This document shows, in pieces, positions 1 to 45,964 of a stretch of 45,964 bases of DNA (position 1 is its first letter; each line of letters begins with the position of its first letter). The DNA is from Flavobacteriia bacterium (lineage in GTDB: Bacteria; Bacteroidota; Bacteroidia; Flavobacteriales_D; Crocinitomicaceae). Under the pieces are notes generated by a model. The model was not told the origin of the DNA. It worked only from the letters and a program-made list of their open reading frames with translations, and did not search any database. Made by a program: the position numbers and the translations under genes. The stretch lies in assembly GCA_016183815.1 (NCBI GenBank), contig JACPDW010000009.1, positions 1 to 45,964 on the forward strand, given 5' to 3'.

Positions 1-642
1 GGAATCTGAATTAATTTCAAGTCTGTTGCCGGGATTTGTTGTAGCAATACCAAGAAAACCATTTGCTTCCATGGTCATTAAACCATCAAGTGCATTTAAC
101 CACTGAAAAAGAGGACGGTTATGTAGTACATTTACCCTATCCATTGAAAAGTTAAGCACTTCTGGATTATAATCCCTTGCCGAAAAAAAACGAGATATTG
201 GAGTTAAACTTGCTACATCTTGTGAAATATCAATACTGCCAATTGTATTAAAAGCGCTCCCAGTTGTTGCACTTGATTGTAAACCGAAAAGTGCTGGAAC
301 AAAAATAGTGCTATTTTGACCAGCTAAATTGATTATGTTCATTGAAGCAGTAATATCTCCAGCTACTCTAGCTCTAAATAATAATTCTCCAAATTGTCTT
401 TCTGGTGTAATAATATCTAATTGGAAATTGGGAGCTGTGTTATTTAGACCTATAAAGCCATTTGCTGATATTCGCATTCGCTCTGTATTTGCAGTATAAA
501 AATTTATTGGTTGTGCTAATATGGTTTTTAAATTCAAAGGAAAGGCATTATTATGCCCAAGAAAATTTGTGGTTGCAGATGTAATGTTTGTATTACCAAA
601 AATATCCCATTTGTTTGCAATACCTTGGGAAAACATATTCAT
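1..642 (-). CDS. Partial repetitive surface protein, start codon unclear
   Basis: The minus-strand frame is open from 678 to the left edge and runs off the window. The translation holds phrases typical of large Bacteroidota surface proteins with tail-fibre-like repeats: TERMRISANGFIGLNN near 480, and NPGNRLEINSDS at the edge. The coordinates given start at the first in-frame ATG (642). Translation from 678 reads KSALLIGTVLSTMNMFSQG, which looks like a signal peptide missing its initiator Met. A TAA (679-681) lies directly before it, and the only nearby upstream ATG reads MIRT then stop. The true start is therefore either lost by a small indel or is a weak internal ATG that would truncate the signal peptide. 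The gene lies downstream of the secreted protein ending at 719. It may be a degrading copy. The family is recognised from repeat phrasing only; function is unknown, with export to the cell surface likely. Confidence 0.6.
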   Translation of the reverse strand, partial: MNMFSQGIANKWDIFGNTNITSATTNFLGHNNAFPLNLKTILAQPINFYTANTERMRISANGFIGLNNTAPNFQLDIITPERQFGELLFRARVAGDITASMNIINLAGQNSTIFVPALFGLQSSATTGSAFNTIGSIDISQDVASLTPISRFFSARDYNPEVLNFSMDRVNVLHNRPLFQWLNALDGLMTMEANGFLGIATTNPGNRLEINSDS

Positions 643-718
643 TGTACTTAAAACTGTTCCAATAAGTAAAGCACTTTTTTATGTTCGTATCATAATTTTT
701 CAGATTAAAGGGTTTCTA

Positions 719-1696
719 TTATTTTATTATTTGTATTTTATCAATTGTTTCATATTTTGATGACTTTATCTTGACGAAATAAATTCCTTTATCTTGTACT
801 GATAAGTCAATGTTTACAAAATTACTTTCTGGTTGCTGATAATAAACAATGTTGCCATAACAGCTAATTATTGTAACTTCTGTTATTTTATCTGCACTTG
901 AAATATTAATCAAATTTGTTGTAGGGTTAGGATACAATTTGAAAAAATCAACTTTTTTTAAATCATGAATTGAATTTTCACTTAGGGCTATAAGACTCAC
1001 GTCATCAATGTAATACATACTAAAACATGAATTGCTGTCAGCATCAATAAAGTTTGTAGTGTCTATCGAAATATCACTTCTAAAATTTCCTATTGTAATA
1101 TATTTTTCCCCTCCAATAGCAGTTACTGTGTCTGTAAACTCAGTCCAGCCAGTTTTATTAGCAATTGGATTTATAGCAAAATTATTTTCTAATTGTGGCT
1201 GATAACTTAAAACATAAGGTGTTGTTGATGTATTCATTGAATTTGAAAAATAGACCCCAATATTATTTGTGGAATAATAATTATAATCAGCTACTGATAG
1301 GAACATAGAAAAAACATATTTTTCGCCAGCAATTAATGAATCTGATAATTTTACTTGTATGTATTCACGGGTGCTTAATCCAGCACCACTACAATATAAA
1401 TATGACAAAATAATACCTGCATAGGCAACGCCAGTCCTTGCAGATTCATAACCGTACTGATTACTTGGAACACCATATCTAGGATTAACAACATTAGTAT
1501 CACAAGGATTAAAATAATCTGGTGTAAAGCCATTTCCATTTATCCAATTATCCGTTGCCTCAATTGGGCTTCCTGTCATCAATGCGAATGTATCAGGGCA
1601 AGCATTAAAGAGTTCAAAACTATGATTAGGTACTAAATTTTGACCAAAACATATAGTATTGATGGCTAAAAACGAAATAAATATTGATCTTTTCAT
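719..1696 (-). CDS. Type IX-secreted protein with C-terminal sorting domain
   Basis: A 325-residue protein. The N-terminus (MKRSIFISFLAINTICFGQ) is a signal peptide cut near residue 19. The mature part begins NLVPNHSFELFNACPD, a common opening of secreted Bacteroidota proteins with a jelly-roll-like domain, and includes YYIDDVSLIAL near residue 235. The last 75 residues form a Por-type sorting domain: FKLYPNPTTNLINI, then GIYFVKI, ending KIQIIK. Such tails direct export through the type IX system and surface anchoring. I chose the start at 1696 because the longer reading from 1711 would begin inside the promoter -7 element at 1709-1716. The ligand or enzymatic role of the central domain is not evident. 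Confidence 0.8.
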   Translation of the reverse strand: MKRSIFISFLAINTICFGQNLVPNHSFELFNACPDTFALMTGSPIEATDNWINGNGFTPDYFNPCDTNVVNPRYGVPSNQYGYESARTGVAYAGIILSYLYCSGAGLSTREYIQVKLSDSLIAGEKYVFSMFLSVADYNYYSTNNIGVYFSNSMNTSTTPYVLSYQPQLENNFAINPIANKTGWTEFTDTVTAIGGEKYITIGNFRSDISIDTTNFIDADSNSCFSMYYIDDVSLIALSENSIHDLKKVDFFKLYPNPTTNLINISSADKITEVTIISCYGNIVYYQQPESNFVNIDLSVQDKGIYFVKIKSSKYETIDKIQIIK

Positions 1697-1708
1697 GGTT
1701 TTAAGATT

Positions 1709-1739
1709 CAAATTTAGTAAATATTTTTAATTTGTGCAA
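1709..1739 (-). promoter_or_regulatory. Promoter of the type IX-secreted protein
   Basis: On the minus strand TTG (1737-1739) is separated by 20 bases from TAAATTTG (1709-1716). This matches the Bacteroidota primary-sigma consensus TTG / TAnnTTTG. Transcription would start near 1703, about seven bases before the ATG at 1696. Confidence 0.7.
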
Positions 1740-1778
1740 TTTATGCCGTAATTATTTTTTCATTTTAAGGATAATTAT

Positions 1779-2009
1779 GTGCTTGAAATGAATGAGCATA
1801 ATAATTTGCAGTATAAAGTTAGTAAAAAAATCAAAAATTTACGAATAATAAATGGTTATACTAGTTATGAAACATTTGCAAACGATTATGATCTTGATAG
1901 AAAACAATACTGGAGAATTGAAAACGGAAGTAATATTACTCTTAAAACTCTCGATAAAATTTTGTCTATACATAAAATTTCTGTTTCTGATTTCTTTAAA
2001 GATTTGTAG
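1779..2009 (+). CDS. Small XRE-family helix-turn-helix protein
   Basis: A protein of 76 residues from GTG (1779), or 73 from ATG (1788). The sequence KNLRIINGYTSYETFANDY, then DLDRKQYWRIENGSN and a third helix ending VSDFFKDL, is the Cro/C1-type HTH fold, in which the second and third helices contact DNA. It fills almost the whole protein, so there is no effector domain. Proteins of this type are often orphan regulators in accessory DNA. It is transcribed divergently from the secreted-protein gene, whose promoter lies about 60 bases away, so it could control that gene. It is followed by a structured element and gene debris. Target and ligand are unknown. Confidence 0.72.
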   Translation: MLEMNEHNNLQYKVSKKIKNLRIINGYTSYETFANDYDLDRKQYWRIENGSNITLKTLDKILSIHKISVSDFFKDL

Positions 2010-2092
2010 TTCCAAAACTTCTTTTTTAAAAAGACAATAAAAAAGTAAAATACCCAAAAAACCAAAGTAAAAAATTATAGTTTTCAATCGAA

Positions 2093-2138
2093 CCTCTAGA
2101 CCTGATGGTAGAGGCATCCCCCGAAAGCATTCGGGGAT
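2093..2138. repeat. GC-rich double hairpin element
   Basis: Two stem-loops lie back to back in AT-rich DNA. CCTCTA (2093-2098) pairs perfectly with TAGAGG (2109-2114) across a 10-base loop. CCCCGAA (2119-2125) pairs perfectly with TTCGGGG (2130-2136) around the loop AGCA, and the stem extends to ATC/GAT if one C is bulged. No credible gene covers it; the minus-strand open frame across it has no recognisable protein character. It looks like a dispersed palindromic repeat unit or a structured RNA element. Too few copies are visible to decide. Confidence 0.5.
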
Positions 2139-2169
2139 ATAGCGAATAGCAGGAAATAGCTTTAAAAAA

Positions 2170-2735
2170 CTAATTTTCAAGCATTTTTTTCAATTTTTCA
2201 ACTTCAAGTGTTAACTCTTCGAGTTTTTTTTTAATCAAGAACTTAATTATTGTTTTCAGGCTCATAAATCACATCGCCATTTTCATCAACAGAAAGTACA
2301 CCTTGCCCTGGGTTAGACGTTTTTGGTGTTGATGTGGAACGTAAATCTGTAAAACGTAAACCTGAAAATCCTGTTCCTCCGAAAGTATTCGCGGTGTTAA
2401 AAAATACTTCTGCATTTGTTCCTTGCCCAGGTGTACCGTTGGCATTATAAAAATCTGAATTAATCCCAAATTATGCCCCGATATTTCGGTACATAATCGA
2501 TTAAGTACTTGTAAACAGATCTAATTCTCCAGCTGTACCGTTTACAGGATTTACAATTCTTAAACCATCACCAGAATCTCCAGTAATAGTTGATAATGCA
2601 TTTCCTGTGGTGAAAAGGGCACGGTGTGTACTGTTGGTTACAATAGTTAACTAACTAGACCAATTAGTGCTTAATGTAGGGGGATTAGCTGAGGAAAAAA
2701 ATCCCAGTTTTTGACTATGCCTAAACTTAGATGAT
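2170..2735 (-). pseudogene. Shattered remnant of a repetitive surface protein
   Basis: No intact frame exists, but three minus-strand pieces line up as one degraded protein. Piece 1 (2501 to about 2735) reads FFSSANPPTLSTNWSS, an in-frame TAG, then LTIVTNSTHRALFTTGNAL and GDGLRIVNPVNGTAGELDLF. Piece 2 (2243-2470) reads INSDFYNANGTPGQG, then FSGLRFTDLRSTSTPKTSN and GQGVLSVDENGDVIYEPE, then a stop. Piece 3, after a frameshift, is a coiled-coil tail (2170-2238): KKKLEELTLEVEKLKKMLEN. Order and phrasing match the C-terminal part of Bacteroidota tail-fibre-like surface proteins, the class to which the gene at the left edge belongs. Pieces 1 and 2 are separated by a palindrome. The upper limit is uncertain because similarity fades near the end of fabI. 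Confidence 0.7.
2470..2497. repeat. Palindrome at the break in the surface-protein remnant
   Basis: ATTATG (2470-2475) pairs with CATAAT (2492-2497), and inside it CCGA (2478-2481) pairs with TCGG (2486-2489) around the loop TATT, with a two-by-two internal mismatch. It sits precisely between two coding fragments and supplies stop codons on both sides, so it may be a small inserted palindrome or the scar of one. Confidence 0.5.
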
Positions 2736-2760
2736 ATTGCTGAAATAAAAAAACTACTCT

Positions 2761-3573
2761 CTACTCTCCAAATTTTTCAATTACGGATTGAGTAACACCC
2801 GTATTGGAAAAACCACCATCATGGAAAAGGTTTTGCATAGTCACATATCGAGTAAGGTCTGAGAACATTGCAATACAATAATCAGCACAAGCTAAAGCCG
2901 ATGCGTTGCCTAACGGAGACATCTTTTCTGAAAAATTAATGAATTCGTAAAATCCTTTAATACCTTGCCCAGCTGTAGTTACAGTAGGTGATTGAGATAT
3001 TGTGTTTACTCTAACTTTGTTTTTAATACCGTAATGATAACCAAAAGATCGTGTAATAGATTCTAAAAGGGATTTTGCATCTGCCATGTCGTTGTAATCT
3101 GGGAAAATTCTTTGTGCAGCAATGTATGTTAAAGCAACTACAGATGCCCATTCATTTAAAGCATCGGTTTTATATAAAGATGCTAATGTTTTATGAAGAG
3201 AAATAGCAGAGACATCCATTGTTTGTTGATAGAATTTGTAATCATTTTCTGTATAATGTTTGCCTTTTCTAACGTTTAATGACATTCCAATTGAATGTAA
3301 TACAAAGTCTAATTTACCTCCTAAATGATTGGTAGATTGAGCGATTAAATTGTCTAAATCTTCAACACTTGTAGCGTCTGCTGGTATTATTTTAGTACCA
3401 GTTTTTTCAGCCAACTGATTAATTTCTCCCATTCGCATTGCAATTGGCGCGTTCGTAAGTACAAATTGAGCTCCCTCTTCATGACAACGTTCCGCTACTT
3501 TCCATGCTATTGATTGTTCATTTAAAGCACCGAAAATAATTCCTCTTTTTCCTTTTAATAGATTATTCGACAT
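2761..3573 (-). CDS. fabI: Enoyl-[acyl-carrier-protein] reductase (NADH)
   Basis: FabI reduces the trans-2-enoyl-ACP double bond with NAD(P)H in the last step of each fatty-acid elongation cycle, in the cytosol. The 270 residues show the SDR nucleotide-binding segment GALNEQSIAW near residues 15-24, the HSIG motif near 93, and the catalytic pair with FabI spacing, Tyr160 and Lys167 in YNDMADAK. The C-terminal substrate loop (SPTVTTAGQGIKGF) and YVTMQNLFHDGGFSNTG are also present. Length is normal for the family. The start at 3573 is favoured because a longer reading from 3591 would begin inside the promoter -7 element. It is a single-gene unit with its own promoter. Confidence 0.96.
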   Translation of the reverse strand: MSNNLLKGKRGIIFGALNEQSIAWKVAERCHEEGAQFVLTNAPIAMRMGEINQLAEKTGTKIIPADATSVEDLDNLIAQSTNHLGGKLDFVLHSIGMSLNVRKGKHYTENDYKFYQQTMDVSAISLHKTLASLYKTDALNEWASVVALTYIAAQRIFPDYNDMADAKSLLESITRSFGYHYGIKNKVRVNTISQSPTVTTAGQGIKGFYEFINFSEKMSPLGNASALACADYCIAMFSDLTRYVTMQNLFHDGGFSNTGVTQSVIEKFGE

Positions 3574-3588
3574 AATTTTTGCTTTTGG

Positions 3589-3618
3589 CAAAGATAATTT
3601 AAATTTGATTATTTACAA
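3589..3618 (-). promoter_or_regulatory. fabI promoter
   Basis: On the minus strand TTG (3616-3618) is followed after 19 bases by TATCTTTG (3589-3596), a near-perfect Bacteroidota promoter. The start site would fall near 3583, about ten bases before the ATG at 3573. Confidence 0.75.
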
Positions 3619-3676
3619 GTTGTTTTGTGCTTTATTCGTTTTTTACTATACTATTTTGCCCTACTTTAGAATTATT

Positions 3677-4510
3677 CTAAATTTTATTGTATAAATTTTC
3701 TAAAGGTTTCTGTATAATTATTCCGACGTTTAATGAATAAGTTTTTAAGCACTTTAATAAAGTTTCTTGAAAATAAAAGGCAACTGATCCAACAAAACAG
3801 ATTGGTGAATTTTTACTTTCTTCATAAACGAGAATATGATTTTCGATAAATTCATTGAAACTCTCTTCAATTAATTTTTGAACAAAAGAATGTTCTTTGT
3901 TTTCGTATAAAAATTTTGAAAAGCTGGCTAAAAACAAGTTTGCTTTGTCTTGTTGATATACTTTTTCGATGAGTTTCTTTTTATTTAATTTGTATTTTTT
4001 TTTGAATTTTTCATTTAATTCATGTGGGAGTTTATTATAAAAATATTGTTTGATAAGTTTTTTACCTAAATTAGAAGCACTGCCTTCATCACCTAGAATA
4101 TATCCCAAAGAAGAAGATTTCTCAATGATTTTTTTTCCATCAAAATAACAGGAATTGGAACCTGTCCCTAAAATACATGCAATTATTGGCTTTGAATCAT
4201 AACACGCATAAGCACAGGCATATAAATCAGTTTCAATTTTGCATAAATTCATGTTTTCAAAAAATAATGAAAGTGATTTTTTTAATTTTTTCCTTTCACT
4301 AACACCAGAACAACCTGCTCCAAAAAAATAGACTTTGTTTATTTCTTGTTTATGTTTTTGTAATAATTGATTGCTCTCTAATTTAAGCAAAATAGATTGT
4401 TCATTTTCTAAAACAGGATTTATTCCTTCAAATTGGAACAAATGTCTTGTTTTCTCTGCAATCAACAGAGCGTCACTTTTTGTTGATCCACTTTCAATAA
4501 TTAATTTCAT
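3677..4510 (-). CDS. BadF/BadG/BcrA/BcrD-type ATPase, probable N-acetylglucosamine kinase
   Basis: A 277-residue protein of the actin-fold (ASKHA) sugar-kinase group. The first phosphate loop is IIESGSTKSDALLI (residues 4-17); it is followed by VYFFGAGCSG and by the second phosphate motif ILGTGSNSCYFDGK. The motif LGDEGSASNLGKKLI matches the BadF/GlcNAc-kinase family, and ICFVGSVAFYF near the C-terminus is the adenosine-site segment. The family phosphorylates GlcNAc from wall or chitin recycling, or activates dehydratases. The absence of any radical-enzyme partner argues for the sugar kinase. Lys-rich stretches (KKKYKLNKKKL) reflect AT bias. It is divergent from the TPR/PD40 gene. Confidence 0.8.
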   Translation of the reverse strand: MKLIIESGSTKSDALLIAEKTRHLFQFEGINPVLENEQSILLKLESNQLLQKHKQEINKVYFFGAGCSGVSERKKLKKSLSLFFENMNLCKIETDLYACAYACYDSKPIIACILGTGSNSCYFDGKKIIEKSSSLGYILGDEGSASNLGKKLIKQYFYNKLPHELNEKFKKKYKLNKKKLIEKVYQQDKANLFLASFSKFLYENKEHSFVQKLIEESFNEFIENHILVYEESKNSPICFVGSVAFYFQETLLKCLKTYSLNVGIIIQKPLENLYNKI

Positions 4511-4548
4511 TATTAAGCAATAATATCAAAGTTTTAGCTTTGGATTGA

Positions 4549-4556
4549 CAAATATA
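4549..4556 (-). promoter_or_regulatory. -7 element of the sugar-kinase gene
   Basis: The minus strand carries TATATTTG, a TAnnTTTG match, 38 bases before the ATG at 4510. A TTG lies 22 bases further upstream, slightly wider than ideal spacing. Confidence 0.5.
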
Positions 4557-4570
4557 AACTATAAAATATG

Positions 4571-4578
4571 TAGGTTTG
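4571..4578 (+). promoter_or_regulatory. -7 element of the TPR/PD40 gene
   Basis: TAGGTTTG lies 18 bases before the ATG at 4597. A TTG at 4545-4547 is 23 bases upstream. The TTG at 4576 that would extend the downstream gene is part of this element, so 4597 is the better start. Confidence 0.5.
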
Positions 4579-4596
4579 CAAAAAAAAAAGAATATT

Positions 4597-5958
4597 ATGC
4601 AAATAAGAATTTATTTTATCCTGTTTTCCCTGTCTTTTATTTTTAATTTTTCAGCTTTTGAAAACGATACTATAAAAAAGAATGTCATTACTAAAGAGGA
4701 AAAAAATATCCATGAAACAGGTAATAAATTAATGGAAATTGGAAAGTTAAGATTGGCATTGATTGAATACAAATCATGTTATCAGAAAAATCCTACTTAC
4801 TTGGAAAATACTTATAAATTAGGGTTTTGTCATTATAAACTAGGGAATTATGGCTACGCTTATCAATATGCAAAAATGGTAAATGAAAACACCAAAAAAG
4901 CGAACATTGAGCATTTATTTTTATTAGCTCAAAGTTGTCATCAATTAGAAAAAATTGATTCTGCTTTATTTTTATATAAAAAAATAGATAGTTTATGTAC
5001 TAAGAAACAAAATAAAGAGTTGTTTTTAAATAAGAAGATTAATCAATGTCTATTTTATCAAGTTGAAAAAGACTCATTAAAAAAGTCTCCATTAAAAAGC
5101 CCTTTATCAGAAATTAATTCCGATTACCACGATTATTCTGCATTAATGATAAAAGAGGGAAAAGAAATTTATTTTACCTCTAGAAGAGAAAACACTACTG
5201 GTGGTCGCAGTAATCCTGACGATGAACAGTATTTTGAAGACAATTACAGAGCAGTATGGAACTCAAATGAAAATAAGTGGGACAGCATAAGTAATCAACT
5301 TGAAAGGATTAACAGTCAAGGTTTTGATTGCATTTCCTATTTAAGTGCTGATGGTTTAAAAGGGTTAATGACTTTAAACAATACAGCTGTTCAGAAAGAA
5401 AACACCACCAAAAGTTCAGATATTTGTGAAATAAGTTTTTCTAACAAAGGAAAATGGCAAAGTCCCAAAGTGATTGACAACAACAGTATTAACTCTCCTA
5501 ATTTTGATGCTTGTGCGACTATGACAGCTGATGGACAAACGATGTATTTTGTAAGTGATAGAGATGCAGATAAATCAATGACAGATATTTTTGTTGTAAA
5601 AAAAGAAGGAAACAAATGGGGGTCTGCCAAGCCAGTATCAGATAGCATAAATACTGATTTCAATGAAACAACTCCTTTTATTAGCCCAGATGGAAGATAT
5701 TTATTTTTTAGTTCCGAAGGTCATGAAGGATTAGGCGGATACGATATTTATGTATCTGAAAACATGGGAGGAACTTGGACAAAACCTGTAAATTTAGGAT
5801 ATGCAATTAATTCTGTTAATGATGATACTCATTTTGTTTTTTATCCTAAAATTGGTAAAGCATTGTTTTCTTCTGTAAATCATGCTTTTTTGAAATCCAA
5901 TATCGATATTTATGAAATTGATTTAAATAAATATAAAATTCCAAAAACAGTAAAATAA
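4597..5958 (+). CDS. TPR and PD40 (WD40-like beta-propeller) envelope protein
   Basis: A 453-residue protein. An N-terminal signal peptide (IYFILFSLSFIFNFSAF) is followed by TPR helices around residues 35-130, for example LALIEYKSCYQKNPTYLENT and LGFCHYKLGNYGYAYQYAK. From about residue 165 several PD40 blades follow, each with an S-x-DG turn and a YF(T/V)S strand: DGQTMYFVSDRD, SPDGRYLFFSSEG, GGYDIYVSE. The arrangement is that of PorE-like and OmpA-associated periplasmic proteins, but the protein stops after the propeller and lacks the C-terminal OmpA peptidoglycan-binding domain. A role in the cell envelope, perhaps in type IX secretion or gliding, is inferred from architecture only. It lies 52 bases before the polysaccharide genes, separated by an inverted repeat. 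Confidence 0.75.
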   Translation: MQIRIYFILFSLSFIFNFSAFENDTIKKNVITKEEKNIHETGNKLMEIGKLRLALIEYKSCYQKNPTYLENTYKLGFCHYKLGNYGYAYQYAKMVNENTKKANIEHLFLLAQSCHQLEKIDSALFLYKKIDSLCTKKQNKELFLNKKINQCLFYQVEKDSLKKSPLKSPLSEINSDYHDYSALMIKEGKEIYFTSRRENTTGGRSNPDDEQYFEDNYRAVWNSNENKWDSISNQLERINSQGFDCISYLSADGLKGLMTLNNTAVQKENTTKSSDICEISFSNKGKWQSPKVIDNNSINSPNFDACATMTADGQTMYFVSDRDADKSMTDIFVVKKEGNKWGSAKPVSDSINTDFNETTPFISPDGRYLFFSSEGHEGLGGYDIYVSENMGGTWTKPVNLGYAINSVNDDTHFVFYPKIGKALFSSVNHAFLKSNIDIYEIDLNKYKIPKTVK

Positions 5959-5999
5959 TGTAACTATTTTTAGTAATTCAAGTATAAGAATAGTTTACA
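5959..5999. repeat. Inverted repeat before the polysaccharide operon
   Basis: TGTAACTATT (5959-5968) pairs with AATAGTTTACA (5989-5999) with one bulged base and a 20-base loop. It begins directly after the preceding stop codon and ends 11 bases before the glycosyltransferase ATG. It could be a weak terminator of the upstream gene or an operator for the downstream operon. No clear TAnnTTTG promoter lies in this gap. Confidence 0.4.
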
Positions 6000-6010
6000 A
6001 AGAAGAATAA

Positions 6011-7177
6011 ATGCCTAAAGTTTTAAGGATAATAAACAGATTCAATATAGGAGGTCCTACATACAATGCCACTTTTTTAACTGGATTTTTATCTGATGAG
6101 TATCAAACGTTACTTATAGGTGGTTTGCCGGAAAAAGGAGAATCCGATTCTTTATACATACCTGAAATGTATGGAGTAAAACCGATTTTAATTAAAGAAT
6201 TGCAAAGAACGCCAAATATTTTTTCAGATATTAAGGCCTATAGGAAAATAAAAAAAATCATCAAAGAATTTAAACCAGATATTGTTCATACACATGCTGC
6301 CAAAGCAGGAGCGTTAGGTAGAAGGGCAGCATTTTCATGTAAAGTTCCAATAATTGTTCACACTTTTCATGGTCATGTATTTCATTCCTATTTTGGACAA
6401 CTTAAAACTTTTATTTACAAATGGATAGAAAGGAAATTGGCAAAAAAGTCAACAGGTATTATTGCTATTAGCGAAACACAAAAAAAAGAATTGTCATTAA
6501 TCCATCAAATTTGTGAAGAAAAGAAAATTAAAGTAATAAACTTAGGTTTTGATTTAGATAGATTTATGAATTTTTCGATTGAAACAAGACAAAATTTAAG
6601 ACAAAAATACCGTATAAAAGAGGATGAAATTGCCCTTGCAATAATAGGCAGATTTGCTCCAATTAAGAATCACCATTTTTTCTTTGATGTATTAGAAAAC
6701 ATATTAACAAAAACAAAAAGAAAGATAAAAGTTTTTGTTGTCGGTGATGGTGAAACAAGAGAAGTAATAGAAAATAGAGCATCAAAAATAAATAATCGTT
6801 TTGGCGACGTTGTGTTTCTAACTTCTTGGATTAAAGATGTTTATAACTTTAATCAAGCGATGGAAATTATATGTTTGACTTCTGATAATGAAGGAACACC
6901 TGTGAGTTTAATCGAAGCACAAGCATCCTCTTTACCAGTAATAACGACCAATGTTGGTGGAGTAAATGATATTATGTTAGATGGAATCAGTGGTTTTATC
7001 ATTGATAAGGGCGATTTGAAAGAATATTCAGAAAAATTACAATATTTAATAGAAAATGACGAAATTCGCAAAGTAATGGGAGAAAAAGGAAAAGATTTTG
7101 TTAAAGAAACATTTCATTATAAACGTTTGTGCAAAGAGGTAGAATTATACTATAAAGAATTACTAACCAATGATTAA
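6011..7177 (+). CDS. Glycosyltransferase family 4
   Basis: A 388-residue GT-B fold enzyme that would transfer a sugar from a nucleotide-sugar donor to a growing polysaccharide on the inner face of the inner membrane. The N-terminal acceptor half opens RIINRFNIGGPTYNATFL (glycine-rich loop) and contains DIVHTHAAKAGALGRRAA. The donor half starts near residue 210 (LAIIGRFAPIKNHHFFFDV, FVVGDGETRE) and has the retaining EX7E motif in SDNEGTPVSLIEAQASSLP, followed by VITTNVGGVNDI. Its stop overlaps the next start by eight bases, so it is translationally coupled to the export genes. The sugar specificity cannot be read from sequence. Confidence 0.9.
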   Translation: MPKVLRIINRFNIGGPTYNATFLTGFLSDEYQTLLIGGLPEKGESDSLYIPEMYGVKPILIKELQRTPNIFSDIKAYRKIKKIIKEFKPDIVHTHAAKAGALGRRAAFSCKVPIIVHTFHGHVFHSYFGQLKTFIYKWIERKLAKKSTGIIAISETQKKELSLIHQICEEKKIKVINLGFDLDRFMNFSIETRQNLRQKYRIKEDEIALAIIGRFAPIKNHHFFFDVLENILTKTKRKIKVFVVGDGETREVIENRASKINNRFGDVVFLTSWIKDVYNFNQAMEIICLTSDNEGTPVSLIEAQASSLPVITTNVGGVNDIMLDGISGFIIDKGDLKEYSEKLQYLIENDEIRKVMGEKGKDFVKETFHYKRLCKEVELYYKELLTND

Positions 7178-7943
7178 AATATTCACTTTCTTAATTCTTT
7201 TTGTTTTTTTATATGCTTTTCAATCCTGTGGGATTAACAGTAGTATCATGTTTAAAACACCAAAAAATTCAACTTTTAAATACGATTCTATTCCAATGCG
7301 ACCAATAGAAGACTATAAAATATCCAGAGATGATAAAATCTCTTTCGCTATTAGCAATAATTTAGGTCATCGTATTATTGAAAATCAATCTGGAATAGGT
7401 GGTATAAATCCCTCCTCAGTACAAGGAAAAGAAATGGAGTATATTGTCAAAAGTGATGGCACGGTTGATTTACCAATAATTGGTAACATTAAAATAGCCG
7501 GATTAACCATTGATGAAGCAGAAGACACCTTAGCTAAAATGTATTCAAAGGAACATCAAAAACCTTTTATACAATTAAGCATAACCAATCAAAGAGTGAT
7601 TGTGTTTCCTGGTCAAGGTGGAGATGCTAAGGTAATACCTTTAATTAACACGAACACTACTTTGATGGAAGCTATTGCTGGAGCAGGAGGCATCCCCGAA
7701 AGAGGAAAAGCTAACACAGTTAAATTGATGAGACGTGTAAAAGGTAAAAGAGAAGTGTATTTATTCGATTTATCAACTGTGGAGGGACTAAAATATACAG
7801 ATATGATTGTTCAATCAAATGATTATATCTATGTAGAACCTAATCCAAGATTGGCAAGAGAAGCATTAACACAAATTACACCCTATATTACACTTTTATC
7901 TACTTTTGGGGTATTAATAACCATCATTGAAAGAACAAAATAA
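7170..7943 (+). CDS. Wza-like polysaccharide export outer-membrane lipoprotein
   Basis: A 257-residue lipoprotein. The signal ends in a lipobox, LYAFQSC, with the acylated Cys near residue 20. A Poly_export (PES) domain follows at about 45-130 (ISRDDKISFAISN, YIVKSDGTVDLPIIGNIKI), then a SLBB segment (VFPGQGGDAKVIPL, NTTLMEAIAGAGGIPERGKA). The hydrophobic end (ITPYITLLSTFGVLITII) may span a membrane. Wza-type proteins form the outer-membrane channel for capsule or exopolysaccharide, working with the Wzc-like kinase encoded next. The TAATG junction couples stop and start. In Bacteroidota this short form is common. Confidence 0.9.
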   Translation: MIKIFTFLILFVFLYAFQSCGINSSIMFKTPKNSTFKYDSIPMRPIEDYKISRDDKISFAISNNLGHRIIENQSGIGGINPSSVQGKEMEYIVKSDGTVDLPIIGNIKIAGLTIDEAEDTLAKMYSKEHQKPFIQLSITNQRVIVFPGQGGDAKVIPLINTNTTLMEAIAGAGGIPERGKANTVKLMRRVKGKREVYLFDLSTVEGLKYTDMIVQSNDYIYVEPNPRLAREALTQITPYITLLSTFGVLITIIERTK

Positions 7944-10369
7944 TGAATGCAGCTCAAAAAAGTTTAATAATAAATAAAGGGTATAATCCATACTTATTAA
8001 GAGCTGTTCTTCGACGATTTTGGTATCTTCCTTTTGTGATGATACTTTTATTTATGTTTTCTTCTTGGTTATATTTACGATATACCAAAGATGTATTTAA
8101 GTCTTCTGCCATATTGCAAATTGAAAAAAATGACCAAGGAAAAGAGTTGTTAGAAATAGAGAATAATAATATTAAAAATAATATATTAGGAGAAGTAGAA
8201 TTATTACGGTCAGAATTACTTTTTAAAAAAGCAGTTGATAAATTGAATATGAATATTAGTATTTTCTCTAAAGGAAAAATTCTGACAGAAGAATTGTATA
8301 ACAACAATAATATTCAAATTATTCCTTATTATTTATCTGATTCCTCTTTTTGTGAAACTCCAATAAACATTGAAGTAAGTAATAAAAAGGCAATACTTAT
8401 CTCTTATCAATTTTTAGGTAAAAATCACCAATATACATTGACAAATGGTGTTAAGTTTAAAAATAATCTTTTTGAAATTGAAATTAAAGTTGCAAATTTT
8501 GATCAATTTATAGAGCTTCAAAATGAAAATCAATTGTATTTTGTATTTAATAATAGTTCCAACTTATTCTCACGTTTGTTCAGTGGTTTAGAAGTCTCAC
8601 CTGCTGATGAAGTCGCCCAAACTATTTTAATTACATATAAAGGTAACAATCCAATTCTTTGTAAGGATATAGTTGATAAAGTCGCAGAATCTTTTTTTGA
8701 ATACGATGAACAGAATCAAAAACAATCTTCTGTAAATATTTTAAAATTTATTGATAAGCAATTAGATTCTATTGGAACTGAATTAAAATTTTCAAAAGAC
8801 AGTTTGACAAGATTTCAAAAAGCAACAAAATTAGCTGACCCTGAAACAGATAGTAGGGATATCAATCAGAATATCGTTCAAGTTTCTGATAAATTGTTTG
8901 AACTTGACAATGAAATTAATACATTAAAATTAGTCAATTCAAAATTGAAAAATGAACCAAACAGAGTAGAGATATACAAATTAATCCCAGAAATGTTAGG
9001 GAAAAGTTTTGAGTCCTCTTTGTCTAAACAAATTCAAGATTTATATACTCTAATTGAAAAGAAAGAAGATTTATTGTTTGAAATTACTGAAGATAATGCT
9101 GTTATTAGAGATATAAATTTAAAAATTAGTAATAAAATTACTTCAATTAGAAGAAGTGTAAACGTGATTTTAGAACGATTATCTGAAAATGAAAAACTTT
9201 TAAGGGGGAAATTAGCAGATTACGAAAACGCTTTTTTTAGTATTCCTGATAAAAAAACAGAATATAATCGTTTGAAATCTGCTCAAGAACTAAATGAAAA
9301 ATATTATACTCTTTTGGCAGAAAAGAAGGTAATGTATTCAATTTCAAGAGCTGGATTTTCAAGTGAAAATAGATTATTATCAACCTCAACAGTTAGCAGT
9401 ACTCCAATTAGTCCAAATAGAAAAATGGTCTATGGTGGATTTTTGTTTGTAGGTTTGTTAATTGGACTGACCTATCTCGCATTTAAATATTTTACTTTTA
9501 ATGAAATAAACAATACAGAAGAGTTAAAAATGCTTTTACCTGAAAAAGCCAATATTCTAGGAAGTGTTCCAATTACTAAAAGAACAATGGATTATTCTCA
9601 AATTGTGGTACATGAATCTCCAAAATCTTTATTGGCAGAATCATTAAGACACATTAGAGCTAATATGAGTTTTGTGAACAAAAATGCACAAGTAATTGCA
9701 ATATCATCCTCTATTTCTGGAGAAGGTAAAACTTTTATCGCATTAAATTTAGCAGCAATAATCGCTATGTCTGGTAAAAAAACCTTGATAATGGACTTAG
9801 ATTTGCGAAAGCCAAAAGTACATCTAGGTTTTAATGTGAACAATGACAACGGTATGAGTAATCTTATTGTTAGTCAAGTAACATTAAATGATTGTATTCA
9901 TCATTCTGAAATTGACAATTTGCATTATATCACAGCAGGACCTGTGCCACCCAACCCTTCAGAATTAATTTTAAGTAGAGAGTTTCAAACTGTATTAGAA
10001 AAATTAAAAACAATATATGAAATTATTATTATTGATAATCCACCTGTAGGATTAGTTTCAGATGGTGTACAAGTATTAGCAAGTGCTGATATACCTATTT
10101 ATGTATTTAAAGCAAATTATTCCAAAAGAATTTTTGCCGAAAGAGTAAAAGAACTATTTGAAGTGCAACAATTGAAATCGTTAAATATTTTGTTAAACGG
10201 AACTGTTCCAGGAAGAGGTGGTTATGGCTACGATTATGGCTATAGTTATGGCTACGGATATGGTTACGGTTATGGATCTGGATATTATTACGATGAAAAA
10301 CATAGTGAAAAGTTTTTTCTTATTCGTTGGTATTATAGTGTAATAAATTTTATTAGTAGAAGAATTTAA
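7943..10369 (+). CDS. Wzc-like polysaccharide co-polymerase and tyrosine kinase
   Basis: An 808-residue fusion of a Wzz-type chain-length domain and a BY-kinase. The first membrane helix is at about 27-45, followed by a periplasmic coiled-coil region including the GNVR-type segment. The second helix is at about 495-515 (MVYGGFLFVGLLIGLTYLAF). The cytoplasmic kinase has Walker A SISGEGKTF (about 590-598), Walker A' LIMDLDLRKPK and Walker B IIIIDNPPVG. Near the C-terminus, about residues 759-783, lies a Tyr/Gly cluster (GYGYDYGYSYGYGYGYGYG), the autophosphorylation tail. It controls chain length and export of polysaccharide together with the Wza-like channel. The Tyr tail is encoded by near-identical ggntay repeats prone to slippage. 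Confidence 0.93.
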   Translation: MNAAQKSLIINKGYNPYLLRAVLRRFWYLPFVMILLFMFSSWLYLRYTKDVFKSSAILQIEKNDQGKELLEIENNNIKNNILGEVELLRSELLFKKAVDKLNMNISIFSKGKILTEELYNNNNIQIIPYYLSDSSFCETPINIEVSNKKAILISYQFLGKNHQYTLTNGVKFKNNLFEIEIKVANFDQFIELQNENQLYFVFNNSSNLFSRLFSGLEVSPADEVAQTILITYKGNNPILCKDIVDKVAESFFEYDEQNQKQSSVNILKFIDKQLDSIGTELKFSKDSLTRFQKATKLADPETDSRDINQNIVQVSDKLFELDNEINTLKLVNSKLKNEPNRVEIYKLIPEMLGKSFESSLSKQIQDLYTLIEKKEDLLFEITEDNAVIRDINLKISNKITSIRRSVNVILERLSENEKLLRGKLADYENAFFSIPDKKTEYNRLKSAQELNEKYYTLLAEKKVMYSISRAGFSSENRLLSTSTVSSTPISPNRKMVYGGFLFVGLLIGLTYLAFKYFTFNEINNTEELKMLLPEKANILGSVPITKRTMDYSQIVVHESPKSLLAESLRHIRANMSFVNKNAQVIAISSSISGEGKTFIALNLAAIIAMSGKKTLIMDLDLRKPKVHLGFNVNNDNGMSNLIVSQVTLNDCIHHSEIDNLHYITAGPVPPNPSELILSREFQTVLEKLKTIYEIIIIDNPPVGLVSDGVQVLASADIPIYVFKANYSKRIFAERVKELFEVQQLKSLNILLNGTVPGRGGYGYDYGYSYGYGYGYGYGSGYYYDEKHSEKFFLIRWYYSVINFISRRI

Positions 10370-10370
10370 G

Positions 10371-11468
10371 TTGGAACTAAAAATTATACAATTAATTTTA
10401 TTTTTTATTGTGGCAGTACTAATTTCTGCTACATTAAACTCTCTTTTATTGAAGTTTTCAAAAAGTCTTGGCATTAGAAACAACAACGACGTTTTAATTC
10501 GATGGAGCAATCAATCAAAACCCTCAATAGGTGGTATTAGTTTTTTTGTGATTTTTATCTTTTCTTCAATTGGATATAGTGTTGTTTTTTCAGATGAATA
10601 TATTTTTCATAACATGCAATATATTGGTCTTTTGTCTGCTTGTTCTTTGGCTTTTGCAATGGGATTGGCAGATGATGCATACAACACACAACCGCTAATT
10701 AAATTATCGATACAAATTTTATGTGGGATTTTGTTTCTTATTACCGATACTAACATTCAATTATTTGATTTCCCTCTTTTGAATCAAATATTAACCGTAT
10801 TATGGGTAGTTGCTATAATGAATTCATTAAATATGTTGGATAATATGGATGGTATAACTGGTACTACCTCTGTTTTTATATTATTGACTTGTTTGTCCTC
10901 TTCTTTTATTTTATTTGAATTAAACAGAAACATTTGGTCAATTTTACTGTTAGCTCAAGTTGGCTCAATTGTTGGTTTCTTGTTTTTCAACATTAATCCT
11001 TCAAAAATGTTTATGGGAGATTCAGGATCTCAATTTATTGGACTTTTTGTCGCTTTTTTCTCCATTAAATTTTTAATAAATATTGGAGAAATTGTCGATG
11101 GACCTAATTGGTCAGGAATGGTCATTTGTCTCTTAGCTTTTACTCCGACAGCTGTTGATACGCTTACTGTAATCATTAATCGATTAAAAAAAGGAAAATC
11201 CCCTATGGTTGGTGGTAAAGACCATACCACACATTTTTTGGTTTACGCGGGTCTAAAAGATAAACAAGTATGGTACATATTTATATTAATTTCTGCTCTG
11301 TCCACAATATTAAGTACGTACTTGATTTATTTGTCCAAATTTCATATTTTTATTCCAATCTTAATATTCATTACTTATTTTATTGTGATTTTTATTTTAC
11401 TTTTCCGTCTAACAATAAAATACAAAGAAAAAGAAAAAGAAAAAGTCAATTCAAAAGATGTTGGATGA
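10371..11468 (+). CDS. WecA/MraY-family undecaprenyl-phosphate sugar-1-phosphate transferase
   Basis: A 365-residue polytopic membrane enzyme of the PNPT family, with about ten helices. It would transfer a sugar-1-phosphate (often GlcNAc-1-P) from a UDP-sugar to undecaprenyl phosphate, the first step of lipid-linked polysaccharide assembly. Motifs appear in the expected order: LADDAYNTQP (about 100), NMLDNMDGI (about 152), FMGDSGSQFIG (about 216) and the cytoplasmic GGKDHTTHF (about 282). The start is TTG, one base after the Wzc stop; no ATG exists before the conserved domain. The C-terminus is Lys/Glu-rich (KYKEKEKEKEK). The end overlaps the longer reading of uvrA by 11 bases. Confidence 0.88.
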   Translation: MELKIIQLILFFIVAVLISATLNSLLLKFSKSLGIRNNNDVLIRWSNQSKPSIGGISFFVIFIFSSIGYSVVFSDEYIFHNMQYIGLLSACSLAFAMGLADDAYNTQPLIKLSIQILCGILFLITDTNIQLFDFPLLNQILTVLWVVAIMNSLNMLDNMDGITGTTSVFILLTCLSSSFILFELNRNIWSILLLAQVGSIVGFLFFNINPSKMFMGDSGSQFIGLFVAFFSIKFLINIGEIVDGPNWSGMVICLLAFTPTAVDTLTVIINRLKKGKSPMVGGKDHTTHFLVYAGLKDKQVWYIFILISALSTILSTYLIYLSKFHIFIPILIFITYFIVIFILLFRLTIKYKEKEKEKVNSKDVG

Positions 11469-11472
11469 TGAA

Positions 11473-14262
11473 ATGATAAAAGTTTTTGGAGCAAGAGAAC
11501 ATAATTTAAAAAATGTTTCTATTCAAATTCCAAGAAATCAGTTGGTAGTTTTCACAGGATTAAGTGGTTCAGGAAAATCATCACTTGCTTTTGACACAAT
11601 TTTTGCTGAAGGTCAGAGACGTTATCTCGATACTTTTTCTAGTTATGCTCGCCATTTTATGGGTAACATAGAAAGACCTGATGTTGATAAAATTGACGGT
11701 TTAAGTCCTGTAATCGCTATTGAGCAAAAAACCGTTGCCAGATCCCCTCGTTCAACAGTTGGCACGGTTACAGAGGTATATGATTTTATTCGTTTACTTT
11801 TTGCTCGTGTTTCAACTGCTTATTCTCACCAAACAGGTGAAGAAATGATTAAATACAACGACAGTCAAATATTTTCTTTAATCCAAAATGATTTTTTAAA
11901 TAAAAAAATTGCTGTTTTAGCCCCAGTAGTTAAAGCAAGAAAAGGTCATTACAAAGAGTTATTTGAACAGTTCAAAAAAAATGGATATACAAAAACACGA
12001 GTAGATGGTGTATTAACTGAAATTGAACGTAATCAATCTCTAGATAGATATAAAATTCATGATATTGAGTTAGTTATAGATAGATTTTTAGTTGACACTA
12101 ATTCTGAAAAACGTTTGCAAGATGCTATTCAGATTGGCATGAAGTGGGGTAATAAATCCATCATGATTTTAGATTTAGAACAAAATATAACTCGTCACTT
12201 TAGTAGAAATTTAATGTGCCCTTCAACTGGAATAAGTTATCCAGAACCAGAACCAAATTTGTTCTCATTTAATTCGCCTTATGGATGTTGTGAAAAATGT
12301 AATGGTTTAGGCGAAATTTCTGAATTGGATTTAAATAAAATTATCCCTGATTCAAATATCTCTATTAGAAAAGGAGGATTAGCTCCTTTAGGAGAATATA
12401 AAAAAAATTGGTTTTTTGAAAAAATTAATCATTTTTTATCTCAATATAAATTGTCTTTAAATACCCCAATAAAAAATATTCCGGAACCAGCATTAAATGT
12501 AATATTGTATGGGAATGATGGAATTGAAAAAAAAGGAAACGAAAAATGGTTGATTTTTGAAGGTTTAATCTCTTATATCACTCGTCATAGTGAAGAAAGT
12601 TCTGCCTCTATTCAGCGATGGGCTCAAGGATTTTTAAATAAAAAGAAATGTCCAGATTGTGATGGTGTTAGGTTGAGACAACAAGCATATTATTTTAAAA
12701 TTGGGGATAAAAATATCGCTGATTTAGTTCAAATGGACATAGGTGAATTACAAAAATGGTTTTTAACTGCTTTTAAACTACTTTCAAACAAAAATCAAGA
12801 AATTGCGAGTGATATTTTAAAAGAAATCAATGCCCGTTTAAAATTCATTGTTGATGTTGGTTTAGACTACCTAACCTTAAATCGATCGGCTAAATCTTTA
12901 TCTGGTGGTGAAGCTCAAAGAATAAGATTAGCAACACAAATTGGCTCAGAATTGATGAATGTACTCTATATTTTAGATGAACCAAGTATTGGTTTACATC
13001 AACGAGACAATTCAAAACTTATCACTTCTTTAAAAAAATTAAGAGATGCAGGAAATACTGTATTGGTTGTAGAACACGACAAAGAAATGATGGAATCTGC
13101 AGATTTTATTGTAGATATTGGTCCAAAAGCTGGAGTTCATGGAGGAGAAATTACTTTTTCTGGTACTTTAAAAGAAATGCTGAAACAAAACACGCTAACA
13201 GCGAGGTACTTACAGAATATTATCAAAATAGAAGTTCCCAAAAAAAGAAGAAAAGGTAATGGAAATAAAATAGTACTTTCAGAGGCAAGTGGACATAACT
13301 TAAAACAAGTAAATGCTGTTTTTCCTTTAGGAACTTTTATTTGTGTTACAGGTGTTTCGGGGAGTGGAAAATCAACATTAATTCATGAAACACTTTATCC
13401 AATATTAAATCAACATATTTACAAATCTGTCAAAAAACCAATGCCTTATAAAAGTATCAAAGGATTAGAATATGTGGATAAAGTGATAGAAATTGATCAA
13501 AAACCAATTGGACGTACTCCAAGATCAAATCCTGCTACCTACACCAATGTTTTTAATGAAATAAGGGCTTTATTTTGTTCATTGCCTGAAGCACAAATTA
13601 GAGGTTATAAAGCGGGTAGATTTTCTTTTAATGTAGTTGGTGGGAGATGTGAAGAATGTGGAGGCGGAGGACTTAAAACCATCGAAATGAACTTCTTACC
13701 CGATGTATATGTTACCTGTGAAAGATGTAATGGGAAAAGATACAATAGAGAAACTTTGGAAATCAGATATAAAGGAAAATCAATTAACGATGTTTTGGAA
13801 ATGACGGTTGAATATGCTTTAACCTTTTTTGATAAAATTCCTAAAATTAAAAAAACCTTAGAAACATTAATGTCTGTTGGTTTAGGTTATATTACACTTG
13901 GACAATCTTCCACTACTCTTTCCGGTGGCGAAGCTCAGCGTATCAAACTTTCTGAAGAATTATCAAAAAAAAGTACTGGAAAAACGATTTATATTTTAGA
14001 TGAACCCAGTACAGGTTTACATTTTGAAGATATTAATCAACTTCTTCAAGTATTAAACAGAATTGTTGATGAAGGAAACACAGTAATTGTAATTGAGCAC
14101 AATTTAGACATCATCAAAGTAGCAGATTACATAATCGATTTAGGAAAAGAAGGTGGTAAAAATGGTGGGGAAATTTTATTTATGGGAACGCCTGAAAAAA
14201 TGGTTAAAACCTGTTTTGAAACATCACACACCGCACATTATTTGAAATACGAACTGAATTAA
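11473..14262 (+). CDS. uvrA: UvrABC excision nuclease subunit A
   Basis: UvrA dimers recognise helix-distorting DNA damage and load UvrB in nucleotide excision repair. The 929 residues have two ABC ATPase modules. Module I has Walker A GLSGSGKSSLAFDT and signature LSGGEAQRIRLA (about 476). Module II has GVSGSGKSTLIHE (about 627) and LSGGEAQRIKLS (about 816). Walker B sites are ILDEPSIGLH and ILDEPSTGLH. Zinc-finger cysteines are visible in CCEKCNGLGE, CPDCDGV, CEECGGGG and CERCNGKRYN. I prefer ATG 11473 (MIKVFGAREHNLKN), the canonical start, but ATG 11458 is in frame and would overlap the upstream stop. The link to polysaccharide genes is positional, not functional. Confidence 0.95.
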   Translation: MIKVFGAREHNLKNVSIQIPRNQLVVFTGLSGSGKSSLAFDTIFAEGQRRYLDTFSSYARHFMGNIERPDVDKIDGLSPVIAIEQKTVARSPRSTVGTVTEVYDFIRLLFARVSTAYSHQTGEEMIKYNDSQIFSLIQNDFLNKKIAVLAPVVKARKGHYKELFEQFKKNGYTKTRVDGVLTEIERNQSLDRYKIHDIELVIDRFLVDTNSEKRLQDAIQIGMKWGNKSIMILDLEQNITRHFSRNLMCPSTGISYPEPEPNLFSFNSPYGCCEKCNGLGEISELDLNKIIPDSNISIRKGGLAPLGEYKKNWFFEKINHFLSQYKLSLNTPIKNIPEPALNVILYGNDGIEKKGNEKWLIFEGLISYITRHSEESSASIQRWAQGFLNKKKCPDCDGVRLRQQAYYFKIGDKNIADLVQMDIGELQKWFLTAFKLLSNKNQEIASDILKEINARLKFIVDVGLDYLTLNRSAKSLSGGEAQRIRLATQIGSELMNVLYILDEPSIGLHQRDNSKLITSLKKLRDAGNTVLVVEHDKEMMESADFIVDIGPKAGVHGGEITFSGTLKEMLKQNTLTARYLQNIIKIEVPKKRRKGNGNKIVLSEASGHNLKQVNAVFPLGTFICVTGVSGSGKSTLIHETLYPILNQHIYKSVKKPMPYKSIKGLEYVDKVIEIDQKPIGRTPRSNPATYTNVFNEIRALFCSLPEAQIRGYKAGRFSFNVVGGRCEECGGGGLKTIEMNFLPDVYVTCERCNGKRYNRETLEIRYKGKSINDVLEMTVEYALTFFDKIPKIKKTLETLMSVGLGYITLGQSSTTLSGGEAQRIKLSEELSKKSTGKTIYILDEPSTGLHFEDINQLLQVLNRIVDEGNTVIVIEHNLDIIKVADYIIDLGKEGGKNGGEILFMGTPEKMVKTCFETSHTAHYLKYELN

Positions 14263-14273
14263 TCTTATCTTTG
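14242..14273 (+). promoter_or_regulatory. Promoter of the LOG-family gene
   Basis: TTG (14242-14244) is followed after 21 bases by TATCTTTG (14266-14273), a strong Bacteroidota promoter overlapping the end of uvrA. The start site near 14279 gives a leader of about 35 bases. Confidence 0.7.
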
Positions 14274-14313
14274 TGCAAATAAATTTAACCTCAAATCAAA
14301 TATTAGTATTTAT

Positions 14314-14997
14314 ATGAATATGATTCGCAAAGATTGGACTGAGATAAAAACAAACGACAGTTGGGCTATTTTTAAAATCATGTCCGAATTCGTTGAGGGT
14401 TACGAGAGAATGGCTAAAATCGGCCCTTGTATCTCCGTTTTTGGCTCAGCACGTACCAAAGAAAACAACAAATATTATCATTTGGCAACAGAAGTGAGTG
14501 AAAAACTTTCAAAAGCAGGTTATGGAGTGATTACAGGCGGAGGCCCTGGTGTGATGGAAGCTGGAAACAAAGGGGCACAATTGGGAGGAGGAAAATCAGT
14601 AGGTCTTAATATTGATTTACCTTTTGAACAAAATCATAACCCTTATATAGATCCTGAACACAATCTTGAATTTGACTATTTTTTCGTTCGAAAAGTAGTT
14701 TTTGTTAAATATTCTCAAGGTTTTGTTGTTCTTCCAGGTGGATTTGGTACAATGGACGAAATGTTTGAAGCACTTACATTAATTCAAACAAAAAAAATCA
14801 ATAAACGTCCTGTTGTTTTAATTGGAACTGAATATTGGAGTGGTTTGTTTCAATGGGTAGAAAAAGTTATGCTTGGTCATGAAAACAACATATCAGAAAA
14901 AGATTTAGAACTCTATAAAATAGTTGACACCGCAGATGAAGCCGTAAAATATATAGAAGATTTCTATAAAGACCATGAACTTTCTCCCAACTTTTAA
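14314..14997 (+). CDS. LOG-family protein (nucleotide 5'-monophosphate phosphoribohydrolase type)
   Basis: A 227-residue Rossmann-fold protein of the TIGR00730/LOG family. The active-site motifs are GGGPGVMEAGNKGA (about 75-88) and PGGFGTMDEMFEAL (about 142-155), where the Glu residues and the Arg of FFVRKV take part in cleaving the N-glycosidic bond of nucleoside monophosphates. Plant relatives activate cytokinins. Most bacterial members have unproved substrates; some work on AMP or other purine nucleotides. An N-terminal extension of about 40 residues (SWAIFKIMSEFVEGYERMAK) is typical of the longer bacterial class. The last codons merge into the heptamer repeat array that follows. Confidence 0.88.
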   Translation: MNMIRKDWTEIKTNDSWAIFKIMSEFVEGYERMAKIGPCISVFGSARTKENNKYYHLATEVSEKLSKAGYGVITGGGPGVMEAGNKGAQLGGGKSVGLNIDLPFEQNHNPYIDPEHNLEFDYFFVRKVVFVKYSQGFVVLPGGFGTMDEMFEALTLIQTKKINKRPVVLIGTEYWSGLFQWVEKVMLGHENNISEKDLELYKIVDTADEAVKYIEDFYKDHELSPNF

Positions 14998-14998
14998 T

Positions 14999-15061
14999 TT
15001 TTAACTTTTAACTTTTAACTTTTAACTTTTAACTTTTAACTTTTAACTTTTAACTTTTAAC
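14999..15061. repeat. Heptanucleotide tandem repeat, nine copies
   Basis: Nine head-to-tail copies of a 7-base unit, TTTTAAC, begin directly after the LOG-family stop codon and end ten bases before the next ATG at 15071. The repeat fills almost the whole intergenic gap, and the last LOG codons (AACTTTTAATTT) look like a partial further copy. Copy number should be variable by replication slippage, which would change promoter or leader length for the next gene without affecting either coding frame. Confidence 0.9.
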
Positions 15062-15070
15062 TTTATTATA

Positions 15071-15538
15071 ATGAACGAAGCACATTTTCACCTATTAATC
15101 AATCATTTCCCAATTATTGGAATTATTATTGGAAGCATTAGTTTGTTAGTCGCTTTTATTTTAAAATCCTCAACTGCTAAAAAAATGGCTCTTTGGATTT
15201 TATTTTTCTCCTCTGTTTTATCAATACCGACTTTTGCAAGTGGTGAAGGAGCTGAAGAAGTGGTTGAACATCTTCCGAATTTTACAAAACAAAGTCATCA
15301 TTTACTTCATGAACACGAAGAAAAAGCAGAGTTTTTTATGACATTTTCATGGATTTTAATTTTTTTATCCATTATCACCTTATTTTTAGAATGGAAAAAA
15401 AATAAAATTGCAAAGTATGCTGTTGTTGTTACTATAATTTTTTCTATTGTAAGCATTGTTATTCTTAAAGAAGTAGGTACAAGTGGTGGAGAAATTTCTC
15501 ATCCAGAAATTATACAAAAACACAACGACAAAAATTAA
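15071..15538 (+). CDS. Four-helix membrane protein, DUF2231-like
   Basis: A 155-residue protein with four predicted helices: LLINHFPIIGIIIGSISLL, MALWILFFSSVLSIPTFA, FFMTFSWILIFLSIITLFL and YAVVVTIIFSIVSIVIL. The opening HFHLLINHFPIIG resembles the N-terminal motif of DUF2231-type membrane proteins. A His/Glu-rich loop between helices 2 and 3 (QSHHLLHEHEEKAEFF) could bind haem or metal, but that is only suggested by composition. Its whole 5' region is the heptamer repeat, so its expression may vary. It is followed after 17 bases by the AlkC-type gene. The function is unknown. Confidence 0.6.
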   Translation: MNEAHFHLLINHFPIIGIIIGSISLLVAFILKSSTAKKMALWILFFSSVLSIPTFASGEGAEEVVEHLPNFTKQSHHLLHEHEEKAEFFMTFSWILIFLSIITLFLEWKKNKIAKYAVVVTIIFSIVSIVILKEVGTSGGEISHPEIIQKHNDKN

Positions 15539-15555
15539 ATTCTAGTATTGGAAAG

Positions 15556-16674
15556 ATGTCTTTTGAACTAAAAAATATTTATTCCATTTCTTTTTTTGAA
15601 CAGTATCTTAAAGACTTCAATAAGGTTTTACCTATAATTAGTAAAAAGGACTTTTTTTCGCTTATTTTTAATGATAAATGGGATTCCTTCGAACTTAAAC
15701 AACGAATGAGTCATATTGCTCAAACTTTGACCGTTTTATTGCCTGAAAAATATGATGATGCTATCGAAACAATTAAAGAAATTATAACAGTTCATCAGAA
15801 AAAGGGAAATAACGGTTTTAATTTTGAGTATATGTTTTACCCTGAATTTGTTATTTTAAATGGGCAAAATCATTTTAAAACTTCCATATCTGCTATGGAA
15901 AACATAACTCAATTTACCAGTTGTGAATTTGCTGTAAGGCATTTTTTTCAAAAAGATTTTAATCCAATGATGAAACAAATGCAAGAATGGACAAATCACA
16001 CTCATCCTTATGTTCGACGTTTGTCCTCCGAGGGAAGTAGAACACGTTTACCTTGGGCAATTAAAGTTCCAGATTTATTTAAACATCCTGATAAAATATT
16101 AACTCTATTAGAAAAATTACACAATGATGAAAATGAATGGGTGAGAAAAAGTGTTGCAAACAATCTAAATGATTTGTCAAAAGATTTTCCTGAACAAGTT
16201 TTACAATTTACAAAACAAAAATTAACTCATTCAAATAAAAACAGTGTACAACTTTTTAAACACGCCAATAGAACTTTATTGAAAAAGGGAAATGAAAAAG
16301 CTTTGTCGTTTTTCGGTTTTAATAAAAATACTCAAATAGAAGTAAAATCTTTCACGATTAACAATCCTAAAATGGTCGTTGTTGTTGGTCAAAATTTAGA
16401 GTTTGAATTAGAACTGAAAAATACTGAAAATTCTAATCAACAAATACGAATTGAATATCTAATCCATTTTTTGAGAAAAGATGGCACTCATTTTTGCAAG
16501 GTGTTTCAATGGAAACAATTTTTTTTAGGAGCAAATGAATCATGTCAATTAAAAAAATTCCATTCATTTAAAAAAATAAGCACAAGAAATTATGCTTCTG
16601 GAACACACTTTTTAAGTCTTCAAATAAATGGTAATGAGTGTTTTAAAAGTGATTTCTCTTTGTTTGATTCTTAA
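15556..16674 (+). CDS. AlkC-type DNA alkylation repair protein
   Basis: A 372-residue protein of the AlkC/AlkD HEAT-repeat DNA glycosylase superfamily, which removes alkylated purines without flipping the base. Diagnostic segments are WDSFELKQRMSHIAQTL (about 42-58), FEYMFYPEFVILNG, FAVRHFFQKD, MQEWTNHTHPYVRRLSSEG and SRTRLPWAIKVP, then LEKLHNDENEWVRKSVANNL. From about residue 265 a beta-rich Ig-like domain follows (VVVGQNLEFELELKN ... NYASGTHFLSLQING), as in AlkC rather than AlkD. The stop TAA shares its bases with the convergent stop of the next gene. The specific lesion repaired (3-methyl-cytosine or 3-methyl-adenine) cannot be read here. Confidence 0.85.
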   Translation: MSFELKNIYSISFFEQYLKDFNKVLPIISKKDFFSLIFNDKWDSFELKQRMSHIAQTLTVLLPEKYDDAIETIKEIITVHQKKGNNGFNFEYMFYPEFVILNGQNHFKTSISAMENITQFTSCEFAVRHFFQKDFNPMMKQMQEWTNHTHPYVRRLSSEGSRTRLPWAIKVPDLFKHPDKILTLLEKLHNDENEWVRKSVANNLNDLSKDFPEQVLQFTKQKLTHSNKNSVQLFKHANRTLLKKGNEKALSFFGFNKNTQIEVKSFTINNPKMVVVVGQNLEFELELKNTENSNQQIRIEYLIHFLRKDGTHFCKVFQWKQFFLGANESCQLKKFHSFKKISTRNYASGTHFLSLQINGNECFKSDFSLFDS

Positions 16675-17699
16675 TTTATCGTTTTTAAAGCCAATTCATC
16701 ATCAATAGCTTTTTTCTTTCTTGTGATTTCAAAATTTCCCATTTTAAAGTAAAATCCACCTTGTTTTTGACTTGTAGCTTTGGCTGTTCTTAATTCTAAA
16801 TTTGTGTTCATCTTGTCGTTCAAAGTGTTGGTAATGAATTTTATTGGTTCTTTCATTTCCTTTATAGATAAATAAGAAGAATTTGCTTTTTCTTCATTTT
16901 TATTCTCAAAATCATTGTTCATAGTTTGAGAAACAAATAATTCTTTTTCTTGTAAATCTTCGAGTAAAAAAGTGGTCAATTGTTTGTTTTTTAACATAAA
17001 ATAATTGTTTACTTTCATGCTACTGTCTTTACTGAAAAATGGGTTGTTATTACTTATTTGGATAGATTTGTATTTATTACTTTTATTTACAATATTGTTT
17101 TTTGTCAATTCTTTTTCAAAAGGCATTTCGATATTTTTATTTTTCTTATTGAATTTTTTATCAATATTTTGCGAGATTGAATAATTTTTATTTTGCTCAT
17201 ATTGAACAGGATAAAACAAAAACACAAGTAAAATAATTGAAGCAATAGCACTTATTACATAATAAAATGGTCTGATAGTACTTTTTTTAAGGTTAGATGA
17301 AAAGGGATATTGTATATTCTCTTTTGGTAAAAAGGTTTTTTCATATAAAAGAAATGTTTTTTTCCAACTTGGATTTTGTTGAAGAAAATCTAATAATTTT
17401 TGTTTTTTTTCTGGGATTAAAGTGTTTTCATAAAAAGCAATAATAAAATTTTCAATATTTGTGGGTTGAATCTCTTCATTTTCATCAAATATTTTTAATT
17501 TATTTTTAAAAGAATCATTTAAAATTGGGTTAGTAGAAGATTTATAAGTGTCAAAGAAAATATTCTCGTCTTCCAAAATCAAGTCAGGATGGTGATTTAA
17601 AAAAATGAGCAGCTCGTTTTTATCTTTTTCACTAATAGTTCCTTCTAAAAGATCTAAATAAAAACTTTCGTAATTTTCTATGTTAATTGTGTTACTCAT
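16671..17699 (-). CDS. Putative anti-sigma factor, single-pass membrane protein
   Basis: A 342-residue protein with one membrane helix at about 146-164 (YYVISAIASIILLVFLFYP). The N-terminal cytoplasmic part opens with YESFYLDLLEGTISEKDK, where the anti-sigma zinc or helical domain would be expected, and has two similar segments ending NHHPDLILEDE and QQNPSWKKTF. No zinc-binding HxxxCxxC is visible. The periplasmic part is Asn/Lys-rich and ends with FYFKMGNFEITRKKKA. Its start overlaps the ECF sigma stop (ATGA), the usual arrangement for a sigma factor and its membrane-bound regulator. The role rests mainly on position and topology. It has no FecR-like domain. Confidence 0.6.
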   Translation of the reverse strand: MSNTINIENYESFYLDLLEGTISEKDKNELLIFLNHHPDLILEDENIFFDTYKSSTNPILNDSFKNKLKIFDENEEIQPTNIENFIIAFYENTLIPEKKQKLLDFLQQNPSWKKTFLLYEKTFLPKENIQYPFSSNLKKSTIRPFYYVISAIASIILLVFLFYPVQYEQNKNYSISQNIDKKFNKKNKNIEMPFEKELTKNNIVNKSNKYKSIQISNNNPFFSKDSSMKVNNYFMLKNKQLTTFLLEDLQEKELFVSQTMNNDFENKNEEKANSSYLSIKEMKEPIKFITNTLNDKMNTNLELRTAKATSQKQGGFYFKMGNFEITRKKKAIDDELALKTIN

Positions 17700-18181
17700 G
17701 CTACTAAATCCTTGTCTTTAATGTAATTTTTTAATTGTTGTCGTGCTCTAAAAATATATACTTTTACTTGAGAAGGATTTAATGAACAAATTTCACCAAT
17801 TTCATCATAAGAATACCCTTCGTAATCTCTTAACAAAACAAGAGTTTTTTGTATTTCTGGCAAGGTGTCTAATGCTTTTTCTAAAACTTCTTTAATGTCC
17901 ATTTCTGCTGGTTTGTAGAAGAATTGATGTATTGGTGCTTTTTCAATATCTCCAGATTTTTTTTCATTTTTTATCCAATTTATAATAGTATGATATGCAG
18001 TTGTAAACAAATAGGATTTTACTTTTTGAGCATCAACCTCTTGATGTTTGTCCCATACTTTCATAAAAGTTTCTTGAACAATATCTTGAGCATTCATTGC
18101 GTTTTTCAAATGTTTTAAAGCGAAACGATAGATAGAATCGGCATAACAATCAACTGCTTCATTATATTCTTTTACGTTCAC
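17696..18181 (-). CDS. ECF-type RNA polymerase sigma factor
   Basis: A 161-residue group IV sigma factor. Region 2 (about 8-75) includes YRFALKHLKNAMNAQDIVQE and TFMKVWDKHQEVDAQKVKSY, the core-binding and -10 recognition part. Region 4 (about 105-155) includes LPEIQKTLVLLRDYEGYSY and DEIGEICSLNPSQVKVYIF, a helix-turn-helix for the -35 element. No region 3 is present, as in all ECF factors. It is co-transcribed with the membrane protein that follows by a four-base overlap, implying control by an envelope signal. A TGTAAC/GGTCTT pair upstream suggests autoregulation. Confidence 0.93.
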   Translation of the reverse strand: MNVKEYNEAVDCYADSIYRFALKHLKNAMNAQDIVQETFMKVWDKHQEVDAQKVKSYLFTTAYHTIINWIKNEKKSGDIEKAPIHQFFYKPAEMDIKEVLEKALDTLPEIQKTLVLLRDYEGYSYDEIGEICSLNPSQVKVYIFRARQQLKNYIKDKDLVA

Positions 18182-18198
18182 TAAACTATTTTTATTAT

Positions 18199-18226
18199 AA
18201 GACCAATGTACAAATAAAAAGTTACA
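18199..18226 (-). promoter_or_regulatory. Possible ECF-type autoregulatory promoter
   Basis: On the minus strand TGTAAC (18221-18226) is followed by 16 bases and GGTCTT (18199-18204). This is the form of many ECF promoters (AAC-containing -35, GTC-containing -10). The predicted start would be about 10-15 bases before the sigma ATG at 18181. No TAnnTTTG promoter is seen in the same gap. Confidence 0.45.
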
Positions 18227-18231
18227 GTCAA

Positions 18232-19488
18232 TTAATTTTTTTTTAATTTATCTAATTCATCCCAAAAGTTTGGAAAACTTTTATTAACTGATTCTGAATG
18301 ATTTATTTTAATTGGATCTTGAGTAAACATCCCAGCAATAGCAAAAGACATCGCTATTCTATGGTCATGATAAGAGTTAATTTCTACACCTCCATTAATT
18401 TCTTTTTTACCCTCAATACACAATTCATCATTTTCTGACAAATAGACATTGATGTCTAATTTTTTCCATTCATCGATTAAAGCAGTTAATCGATTACTTT
18501 CTTTGTGTATCAAACGATGTGCACCCTTCAATTTAGATAATCCAAGCGTAAAAGCAGCGCAAACACTCAAAATAGGTATTAAATCTGGGCAATCAGAACA
18601 ATCAAAATTTAAATTTTTCCTGCTTTTCCCATCTATTTTTAAATATTCCTTTTCCCATAAAAAGTGACAATTGGATTGCTCCAATACTTCAATTATTTTT
18701 TTGTCGGCTTGCTTGCTATTTTTATTTAAGCCATACAAATGAATATCTTGACCTAAAGCAGCAGCAATAATAAAAAATGAAGCACTACTCCAATCACTTT
18801 CAATAAAATAATTTGTATGTTCAGCTTTTTGTTTTCCTCGAATAGAAAAGGTGTGCAAATTAGTGTTTTCAATTTCAAGACCAAATGATTTCATCACATC
18901 TATTGTCAAATCGATATACGGTTTACTATTCAATTTAGGTACATGTAAAAGTGAGTTTTCTTTTGCAAAACAAAGTGAGATTAACAATCCTGATAAAAAT
19001 TGTGAACTTTGTGACGCATCTATTGTTATCTCGCAACCTTTTAAAGGACCTCGTATTTCGAAGGAATTTTCTTCTGAAAAAGGAATAATCTTTACCCCAA
19101 AAAAAGGTAAAATTTGTTGATAAAATTCCATCGGACGTTTTTGTAATGTTCCTTTCGCTTCAATTCTATTTTTACCTTCAAAAAGTGCTAAACAAGGTAA
19201 TAATAATCTAAAAGATAAAGCACTTTCTTGAATTTCAATTGAGTCAATAGAAGCAAAATTGTTTATGCCTTCAACTTCATATTTTTGGTCATCTAATTTA
19301 ATGACATTTGCACCCATTTTTTGAATTGCAGACAATAAAGTCTGTTCATCGGCACTGTTTCCAATTGGAAATATGGTGGATTTGCCTTTTGCTAATGCAC
19401 TTAATAAAAGGGCACGTTGACTAATACTTTTAGAAGGTGGAACACAAATTTTTCCTTTATATAATCCTGGAAAAACAATTGTATTCAT
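18232..19488 (-). CDS. aroA: 3-phosphoshikimate 1-carboxyvinyltransferase (EPSP synthase)
   Basis: EPSP synthase joins shikimate-3-phosphate and phosphoenolpyruvate in the sixth shikimate step. The 418 residues contain the expected binding residues: PPSKSISQRALLLSA (Lys20), LQKRPM, ESDWSSAS, DCPDLIP (catalytic Asp), ESNRLTAL (Arg), YHDHRIAM (His-Arg) and SVNKSFPNFW (Lys). At the PEP/glyphosate loop the sequence is ESALSFRLL, residues 88-96, with Ala90 where E. coli has Gly96 and Arg94 at E. coli Arg100. The start overlaps the stop of the DAHP synthase gene (ATGA), so the two shikimate enzymes are coupled. Confidence 0.95.
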   Translation of the reverse strand: MNTIVFPGLYKGKICVPPSKSISQRALLLSALAKGKSTIFPIGNSADEQTLLSAIQKMGANVIKLDDQKYEVEGINNFASIDSIEIQESALSFRLLLPCLALFEGKNRIEAKGTLQKRPMEFYQQILPFFGVKIIPFSEENSFEIRGPLKGCEITIDASQSSQFLSGLLISLCFAKENSLLHVPKLNSKPYIDLTIDVMKSFGLEIENTNLHTFSIRGKQKAEHTNYFIESDWSSASFFIIAAALGQDIHLYGLNKNSKQADKKIIEVLEQSNCHFLWEKEYLKIDGKSRKNLNFDCSDCPDLIPILSVCAAFTLGLSKLKGAHRLIHKESNRLTALIDEWKKLDINVYLSENDELCIEGKKEINGGVEINSYHDHRIAMSFAIAGMFTQDPIKINHSESVNKSFPNFWDELDKLKKN

Positions 19489-20564
19489 TCAGAATCAATG
19501 TTTGGATTCATGATGGATAATTGATGTCTAATTGACTCTTGATGAATAAATTCCATCATTTTTTGAACAAACTCTTCACTTAAATCGTATTCATTTGCTT
19601 TTCCAAGACGATAATCAAAAACAGATTTCCAATGTTTTTCTTGCAAAATTGTCATGTTATTTTTCTGTTTTATTACAGCTAATTGTTCACTTAATTTCAT
19701 CCTTGAGGAAAGCAATTCAAAAATTCTGTCGTCTAATAAACCAATTTTATTTCGATACGATTCCATTTCATTTTGGTGACTTGACACAATTTTATTTTCC
19801 CTCAAAACCAAACTGTTAATAAGAGTTTTAAGTTCCTCAGGCGTTATTTGTTGACTAGCATCAGAGAGTGCTTCTGCTGGATTGGGATGGGTTTCGATAA
19901 ACAAACCATTGAAATTCATATCCATAGATTTCTGCGATAATTCAAGCAATAAATTTCGATTACCACTGATATGGCTTGGGTCACACAAAATTGGGATTTC
20001 TGGAAAATATTGTTTAAAAGCAATTGGTATTTCCCAAGCAGGCACATTACGGTATTTATGATGAGAATAGATAGAAAAACCACGATGAATAACAGTAATA
20101 TCTGTTAAATCGTTATTTAAAAAGCGATCAACAGCTCCCATCCATAATTTCAGGTCTGGATTAATAGGATTTTTTATTAAAATTGGAATTTTTGTACCTT
20201 TTAATGCGTCTGAAATCTCTTGAACAGTAAAAGGATTTACAGTTGTACGTGCACCTATCCAAAGAACATCAATTTCATTTTTTAAACACTGTTCTACATG
20301 TTTGGCGTTTGAAACTTCTGTACAGACTTTAAGATTGACTTGTTTTCCTGCTTCTTTCAACCATTTTAAACCCTTCTCCCCCACTCCTTCAAAGGAATCA
20401 GGGCGTGTTCGTGGCTTCCAAATCCCACCTCTTATAACTTGAGTTGATGTATGTGTTTTTAGACGATGAGCAACTTCATTCATTTGAGCTTCGCTTTCTA
20501 CACTACATGGCCCTGAAATTAAAAATGGGCGTTCAGAACTTAAAATGTGTAAAGAAAGATTCAT
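19485..20564 (-). CDS. Bifunctional DAHP synthase / chorismate mutase
   Basis: A 359-residue fusion. Residues 1-260 are a type I (beta-subclass) DAHP synthase with FLISGPCSVESEAQM, the signature GGIWKPRTRPDSFEGVG, KVCTEVS, WIGARTTVNPF, VIHRGFS, CDPSHISGNR and FIETHPNPAEALSD. It condenses PEP and erythrose-4-phosphate to start the shikimate pathway. Residues 270-355 form an AroQ-type helical chorismate mutase (MESYRNKIGLLDDRIFELLS, RMKLSEQLAVIKQKN), which directs chorismate to prephenate and in such fusions also acts as the feedback sensor. It is followed directly by aroA and preceded after 18 bases by the TonB receptor gene. Confidence 0.95.
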   Translation of the reverse strand: MNLSLHILSSERPFLISGPCSVESEAQMNEVAHRLKTHTSTQVIRGGIWKPRTRPDSFEGVGEKGLKWLKEAGKQVNLKVCTEVSNAKHVEQCLKNEIDVLWIGARTTVNPFTVQEISDALKGTKIPILIKNPINPDLKLWMGAVDRFLNNDLTDITVIHRGFSIYSHHKYRNVPAWEIPIAFKQYFPEIPILCDPSHISGNRNLLLELSQKSMDMNFNGLFIETHPNPAEALSDASQQITPEELKTLINSLVLRENKIVSSHQNEMESYRNKIGLLDDRIFELLSSRMKLSEQLAVIKQKNNMTILQEKHWKSVFDYRLGKANEYDLSEEFVQKMMEFIHQESIRHQLSIMNPNIDSE

Positions 20565-20582
20565 TAACTTCTTATACTTAGG

Positions 20583-22823
20583 TTATAAATTATTATTTAT
20601 GTTTTGTTGAGAACGATCTACTCCCCAACTAGCAAAAACACCAACAAAAATACTCATTCGAGCAGGAGGACCCACTTCTTCCCTAATTAAAAGTCCATTT
20701 TCATCAGTAATCTTTGAACTATAATTATAATTGAACACTTGTTTTTGATAAAAGACATTATTGACACCAACTACAAAAACCATGGTTGTTTTTTTAACAC
20801 TTTTTATCCAATTAAAACTAAAATTGTTTGAATTATAAAATGGCGTTCTATCGGTTAAAAATTCATCTGCTCCTTTATTTGGATTATAATAGGGTCTTCC
20901 CAATGCCCAGTTATAACTCCAGTTGATTCCAAACATTTTTTTTGGCCAAAACTTTTTTATAACAATACTTCCCGTATGTGGAGCAGAAAAGGTCGGACGA
21001 GCTAATGAAGGATAATTCAAATAATCTCTTTTTGTATCTAAATAACTGTAACTAATCCAGTAATCTAAACCTTTGAAAGTTTTTTTATCTCTAAAAAATA
21101 GTTCAATCCCTTGTGCATACCCTTTACCATCGGTGTTGATAATGTATCGATTGCTTGGATCGGTTTTTACTAATTGATAATATCCTTTATAAAAAATTTG
21201 TGTTCTAAAAGTGATGAGTTTACTTATATGCTGAAAAGTTAAAATGTAATGATCAGCTCTAGAAAAATTAAAGTTAGTGGCTAATAATAGATAATCTCTG
21301 TTTGGTGTTTGATAAAACATTCCATAATCAAAACTGGTTTGTGTGTTCTTACTCAATTGATAAGACATACTAAACCTTGGAGCTAAATTATATTTTTTTG
21401 TAAGGTTAGTGTATTCGTATCGTAATCCAGGTCTTAATGCAAATTTATTACTTAAATAGATATCCGATTCGACAAAAGAGGCAGTATAATTTTCAAACAT
21501 TCTGTTTTCAAAATTAAACCAATCAAAATGATACCTGTTCTTATCCTCATTGTACCAATTCTCTGCTCCAAAACGTATAGCTGAGATTCCTTTAAGTTTT
21601 TTTTCTAAAACAGCTCTTATTTGTGCCATTGTTTTAATGGATTCTATTTCTAAAGCCGCATTATCAAAAGTGGGATCTCCTGTATTTTTCACCTTTTCAT
21701 TTGATTGGTTTTGAAGTTCTTTAAAAATATCGTCTTTATTGTAACTATAACTTGCCACCAGATAAGTTTTCCAAGAGTTTTTTAATAATTGTTTCCAACT
21801 CACATTTCCAAAGAAATTAGCATTAGAAATTTTAAAAACATTTTTTAAATCCAGACTGTCTAAAGAGGTGTATTTTATCCCTGTTGTACTTTGATTTCCA
21901 TAAAAATAGGTTTTAATTATTCCTTTTTTTAATTTATATCGGTAATTAAAATCCATATTATGAGCTGTTGGAGGAATAAAAAAATCTTGTTTTTGTTGGA
22001 TTACCATCATATATAAGGTTAGATTTGCATAAGAATAACTTGCACCATATCCGAATTTTTTATTTTTAGATAAGCATTGGAAACCAATATTTGCAAAAAT
22101 GGGTGAAAACCCCGCTTGAATCTCAGTTTCGTCTGGTAAATCTACACTTTCTAAGTTGAGTACTGCACTTAAGGCCTGACCATAAAGAGCACTATAACCG
22201 CCTGTGCTAAAAGCAGTATTATTAAACAAAAATGGAGAAAAACGTCCTCTTTGAGCAATTCCAGGAACCGAACTAAAGAAAAAATTATTGACAACTGTTC
22301 CATCAATAATAATTTTACTTTCTTCTGCCGAGCCACCTCTGATAAATAACCCTTCTGATTCGCCAACCCTTTGTGCTCCTGGTAAGGTTTGCATGGTAGC
22401 AGAAATGTCTGCATTGGCTCCAGCAGTCGTAACAATATCTAATGGTTTTAAGACGGCTGCTCTTTTTTTATCGTTTGCTTCAAATGAACCCGCAGTAATC
22501 GTTACTGCTTCTAATTCGTTAACCGTTTTTCTTAAAATAAAATTTATAACAAGGTTATCTTTGTCAAGATTTATTTTTTGCTCTATGGGTGTAAAACCTA
22601 TACCACTTGCTTCGATTATATGTTCACCTTTTTCATTGGTTTGAAATTCAAATTTGCCTAGTGAATCAGAGACTGTCCCATCGTAAGTGTTTTTGAGTGT
22701 TAATTGAATTCCTTTTAATGGTTTTCCTTTACCGTTTTTGACTGTTCCACTAACAATTACATTTTGTGCATTAAAAAGTAAAAGAGAACAACAAAAACTT
22801 ACAAAAAATAAAATAGTTTTCAT
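20583..22823 (-). CDS. TonB-dependent outer-membrane receptor
   Basis: A 746-residue protein. A signal peptide (MKTILFFVSFCCSLLLFNAQ) is followed by a carboxypeptidase-regulatory-like domain at about 22-100 (VSGTVKNGKGKPLKGIQL, DSLGKFEFQTNEKGEH), a plug at about 120-235 (LFIRGGSAEESKIIIDGTVV, STGGYSALYGQALSAVLNLE) and a beta-barrel with aromatic girdles to the C-terminus. There is no SusD-like partner, so it is not a glycan-uptake pair. It lies seven bases after the large metalloprotease gene, suggesting that the two act together, for example protease and peptide uptake. Substrate unknown. Confidence 0.9.
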   Translation of the reverse strand: MKTILFFVSFCCSLLLFNAQNVIVSGTVKNGKGKPLKGIQLTLKNTYDGTVSDSLGKFEFQTNEKGEHIIEASGIGFTPIEQKINLDKDNLVINFILRKTVNELEAVTITAGSFEANDKKRAAVLKPLDIVTTAGANADISATMQTLPGAQRVGESEGLFIRGGSAEESKIIIDGTVVNNFFFSSVPGIAQRGRFSPFLFNNTAFSTGGYSALYGQALSAVLNLESVDLPDETEIQAGFSPIFANIGFQCLSKNKKFGYGASYSYANLTLYMMVIQQKQDFFIPPTAHNMDFNYRYKLKKGIIKTYFYGNQSTTGIKYTSLDSLDLKNVFKISNANFFGNVSWKQLLKNSWKTYLVASYSYNKDDIFKELQNQSNEKVKNTGDPTFDNAALEIESIKTMAQIRAVLEKKLKGISAIRFGAENWYNEDKNRYHFDWFNFENRMFENYTASFVESDIYLSNKFALRPGLRYEYTNLTKKYNLAPRFSMSYQLSKNTQTSFDYGMFYQTPNRDYLLLATNFNFSRADHYILTFQHISKLITFRTQIFYKGYYQLVKTDPSNRYIINTDGKGYAQGIELFFRDKKTFKGLDYWISYSYLDTKRDYLNYPSLARPTFSAPHTGSIVIKKFWPKKMFGINWSYNWALGRPYYNPNKGADEFLTDRTPFYNSNNFSFNWIKSVKKTTMVFVVGVNNVFYQKQVFNYNYSSKITDENGLLIREEVGPPARMSIFVGVFASWGVDRSQQNINNNL

Positions 22824-22830
22824 TATTATT

Positions 22831-25371
22831 TTATTTTGGGTTCAAAGCATTATCAATACGTTGAGCTAAATCAATAAAATGAGCTTTATTGATAGTTTCT
22901 AAAGATGACAAAGATAGGTTTTTACACTCTTTTGCAAGCTTTTCAAGATGCATACGTGTAACAGATGGTAAATCAGTTGTATTTAAATCAATTGTTTTAA
23001 TATTTGCTCCATAAGATGCCCCTGGAGGAATACTTCTCACCATAATGGGTTCTGGATTAAGATTTTTAATGAGCAAATGAACATAAGTTTTTTGTAAATT
23101 TCTTTTATAGATATCCATTTTTGAAGCATCAGCAAAAATTCCATTTTTCAACTGATTAAATAGTTCTTCCAAACTCAAATTTTCAGTTCCCAATACACTA
23201 TTTTCCATTATTCTCACTAATTTATCACCTGATAAAACATTAGACAAAGTAAATAATTGAATGTTTTTAATTGATTCAACTCCTGTTTCTGGTTTAATTT
23301 TGCTGAGAATATTTTGATCTAAAAGCCATGTTGGTGTTTGGAAAACTTGTTTGTTTATAAAATTAATGGCTTCAATTTGAGTTGCTTTTGTTACTACTTG
23401 ATATACTTCACCCTCCATGTCATACGTTTTTGGAGTATCATAAATACCACCTATATTTTTGGATACATGACCGATATAACGTCGATATTGACCAACAACA
23501 TTTGAATACAATTCATCTAATTCTGAATAGTTTTCTCCTTCTTTTTTTGACCAATCGACTAAATTTGGTACTATTCTTTGTAAATTTTTAATTCCGTATT
23601 CAGAAGCTTTCATAGCGTTGTCGCCTAAATCTTCCGTTTGATAACGTGGGTCGTAAGGACTAATTTCAGTGCCAAATCTCAAACGAGGGTTTTTAATTTT
23701 ATTGATGATTATTGGATTTAAAATTTGTTTTTCTTCGTCAGCTGATTTAGCTGTGTTAAAATAGCGATAACCCCATTCTATTGCCCATTTGTCGTAATCA
23801 CCTATTCTAGGAAAAAGATCTTCAACGCCGTCTTCAGGTTGAGCAACATAATTAAAACGGGCATAATCCATGATAGAAGAAGTATGACCATTTTCTTTTA
23901 CCCAATTTTTATCTCTTAATTTTTCAACTGGAGTAGCTGAACTAGCTCCCATGTTGTGTCTCAATCCTAATGTATGTCCAACTTCATGTGATGATACAAA
24001 ACGAATCAATTGACCCATTAATTCCTCATCAAACTCTCTTTGTCTAGCTCTTGGATCATTTGGTGAGCATTGAATAAAATACCAATTATGTAACAGACGC
24101 ATCAAATTATGGTACCACCCTATATGACTTTCAATAATTTCACCACTTCTTGGATCATGTACATTTGGACCATAAGCGTTTTGAATATCTGAAGCGAAAT
24201 AACGAATTACAGAAAATCGAGCGTCTTCTAAATTCATGGAACTATCGTTTTCTGGCCAATATTCACCTCTGATTGCATTTTTCCAACCAGCTTGTTCAAA
24301 AGCAACTTGCCAATCGTCAATTCCTGCTTTTAGATGTTTTTTCCATTTTTCAGGAGTTGCTGGGTCAATATAATAAATTATTGGTTTTTTTGGTTCAATT
24401 AATTCACCATTGGCTTGTTTTTGAGCATCAGCTTGATTTTTAGGTTCTAATCGCCATCTTAATGCAAAAGATTCATTATTCACTTTTTGTGATGTCTCAT
24501 CAAATTCCTGAAGTTGATTGGAGAAAAAACCAACTCTTGCATCAAAATATCTTTTTCGCATTGGAGTTTTAGGTAATAATACAAAAGAAGTATTTAACTC
24601 TACACTAATTAATCCAGCGTTTTGCCCTGCAGGTATTGGTGTACTTTTCCCCAATGGATTATATACTGTTACATCAAAAGTCTTAACACATTTTATTTCA
24701 GTATTAATCGGATAACTATTAATAGTTTTTATGTAGGATTTGTCTTTTTGAAAGGATTTAATCTTCCAATTTTCTTTCATAAATGGTGACAAAGAAAAAG
24801 TTTGTTGGTCACCTGAAAAAAATTCACTTACCTCTAATACATAAGCACTATCGTTATGTATCGCTTTGATATCAAAAAGTCCAACTATTGGATCAGCATT
24901 ACTGTTTTTTACTGAGGTAAATATTGGTTTTGTGCTATCAGAAGAATAGGTAACATAAGTAATACTTTTTAGGGCTATTTTATTTTTGTTGATTTTTTCA
25001 AATTTTATCACTTGACTATTCACTTCTTCACCACCATAACTGCCTGTTCCTGCAATAGATTGAACGAAGCGAGTAACAGACATTATTTCTCTGTCTAAAA
25101 TTGAATCTGGAATTTCAAAATACCATTTGTCATCAATTTGATGAACTGTAAATAATCCTTTTTTAGTTATAGCATTTTTAGTAATGACGGTAGTGTAAGG
25201 TTTAATTCCATTTTTTTCAGATGATTTTTCTTTAGTATCAGTTGCAGAAGAAGAAAGTTCTTGTTTTGCTTTATCTTTCTTTTTTTTCTTTTCTTTTTCT
25301 TGAGAGTAGGTAAAATTAGCTAAAGAAAAAAATACGATTACATATAAAAAGGTCACTATTCTTAAATTCAT
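22831..25371 (-). CDS. Secreted zinc-dependent metalloprotease (DUF5117/DUF5118 type)
   Basis: An 846-residue protein. The signal peptide ends near residue 23 and is followed by a highly charged linker (EKEKKKKKDKAKQ). The catalytic site is the metzincin-type HEVGHTLGLRH, with zinc ligands His462, His466 and His472 and the catalytic Glu463. A Met-turn, SIMDYARFNYVAQPEDG, follows about 40 residues later. The N-terminal half (YTTVITKNAITKKGLFTVHQ, DKWYFEIPDSIL, REIMSVTRFV) matches the conserved entry to this Bacteroidota metalloprotease family. It has no type IX sorting domain, so a periplasmic or outer-membrane location is likely. It heads a probable unit with the TonB receptor and the aro genes. 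Confidence 0.9.
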   Translation of the reverse strand: MNLRIVTFLYVIVFFSLANFTYSQEKEKKKKKDKAKQELSSSATDTKEKSSEKNGIKPYTTVITKNAITKKGLFTVHQIDDKWYFEIPDSILDREIMSVTRFVQSIAGTGSYGGEEVNSQVIKFEKINKNKIALKSITYVTYSSDSTKPIFTSVKNSNADPIVGLFDIKAIHNDSAYVLEVSEFFSGDQQTFSLSPFMKENWKIKSFQKDKSYIKTINSYPINTEIKCVKTFDVTVYNPLGKSTPIPAGQNAGLISVELNTSFVLLPKTPMRKRYFDARVGFFSNQLQEFDETSQKVNNESFALRWRLEPKNQADAQKQANGELIEPKKPIIYYIDPATPEKWKKHLKAGIDDWQVAFEQAGWKNAIRGEYWPENDSSMNLEDARFSVIRYFASDIQNAYGPNVHDPRSGEIIESHIGWYHNLMRLLHNWYFIQCSPNDPRARQREFDEELMGQLIRFVSSHEVGHTLGLRHNMGASSATPVEKLRDKNWVKENGHTSSIMDYARFNYVAQPEDGVEDLFPRIGDYDKWAIEWGYRYFNTAKSADEEKQILNPIIINKIKNPRLRFGTEISPYDPRYQTEDLGDNAMKASEYGIKNLQRIVPNLVDWSKKEGENYSELDELYSNVVGQYRRYIGHVSKNIGGIYDTPKTYDMEGEVYQVVTKATQIEAINFINKQVFQTPTWLLDQNILSKIKPETGVESIKNIQLFTLSNVLSGDKLVRIMENSVLGTENLSLEELFNQLKNGIFADASKMDIYKRNLQKTYVHLLIKNLNPEPIMVRSIPPGASYGANIKTIDLNTTDLPSVTRMHLEKLAKECKNLSLSSLETINKAHFIDLAQRIDNALNPK

Positions 25372-25391
25372 AACTTTTTGTTTTAGATATG

Positions 25392-25399
25392 CAAATGTA
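25392..25399 (-). promoter_or_regulatory. -7 element of the metalloprotease gene
   Basis: The minus strand reads TACATTTG about 20 bases before the ATG at 25371. No TTG is found at the ideal distance, so only the -7 element is claimed. Confidence 0.5.
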
Positions 25400-25435
25400 C
25401 AATTATAATTTTTAAAAAAATGGTATCGAAAAAGT

Positions 25436-26695
25436 TTACTTCCCTCTTATTATAACAACAGGATCTATTTTACCCGCTTTTTTTGCAGGAAAATATCCAG
25501 CAAAATAAGTAGTAAAAACAGAAAAAAGACTCGCAATAATATAATATTTTGGATTATAATCTACTGGAAAAGTGGTAACAGTTGGGAGAGCGGCTGTATT
25601 AAATGGAATATTGTCGATTATAGCACTTAAAGAAAATCCAAATAATAAGCCAAAAAAGCCACCAAAAATCCCTATTGTAAGTGCAATACTTATAAAGATT
25701 TTTTTTACATCATTCCCTGAAAATCCACTCGCTTTAAGGATTGCAATTGAGTCCATTTTTTCGTAAATCATCATATTTAAAATGTTATAAATTCCAAAAC
25801 CTGCAACGATTAAAAGAGTAATCCCAACTGCATACGAAATGAGGTTTCGAATGTCACTTCCTGTTTCAAATTGAGCGTTTGCTGTTTGAATGTCTTCAGC
25901 ATCGCAGTTGAATTTCAATGCAAACTCCTTAGCCATTGAAGGAGCATCTTCGATATTATTCAAACGAATAAATAAATCTGTAATAAAAGAGGAACCTTTT
26001 CCCATAATTTTTTGTGTGGTAATCACAGAGGCATAACATTGTGTTTTGTCAATATCAGCAAGTCCCGTTTGAAAAAAGCCCACTACTTTAAGAAGTACTC
26101 GTTCACCCTGTGAAGTGGTTATTTGAACTAAATCCCCTTGATTAACCATCATTTTATCTGCTAAAACTTTACCTAAAACTATGCTGTTTGGAACATTTTT
26201 TAAATCTAAATAATTACCTTTAACAAGATATTCTTGAAATTTAAATAATTTGTTTTCACTTTCTGGCTCAATTCCGTTTATAACACCAACTAAATCAATA
26301 GTTCCAACATTAAAAAAAACTTGAGTGTTGACTTTTGGTGTATATCCTAAAACTCTTTTGTCGGTTTTTAAATAATCAATAATTGCAAAATAATCTTTTA
26401 ACTCTTTTTTGGCGTTTGTAGGTTTGATTGAATGAATAAATTGAGTATTATTTTTGTATTTATCTGAAAAATAAATGGCTTGTTTTTCACTGGATTTAAT
26501 GTCGTTATACAATTTAATATGTGGTGTTCTATTAAGAATTAAACCATCCAACAAAGAATTTAATCCATTCATAAAACCCAATAAAGTAACAAACATGGTT
26601 ATGCTAAAAGTAACACCAATTGCTGCGATTAATGTTTGTTTCCACCTTGCTAATAATAGCTTTTTTGAAATTGAAAATAGAAGTGAAACAGACAT
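25436..26695 (-). CDS. ABC transporter permease, MacB/FtsX type
   Basis: A 419-residue protein with the MacB-like layout. The first helix is at about 21-45 (AAIGVTFSITMFVTLLGFMN). A large periplasmic core domain follows (GTIDLVGVINGIEPES, NSIVLGKVLADKMMVNQGD). Three further helices lie at about 287-312, 332-358 and 385-408, and the FtsX-type end is PAKKAGKIDPVVIIRGK. Such permeases move lipoproteins, drugs or other amphiphiles by mechanotransmission and need a cytoplasmic ATPase and usually an adaptor. The adaptor is encoded just upstream (TAATG junction), but no ATPase gene lies in the window. Confidence 0.9.
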   Translation of the reverse strand: MSVSLLFSISKKLLLARWKQTLIAAIGVTFSITMFVTLLGFMNGLNSLLDGLILNRTPHIKLYNDIKSSEKQAIYFSDKYKNNTQFIHSIKPTNAKKELKDYFAIIDYLKTDKRVLGYTPKVNTQVFFNVGTIDLVGVINGIEPESENKLFKFQEYLVKGNYLDLKNVPNSIVLGKVLADKMMVNQGDLVQITTSQGERVLLKVVGFFQTGLADIDKTQCYASVITTQKIMGKGSSFITDLFIRLNNIEDAPSMAKEFALKFNCDAEDIQTANAQFETGSDIRNLISYAVGITLLIVAGFGIYNILNMMIYEKMDSIAILKASGFSGNDVKKIFISIALTIGIFGGFFGLLFGFSLSAIIDNIPFNTAALPTVTTFPVDYNPKYYIIASLFSVFTTYFAGYFPAKKAGKIDPVVIIRGK

Positions 26696-27783
26696 TATTG
26701 AGGCAATATTATGCGATCATTTTCTTTTAATCCATGGATTATTTCAACATTTTCAAAGTTTTTTAATCCAATTTTAACTTTTCTTTTGGAGCCGTCAGGT
26801 AAAACAACTTCTTCATTTAAAGTGAGGTAATTGAAAGGAATTACAAGAGCTTTTTCTTTTTTATTGATAACAATATTTGCTTCTAAAGATAAATTTGGAT
26901 ATAATATTTTTGGTTGAACTGAAAATACTGCTTCAATAGTAAATGTCTTTGTTCGTTCGTTTAGAATCGGTATAATTTTAGTTATTTGTGCAGAAAATGA
27001 TTGATTAGGATAACTATCTAATTTAATTTCTAATGGTTGATTTTTTTCAATTTTACTTATGTCTTTTTCATCAATTTGTAATTCGACATAAAATTCTTTA
27101 TCTGAGCCAATAATTGCCAAAGGATTTTGAGGTCCAACCATCTCGCCTTTTTCTTTTAAAATCCCATAAATTTTTCCAGTTAAATCACTTTTTAATAAAA
27201 AATCATTTTCATTATTTGAAGAAAGTTCATACGTTTTTTTACTTTGATCTTCTGAAAATTGAAGTTGTTTTTTTAAATCGTTGTATTTTTTTTGTAAGGA
27301 TTGAGTCTGAGTTTTACTGCTTTTATAAAGCAATTCTGCTTGTTCAAACTCTATATCTGAAATTACTTTTTTTGTCCACAACGTTTTTTGTCTTGAAAAA
27401 TTTATAGAATCACTTTTGAATTTACTTTTAGCTAAATCAATTTGTAATAAAATATCGTCGAGTTTGTCTTTTTGATTGTTAAATGAGTTAAATTCCTTAA
27501 GTAAATAAGCATTTTGACTGGATATTTTAGAATTTTCATTTTCAATAACAAACAAAACTTGATTTTGGCGAATCAAATCACCTTCTTCAACAAGGATATT
27601 TTTTAAAATTCCATTTGTTTTAGGGAATAATGTATATTGTCCTTTACTTTTAATTATCCCAGAAGCATAAACCGATTCGACAATTGATGATCTTTTGACA
27701 ACGAGTTCATTTTTTTCTTCGGAACACGAAAAAAGAATAAATAGAATAAAAATCATTCCAAGAAAAATGCTGGAATTAGACAT
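26695..27783 (-). CDS. Efflux periplasmic adaptor lipoprotein (HlyD/MacA-like)
   Basis: A 362-residue membrane-fusion protein. The signal ends in a lipobox, FILFSCSEEK, with Cys near residue 20. The barrel-sandwich (lipoyl-like) half-motif is SGIIKSKGQYTLFPKTNGIL, followed by VEEGDLIRQNQVLFVIEN. A long alpha-helical hairpin follows (about 75-200), then the second lipoyl half (DLTGKIYGILKEKGEMVGPQ) and a beta-barrel (LQIDEKDISKIEKNQPLEIK). It would bridge the inner-membrane permease encoded next to an outer-membrane TolC-type channel that is not encoded here. It starts one base after the ilvE stop, so it is in the ilvE transcript. Confidence 0.88.
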   Translation of the reverse strand: MSNSSIFLGMIFILFILFSCSEEKNELVVKRSSIVESVYASGIIKSKGQYTLFPKTNGILKNILVEEGDLIRQNQVLFVIENENSKISSQNAYLLKEFNSFNNQKDKLDDILLQIDLAKSKFKSDSINFSRQKTLWTKKVISDIEFEQAELLYKSSKTQTQSLQKKYNDLKKQLQFSEDQSKKTYELSSNNENDFLLKSDLTGKIYGILKEKGEMVGPQNPLAIIGSDKEFYVELQIDEKDISKIEKNQPLEIKLDSYPNQSFSAQITKIIPILNERTKTFTIEAVFSVQPKILYPNLSLEANIVINKKEKALVIPFNYLTLNEEVVLPDGSKRKVKIGLKNFENVEIIHGLKENDRIILPQ

Positions 27784-27784
27784 A

Positions 27785-28855
27785 TTACACTTTTAATGTC
27801 CAAGAGAAAATATCTTCTGTTTTACCAGTTTTTAAATCTTGTAAATAGCTTATCATTTTTTTAGAAAAAGAATTTTCTTCTAATGGTGGTAGCTCATAAA
27901 CCTCCTCTTTATACCCCATTTTCATGATTGGTGCAAGAGTTGCGGCAGTACCAGCTCCAAACATTTCTGTAACACTTCCATTTTTTATTCCTTCAACAAT
28001 TTCTTTTACTGATACTTTTCTTTCTTCAACTGATACTCCCCAATGATTTGCTACTTCAATGATACTTCTTTTAGTAATTCCTCTCAGAATTGTATCGCTT
28101 TCTTCAGTTGGTGTAACTAAAACTCCATTAATAATAAACATCACGTTCATTGTGCCAGATTCTTCAATGTATTCATGTGTTTTAGCATCTGTCCACAACA
28201 TTTGATGAAACCCTTGTTCTTGTCCCTTTTTAGCAGGATACAATGACGCTCCATAATTTCCTGCTGCTTTAGCTCTACCTACTCCTCCTTCAGCTGCTCT
28301 TGTATAGTGAGATTCTATTTTAACCCTCACTGGCTCTGAATAATAGACCCCAACAGGACATGTAAATATAATAAATTTATAGGTGTCAGATGGTCGAATT
28401 CCTACAAACTCATCTGTGGCATACATAAATGGTCTGATATAAAGAGAATACGATGGGTTATTAGGTATCCAATTTTTTTCTATTTCAACTAATTTCTTAA
28501 CGCATTCAACAAAAACTGGCTCAGGAATTGTTGGCATACACATTCTTTCACAAGACTCAATAAATCGTTTTGCATTCATATCAGGTCTAAAAATTAATAC
28601 CTCACCATTTACACTTTTGCTTGCTTTTAATCCTTCAAAAATTGCTTGTCCATAATGTATAGCAGAAGTTGCAGGATGAAAAGAGATATTTCCAAATGGA
28701 ACAATTTCAGGATCTTGCCAATGACCATCACGATAATCCATAACCAACATGTGGTCAGTAAAAATTTTACCGAATGGTAAATTATTCCAATCTACTTGAT
28801 TAATTTTTGATTCTTTTGTAGGGGTGATTTTAATAGTTAATGTTTGCTCTAACAT
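27785..28855 (-). CDS. ilvE: Branched-chain amino acid aminotransferase
   Basis: IlvE is a PLP enzyme that interconverts leucine, isoleucine and valine with their 2-oxo acids. The 356 residues have the fold-type IV signature of the long (eukaryote-like) BCAT class: FHPATSAIHYGQAIFEGLKA, NAKRFIESCERMCMP and LYIRPFMYATDEFVG, then GVGRAKAAGNYGASL with the Schiff-base Lys near residue 197. EYIEESGTMNVMFII, ILRGITKRSIIEVA and EMFGAGTAATLAPI complete the cofactor pocket. The start fits a TAnnTTTG element 36-43 bases upstream. It shares a divergent promoter region with recQ and leads the efflux adaptor and permease genes. Confidence 0.96.
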   Translation of the reverse strand: MLEQTLTIKITPTKESKINQVDWNNLPFGKIFTDHMLVMDYRDGHWQDPEIVPFGNISFHPATSAIHYGQAIFEGLKASKSVNGEVLIFRPDMNAKRFIESCERMCMPTIPEPVFVECVKKLVEIEKNWIPNNPSYSLYIRPFMYATDEFVGIRPSDTYKFIIFTCPVGVYYSEPVRVKIESHYTRAAEGGVGRAKAAGNYGASLYPAKKGQEQGFHQMLWTDAKTHEYIEESGTMNVMFIINGVLVTPTEESDTILRGITKRSIIEVANHWGVSVEERKVSVKEIVEGIKNGSVTEMFGAGTAATLAPIMKMGYKEEVYELPPLEENSFSKKMISYLQDLKTGKTEDIFSWTLKV

Positions 28856-28890
28856 TGAAATAAATTTGATTTAACAATATAAAATTAACA

Positions 28891-28898
28891 CAAAATTA
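28891..28898 (-). promoter_or_regulatory. ilvE -7 element
   Basis: The minus strand reads TAATTTTG, 36 bases before the ilvE ATG at 28855. No convincing TTG lies upstream at 19-21 bases. Confidence 0.5.
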
Positions 28899-28929
28899 CG
28901 AAATGAACATAAAAAATCATTAAATTACT

Positions 28930-28937
28930 TAATTTTG
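28930..28937 (+). promoter_or_regulatory. recQ -7 element
   Basis: TAATTTTG ends 19 bases before the recQ ATG at 28957. Together with the ilvE element on the other strand it makes a compact divergent promoter region. Confidence 0.5.
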
Positions 28938-28956
28938 TTTTATAATCCTCTTAAAA

Positions 28957-30846
28957 ATGCTAAAAAGTAATGAAATTCTTAAAAAATTTTGGGGTTATAA
29001 TCAATTTCGTCCATCACAAGAGGATATTGTACAAGCGGCTATTGACGGAAATGATGTTTTAGCATTATTGCCAACTGGTGGGGGTAAATCCATTTGTTTT
29101 CAAGTTCCAGGTCTGATGAGAGAGGGGATTTGCATTGTAATTTCTCCTTTAATTGCATTAATGCAAGATCAAGTTGAACAGTTGACAAAAAGAAATATTC
29201 GTGCTAAATCTATCGTTAGTGGAATGTCGTTTCGTGAGATTGACATCACTTTAGATAACGCACGTTTTGGTGGACTGGACTTTTTATATACTTCACCTGA
29301 AAGAATTCAAACACTTTTATTTAAAGAACGTTTTAGACTGATGAAAGTAGCATTAATAGTGGTTGATGAAGCTCATTGTATCTCAGAGTGGGGACATGAT
29401 TTTAGACCGCCGTACCGTAAAATAGCTGATTTGCGTGAAATACAACCTGATGTTCCAATTATGGCATTAACGGCAACGGCTACACAAAAGGTTAAAGAGG
29501 ATATTATCCAACAATTACAATTAAAAAATACAGCAATATTTGAAGCTAGTTTTCAAAGAAATAATATTTCGTATGAAGTATATTTTACTGCAAATAAACT
29601 CAATGCTATCACTCAATTGGTAAAAAGTTATCCTAATCAAACGGGAATTTTATACTGTCAAACAAGAAAAAGTGTCAAAGAATTGGCTCAATATCTTGTT
29701 CAGTTAAAATATAAAGTTGGAATTTACCATGGAGGTATGGAAAAGGAGGAGAGAAGCCAGATGCTAAAAGCTTGGCTGAATAATGACATTAGAATAATGG
29801 TGGCAACTAACGCTTTTGGAATGGGAATTGATAAACCAGACGTACGTTTTGTTGCTCACTATGAATTTCCTCCTAATCCAGAAGCTTATTTTCAAGAAGC
29901 TGGAAGGGCTGGTAGAGATGGTTTGTTTTCAAGAACTTATGTCTATTATGAAGAAAATGACATTCAATTGAAAGAAGAACAAGTTAACCGACAATTTCCA
30001 GATAGTGAATTTATAAAGATAGTTTATCGTGCCATGTGTAATCATTTAAAAATTGCAATCGGTTCTGGAGTAAATGAAAGTTATTCATTTGATATCAATA
30101 GTTTTTGTCATCAATTTAAATTGCCTTTATTTGACTCTTATCAAGCTATTAAAATATTGGAATTAAACGGCGACATTCTTTTATCGGAGAATTTTTTCCA
30201 CCCCACAAAAGTAAAATTTGCAGTGGGCAATAGAATTATTTATGGTTTTCAGATTAATCACGAAGATGTAAAAGATTTAATCACTTTACTTTCAAGGTCA
30301 TATCCAGGAATTTACGATGATTTTTTTGAAATCAATATAAAAGAGTTTACTAAACGTTTAAGAATTTCTTCAAAAGAACTAGATAAACAATTAAAATATT
30401 TAGAAAAAAATGGAATAATTGACGTGGTTTGGAAAACGGACAAACCTGTGGTCACTTTTCTAAAAGAGAGACTTCCAGACGATTATTTTCATATTGATAA
30501 CAAAGTATATTATGATAGAAAAATCAAAGCACTTTTACGTTGGAAAGCAATGAAAGATTTTCTTTATACTGAAGAATGTAGAGAAAAATATTTACTAAAT
30601 TATTTTGGTCAAAACTCTGAAGATTGTGGTAGGTGTGACAATTGTTTAGAAAACAATAAAGGCAATTTAACTAAAAATGAGTTAGTTCAATTAATAAAAG
30701 AAGAATTACAAGAAGAGAAAACTTTTACAGAACTTAAAAATGCTTTAAATAATGTCAAATTAGAACAGCTTAAACGGTGTGTTTTTGATCTAAAAAAAGA
30801 AGAAAAAATCAGGGTTTTTAACGATAAATTACTTTATAAAGGATAA
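28957..30846 (+). CDS. recQ: ATP-dependent DNA helicase RecQ (short form)
   Basis: A 629-residue superfamily 2 helicase that unwinds DNA 3' to 5' in recombination and fork repair. Motif 0 is FRPSQEDIVQAA; Walker A is LLPTGGGKSICFQVP; the DEAH box is VVDEAHCISEWGHDFRP; motif III is MALTATAT; motif VI is QEAGRAGRDG. The RecQ zinc site appears in the cysteines of EECREKYLLNYFG and EDCGRCDNC, followed by a winged-helix remnant. The protein ends soon after this and lacks the HRDC domain of E. coli RecQ, as in the short Bacteroidota paralogue. The gene is followed by amn after 55 bases. Confidence 0.93.
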   Translation: MLKSNEILKKFWGYNQFRPSQEDIVQAAIDGNDVLALLPTGGGKSICFQVPGLMREGICIVISPLIALMQDQVEQLTKRNIRAKSIVSGMSFREIDITLDNARFGGLDFLYTSPERIQTLLFKERFRLMKVALIVVDEAHCISEWGHDFRPPYRKIADLREIQPDVPIMALTATATQKVKEDIIQQLQLKNTAIFEASFQRNNISYEVYFTANKLNAITQLVKSYPNQTGILYCQTRKSVKELAQYLVQLKYKVGIYHGGMEKEERSQMLKAWLNNDIRIMVATNAFGMGIDKPDVRFVAHYEFPPNPEAYFQEAGRAGRDGLFSRTYVYYEENDIQLKEEQVNRQFPDSEFIKIVYRAMCNHLKIAIGSGVNESYSFDINSFCHQFKLPLFDSYQAIKILELNGDILLSENFFHPTKVKFAVGNRIIYGFQINHEDVKDLITLLSRSYPGIYDDFFEINIKEFTKRLRISSKELDKQLKYLEKNGIIDVVWKTDKPVVTFLKERLPDDYFHIDNKVYYDRKIKALLRWKAMKDFLYTEECREKYLLNYFGQNSEDCGRCDNCLENNKGNLTKNELVQLIKEELQEEKTFTELKNALNNVKLEQLKRCVFDLKKEEKIRVFNDKLLYKG

Positions 30847-30851
30847 TTTCG

Positions 30852-30859
30852 TAAATTTG
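30852..30859 (+). promoter_or_regulatory. -7 element before amn
   Basis: TAAATTTG starts five bases after the recQ stop and lies 42 bases before the amn ATG at 30902. No TTG is seen at the expected -33 distance. Confidence 0.45.
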
Positions 30860-30901
30860 CAACAACCTAATTAAGGTTTTCTTAAAAAAAATACCTTTCA
30901 C

Positions 30902-31672
30902 ATGAAAACAAAAACAGAAATAGTAGAAAATTGGTTACCAAGATATACAGGTGAAGAATTAACAAATTTTGGTCAATACATTTTATTATGTAATTTTCAT
31001 AATTATGTTGAGAAATTTGCAGAAAAATTTTCAGTTCCAGTAATAGGAAAAGGCAAACCAATGCAATGTGCAACTGCAAACAACATAAGTATTATCAATT
31101 TTGGAATGGGTAGTGCATCAGCAGCAACTTGTATGGATTTATTATCCGCTATAAAGCCAAAAGCAGTATTATTTTTAGGCAAATGTGGTGGTTTAAAGAA
31201 AAAAAATGAAGTGGGTGATTTTGTATTGCCAATTGCAGCCATACGAGGAGAAGGAACAAGTAATGATTATTTTCCACCAGAAGTTCCTGCTTTACCTTCT
31301 TTTGCTTTACAAAAAGCCATTTCTACTACCATAAGAGATTTTAATCAAGATTATTGGACTGGAACATGTTATACCACTAATAGAAGGGTTTGGGAACACG
31401 ACGATGAATTTAAGTTGTATTTGAATAAAATAAGAGCTATGGCTATCGATATGGAAACAGCAACCATATTCACCGTTGGTTTTGCAAATGGAATTCCAAC
31501 AGGAGCTTTATTGTTAGTTAGTGACCAACCTATGGTGCCTGAAGGAGTAAAAACATCTGAAAGCGACACAAAGGTAAGTTCACATTTTGTTGATACTCAT
31601 TTAGAAATTGGTATCAATTCTTTAAAACAATTGATTGACAATGGAAATACCGTTAAACATTTACGTTTTTAA
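30902..31672 (+). CDS. amn: AMP nucleosidase
   Basis: A 256-residue protein of the purine nucleoside phosphorylase/MTAN fold, matching the C-terminal catalytic part of AMP nucleosidase, which splits AMP into adenine and ribose-5-phosphate. Visible motifs are NISIINFGMGSASAAT, VLFLGKCGGLKKKNEVGDFV, PIAAIRGEGTSNDYFPPEVP and AMAIDMETATIFTVGF (the Glu that binds ribose), then LLVSDQP with the catalytic Asp. It lacks the long N-terminal regulatory domain of the E. coli enzyme, as usual in Bacteroidota. rimO follows nine bases after its stop. Confidence 0.92.
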   Translation: MKTKTEIVENWLPRYTGEELTNFGQYILLCNFHNYVEKFAEKFSVPVIGKGKPMQCATANNISIINFGMGSASAATCMDLLSAIKPKAVLFLGKCGGLKKKNEVGDFVLPIAAIRGEGTSNDYFPPEVPALPSFALQKAISTTIRDFNQDYWTGTCYTTNRRVWEHDDEFKLYLNKIRAMAIDMETATIFTVGFANGIPTGALLLVSDQPMVPEGVKTSESDTKVSSHFVDTHLEIGINSLKQLIDNGNTVKHLRF

Positions 31673-31681
31673 TCTAAATTA

Positions 31682-33001
31682 TTGAAAACAAAAACATTAA
31701 AAGCCAATAAGGTAAATGTAGTAACCTTAGGTTGTTCAAAAAACATATTTGATTCTGAAGTAATGATGGCTCAATTAAAAGCCAATTGTTTCGATGTTCA
31801 TCATGAAGATAAAAAAAACGATTCTTCTATTGTCATTATCAACACTTGCGGTTTCATAGATCACGCCAAACAAGAATCCATTGATACAATCCTTCAATTT
31901 GCTGTTGCCAAAAACAAAGGATATCTTGAGAAATTGTATGTTACTGGCTGTTTGTCAGAAAGATATAAAGAAGATTTAATTAAAGAAATTCCTGAAGTAG
32001 ATGCTTTTTTTGGCACAAAAGATTTGGTTCCTTTATTAAAAACCCTAAAAGCAGATTACAAAAAAGAATTGATAGGTGAAAGACTATTGACAACACCTCG
32101 TCATTATGCCTATTTAAAAATTGCTGAAGGATGTGATAGACCTTGCTCTTTTTGTGCAATTCCATTAATGCGGGGACTTCATCGTTCTACCCCAATTGAA
32201 GAATTGGTTTTGTCCACACAAAAATTAGCCGAAAAAGGAGTAAAAGAAATCATGTTAATTGCACAAGATTTAACCTATTACGGCTTAGATTTGTACAAAA
32301 AAAGAACACTTTCCACATTACTTTCTCGTTTGTCTGAAGTTGAGGATATTGAATGGATTCGTTTGCATTATGCTTTCCCTTCTGGATTTCCGATGGATGT
32401 AATTGAGGAGATGAAAAACAACCCAAAAATTTGTAATTACCTAGATATTCCATTACAACATGGTTCTTCAAATATTTTACAAGCCATGAAAAGAGGCATT
32501 ACTAGGGAAAAAACCGAAGATTTAATTTATCAAATTAGAGATAAAATACCAGAAATAGCCATTAGAACCTCCTTAATTGCCGGTTTTCCTGGAGAAACAG
32601 AAAAAGATTTTGAAGAAACATCAAAATTTATACAAAAAATGCGCTTCGACCGCCTTGGAGTTTTCACCTATTCACATGAGGAAAACACAAGTGCATATAG
32701 TTTAAATGACGATGTACCAGTAAAAGAAAAAGAAAAAAGAGCAGAAAAGTGGATGGATATTCAATCAGAGATAAGTCTTGATTTAAATAAAAACAAAATA
32801 AACAAAACATTTAAAGTTCATTTTGATCGGATAGAAAATGAGTTTCTAATTGGAAGAACAGAATTTGATTCACCAGAAGTAGATAATGAAGTATTAATTG
32901 CCGCCTCAACACTTAAAAATCCGAATCAATTTATTGGCACTTTTCAACAAGTAAAGATAAATGATGTTACACCATTTGACTTGTTTGGAAATATTTTGTA
33001 A
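31682..33001 (+). CDS. rimO: Ribosomal protein S12 methylthiotransferase
   Basis: RimO is a radical-SAM enzyme that adds a methylthio group to an aspartate of ribosomal protein S12. The 439 residues show the MTTase N-terminal domain with cluster cysteines in LGCSKN, NTCGFIDHAK and VTGCLSERY. The radical-SAM CxxxCxxC is in AEGCDRPCSFCAIPLMRG, and LDIPLQHGSSNILQAMKRG and TSLIAGFPGETEKDFE follow. The C-terminal TRAM domain is at about 375-437. The start is TTG at 31682, since no ATG precedes the conserved VTLGCSKN. It likely shares a transcript with amn. It is convergent with the first PP2C gene. Confidence 0.95.
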   Translation: MKTKTLKANKVNVVTLGCSKNIFDSEVMMAQLKANCFDVHHEDKKNDSSIVIINTCGFIDHAKQESIDTILQFAVAKNKGYLEKLYVTGCLSERYKEDLIKEIPEVDAFFGTKDLVPLLKTLKADYKKELIGERLLTTPRHYAYLKIAEGCDRPCSFCAIPLMRGLHRSTPIEELVLSTQKLAEKGVKEIMLIAQDLTYYGLDLYKKRTLSTLLSRLSEVEDIEWIRLHYAFPSGFPMDVIEEMKNNPKICNYLDIPLQHGSSNILQAMKRGITREKTEDLIYQIRDKIPEIAIRTSLIAGFPGETEKDFEETSKFIQKMRFDRLGVFTYSHEENTSAYSLNDDVPVKEKEKRAEKWMDIQSEISLDLNKNKINKTFKVHFDRIENEFLIGRTEFDSPEVDNEVLIAASTLKNPNQFIGTFQQVKINDVTPFDLFGNIL

Positions 33002-33024
33002 ATTTTAAAATGATTTCTTTTCTT

Positions 33025-35163
33025 TTAGATTTTAACTCCAATCAAACAGATATCATCTACTTGTTCAAGATCTCCTTTCCATGAAACTAATTTTTTTTCT
33101 ATTTCATTTAGTTGATCTTCCATACATTTTTCACTAATAGAAAGCAATAATTCTTTGATTTGAGAAGACCTAAATTTTTTCTGTTTTGGTCCTCCAAATT
33201 GGTCTTGAAAGCCGTCAGTAAAAATGTAAATACAATCATGTTCTTGCAATTGAATAACATGATTAGTAAAGGGTTTAACGCCCTCTTGTTTACCAATAGG
33301 CTGCTTGTCAGGCTTATAATCAATGATTTGTTTATCTCTAAGTACCCACAGAGGGTTATTAGCTCCTGCCCAAAAAAGCAGTTTTGATTTTATATTCAAA
33401 GAGCAAAGTGAAATATCCATACCGTCATTTACATTTTCATCTGACTTCTCAAATTCAGCTACAACAAGTTCACGAGTTTTATTTAAGATTTCGTTAGGAA
33501 TTGCTAAGCCAAACTCACGAACAGCTCGATTTAAACCATTATTACACACCACAGAAACCATAGCACCTGGCACACCATGTCCTGTGCAATCTGCCGCAGC
33601 AAATAAAACAGAATCTCCAATTAACTCTAACCAATAAAAATCTCCAGCAACAATGTCTTTAGGTTTGTATAATATAAATGATTGAGGTAAAATACTTTGG
33701 ACCACCTTGTTAGAAGGCAATATGGCGGACTGAATTCTTTTTGCGTAAGTTATTGAGTCTGTTATTTCTTTATTTTTTTCTTCAACAATTTCTTTTTGAG
33801 ATAGTATAATTTTTTGCTGTATATTAGATTTTTTATATTTTGAATAAAACAATAACAGTAAAATTAATGAGATAAAAATACCTCCATATAGGGTGAATCT
33901 TTGAGAATTGATACTTGAAATCCTGTCATTCATAGCATTTATCTTTATTTTTTGATTAACTTTATTAATACTATCTTTAAAATTAATTTTACCTATTTCA
34001 TATTCAAATTCTTTTTGATAAATTTCCTCTTTCTTTTGTATAGATTTAAGAGAATCTTCAATTTTTCTTAATTTTTCTAAGTAAATTAAACTTAAATAGT
34101 GGTTGTTTTTTTTTCTATATATTAAATACAAAAGATTATTTGCTTGAAGTTGATCGTCAAGAGAAATAACATCTTCTGCTGTTTTTAATCCGAGAATTGC
34201 ATATTTAATTGCATTTGAATAGTCATTCATTTGTAAATAAAGTGACCCTAGATTGGTATAACTAATGGAAAGACCTAAGATGTTTTCCGTTTTTTTTCTA
34301 ATTTCAATACTTTTTTTATAAAAATCTAATGCTTTATTATTTTCGTTATTTCTTTTATAAATAGTTCCTAAATTATTATATACCATTCCTATCCCATCTT
34401 TATCATTTATTTCATTTCTTATTTTTAAACATTTTTCGAAAAAGTGTATAGCTTCATCTAATTTATTTTGATTAACATAAAGTGCACCTAAGTTGTTGTA
34501 TGTAAGTGCAATACTTTTTTTATTTCCAGTTTTTAATTTTACTTTTAAAGCTTTCTTATAGTAGTATTCAGCTTTTGGATAATCATTTAATCTTGAGAAT
34601 GCTAAACCAATGCTATTAAATGCAAAGCCAAGTTTTTCTTCATCTTTCGCGTTTTCATATATGCTGATTGCATTGATAAAATATGAAATTGATTTATTTG
34701 AATTACCAATGTCGTTATAGACATTTCCTAAGTTTGTAAAGGCATCGGCTTGACCACTATTATAATTTATCTCCTTATATATAATTAATGCTTTATTTAA
34801 TAATTCGATTGATTTAAGGTATTTTCCTTTAATTTTATTATTATTTCCTAAAATATTATATGACTTAGCTATTGCTTTTTTGAACCATTCTTTTTCTTTA
34901 GAATTTACTTTTTTTTTATTTAAATTGTTTTTTGCAATTTCAATAATTTTTTCATTTAATTCATTGTCTAGTTTTAAGTCTTCTAAGTATATTAAATCGT
35001 CCCATTTAGATAATGCATTAATTTTTATGGAATCATGCTTGTTTGAAGCAATAATTTTTTTTAATGAATCAATATTTTTATTCTTTTCATTGGAGGATTG
35101 TGAATAAAAAAAAAAGAAGTTAAACAACAATATCAAAATAAAATAATCTTTTTTAAATTTCAT
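33025..35163 (-). CDS. TPR sensor / PP2C (SpoIIE-type) phosphatase, copy 1
   Basis: A 712-residue protein. A signal-like N-terminus (FILILLFNFFFFYSQ) is followed by about seven TPR units from residue 75 to 340 (SGQADAFTNLGNVYNDIGNS, KSIALTYNNLGALYVNQNK). A coiled coil is followed by one membrane helix at about 421-440 (GGIFISLILLLLFY), a second coiled coil (EIVEEKNKEITDSITYAKRI), and a cytoplasmic PP2C domain to the end. Phosphatase metal sites are visible: AGDFYW, AAADCTGHGVPGAMVS, DGMDISL, FTDGFQDQFGG and QVDDICLIG. Proteins of this layout relay periplasmic signals to dephosphorylation of STAS-type regulators, but no such partner is encoded nearby. Last of three tandem paralogues; 21 bases separate it from copy 2. 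Confidence 0.9.
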   Translation of the reverse strand: MKFKKDYFILILLFNFFFFYSQSSNEKNKNIDSLKKIIASNKHDSIKINALSKWDDLIYLEDLKLDNELNEKIIEIAKNNLNKKKVNSKEKEWFKKAIAKSYNILGNNNKIKGKYLKSIELLNKALIIYKEINYNSGQADAFTNLGNVYNDIGNSNKSISYFINAISIYENAKDEEKLGFAFNSIGLAFSRLNDYPKAEYYYKKALKVKLKTGNKKSIALTYNNLGALYVNQNKLDEAIHFFEKCLKIRNEINDKDGIGMVYNNLGTIYKRNNENNKALDFYKKSIEIRKKTENILGLSISYTNLGSLYLQMNDYSNAIKYAILGLKTAEDVISLDDQLQANNLLYLIYRKKNNHYLSLIYLEKLRKIEDSLKSIQKKEEIYQKEFEYEIGKINFKDSINKVNQKIKINAMNDRISSINSQRFTLYGGIFISLILLLLFYSKYKKSNIQQKIILSQKEIVEEKNKEITDSITYAKRIQSAILPSNKVVQSILPQSFILYKPKDIVAGDFYWLELIGDSVLFAAADCTGHGVPGAMVSVVCNNGLNRAVREFGLAIPNEILNKTRELVVAEFEKSDENVNDGMDISLCSLNIKSKLLFWAGANNPLWVLRDKQIIDYKPDKQPIGKQEGVKPFTNHVIQLQEHDCIYIFTDGFQDQFGGPKQKKFRSSQIKELLLSISEKCMEDQLNEIEKKLVSWKGDLEQVDDICLIGVKI

Positions 35164-35184
35164 TTTATAACTAATTATTTCCAG

Positions 35185-37161
35185 CTAACATCTAATTCCA
35201 ATAATACAGACATCGTCAACTTGTTCTAGTTTATCTTTCCAAGAATCAAATGTAGTTAAAATTTTATCTTTTTGTTCATTTAAGGGTAAATGATTAATTG
35301 AAATAAATAACTCTTTCATTTTAGATGTTCTAAATTTTTTCTCTTTTGGACCACCAAATTGATCTTGAAAGCCATCTGTAAAGAAATATAGACAATCATT
35401 TTTTTGCAATTGAATAAGATGATTTGTAAATGGCTTTACCTCATCGTGTTTTCCAATGGGTTGTTTGTCTGGTTTAAATTCGATTATTTCATCATTTCTT
35501 ATAATCCAAAGAGGATTATTAGCTCCAGACCATTGAAGCTGATATGTTTTTCGGTTTAACGAACATAAAGAAATGTCCATTCCATCTTTTACTTCTTCTT
35601 CTGATTTTTTAAATTCCTCTAAAACAAGTTCTCTTGTTTTATCCAATATTTCATTGGGTTTTGTTAAACCAAATTCTCTCACAGCTCTATTTAACCCATT
35701 ATTACACACAACCGAAACCATTGCACCAGGCACACCATGTCCTGTACAATCAGCAGCTGCTACTAATACTGTGTCCTCAATCATTTCCAGCCAATAAAAA
35801 TCTCCTGCAACTATATCCTTTGGTTTATAAAACACAAACGACTCTTTAAAATAGGTTTGAAATAAATGATTTGGTGGCAAAATGGCCTTTTGAATTCGTT
35901 TAGCATAAATAATAGAATCCAAAATTTCTTTTTGTTTTTTTTCAACTAATAATTTTTGATTTTCAATGATGTTTTTTTTAATATTTACTTCTTTAAAAGA
36001 TTTTTTTAAAACAAAAAAGAAAATTGAAATTAACAATAAAACTAATAAAATTAGAAGAATAAAAATTTGTTGTCTTAAACTTTTTTCATTTGAAATCTCT
36101 TTTTCTTTTTTTAACTTTATATCGTTTAATTTTTTGTATTGTTTTAATTCTACTTCTATTTGTTTTTGTATTAATATTTTTTCGTTATTATTTTTAAGTA
36201 TCATATCTTTTACTAAATTATATTCTTCAAGATAATGTAAAGATTTATTAACATTTTTAGAAGATTTATACAATTTATATAAATAAAAAGTAGAATTTTC
36301 ATGAATTTTTAATAACTTAAATGTTTTTGATATTTCTAAAGATTTAAGTAAAGATTTTAAAGCCAAATCATTCATTTTTAAATAAAATTGACATTGTCCT
36401 TTTCTCTGAAGTGAATATGCTATTCCAGTATTATAATCAATAGATTTATAAACATTTGAAGAGGAGTCAAGAAATTGAATTGCTTTTAAGTAATTTTTTT
36501 GTTTTCTATAAATTTCACCGAGATTACAAATAGAATTCGCAAGATTAAGTTTATCCTCTTTTTGTAAAGAAATATTAATACTTTTTTGAAAAAAATACAT
36601 TGCTTTATCGTAAATATCCAATTCTGAATAACATAAGCCAATATTATTATATGTAGGTCCGTGATTTATAGTTTTATTTTTAAATTTTACACTTTTTAAA
36701 AAGTAGGTTAATGCTTTTTGACTAGAATTTATATCTCTATAAACCAATCCCATATTATTAAGTATATTACTCTCAAGAGTAAATAATTTGTCTTTTGTAG
36801 CAATCGAATATGCTTTTGAAAAACAACTCAATGCTTTAATCATATCATTTTTTTCAAATGCAACTAAACCAATGTTATTTAATGAAAGAGCATAATGATA
36901 TCTATAAAACAATTTCGATATCTTACTATTTCTTTTTACATTGATATTTTTTAAACACAAATTAATAATAAGGTTGTTTAATTTTAAATCCTTTTCTGAA
37001 TCAGAAGTATAAATAAGTTCGTCCCAATTAATTAATGAAAGTACCTTTAAAGAATCATTTTTGGAAGTATAATATTGATTTTTATAGTATTCTTCATTTT
37101 TATTTTGACTAAAGGAAATAAAAATAATTAAAACAAAAATAAAAGCAATTAGTTTATACAC
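35185..37161 (-). CDS. TPR sensor / PP2C (SpoIIE-type) phosphatase, copy 2
   Basis: A 658-residue paralogue. The signal-like start is IAFIFVLIIFISFSQ. TPR units cover about 85-310 (YHYALSLNNIGLVAFEKNDM, SNILNNMGLVYRDINSSQKA). The membrane helix is at about 362-385 (FILLILLVLLLISIFFFVL), followed by KKEVNIKK-type coiled coil and ILDSIIYAKRIQKAILPP. The phosphatase keeps the same sites as copies 1 and 3 (AGDFYW, AAADCTGHGVPGAMVS, DGMDISL, FTDGFQDQFGG, QVDDVCIIG). The TPR half has diverged far more than the phosphatase half. No promoter of TAnnTTTG type was found in the 96 bases before it. Confidence 0.9.
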   Translation of the reverse strand: MYKLIAFIFVLIIFISFSQNKNEEYYKNQYYTSKNDSLKVLSLINWDELIYTSDSEKDLKLNNLIINLCLKNINVKRNSKISKLFYRYHYALSLNNIGLVAFEKNDMIKALSCFSKAYSIATKDKLFTLESNILNNMGLVYRDINSSQKALTYFLKSVKFKNKTINHGPTYNNIGLCYSELDIYDKAMYFFQKSINISLQKEDKLNLANSICNLGEIYRKQKNYLKAIQFLDSSSNVYKSIDYNTGIAYSLQRKGQCQFYLKMNDLALKSLLKSLEISKTFKLLKIHENSTFYLYKLYKSSKNVNKSLHYLEEYNLVKDMILKNNNEKILIQKQIEVELKQYKKLNDIKLKKEKEISNEKSLRQQIFILLILLVLLLISIFFFVLKKSFKEVNIKKNIIENQKLLVEKKQKEILDSIIYAKRIQKAILPPNHLFQTYFKESFVFYKPKDIVAGDFYWLEMIEDTVLVAAADCTGHGVPGAMVSVVCNNGLNRAVREFGLTKPNEILDKTRELVLEEFKKSEEEVKDGMDISLCSLNRKTYQLQWSGANNPLWIIRNDEIIEFKPDKQPIGKHDEVKPFTNHLIQLQKNDCLYFFTDGFQDQFGGPKEKKFRTSKMKELFISINHLPLNEQKDKILTTFDSWKDKLEQVDDVCIIGIRC

Positions 37162-37257
37162 GATTTTAAAATTAATACAAATTTTGAAAAATAATTAATG
37201 AAATTACTTAAATAGTTTTATAGAATTTATAAATCAATATTTTTAACAACATAAACA

Positions 37258-39285
37258 TCAAATTTTTACTCCAATAATGCACACATCATCAATCTGTTCT
37301 TGTTTGCCTTTCCATAAATTGAAAGTATGCTGAATTTTATCTTTTTGATTGATTAAAAGCAAGTGATTTATTGATTTAAATAACTCTTTCATCTGTGATA
37401 CCCTGAATTTTTTCTTTTTTGGCCCTCCAAATTGATCTTGAAGCCCATCAGTAAAAAGGTATATTATATCTTTTTTTTCTAAATTGATTACATGAGTTGT
37501 AAATGGTTGAATTTCATAATGTTTTCCTATTGGCTGTTTATCGGGCTTGGTTTCGAGTAACTCAACCTGACCTTGAGAATTATTGCGTAAAATCCAAAGT
37601 GGATTATTTGCTCCAGCCCAGCTTAATTTTTTTGCTTTTAAATCGTAAGCACACAATGAAATATCCATCCCATCTTTTACCTCCTCGTCTGATTTTTCAA
37701 ATTCTTGAATAACAAGCTCACGAGTTTTATCTAATATTTTTCCAGGTTCCTTAATATTAAACTCTCTAACAGAACGATTTAAAGCGTTATGACAAACTAC
37801 AGAAACCATCGCTCCTGGTACACCGTGACCAGTACAGTCTGCTGCTGCAAATAAAACAGTATCACCCACCACCTCCAACCAATAAAAATCACCAGCTACG
37901 ATGTCTTTAGGTTTATAAAAAATAAATGATTCATTAAAAGTTGATTTAAAAATATTGTCTGAAGGTAAAATCGCTGTCTGAATTCTTTTAGCATAAGTTA
38001 TAGAATCAGTAATTTCTTTGTTTTTTTCTTCTAAATTTAAATGTGCTTGCTCGACTTGTTTTTTTTGCTTTTCAATAAGTTTTTTTTGTTTAAAAATTAT
38101 TCTATACCTATTCCATAAAAAGACAGAAAAAATTATTACCAATACTAAACCAATCAAGAAAAAGTATTTTTGCTTCCTATTACTCTTAATTTCAGCATTT
38201 TTAAGTGCAGTTTTTTGAATATACTGCAAACTATCAGTAGTTGTTTTTTTATCGTATTCAAATTTAAAATGTTCTTGAATTACTTTTTTCTTTTTTTCAT
38301 CATCTTGAACTTTTTCAATATAAAAGTTATGTTCTGATTGGTAAAAAAATGCTTTTTCCCATTGTTTTTTTATTTTATAACATTCACTTAAATTATTTGA
38401 GATCTCAGATAAAAGCTTTGGATTATCAATTTTTTTTGCATACGGATATAAATCAATTAAATTTTTTAAAGCTTCATCTGTTTTATTTAATTTCATTAAT
38501 GCTTGGCAAAAATTATTTACTGTTCTTGCAAAAGTCAATGAATTACCTACTTTTCTAAAAATATTTATCGACTCTTCTAAGTGCTTTATTGCATTTTCAT
38601 AATCAGTTTTTTTTATTAAAACCAATCCAATATTATTTAATGTAATAGCTAAAGGAAAACTGTCTTTTTTTATTCTTAAAAAATGTAAATTTTCATTAAA
38701 AAGTTGTAATGATTTATCCAATTGATTTTGATCTCTATAAATGGTTGCAAGATTATTGTTTACTTGAATCACCCCTATAATGTTTACTAGTTTTTTTCTA
38801 ATGATTTGAGATTTAGAATAATATTTAATTGCATCATCATAAAAATCCAAATCTTGATAAACATTACCTAAATAATTATATACGTTTGCAATTCCATCCA
38901 AGTCCTTAATTTTTTCAAAAAGGGTCAAAGCTTTTAGATGATAATTTATACCTTCAATATAATTTCCTTTAGTTTTATAGTAAAAAGCCAAATTATTGTA
39001 TGCAACACAAATTTGTTGAGTAAAATAATATTTTTGTAATTCAGTGCTTTTTTCTGATTTAAGTTTTTTTTGACAAATTTTTATTGCATTTTCTGTATAA
39101 AACTTAATATCTTCGTAGTTATTAGTGTTCGATAATTTAATGTATTTATCAACTAAAGCACTGTCATTCTTTATTTTACTTAAAATATTTTTTATTGAAT
39201 CATTTGATGGATTTGAAAAAATAGTTAATGAAATCAATAAGTATAATAAGACAATTGAACTTAATATTTTATTAACTTTTTTCAT
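37258..39285 (-). CDS. TPR sensor / PP2C (SpoIIE-type) phosphatase, copy 3
   Basis: A 675-residue paralogue and first of the tandem set in transcription order. The N-terminus is hydrophobic (ILSSIVLLYLLISLTIF). TPR units run from about 75 to 320 (NLAFYYKTKGNYIEGINYHL, GIANVYNYLGNVYQDLDFYD). The membrane helix is at about 371-393 (YFFLIGLVLVIIFSVFLW). A coiled coil (KQKKLIEKQKKQVEQAHLNL) joins EITDSITYAKRIQTAILPS and the PP2C domain with AGDFYW, AAADCTGHGVPGAMVS, DGMDISL, FTDGLQDQFGG and QIDDVCIIG. It carries a small insertion, NNSQGQVELLE, after the NNPLWILR strand that the other two lack. Confidence 0.9.
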   Translation of the reverse strand: MKKVNKILSSIVLLYLLISLTIFSNPSNDSIKNILSKIKNDSALVDKYIKLSNTNNYEDIKFYTENAIKICQKKLKSEKSTELQKYYFTQQICVAYNNLAFYYKTKGNYIEGINYHLKALTLFEKIKDLDGIANVYNYLGNVYQDLDFYDDAIKYYSKSQIIRKKLVNIIGVIQVNNNLATIYRDQNQLDKSLQLFNENLHFLRIKKDSFPLAITLNNIGLVLIKKTDYENAIKHLEESINIFRKVGNSLTFARTVNNFCQALMKLNKTDEALKNLIDLYPYAKKIDNPKLLSEISNNLSECYKIKKQWEKAFFYQSEHNFYIEKVQDDEKKKKVIQEHFKFEYDKKTTTDSLQYIQKTALKNAEIKSNRKQKYFFLIGLVLVIIFSVFLWNRYRIIFKQKKLIEKQKKQVEQAHLNLEEKNKEITDSITYAKRIQTAILPSDNIFKSTFNESFIFYKPKDIVAGDFYWLEVVGDTVLFAAADCTGHGVPGAMVSVVCHNALNRSVREFNIKEPGKILDKTRELVIQEFEKSDEEVKDGMDISLCAYDLKAKKLSWAGANNPLWILRNNSQGQVELLETKPDKQPIGKHYEIQPFTTHVINLEKKDIIYLFTDGLQDQFGGPKKKKFRVSQMKELFKSINHLLLINQKDKIQHTFNLWKGKQEQIDDVCIIGVKI

Positions 39286-39406
39286 TTATTAGCAATGGAT
39301 ATTTTGTAAAGTTAATATTAATACCGATTTTCAAATTATATAGTCCATTTTGAAAAAAGAAAATTTTTTTTAAACAAAAGAATGATGTGTATTTTGCCTT
39401 AGATAA

Positions 39407-40168
39407 TTACTCTAAGTCAATACCAACCGGACAATGGTCTGACCCCAATACATCATTTAAGATAAAAGCATCTTTTACAGAGGAAATAATTGAGTTTGAA
39501 CACAAAAAATAATCGATTCTCCAGCCAACGTTTTTTTGTCTTGCCCCAGCTCTGTAACTCCACCATGAATATTTTATTTCATTAGGATAAAAATGTCGAA
39601 AAGTATCTACAAATCCATTTGCAACATAATTGTTCATACCATCAATCTCTTCTTGCATGTAACCAGCATATTTGTTATAATTAGCTTTTGGATTTTTTAA
39701 ATCTATGTCTTTATGAGCCACATTCAAATCACCGCAAACAATAACAGGTTTGTTTTTTTCTAACTCTTTGATAAATTGTAAAAAATCCATGTCCCAAGTG
39801 CAACGATAAGGTAAACGAGCCAACTCACTGCCAGAATTTGGAACATATACATTCACAAGGTAAAAATGATTTAATTCTAACGCAATTACTCGACCTTCAT
39901 TATCATGTTCCTCTTTTCCTATTTTTTTTATGACATGTTGTGCTTTTTCTTTACTCAAAATTGTTGTTCCTGAATATCCTTTTTTTTCAGCTTCGTTACA
40001 GTAAATATCGTAACCTTTAATATTTTTTAATGCCTCTTTTACCTGTTCTTCACTTGCTTTTGTTTCTTGAAGACAAATAATATCAGGATTTAATCGATAG
40101 AGATCTTTTTCAAAATCTTTTTGCATAATGGCTCTTATACCATTTACGTTAAATGAGATTATTTTCAT
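39407..40168 (-). CDS. xth: Exodeoxyribonuclease III
   Basis: A 253-residue Mg-dependent AP endonuclease and 3'-5' exonuclease of base-excision repair. The EEP-fold motifs are complete: MKIISFNVNGIRA, DIICLQETKA (metal Glu), NVYVPNSG (catalytic Tyr), CGDLNVAHKDIDL (Asp/Asn), YSWWSYRAGARQKNVGWRID and LGSDHCPVGI (Asp-His pair). Length is normal. It lies 12 bases after dapD and is probably co-transcribed with it; the pairing seems positional only. Confidence 0.95.
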   Translation of the reverse strand: MKIISFNVNGIRAIMQKDFEKDLYRLNPDIICLQETKASEEQVKEALKNIKGYDIYCNEAEKKGYSGTTILSKEKAQHVIKKIGKEEHDNEGRVIALELNHFYLVNVYVPNSGSELARLPYRCTWDMDFLQFIKELEKNKPVIVCGDLNVAHKDIDLKNPKANYNKYAGYMQEEIDGMNNYVANGFVDTFRHFYPNEIKYSWWSYRAGARQKNVGWRIDYFLCSNSIISSVKDAFILNDVLGSDHCPVGIDLE

Positions 40169-40180
40169 TTGATTTAAATT

Positions 40181-40990
40181 TTAAACTGCAATTTGATACT
40201 GTCTTAACACGTCATTTAAACTCGTTTTCAGGTCTGTACTCTCTTTTCTTTTACCGATAATCAATGCACAGGGAACTTGATATTCACCTGCTGGAAATTG
40301 TTTTGAATATGACCCTGGAATTACTACACTTCTGTTTGGGATAAATCCTTGGTATTCCTTTTTCTCTTTAGAACTGACGTCAATAATTTTTGTTGATTTT
40401 GTTAAGACCACATTCGCACCTAAAACTGCTTCTTTCCCAACTCTAACACCTTCAACAACAATACATCTAGAACCTACAAAAGCACCATCTTCAATAATAA
40501 CAGGACTCGCTTGAAGAGGTTCTAAAACTCCGCCGATACCTACTCCACCGCTAAGATGAACATCTGAGCCAATTTGAGCACATGACCCTACCGTTGCCCA
40601 GGTGTCAACCATAGTACGATGATCTACATACGCACCAATATTCACATAAGATGGCATTAAAATGACACCAGAAGCGATAAATGAGCCGTAACGAGCTATT
40701 GCATGAGGAACAACTCTAACACCTAAGTTTTTATAATTCTTTTTAAGAGCCATCTTGTCATAAAACTCAAAAGGACCAAGTTCAATAGTTTCCATCTGAC
40801 GAATGGGAAAATATAAAATCACTGCTTTTTTAACCCATTCGTTTACAATCCAATCCCCATTATCATTAGGTTCTGCCACACGAAGAATTCCTTTGTCTAA
40901 ATCTTCTATTACTTGATTTATTGCTTGAATACTTTCTTTGTTTTGAAGTAATTCACGGTTTTCCCATGTATTTTCGATAATTGAACGCAT
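40181..40990 (-). CDS. dapD: 2,3,4,5-tetrahydropyridine-2,6-dicarboxylate N-succinyltransferase
   Basis: DapD succinylates tetrahydrodipicolinate in the lysine/diaminopimelate pathway, feeding peptidoglycan synthesis. The 269 residues have an N-terminal helical part (ENTWENRELLQNKESIQAIN) and a left-handed beta-helix with hexapeptide repeats: VILMPSYVNIGAYVDHRTMV, VGSCAQIGSDVHLSGGVGIG, EDGAFVGSRCIVVEGVRVGK. The start is ATG 40990 (MRSIIENTW); a longer frame from 41008 would begin inside the -7 element. It is divergent from ruvX, with 32 bases between the start codons. Confidence 0.95.
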   Translation of the reverse strand: MRSIIENTWENRELLQNKESIQAINQVIEDLDKGILRVAEPNDNGDWIVNEWVKKAVILYFPIRQMETIELGPFEFYDKMALKKNYKNLGVRVVPHAIARYGSFIASGVILMPSYVNIGAYVDHRTMVDTWATVGSCAQIGSDVHLSGGVGIGGVLEPLQASPVIIEDGAFVGSRCIVVEGVRVGKEAVLGANVVLTKSTKIIDVSSKEKKEYQGFIPNRSVVIPGSYSKQFPAGEYQVPCALIIGKRKESTDLKTSLNDVLRQYQIAV

Positions 40991-41005
40991 AATTGTGTTT
41001 TGCTT

Positions 41006-41013
41006 CAAAATTA
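41006..41013 (-). promoter_or_regulatory. dapD -7 element in a very short divergent region
   Basis: The minus strand reads TAATTTTG, placing transcription start near 41000, ten bases before dapD. On the plus strand TACATTTT (41012-41019) overlaps it by two bases and ends three bases before the ruvX ATG, a possible but weaker -7 element for a leaderless ruvX mRNA. Confidence 0.5.
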
Positions 41014-41022
41014 CATTTTTTT

Positions 41023-41469
41023 ATGAAATTGTTTAACTTTACCCACGTGGGAAAAATTTTGGCAATTGATTTTGGTTTAAAAAGAATGGGTTTAGCTCTT
41101 TCAGATGAAACTCACACCTTTGCCTTTGGTTTACATACAGTTGAAAGTAAATTCATTGAAAAGGAATTAATTGCACTATTTAAGAAAGAAAAAATAAATC
41201 TTATTGTTTTGGGCTATCCGAAAACCTTAAAATTAAAAGATACTCATGTAACAGAAAATGTCTTGTTGTTTAAAAAAAGATTAGAAAATTTGTTTACAAC
41301 AATTCAAATTGAATTATACGATGAACGATTTACTTCAAAAATGGCTACTGATAGTTTTAGATTAACAGGATTAAGTCAAAAAAAAGCAAAAGAAAAAGCA
41401 CTGATTGATGAAGTCAGTGCTGTTATTATATTACAAGGTTTTTTAAATCTAAAAACAAATAGAAATTAA
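41023..41469 (+). CDS. ruvX: RuvX/YqgF-type putative Holliday junction resolvase
   Basis: A 148-residue RNase H-fold protein of the YqgF/RuvX family, linked to pre-16S rRNA 5' maturation and proposed to resolve Holliday junctions. The first acidic residue is in KILAIDFGLKRMGLALSDE; the second motif is IELYDERFTSKMA; the last acid is in LIDEVSAVIILQGFL. The start at 41023 (MKLFNFTHVGK) is preferred to the TTG at 40993, which would lie next to dapD's start and inside the promoter region. Length is typical. It is convergent with the lipoprotein gene, leaving four bases between the stops. Confidence 0.9.
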   Translation: MKLFNFTHVGKILAIDFGLKRMGLALSDETHTFAFGLHTVESKFIEKELIALFKKEKINLIVLGYPKTLKLKDTHVTENVLLFKKRLENLFTTIQIELYDERFTSKMATDSFRLTGLSQKKAKEKALIDEVSAVIILQGFLNLKTNRN

Positions 41470-41473
41470 ACTT

Positions 41474-42061
41474 TTATTGTTCTTCCCAACTAAAATCAAC
41501 AGTTTTTGTAAAGGCAAAATTTTCCAAATTTGTATAAACAACTCCTGTCATGTTGATTGCACCTTTTGTAGTAAATCTTAGTTTATTGTTTTTCTTTGAA
41601 ACATAGATTTTCCCACCTTGACAAATAAAATAATAATATGCTCCATTTTCTTGTAGGGTTACATTAATACTCAAACTGTCTCCATTTGGTGTATATCCAA
41701 GTGATTTTTTAGTAGTGAGACTAATTTCTTTATATCCACCTTCAGCAACTTTACTTCTAATTTCTCTATAAACTTCTTCGTTTGAATAGCCATCGTTTCT
41801 TGCTATATTTATTTGACTATAAGAATAAGTATTAAACGGTTTACTTAAACTTGCTGAAGTAGCTGCAATATTTACACTAAAAGCATCAGCACTTGAGTTA
41901 TTTACCTCACCACTTATTTTCCAATAATTTGTTGTAGGTGGCGTAAACCCAGAAGGTGTGGGTGTAGGGTTGTTGTTTGTAGGCTCATTTTCACTTTCTT
42001 TTTTACATGATAATGTTAATGTACATAAACCGATAAGGATAAATAAATGTGTTTTTTTCAT
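41474..42061 (-). CDS. Lipoprotein of unknown function
   Basis: A 195-residue protein. The signal FILIGLCTLTLSCKKESE carries a lipobox with acylated Cys near residue 18, followed by a flexible Asn/Pro linker (NEPTNNNPTPTPSGFTPP). The rest is beta-rich (YWKISGEVNNSSADAFSVN, INMTGVVYTNLENFAF) and resembles small Bacteroidota outer-membrane or periplasmic lipoproteins without a named domain. I prefer ATG 42061 over 42097 because it places the lipobox correctly and the -7 element TATTTTTG (42078-42085) lies between the two. I do not recognise the family. Confidence 0.7.
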   Translation of the reverse strand: MKKTHLFILIGLCTLTLSCKKESENEPTNNNPTPTPSGFTPPTTNYWKISGEVNNSSADAFSVNIAATSASLSKPFNTYSYSQINIARNDGYSNEEVYREIRSKVAEGGYKEISLTTKKSLGYTPNGDSLSINVTLQENGAYYYFICQGGKIYVSKKNNKLRFTTKGAINMTGVVYTNLENFAFTKTVDFSWEEQ

Positions 42062-42077
42062 AATAATAAAATTTTGA

Positions 42078-42085
42078 CAAAAATA
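42078..42085 (-). promoter_or_regulatory. -7 element of the lipoprotein gene
   Basis: The minus strand reads TATTTTTG, 16 bases before the ATG at 42061. No TTG is at the right distance upstream. Confidence 0.45.
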
Positions 42086-42158
42086 AATTGAAATCATAAA
42101 TTACTGCTACGTCAAATGACTTATTAATTTATTTCTATTGTATTATTTTATAAAAAAA

Positions 42159-43040
42159 TTAATGTTGTAAAAGATAACTTTTTAATAATTGTATTATGCT
42201 TGGTGAACAGACTGAAATACCAGCAAAAATTAATGAAAGACGATATTTAAAAACATCACTTTTTTTGTCTGCTTTCATTTTTTCTTCTACCCAAAAAGCT
42301 AAACGTATTGGCATCAAAAAAAAGAAACATAAAACAAGACATGAAAATAATACTAACATTGAATTAACAAAATAAGAATCTTTGTCGTTTTTTGTTCTTA
42401 CAATATACTCAATAAATTGATTGTTAGCTGAGTCCCAAAATAATTTTGTACAGACAATTGCCATTATTAATAAAAAAATTGTAGCAATAACTTCTTTTTT
42501 TGTTGTTGATATTTGATTAATAATTTTAATGTTTTTTATTCTCCATTTTTTTTCTTTTTCCCAATATTCTGCTTTTTCCTTTTCTGTATCTTCTTCTTCT
42601 CCAGAAATAATAAAGAGATTAGTTTCAAAAAGACAATAAGCAAAATTAAAAAGCTCTGCAAGTACAATAATGATAATAAATATTTTTTGAAAAGTATTAG
42701 CTTCATTTGTAACTCCTTGACCTAAAATTAACACAGAATACATACCTATACTAATCCTGAAAATCATACGTATTAAAAAAGCATAAATCATCATGCAACC
42801 AGGTTTGATTCTGCCATCATAAGGCGTGGATTGTATTTTTTTTGTGTTATTAATGATTTCGCGTATTTTAACATATTTTAATTTAAAAATAAAAGCCCAT
42901 GCCTCCCCTACCAATAAAATAAGAGAGAGAAAAACAATAATAAAAGTTGGAAGTTGAATTTTTAGTGTGACGTTAGATAGAAATAAAGTAATGATACTAA
43001 AAAATCCAAGTATTAAATTAAATTGAAATGAATTAATCAT
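42159..43040 (-). CDS. Multi-pass membrane protein of unknown function
   Basis: A 293-residue protein with about seven hydrophobic helices: FNLILGFFSIITLFLSN, FIIVFLSLILLVGEAWAFIF, MMIYAFLIRMIFRISIGMY, FIIIIVLAELFNFAYCLFET, VIATIFLLIMAIVCTKLFW, SMLVLFSCLVLCFFFLMPI and LIFAGISVCSPSIIQLLKS. A charged cytoplasmic-looking loop (EEEDTEKEKAEYWEKEKKWR) lies between helices 4 and 5. No catalytic or transport motif is recognisable. It stands alone on the minus strand, with 162 bases to pyk and 97 bases to the lipoprotein gene. Confidence 0.7.
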   Translation of the reverse strand: MINSFQFNLILGFFSIITLFLSNVTLKIQLPTFIIVFLSLILLVGEAWAFIFKLKYVKIREIINNTKKIQSTPYDGRIKPGCMMIYAFLIRMIFRISIGMYSVLILGQGVTNEANTFQKIFIIIIVLAELFNFAYCLFETNLFIISGEEEDTEKEKAEYWEKEKKWRIKNIKIINQISTTKKEVIATIFLLIMAIVCTKLFWDSANNQFIEYIVRTKNDKDSYFVNSMLVLFSCLVLCFFFLMPIRLAFWVEEKMKADKKSDVFKYRLSLIFAGISVCSPSIIQLLKSYLLQH

Positions 43041-43202
43041 ATCCTTAAATTAATGACGGTGTTATAAATTAATACAACACTAATTTCTATTGGAACAAAA
43101 ATAATAAAAGAAATTGATTACAAGTAAGATATAAATTTTAATGAACAATTGAAACGAACAAGCTTATAGAACACTAAATATATTTCATAATCTGCTATAA
43201 AA

Positions 43203-44621
43203 CTAATCTACTTCACTTAATTTTAACATATTTGATTTTCCATTTTCTTCAAGTGGAATAGAAGTGATATTGATAACTAATTCTCCTTTTTTCAATAATC
43301 CTTCTTTTTTCAGTAAGTATTTAATATCTGCTATTGTATGGTCAGTGCTTACTCTTTTATTGTAATAAAATCCTTTAACTCCCCAAACAAGGTTTAATTG
43401 TGTTAAAATCTGTTTGTTACTAGTAAAAACATACACAGGAGCTTTTGGTCTTTGAGAAGCAATTTTATATGCTGTATAACCAGAAAATGACATGGTTATG
43501 ATGGCATCTGCTTCTACTCTTTGAGCCAAACGGCAAGCATTAAAACAGATAGAGTCAGAAATAAAACGCTCGTTTCTTTGTATTGGAATTTGATCTTTGT
43601 GATAAATACCATCAAATGTTTCCATTTCTTTTACTATATTAAACATGGTTTTAATTACCTCCACAGGAAATTTCCCAACCGATGTTTCTCCCGAAAGCAT
43701 AACAGCATCCGCTCCATCTAAAACGGCATTGGCCACATCGTTTACTTCAGCTCTTGTAGGAGTGATGTTTGTAATCATACTTTCCATCATTTGTGTTGCA
43801 ACAATAATAGGTTTAGCTTTTTCTAAACTCTTGCTAATAAGCATCTTTTGAATAAGAGGTACATTTTGATAAGGAATTTCAACCCCTAAATCACCTCTTG
43901 CAACCATGATGGCATCGGTCTCTTCAATTATTTCATCAATGTCTTTGATTGCTTCTGGTTTTTCTATTTTTGCAATCACCTTAGCTTTTCCATGATTTTG
44001 TGATATAATCGATTTAAGTTCAATAATATCGCGAGCTGAACGAACAAATGAAAGTCCAATCCAATCTACATTTTGTTCGATTGCAAAATTTAAATCTTCT
44101 AAATCTTTGGGAGTTAAACAGGGTAAAGAAATTTTTGTATTTGGTAAGTTTACCCCTTTTTTAGAAGACAAAATACCACCGTGAACAATTTTACATAAAA
44201 TCTCTTTTTTACCGTCACTTTTGATGATTTCTAAAACAAATTTTCCGTCATCTAATAATATTTTTTCGCCTTTTTTTACATCTTTAGGAAGTTGTTCGTA
44301 ATTGATAGAGATTTTTGAAGTAGTACCGAGCACTTTTTCATTACTTACAATGATTTCTTCTCCCGACACAAGTAAAATTCCATTGTTTTCCACTTCATGA
44401 ATCCTAATTTTTGGACCTTGTAAATCAGCTAAAATCGCAATATTTAAACCTGTTTCATCGTTTATTTCTCTAATTATTTTTATCGCTTTAATATAGTCTT
44501 CATAAGATCCATGAGAAAAGTTAATACGACAAACATTCAATCCGTTTAATACCATTTGTTTTAACGTCTCTTTAGAAGAGCAAGCGGGACCTAAAGTGGC
44601 CACTATTTTAATTTTTTTCAT
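43203..44621 (-). CDS. pyk: Pyruvate kinase
   Basis: Pyk converts phosphoenolpyruvate and ADP to pyruvate and ATP. The 472 residues have MKKIKIVATLGPACSS, NFSHGSYEDY, the B-domain (about 70-165), GLSFVRSARDI, AKIEKPEAIKDIDE (active-site Lys), IMVARGDLGVEIP, ATQMMESM and ADAVMLSGETSVGKFP. The C-terminal regulatory domain is present (ADAIITMSFSGYTAYKIAS), ending SNMLKLSEVD. Length is normal. The IPExxxVDY gene ends five bases upstream, so the two are co-transcribed, a linkage conserved in Bacteroidota. Confidence 0.96.
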   Translation of the reverse strand: MKKIKIVATLGPACSSKETLKQMVLNGLNVCRINFSHGSYEDYIKAIKIIREINDETGLNIAILADLQGPKIRIHEVENNGILLVSGEEIIVSNEKVLGTTSKISINYEQLPKDVKKGEKILLDDGKFVLEIIKSDGKKEILCKIVHGGILSSKKGVNLPNTKISLPCLTPKDLEDLNFAIEQNVDWIGLSFVRSARDIIELKSIISQNHGKAKVIAKIEKPEAIKDIDEIIEETDAIMVARGDLGVEIPYQNVPLIQKMLISKSLEKAKPIIVATQMMESMITNITPTRAEVNDVANAVLDGADAVMLSGETSVGKFPVEVIKTMFNIVKEMETFDGIYHKDQIPIQRNERFISDSICFNACRLAQRVEADAIITMSFSGYTAYKIASQRPKAPVYVFTSNKQILTQLNLVWGVKGFYYNKRVSTDHTIADIKYLLKKEGLLKKGELVINITSIPLEENGKSNMLKLSEVD

Positions 44622-44626
44622 TTATT

Positions 44627-45055
44627 TTAGTTAAATATAATATTTTTTGTTGACTCTAACTCTTTAGCTTTGTAAGGCAATGCAATCATTACACTGTCAA
44701 TTTTACGGAGTTTGCTTAAACTTTCACTAATATCTACAACAATATTGTTGCAAAAAAATAAAAAATAATCCATCTGATGTTTTTCTGGTATTAATAATTT
44801 CCCTTGATTTTTATTTTTAATTAAATAGACTTCTAAAAAATCTTCCTCGTTTTGGTAATAAAAATATGGAAAAGATTTTAATTCGCCTTTCTTGTCAAAA
44901 AGTTCATAATTTCCGTTTGCTTTTGCCAATTGAAAGTAAAAGGTTTGGTTTATATTCCAAACTAAACGATAATCGGGGTGATGAGAATTGATACCAATTA
45001 AGTCGTATTGATAATCATTCTCAAAACTTAAATTATATTTTTTGACTTTTGTCAT
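44627..45055 (-). CDS. IPExxxVDY-family protein
   Basis: A 142-residue protein of the Bacteroidota family named after its IPExxxVDY motif, here LIPEKHQMDYFLFF with Met in place of Val. The N-terminus (FENDYQYDLIGINSHHPDYR, LVWNINQTFYFQLAK) also matches. The family's function is unknown, but its genes are usually next to pyruvate kinase, as here. The ATG lies only four bases after a TAACTTTG element, so the mRNA is probably leaderless and drives pyk as well. Confidence 0.85.
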   Translation of the reverse strand: MTKVKKYNLSFENDYQYDLIGINSHHPDYRLVWNINQTFYFQLAKANGNYELFDKKGELKSFPYFYYQNEEDFLEVYLIKNKNQGKLLIPEKHQMDYFLFFCNNIVVDISESLSKLRKIDSVMIALPYKAKELESTKNIIFN

Positions 45056-45059
45056 AGCA

Positions 45060-45067
45060 CAAAGTTA
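45060..45067 (-). promoter_or_regulatory. -7 element implying a leaderless transcript
   Basis: The minus strand reads TAACTTTG followed by TGCT and the ATG of the IPExxxVDY gene at 45055. With the usual distance from element to start site, transcription begins at or next to the start codon. Confidence 0.55.
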
Positions 45068-45180
45068 AGGATTTACCTGAGTTTGAGTTTAAAAACATCT
45101 TAAATATTTATCAAAACAAAATTAATAAATAAGCATTGTGTCATTTATAAGGTGAGTGAAAAATTCATTTCAAATCAAAT

Positions 45181-45216
45181 ACATTTTTAAATTGCCATTA
45201 TTAAAATTAAAAATGT
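45181..45216. repeat. Perfect 10-base inverted repeat
   Basis: ACATTTTTAA (45181-45190) and TTAAAAATGT (45207-45216) are exact reverse complements with a 16-base spacer. It could be a weak terminator or an operator. Confidence 0.45.
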
Positions 45217-45238
45217 CGATACAATATTGCCAGAGTCC

Positions 45239-45271
45239 GTTAACCTTAGGAAAAATAGTTCCGAAGGTAAC
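45239..45271. repeat. Imperfect stem-loop
   Basis: GTTAACCTTAGGAA (45239-45252) pairs with TTCCGAAGGTAAC (45259-45271), with one bulge and one mismatch and a short A-rich loop. It lies about 185 bases downstream of the ORF6N stop and is the most stable-looking fold in this stretch. Confidence 0.5.
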
Positions 45272-45410
45272 ATAGAACAAATCGTTAAGTTTCACATTGT
45301 ATCATTTATCTGATTTAAGTACTAATATAGTAATTAATTCCATAATCTGTACTGTTATTAATAAAAATTCATTTGCTATTTAATATCAAATACAATTTTA
45401 TATTTAAAAA

Positions 45411-45428
45411 GGTGCCAATTTTGACACC
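45411..45428. repeat. Hairpin behind the ORF6N gene, similar to one inside it
   Basis: GGTGCCAATTTTGACACC folds with GGTG/CACC and CAA/TTG around TT, with one C-A mismatch. A closely similar hairpin, GAGGTGACAATTTTGCACC, lies within the gene at 45744-45764. Confidence 0.5.
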
Positions 45429-45455
45429 ACACTTTAAATTCTAATCAAAAAAACA

Positions 45456-45950
45456 TTATTCTTTAGTTTTAAACCCAATTTTCACCCTTGTATTATGTTG
45501 TTTATTAATATTGTCCTTTTTTATAAGATAATTTATCGCCTCAAAAACATCAACAAATTGTTTGTCATATTTCCTTTCAAGTTCTTTTAGTTTAGTTAAT
45601 GCAAAATTTCTTATTAGTAAAAAGGTTCGCATGATGGAAATGTTAACTTGGATAGCTTTATCTGAATTAAGAACACCACTTAACATAGCAACTCCTTGTT
45701 CTGTGAAAGCATAAGGCAAATATCTAATTCCGCCTCTTTTGTTTGAGGTGACAATTTTGCACCTCAAACTTTGTCATTCATCAGCAGTTAATTCAAACAT
45801 AAAATCAGTTGGAAATCTTTTTAAGTTTGCTTTCACTGACCTTTTTAAATATTTAGTTTCTACTTCATAAAGTACTGCGAGATCAAAATCAAGGATTACT
45901 TTATGACCCCTTATGTCATAAATTTTGTGTTGAATAAGTTGTATTTCCAT
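45456..45950 (-). pseudogene. ORF6N-domain protein gene broken by an in-frame TGA
   Basis: The minus strand from ATG 45950 encodes [20 protein letters not shown], then [20 protein letters not shown] and [14 protein letters not shown], then TGA (45774-45776), then in the same frame QSLRCKIVTSNKRGGIRYLP, YAFTEQGVAMLSGVLNS and a C-terminal coiled coil ending IGFKTKE. This is the full ORF6N (KilA-N-associated) DNA-binding domain of phage and mobile-element proteins. The TGA stands where the family usually has Trp, so one TGG-to-TGA change explains it. TGA is a normal stop elsewhere here (ends of the genes at 11468 and 17696), so recoding is unlikely. A re-start at Met near 45767 would give only the C-terminal part, which lacks the N-terminal domain. 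Confidence 0.85.
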
Positions 45951-45964
45951 GTTTAGTTTATGAT

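Follow-up and report, generated by a model that had tools for sequence, protein, structure and literature searches.

Three adjacent genes in a Flavobacteriia bacterium (Crocinitomicaceae), each joining a TPR sensor to a PP2C phosphatase through a transmembrane helix, raise two questions: how did receptors with conserved outputs and strongly diverged sensors arise side by side, and on which partners do they act? The genes lie on one strand of a 45,964-nucleotide stretch of contig JACPDW010000009.1, here called the window (Table 1).

Domain architecture of the array

TPR and SpoIIE domains score above their Pfam cut-offs in all three copies (SpoIIE, PF07228, 65-78 bits against a curated cut-off of 25) and each copy has a strong transmembrane segment, so the tandem trio reported in an earlier note on this DNA is real. 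c3 is likely the first gene of an operon, 96 bp before c2, which in turn lies 21 bp before c1. In all three proteins the TPR half is predicted to be periplasmic and to be followed by one transmembrane helix, a long helix and a SpoIIE-type PP2C domain; this topology is a prediction, and the N-terminal hydrophobic stretch of c1 falls below the hydropathy cut-off applied. The AlphaFold model of c3 (pLDDT 85, pTM 0.50) places a helix at residues 375-439 ahead of a PP2C fold, whose best structural match in Foldseek is SiaA-PP2C (6k4e, TMt 0.91), the best sequence match of the PP2C half as well. Rap-like TPR structures also occur among the Foldseek matches of this model.

The sites AGDFYW, AAADCTGHGVPGAMVS and DGMDISL are indeed the same in all three copies when aligned, and the SpoIIE residues GDFYW, DCTGHG, DG and DD are invariant in 18 of 18 proteins in one alignment of chosen proteins. 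We take the acidic residues of GD, DCTGHG, DG and DD to form the metal site of SpoIIE/PP2C phosphatases. The insertion after NNPLWILR, earlier ascribed to copy 3 alone, is particular to c3 within the array and is also found in four paralogues of the same genome (C26, C22_a, C22_b and C32_b).

A sigma-70-family gene, of ECF type by size and domains, lies about 15 kb away from the array (17696-18181). Seven matches to the Bacteroidetes-type promoter pattern were found against 7.1 expected, none of them upstream of the array; sigma-70-like sites showed no excess (51 against 53 in shuffles), nor did terminator-like sites (2 against 1.8). A PP2C gene adjoins rimO in none of 20 relatives' loci (L109-L128, four of which end early at contig ends), fetched out of 29 relatives with a rimO match, and synteny is consequently not usable for array orthology.

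Table 1. Features of the receptor phosphatase array, in window coordinates.
Feature	Position	Strand	Basis
c1, TPR-TM-PP2C protein, 712 aa	33025..35163	-	ORF + domain search
c1 TPR half, periplasmic by prediction	33898..35094	-	domain search + hydropathy
c1 transmembrane helix, aa 423-441	33841..33897	-	hydropathy
c1 PP2C half (SpoIIE, PF07228)	33028..33681	-	domain search + alignment
c2, TPR-TM-PP2C protein, 658 aa, GTG start	35185..37161	-	ORF + domain search
c2 TPR half, periplasmic by prediction; sister to congener gene L159 in TPR trees	36067..37104	-	trees + hydropathy
c2 transmembrane helix, aa 366-384	36010..36066	-	hydropathy
c2 PP2C half	35188..35841	-	domain search + alignment
c3, TPR-TM-PP2C protein, 675 aa	37258..39285	-	ORF + domain search
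c3 signal-peptide-like hydrophobic segment, aa 7-25	39211..39267	-	hydropathy
c3 TPR half, periplasmic by prediction	38167..39210	-	domain search + predicted structure
c3 transmembrane helix, aa 374-392; begins predicted helix 375-439	38110..38166	-	hydropathy + predicted structure
c3 linker helices, aa 393-449, with conserved EIxxSIxYAxRIQxAILP	37939..38109	-	alignment + predicted structure
c3 PP2C half, aa 453-675	37261..37929	-	domain search + predicted structure
c3 loop insertion, after NNPLWILR, place approximate	37567..37581	-	alignment

Unequal divergence of sensors and outputs

The pattern of conserved output and diverged sensor withstands a domain-by-domain comparison. Pairwise identities among c1-c3 are 28, 23 and 23% in the TPR halves against 71, 67 and 72% in the PP2C halves (23-28% and 66-71% after pairwise realignment), with identity rising stepwise at the linker, about 60 residues before GDFYW. 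To call the phosphatase domains nearly identical, as had been done, is too strong at around 70%; in PP2C the array copies resemble C32_a and C32_b elsewhere in the genome (68-72%) as much as they resemble one another (67-72%). Nonsynonymous divergence follows the same split (dN 0.82-0.86 in TPR, 0.18-0.25 in PP2C); since dS is either near 1 or saturated for TPR and PP2C alike, dN/dS ratios are indicative only. With dN low in PP2C and dS near saturation throughout, selection alone could yield the identity contrast, as would be expected had the array arisen by plain local duplication without recombination, the TPR half changing fast and PP2C being under strong purifying selection.

Conflicting ancestries of the two halves

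Separate trees of the two halves were built from 32 of 88 TPR-bearing proteins, picked after BLAST comparison (the G004 proteins L168 and L170, which the motif pattern had missed, are in none of them). On their PP2C halves c1-c3 group together in a single clade with moderate support (81/90), but one clade of their TPR halves is rejected (p-AU 0.0053, and 0.0012 in a robustness run leaving out five long or odd rows). Local duplication, as first proposed for the whole genes, thus holds for the PP2C halves at most. Of what the earlier note had set against it, part is seen in the sensor halves, where c2 is sister to L159 of a congener (100/97) and c3 to L041, a gene of another genome (95/87). These two pairs, together with L156_1+C26 and L156_4+L166, were chosen from the TPR data and then tested on the PP2C half. 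Within the window's array the clear conflict concerns c3, whose pairing with L041 is rejected on PP2C data (p-AU 0.0005). Neither c2+L159 (p-AU 0.296) nor c1+c2+L159 (p-AU 0.25) is rejected on the same data, so c1 and c2 could share the history of L159 in both halves. The c2+c3 pair has support of 52 in a ten-row tree. A TPR tree of ten paralogues was too weakly supported for use. A TPR clade of C32_a and C32_b is not rejected (p-AU 0.334).

In a five-gene array of a congener (G004), sensor and output are decisively in conflict. The TPR half of its copy L156_1 is sister to C26, from another species (100/99), while its PP2C half sits inside the array clade (100/97). A single TPR clade is rejected both for the full set of five (p-AU 4e-66) and, with the long-branched first copy left out, for copies 1-3 (p-AU 1e-83). 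The L045 array, by contrast, fits plain duplication, as a single TPR clade unites three of the four copies that the tree includes (100/99). Plain duplication is rejected for the G004 array and is a distinctly improbable account of the window's array.

A variant of the reshuffling account given below is that sensors retain an old orthology and gene conversion made the PP2C halves alike (concerted evolution), with no capture of sensors by array genes. Conversion-like tracts occur in L156 copies 2-3 and L045 copies 0-1 (all variable sites, 0 of 1000 shuffles; weaker on third positions with p 0.011 and 0.037, respectively), and C32_a, C32_b, C22_b, C29_b and one non-TPR PP2C gene share their 3' tips. 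Against this, copies of the G004 array, like those of the L045 array, differ by a PP2C dS of at least 0.74, often saturated, so the domain as a whole was not homogenised recently. Of 36 pairs tested in the window's genome, none is significant once multiple testing is allowed for, the smallest p being 0.025; that test covered nine of ten paralogues and the alignment columns shared by all of them, and is therefore blind to gene ends. We regard this variant as possible but less likely than not.

Candidate partners of the phosphatases

Linkage of a phosphatase gene to genes for its STAS protein and kinase is common, not universal. That no STAS or anti-sigma-type kinase is encoded nearby proves right for the array's contig, where no PF01740 or PF13581 match was found at E<=1. 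Where the earlier note left the array without a partner, a search of the rest of the genome yields a specific candidate set: one RsbW-type GHKL kinase, the only one in the genome above the PF13581 cut-off (83 bits against 27.4), and two single-domain STAS proteins carrying an SSG motif. These genes lie on other contigs and are unlinked to the phosphatase genes; the basis for pairing them is inventory and co-occurrence. SSG is present in 9 of 9 aligned STAS (alignment A3: 9 of 11 drawn by a loosely similar motif pattern, out of 30 loci), and we take its serine to be the phosphosite, after RsbV-type proteins.

Of 197 genomes of the class, 156 have SpoIIE and 147 the RsbW family, and not one of the 147 lacks SpoIIE (Fisher p 6e-34, uncorrected for relatedness); 146 have SpoIIE, RsbW and STAS together, and the kinase is single-copy in 142 of the 147. 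At most 15 SpoIIE candidates were scored per genome, and presence alone was accordingly used from this survey. The co-occurrence is in part phylogenetic; both states are present within each of the families f16 and f49. Among 27 genomes having SpoIIE and RsbW, SpoIIE matches range from 1 to 57, and the relative with 57 (about 54 genes, three being split into two matches) has a single kinase. RsbW adjoins ybeY in 26 of 27 loci (profile A1 drew on 23 of the 27), and STAS adjoins rnz in 18 of 30 and purA/fur in 10. A fixed core thus stands beside a variable receptor set.

Each phosphatase might instead act on a dedicated target of its own, outside any shared STAS/RsbW switch. No target gene is linked to the array, two STAS proteins already permit two channels, and nine SpoIIE-positive genomes of the class, as well as G028 with 40 SpoIIE matches, have no kinase match, so some phosphatases may have other targets. 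Yet just two single-domain STAS proteins face 16 SpoIIE places in this genome, and the conserved PP2C halves suggest a shared substrate; insulated pathways are on balance unlikely. The earlier proposal that several inputs share one output channel is supported at the level of gene content, by these 16 places against one kinase and two STAS proteins and by the class-wide dependence of RsbW on SpoIIE.

A probable shared switch with exchangeable sensors

The account that we find probable is a fan-in partner-switching network in which recombination close to the linker helix reshuffles sensors and outputs. Signalling would run inwards from the periplasm: (i) Sensing. Each protein would be a transmembrane receptor whose periplasmic TPR solenoid senses a ligand or protein, and whose single transmembrane helix continues into a long cytoplasmic linker helix governing PP2C activity, probably via dimerisation. 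(ii) Switching. PP2C would most likely dephosphorylate one or both single-domain STAS proteins, which the single RsbW-type kinase is expected to phosphorylate; freed STAS may then bind the kinase and cause it to let go of whatever it holds. The array probably shares this matching kinase, the sole one in the genome, as its working partner, and with a common STAS/RsbW target many receptors would feed one switch. (iii) Diversification. Receptor diversity would come from recombination that splits sensor from output, rather than from plain tandem duplication followed by divergence.

More tentatively, Bacteroidia may possess an expandable receptor system, in which RsbW and two STAS proteins stay fixed and the repertoire is rebuilt by linker-helix recombination, new periplasmic TPR sensors being spliced onto a shared PP2C in tandem nurseries. 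If true, sensors would be swapped in nature by a mechanism whose boundary can be measured. A paper on RsbU reports control through a linker coiled coil and proposes a modularly exchangeable toolkit (PMC12143880). That sensors can be exchanged between outputs is a prediction of the linker mechanism put forward for PPM phosphatases, for which arrays with conflicting sensor and output trees form a natural data set, with a candidate boundary at the linker step described above. With a single kinase and STAS proteins co-occurring, this orphan receptor class of Bacteroidia, on which we found no paper among the openly licensed PMC papers searched, becomes a testable pathway.

Comparison with known systems

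SiaA of Pseudomonas aeruginosa, from the SiaABCD system, is a membrane PP2C and the closest match of the output half in both sequence and structure (6k4e). Unlike SiaA proper, the array proteins score 160-173 bits with NF038263 against an equivalog cut-off of 700, the linker and PP2C part alone being aligned. On the sensor side, FimS of Porphyromonas gingivalis is described as a histidine kinase whose periplasmic TPR cluster lies between transmembrane segments, with its catalytic output in the cytoplasm (PMC11053733). The predicted layout of c1-c3 is alike, with PP2C in place of the histidine kinase, and NCBIfam FimS (NF053520) gives 74, 20 and 63 bits for c1, c2 and c3, all far under its cut-off of 600. 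RsbU/RsbP-type PPM phosphatases of Bacillus subtilis share the order of N-terminal sensor, helical linker and SpoIIE-type PP2C, and STAS proteins and an RsbW-type kinase, as in their partner switching, are present in the array's genome. The array differs from them in having a TPR sensor with a transmembrane helix, in its unlinked candidate partners, and, as its relative with 57 SpoIIE matches illustrates, in how many phosphatases may stand over a single kinase.

Conserved outputs and diverged sensors in the tandem array

The three tandem genes c1, c2 and c3 are, as the earlier note described them, TPR-transmembrane-PP2C genes: same-strand open reading frames, each combining several TPRs with a SpoIIE domain above the Pfam cut-off, and each with one strong transmembrane segment. 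Because the intergenic gaps are short (21 and 96 bp) and the strand is shared, c3, c2 and c1 are probably co-transcribed in that order; in a motif search of the window, neither promoter nor terminator signals exceeded chance. An N-terminal signal segment passes a simple hydropathy cut-off in c2 and c3 and fails it in c1. The predicted topology is most naturally read as placing the TPR half in the periplasm and the phosphatase in the cytoplasm. Elsewhere in the window, an ECF-like sigma-70-family gene overlaps by a few bases with that of a 342-aa protein without a Pfam match, which may be its anti-sigma factor, and a short ORF6N-domain fragment lies close to the window's end.

Coordinates of features in the window and on other contigs of the same genome
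Feature	Position	Strand	Basis
c1	window 33025-35163	(-)	ORF call
c2	window 35185-37161	(-)	ORF call
c3	window 37258-39285	(-)	ORF call
Sigma-70-family gene	window 17696-18181		
Sigma-70-family gene with 342-aa protein	window 16671-18181		
ORF6N-domain fragment	window 45456-45767		
C22_b	L174:8093-10207		
409-aa phosphatase	G000:C27:35146-35718		
Repeated-piece sites	L174:7591-8098, L021:2708-3030, L175:19-91, L018:3625-3697, L011:1300-1493		

The proposed contrast between a conserved output and a strongly diverged sensor is confirmed. In a single alignment, the PP2C halves share 71, 67 and 72% identity and the TPR halves 28, 23 and 23%, with dN of 0.18-0.25 and 0.82-0.86, respectively, and pairwise realignment leaves the picture unchanged. 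At the resolution of a 40-residue window, identity between array pairs climbs steeply about 60 residues before GDFYW. The copies lack any recent link, since identical DNA runs in their PP2C halves reach just 14-17 bases; dS has reached about 1 or higher, and in one PP2C pair it is saturated. Their PP2C halves are also equally close to the two C32 copies elsewhere in the genome (68-72%). The insertion after NNPLWILR, described in the earlier note for the third copy alone, is present in c3 but recurs in the paralogues C26, C22_a, C22_b and C32_b.

Probable separate histories of the two halves

Local duplication, as first proposed, is at most compatible with the PP2C tree, which groups c1-c3 with moderate support (81/90) and places the five-gene array of congener G004 in a clade of its own (100/97). 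An earlier PP2C tree of 66 rows paired c2 with c3 (93), c1 joining at a fork without printed support, and a ten-row tree recovered the same pair at 52. The TPR tree, in contrast, places c2 with L159 of a congener (100/97), joined by c1 (99/95), and c3 with L041 of another genome (95/87). A single TPR clade for c1-c3 is rejected (p-AU 0.0053), as it is on another alignment with five rows fewer (0.0012). A single TPR clade is likewise rejected for the G004 array, both with all five copies (4e-66) and with copies 1-3 alone, leaving out the very long-branched first copy (1e-83). The sister of the array's second copy is C26 of the window's genome and that of its fifth is L166, each pair at 100/99. 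PP2C data reject both pairings (0.028 and 5e-5), as well as c3 with L041 (0.0005).

Some comparisons count against conflict between the halves. PP2C data do not reject c2 with L159 (0.296) or c1 and c2 with L159 (0.25), nor do TPR data reject a clade of C32_a and C32_b (0.334); of the four L045 array copies included in the tree, three still form a single TPR clade (100/99). The L045 array fits plain local duplication, which for c1-c3 we consider improbable given the rejected TPR clade. From the conflicting trees and tests, recombination parting the two halves is required in the G004 array and is likely for c3. Array genes may have captured new sensors, or their phosphatase halves may have been converted.

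The receptor family and a repeated piece at gene ends

A profile search found 16 SpoIIE places in the window's genome. Ten are TPR-PP2C by Pfam (three on the window's contig, two on C32, and C22_a, C22_b, C26, C29 and C41); the other six carry PAS, alone or with GAF, or lack a recognised sensor. SpoIIE occurs in 27 of 29 relatives with 1 to 57 matches each, and four congeners have 1, 14, 15 and 12. The single match in congener G001 (93% complete), against 12-16 in other members of the genus, suggests a large recent loss or expansion. The 57 matches of G008 represent about 54 genes, since three genes are split into two matches each. Tandem arrays recur: G004 has five genes in a row and G008 four, and 6 of 40 GTDB loci have two or more neighbours on the same strand. 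In 26 of the 29 relatives the best SpoIIE match falls within an open frame of 406-434 aa (E below 1e-34); its counterpart here, of 409 aa, has no second Pfam domain. This could be the switch's ancestral phosphatase.

A repeated piece, comprising the last PP2C codons and about 40 bases beyond, lies at C22_b, C32_a, C32_b and C29_b, and C27 carries part of it at its 468-aa PP2C. Further copies, which are non-coding, follow C29_b and C22_b; the piece has no match in 399 kb of sampled genome or in the window. C32_a and C32_b share an identical run of 84 bases. The repeated piece could be a trace of ectopic recombination or of a mobile repeat. C22_b stops early at one copy without the last part of its domain, its SpoIIE match breaking off at position 137 of 192, and is probably inactive. 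The 20-kb contig C32 (L175, L018) has an outward-facing TPR-PP2C gene at either end, and the assembly probably breaks there because the contig runs into one and the same repeated sequence on both sides.

A candidate partner switch

The earlier note left the partner unknown; the genome offers two single-domain STAS proteins and one HATPase_c_2 (RsbW-type) kinase over the Pfam cut-off as candidates. By eye, one STAS gene neighbours purA and fur, the other rnz, and the kinase gene adjoins ybeY. Both STAS proteins carry the SSG motif, invariant in 9 of 9 aligned. One kinase match was found in each of 27 of 30 genomes, this one included (G024, G028 and G029 have none), alongside 1 to 57 SpoIIE matches. 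Of 22 genomes, 18 have two STAS proteins, two have one and two have none (G024 and G029, also without SpoIIE). Neighbourhoods are conserved, with ybeY beside 26 of 27 kinase loci, and rnz beside 18, purA/fur beside 10 and neither beside 2 of 30 STAS loci.

In one class-wide sample of 197 genomes (completeness of at least 90% asked, own genome included), SpoIIE occurs in 156, RsbW in 147 and STAS in 158. All 147 RsbW-bearing genomes have SpoIIE, nine have SpoIIE without RsbW and 41 have neither (Fisher p 6e-34, which overstates independence because genomes share ancestry); both states occur within each of families f16 and f49. The three families coincide in 146 genomes; the rest have SpoIIE and STAS only (8), STAS only (4), SpoIIE and RsbW without STAS (1), SpoIIE alone (1, G090) or none (37). 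One RsbW match is present in 142 of the 147, two in G041, G064, G089 and G151, and three in G200. The SpoIIE-only genomes speak against strict dependence of every phosphatase on the kinase.

Model and relation to known systems

We consider it fairly probable that a network of many receptors feeding one switch, with recombination between sensors and outputs, explains these data; the substrate of c1-c3 is assigned by inference. The pattern in c1-c3 is real, and its interest lies more in the network and the evolutionary history than in the three genes themselves. The component parts are of known kinds, whereas the fan-in inventory and the sensor/output tree conflict are new within the literature searched. 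In the AlphaFold model of c3 the TPRs form a helical solenoid, one helix (375 to 439) runs through the membrane segment and the greater part of the linker, and the PP2C fold is best matched by SiaA-PP2C, with RssB, RsbX and SpoIIE lower in the list. In RsbU, a linker coiled coil dimerises and activates the phosphatase, and the authors of that study propose such linkers as an exchangeable toolkit (PMC12143880). By analogy, our best guess is that the linkers of c1-c3 would likewise dimerise as a coiled coil and thereby activate the PP2C domain. Other reports describe an S-helix positioned between sensors and outputs of the PP2C type (PMC1592074), a proposed Campylobacterota PP2C with a periplasmic sensor acting via STAS (PMC9239204) and, in FimS, the same layout of periplasmic TPRs and cytoplasmic output as read here for c1-c3 (PMC11053733).
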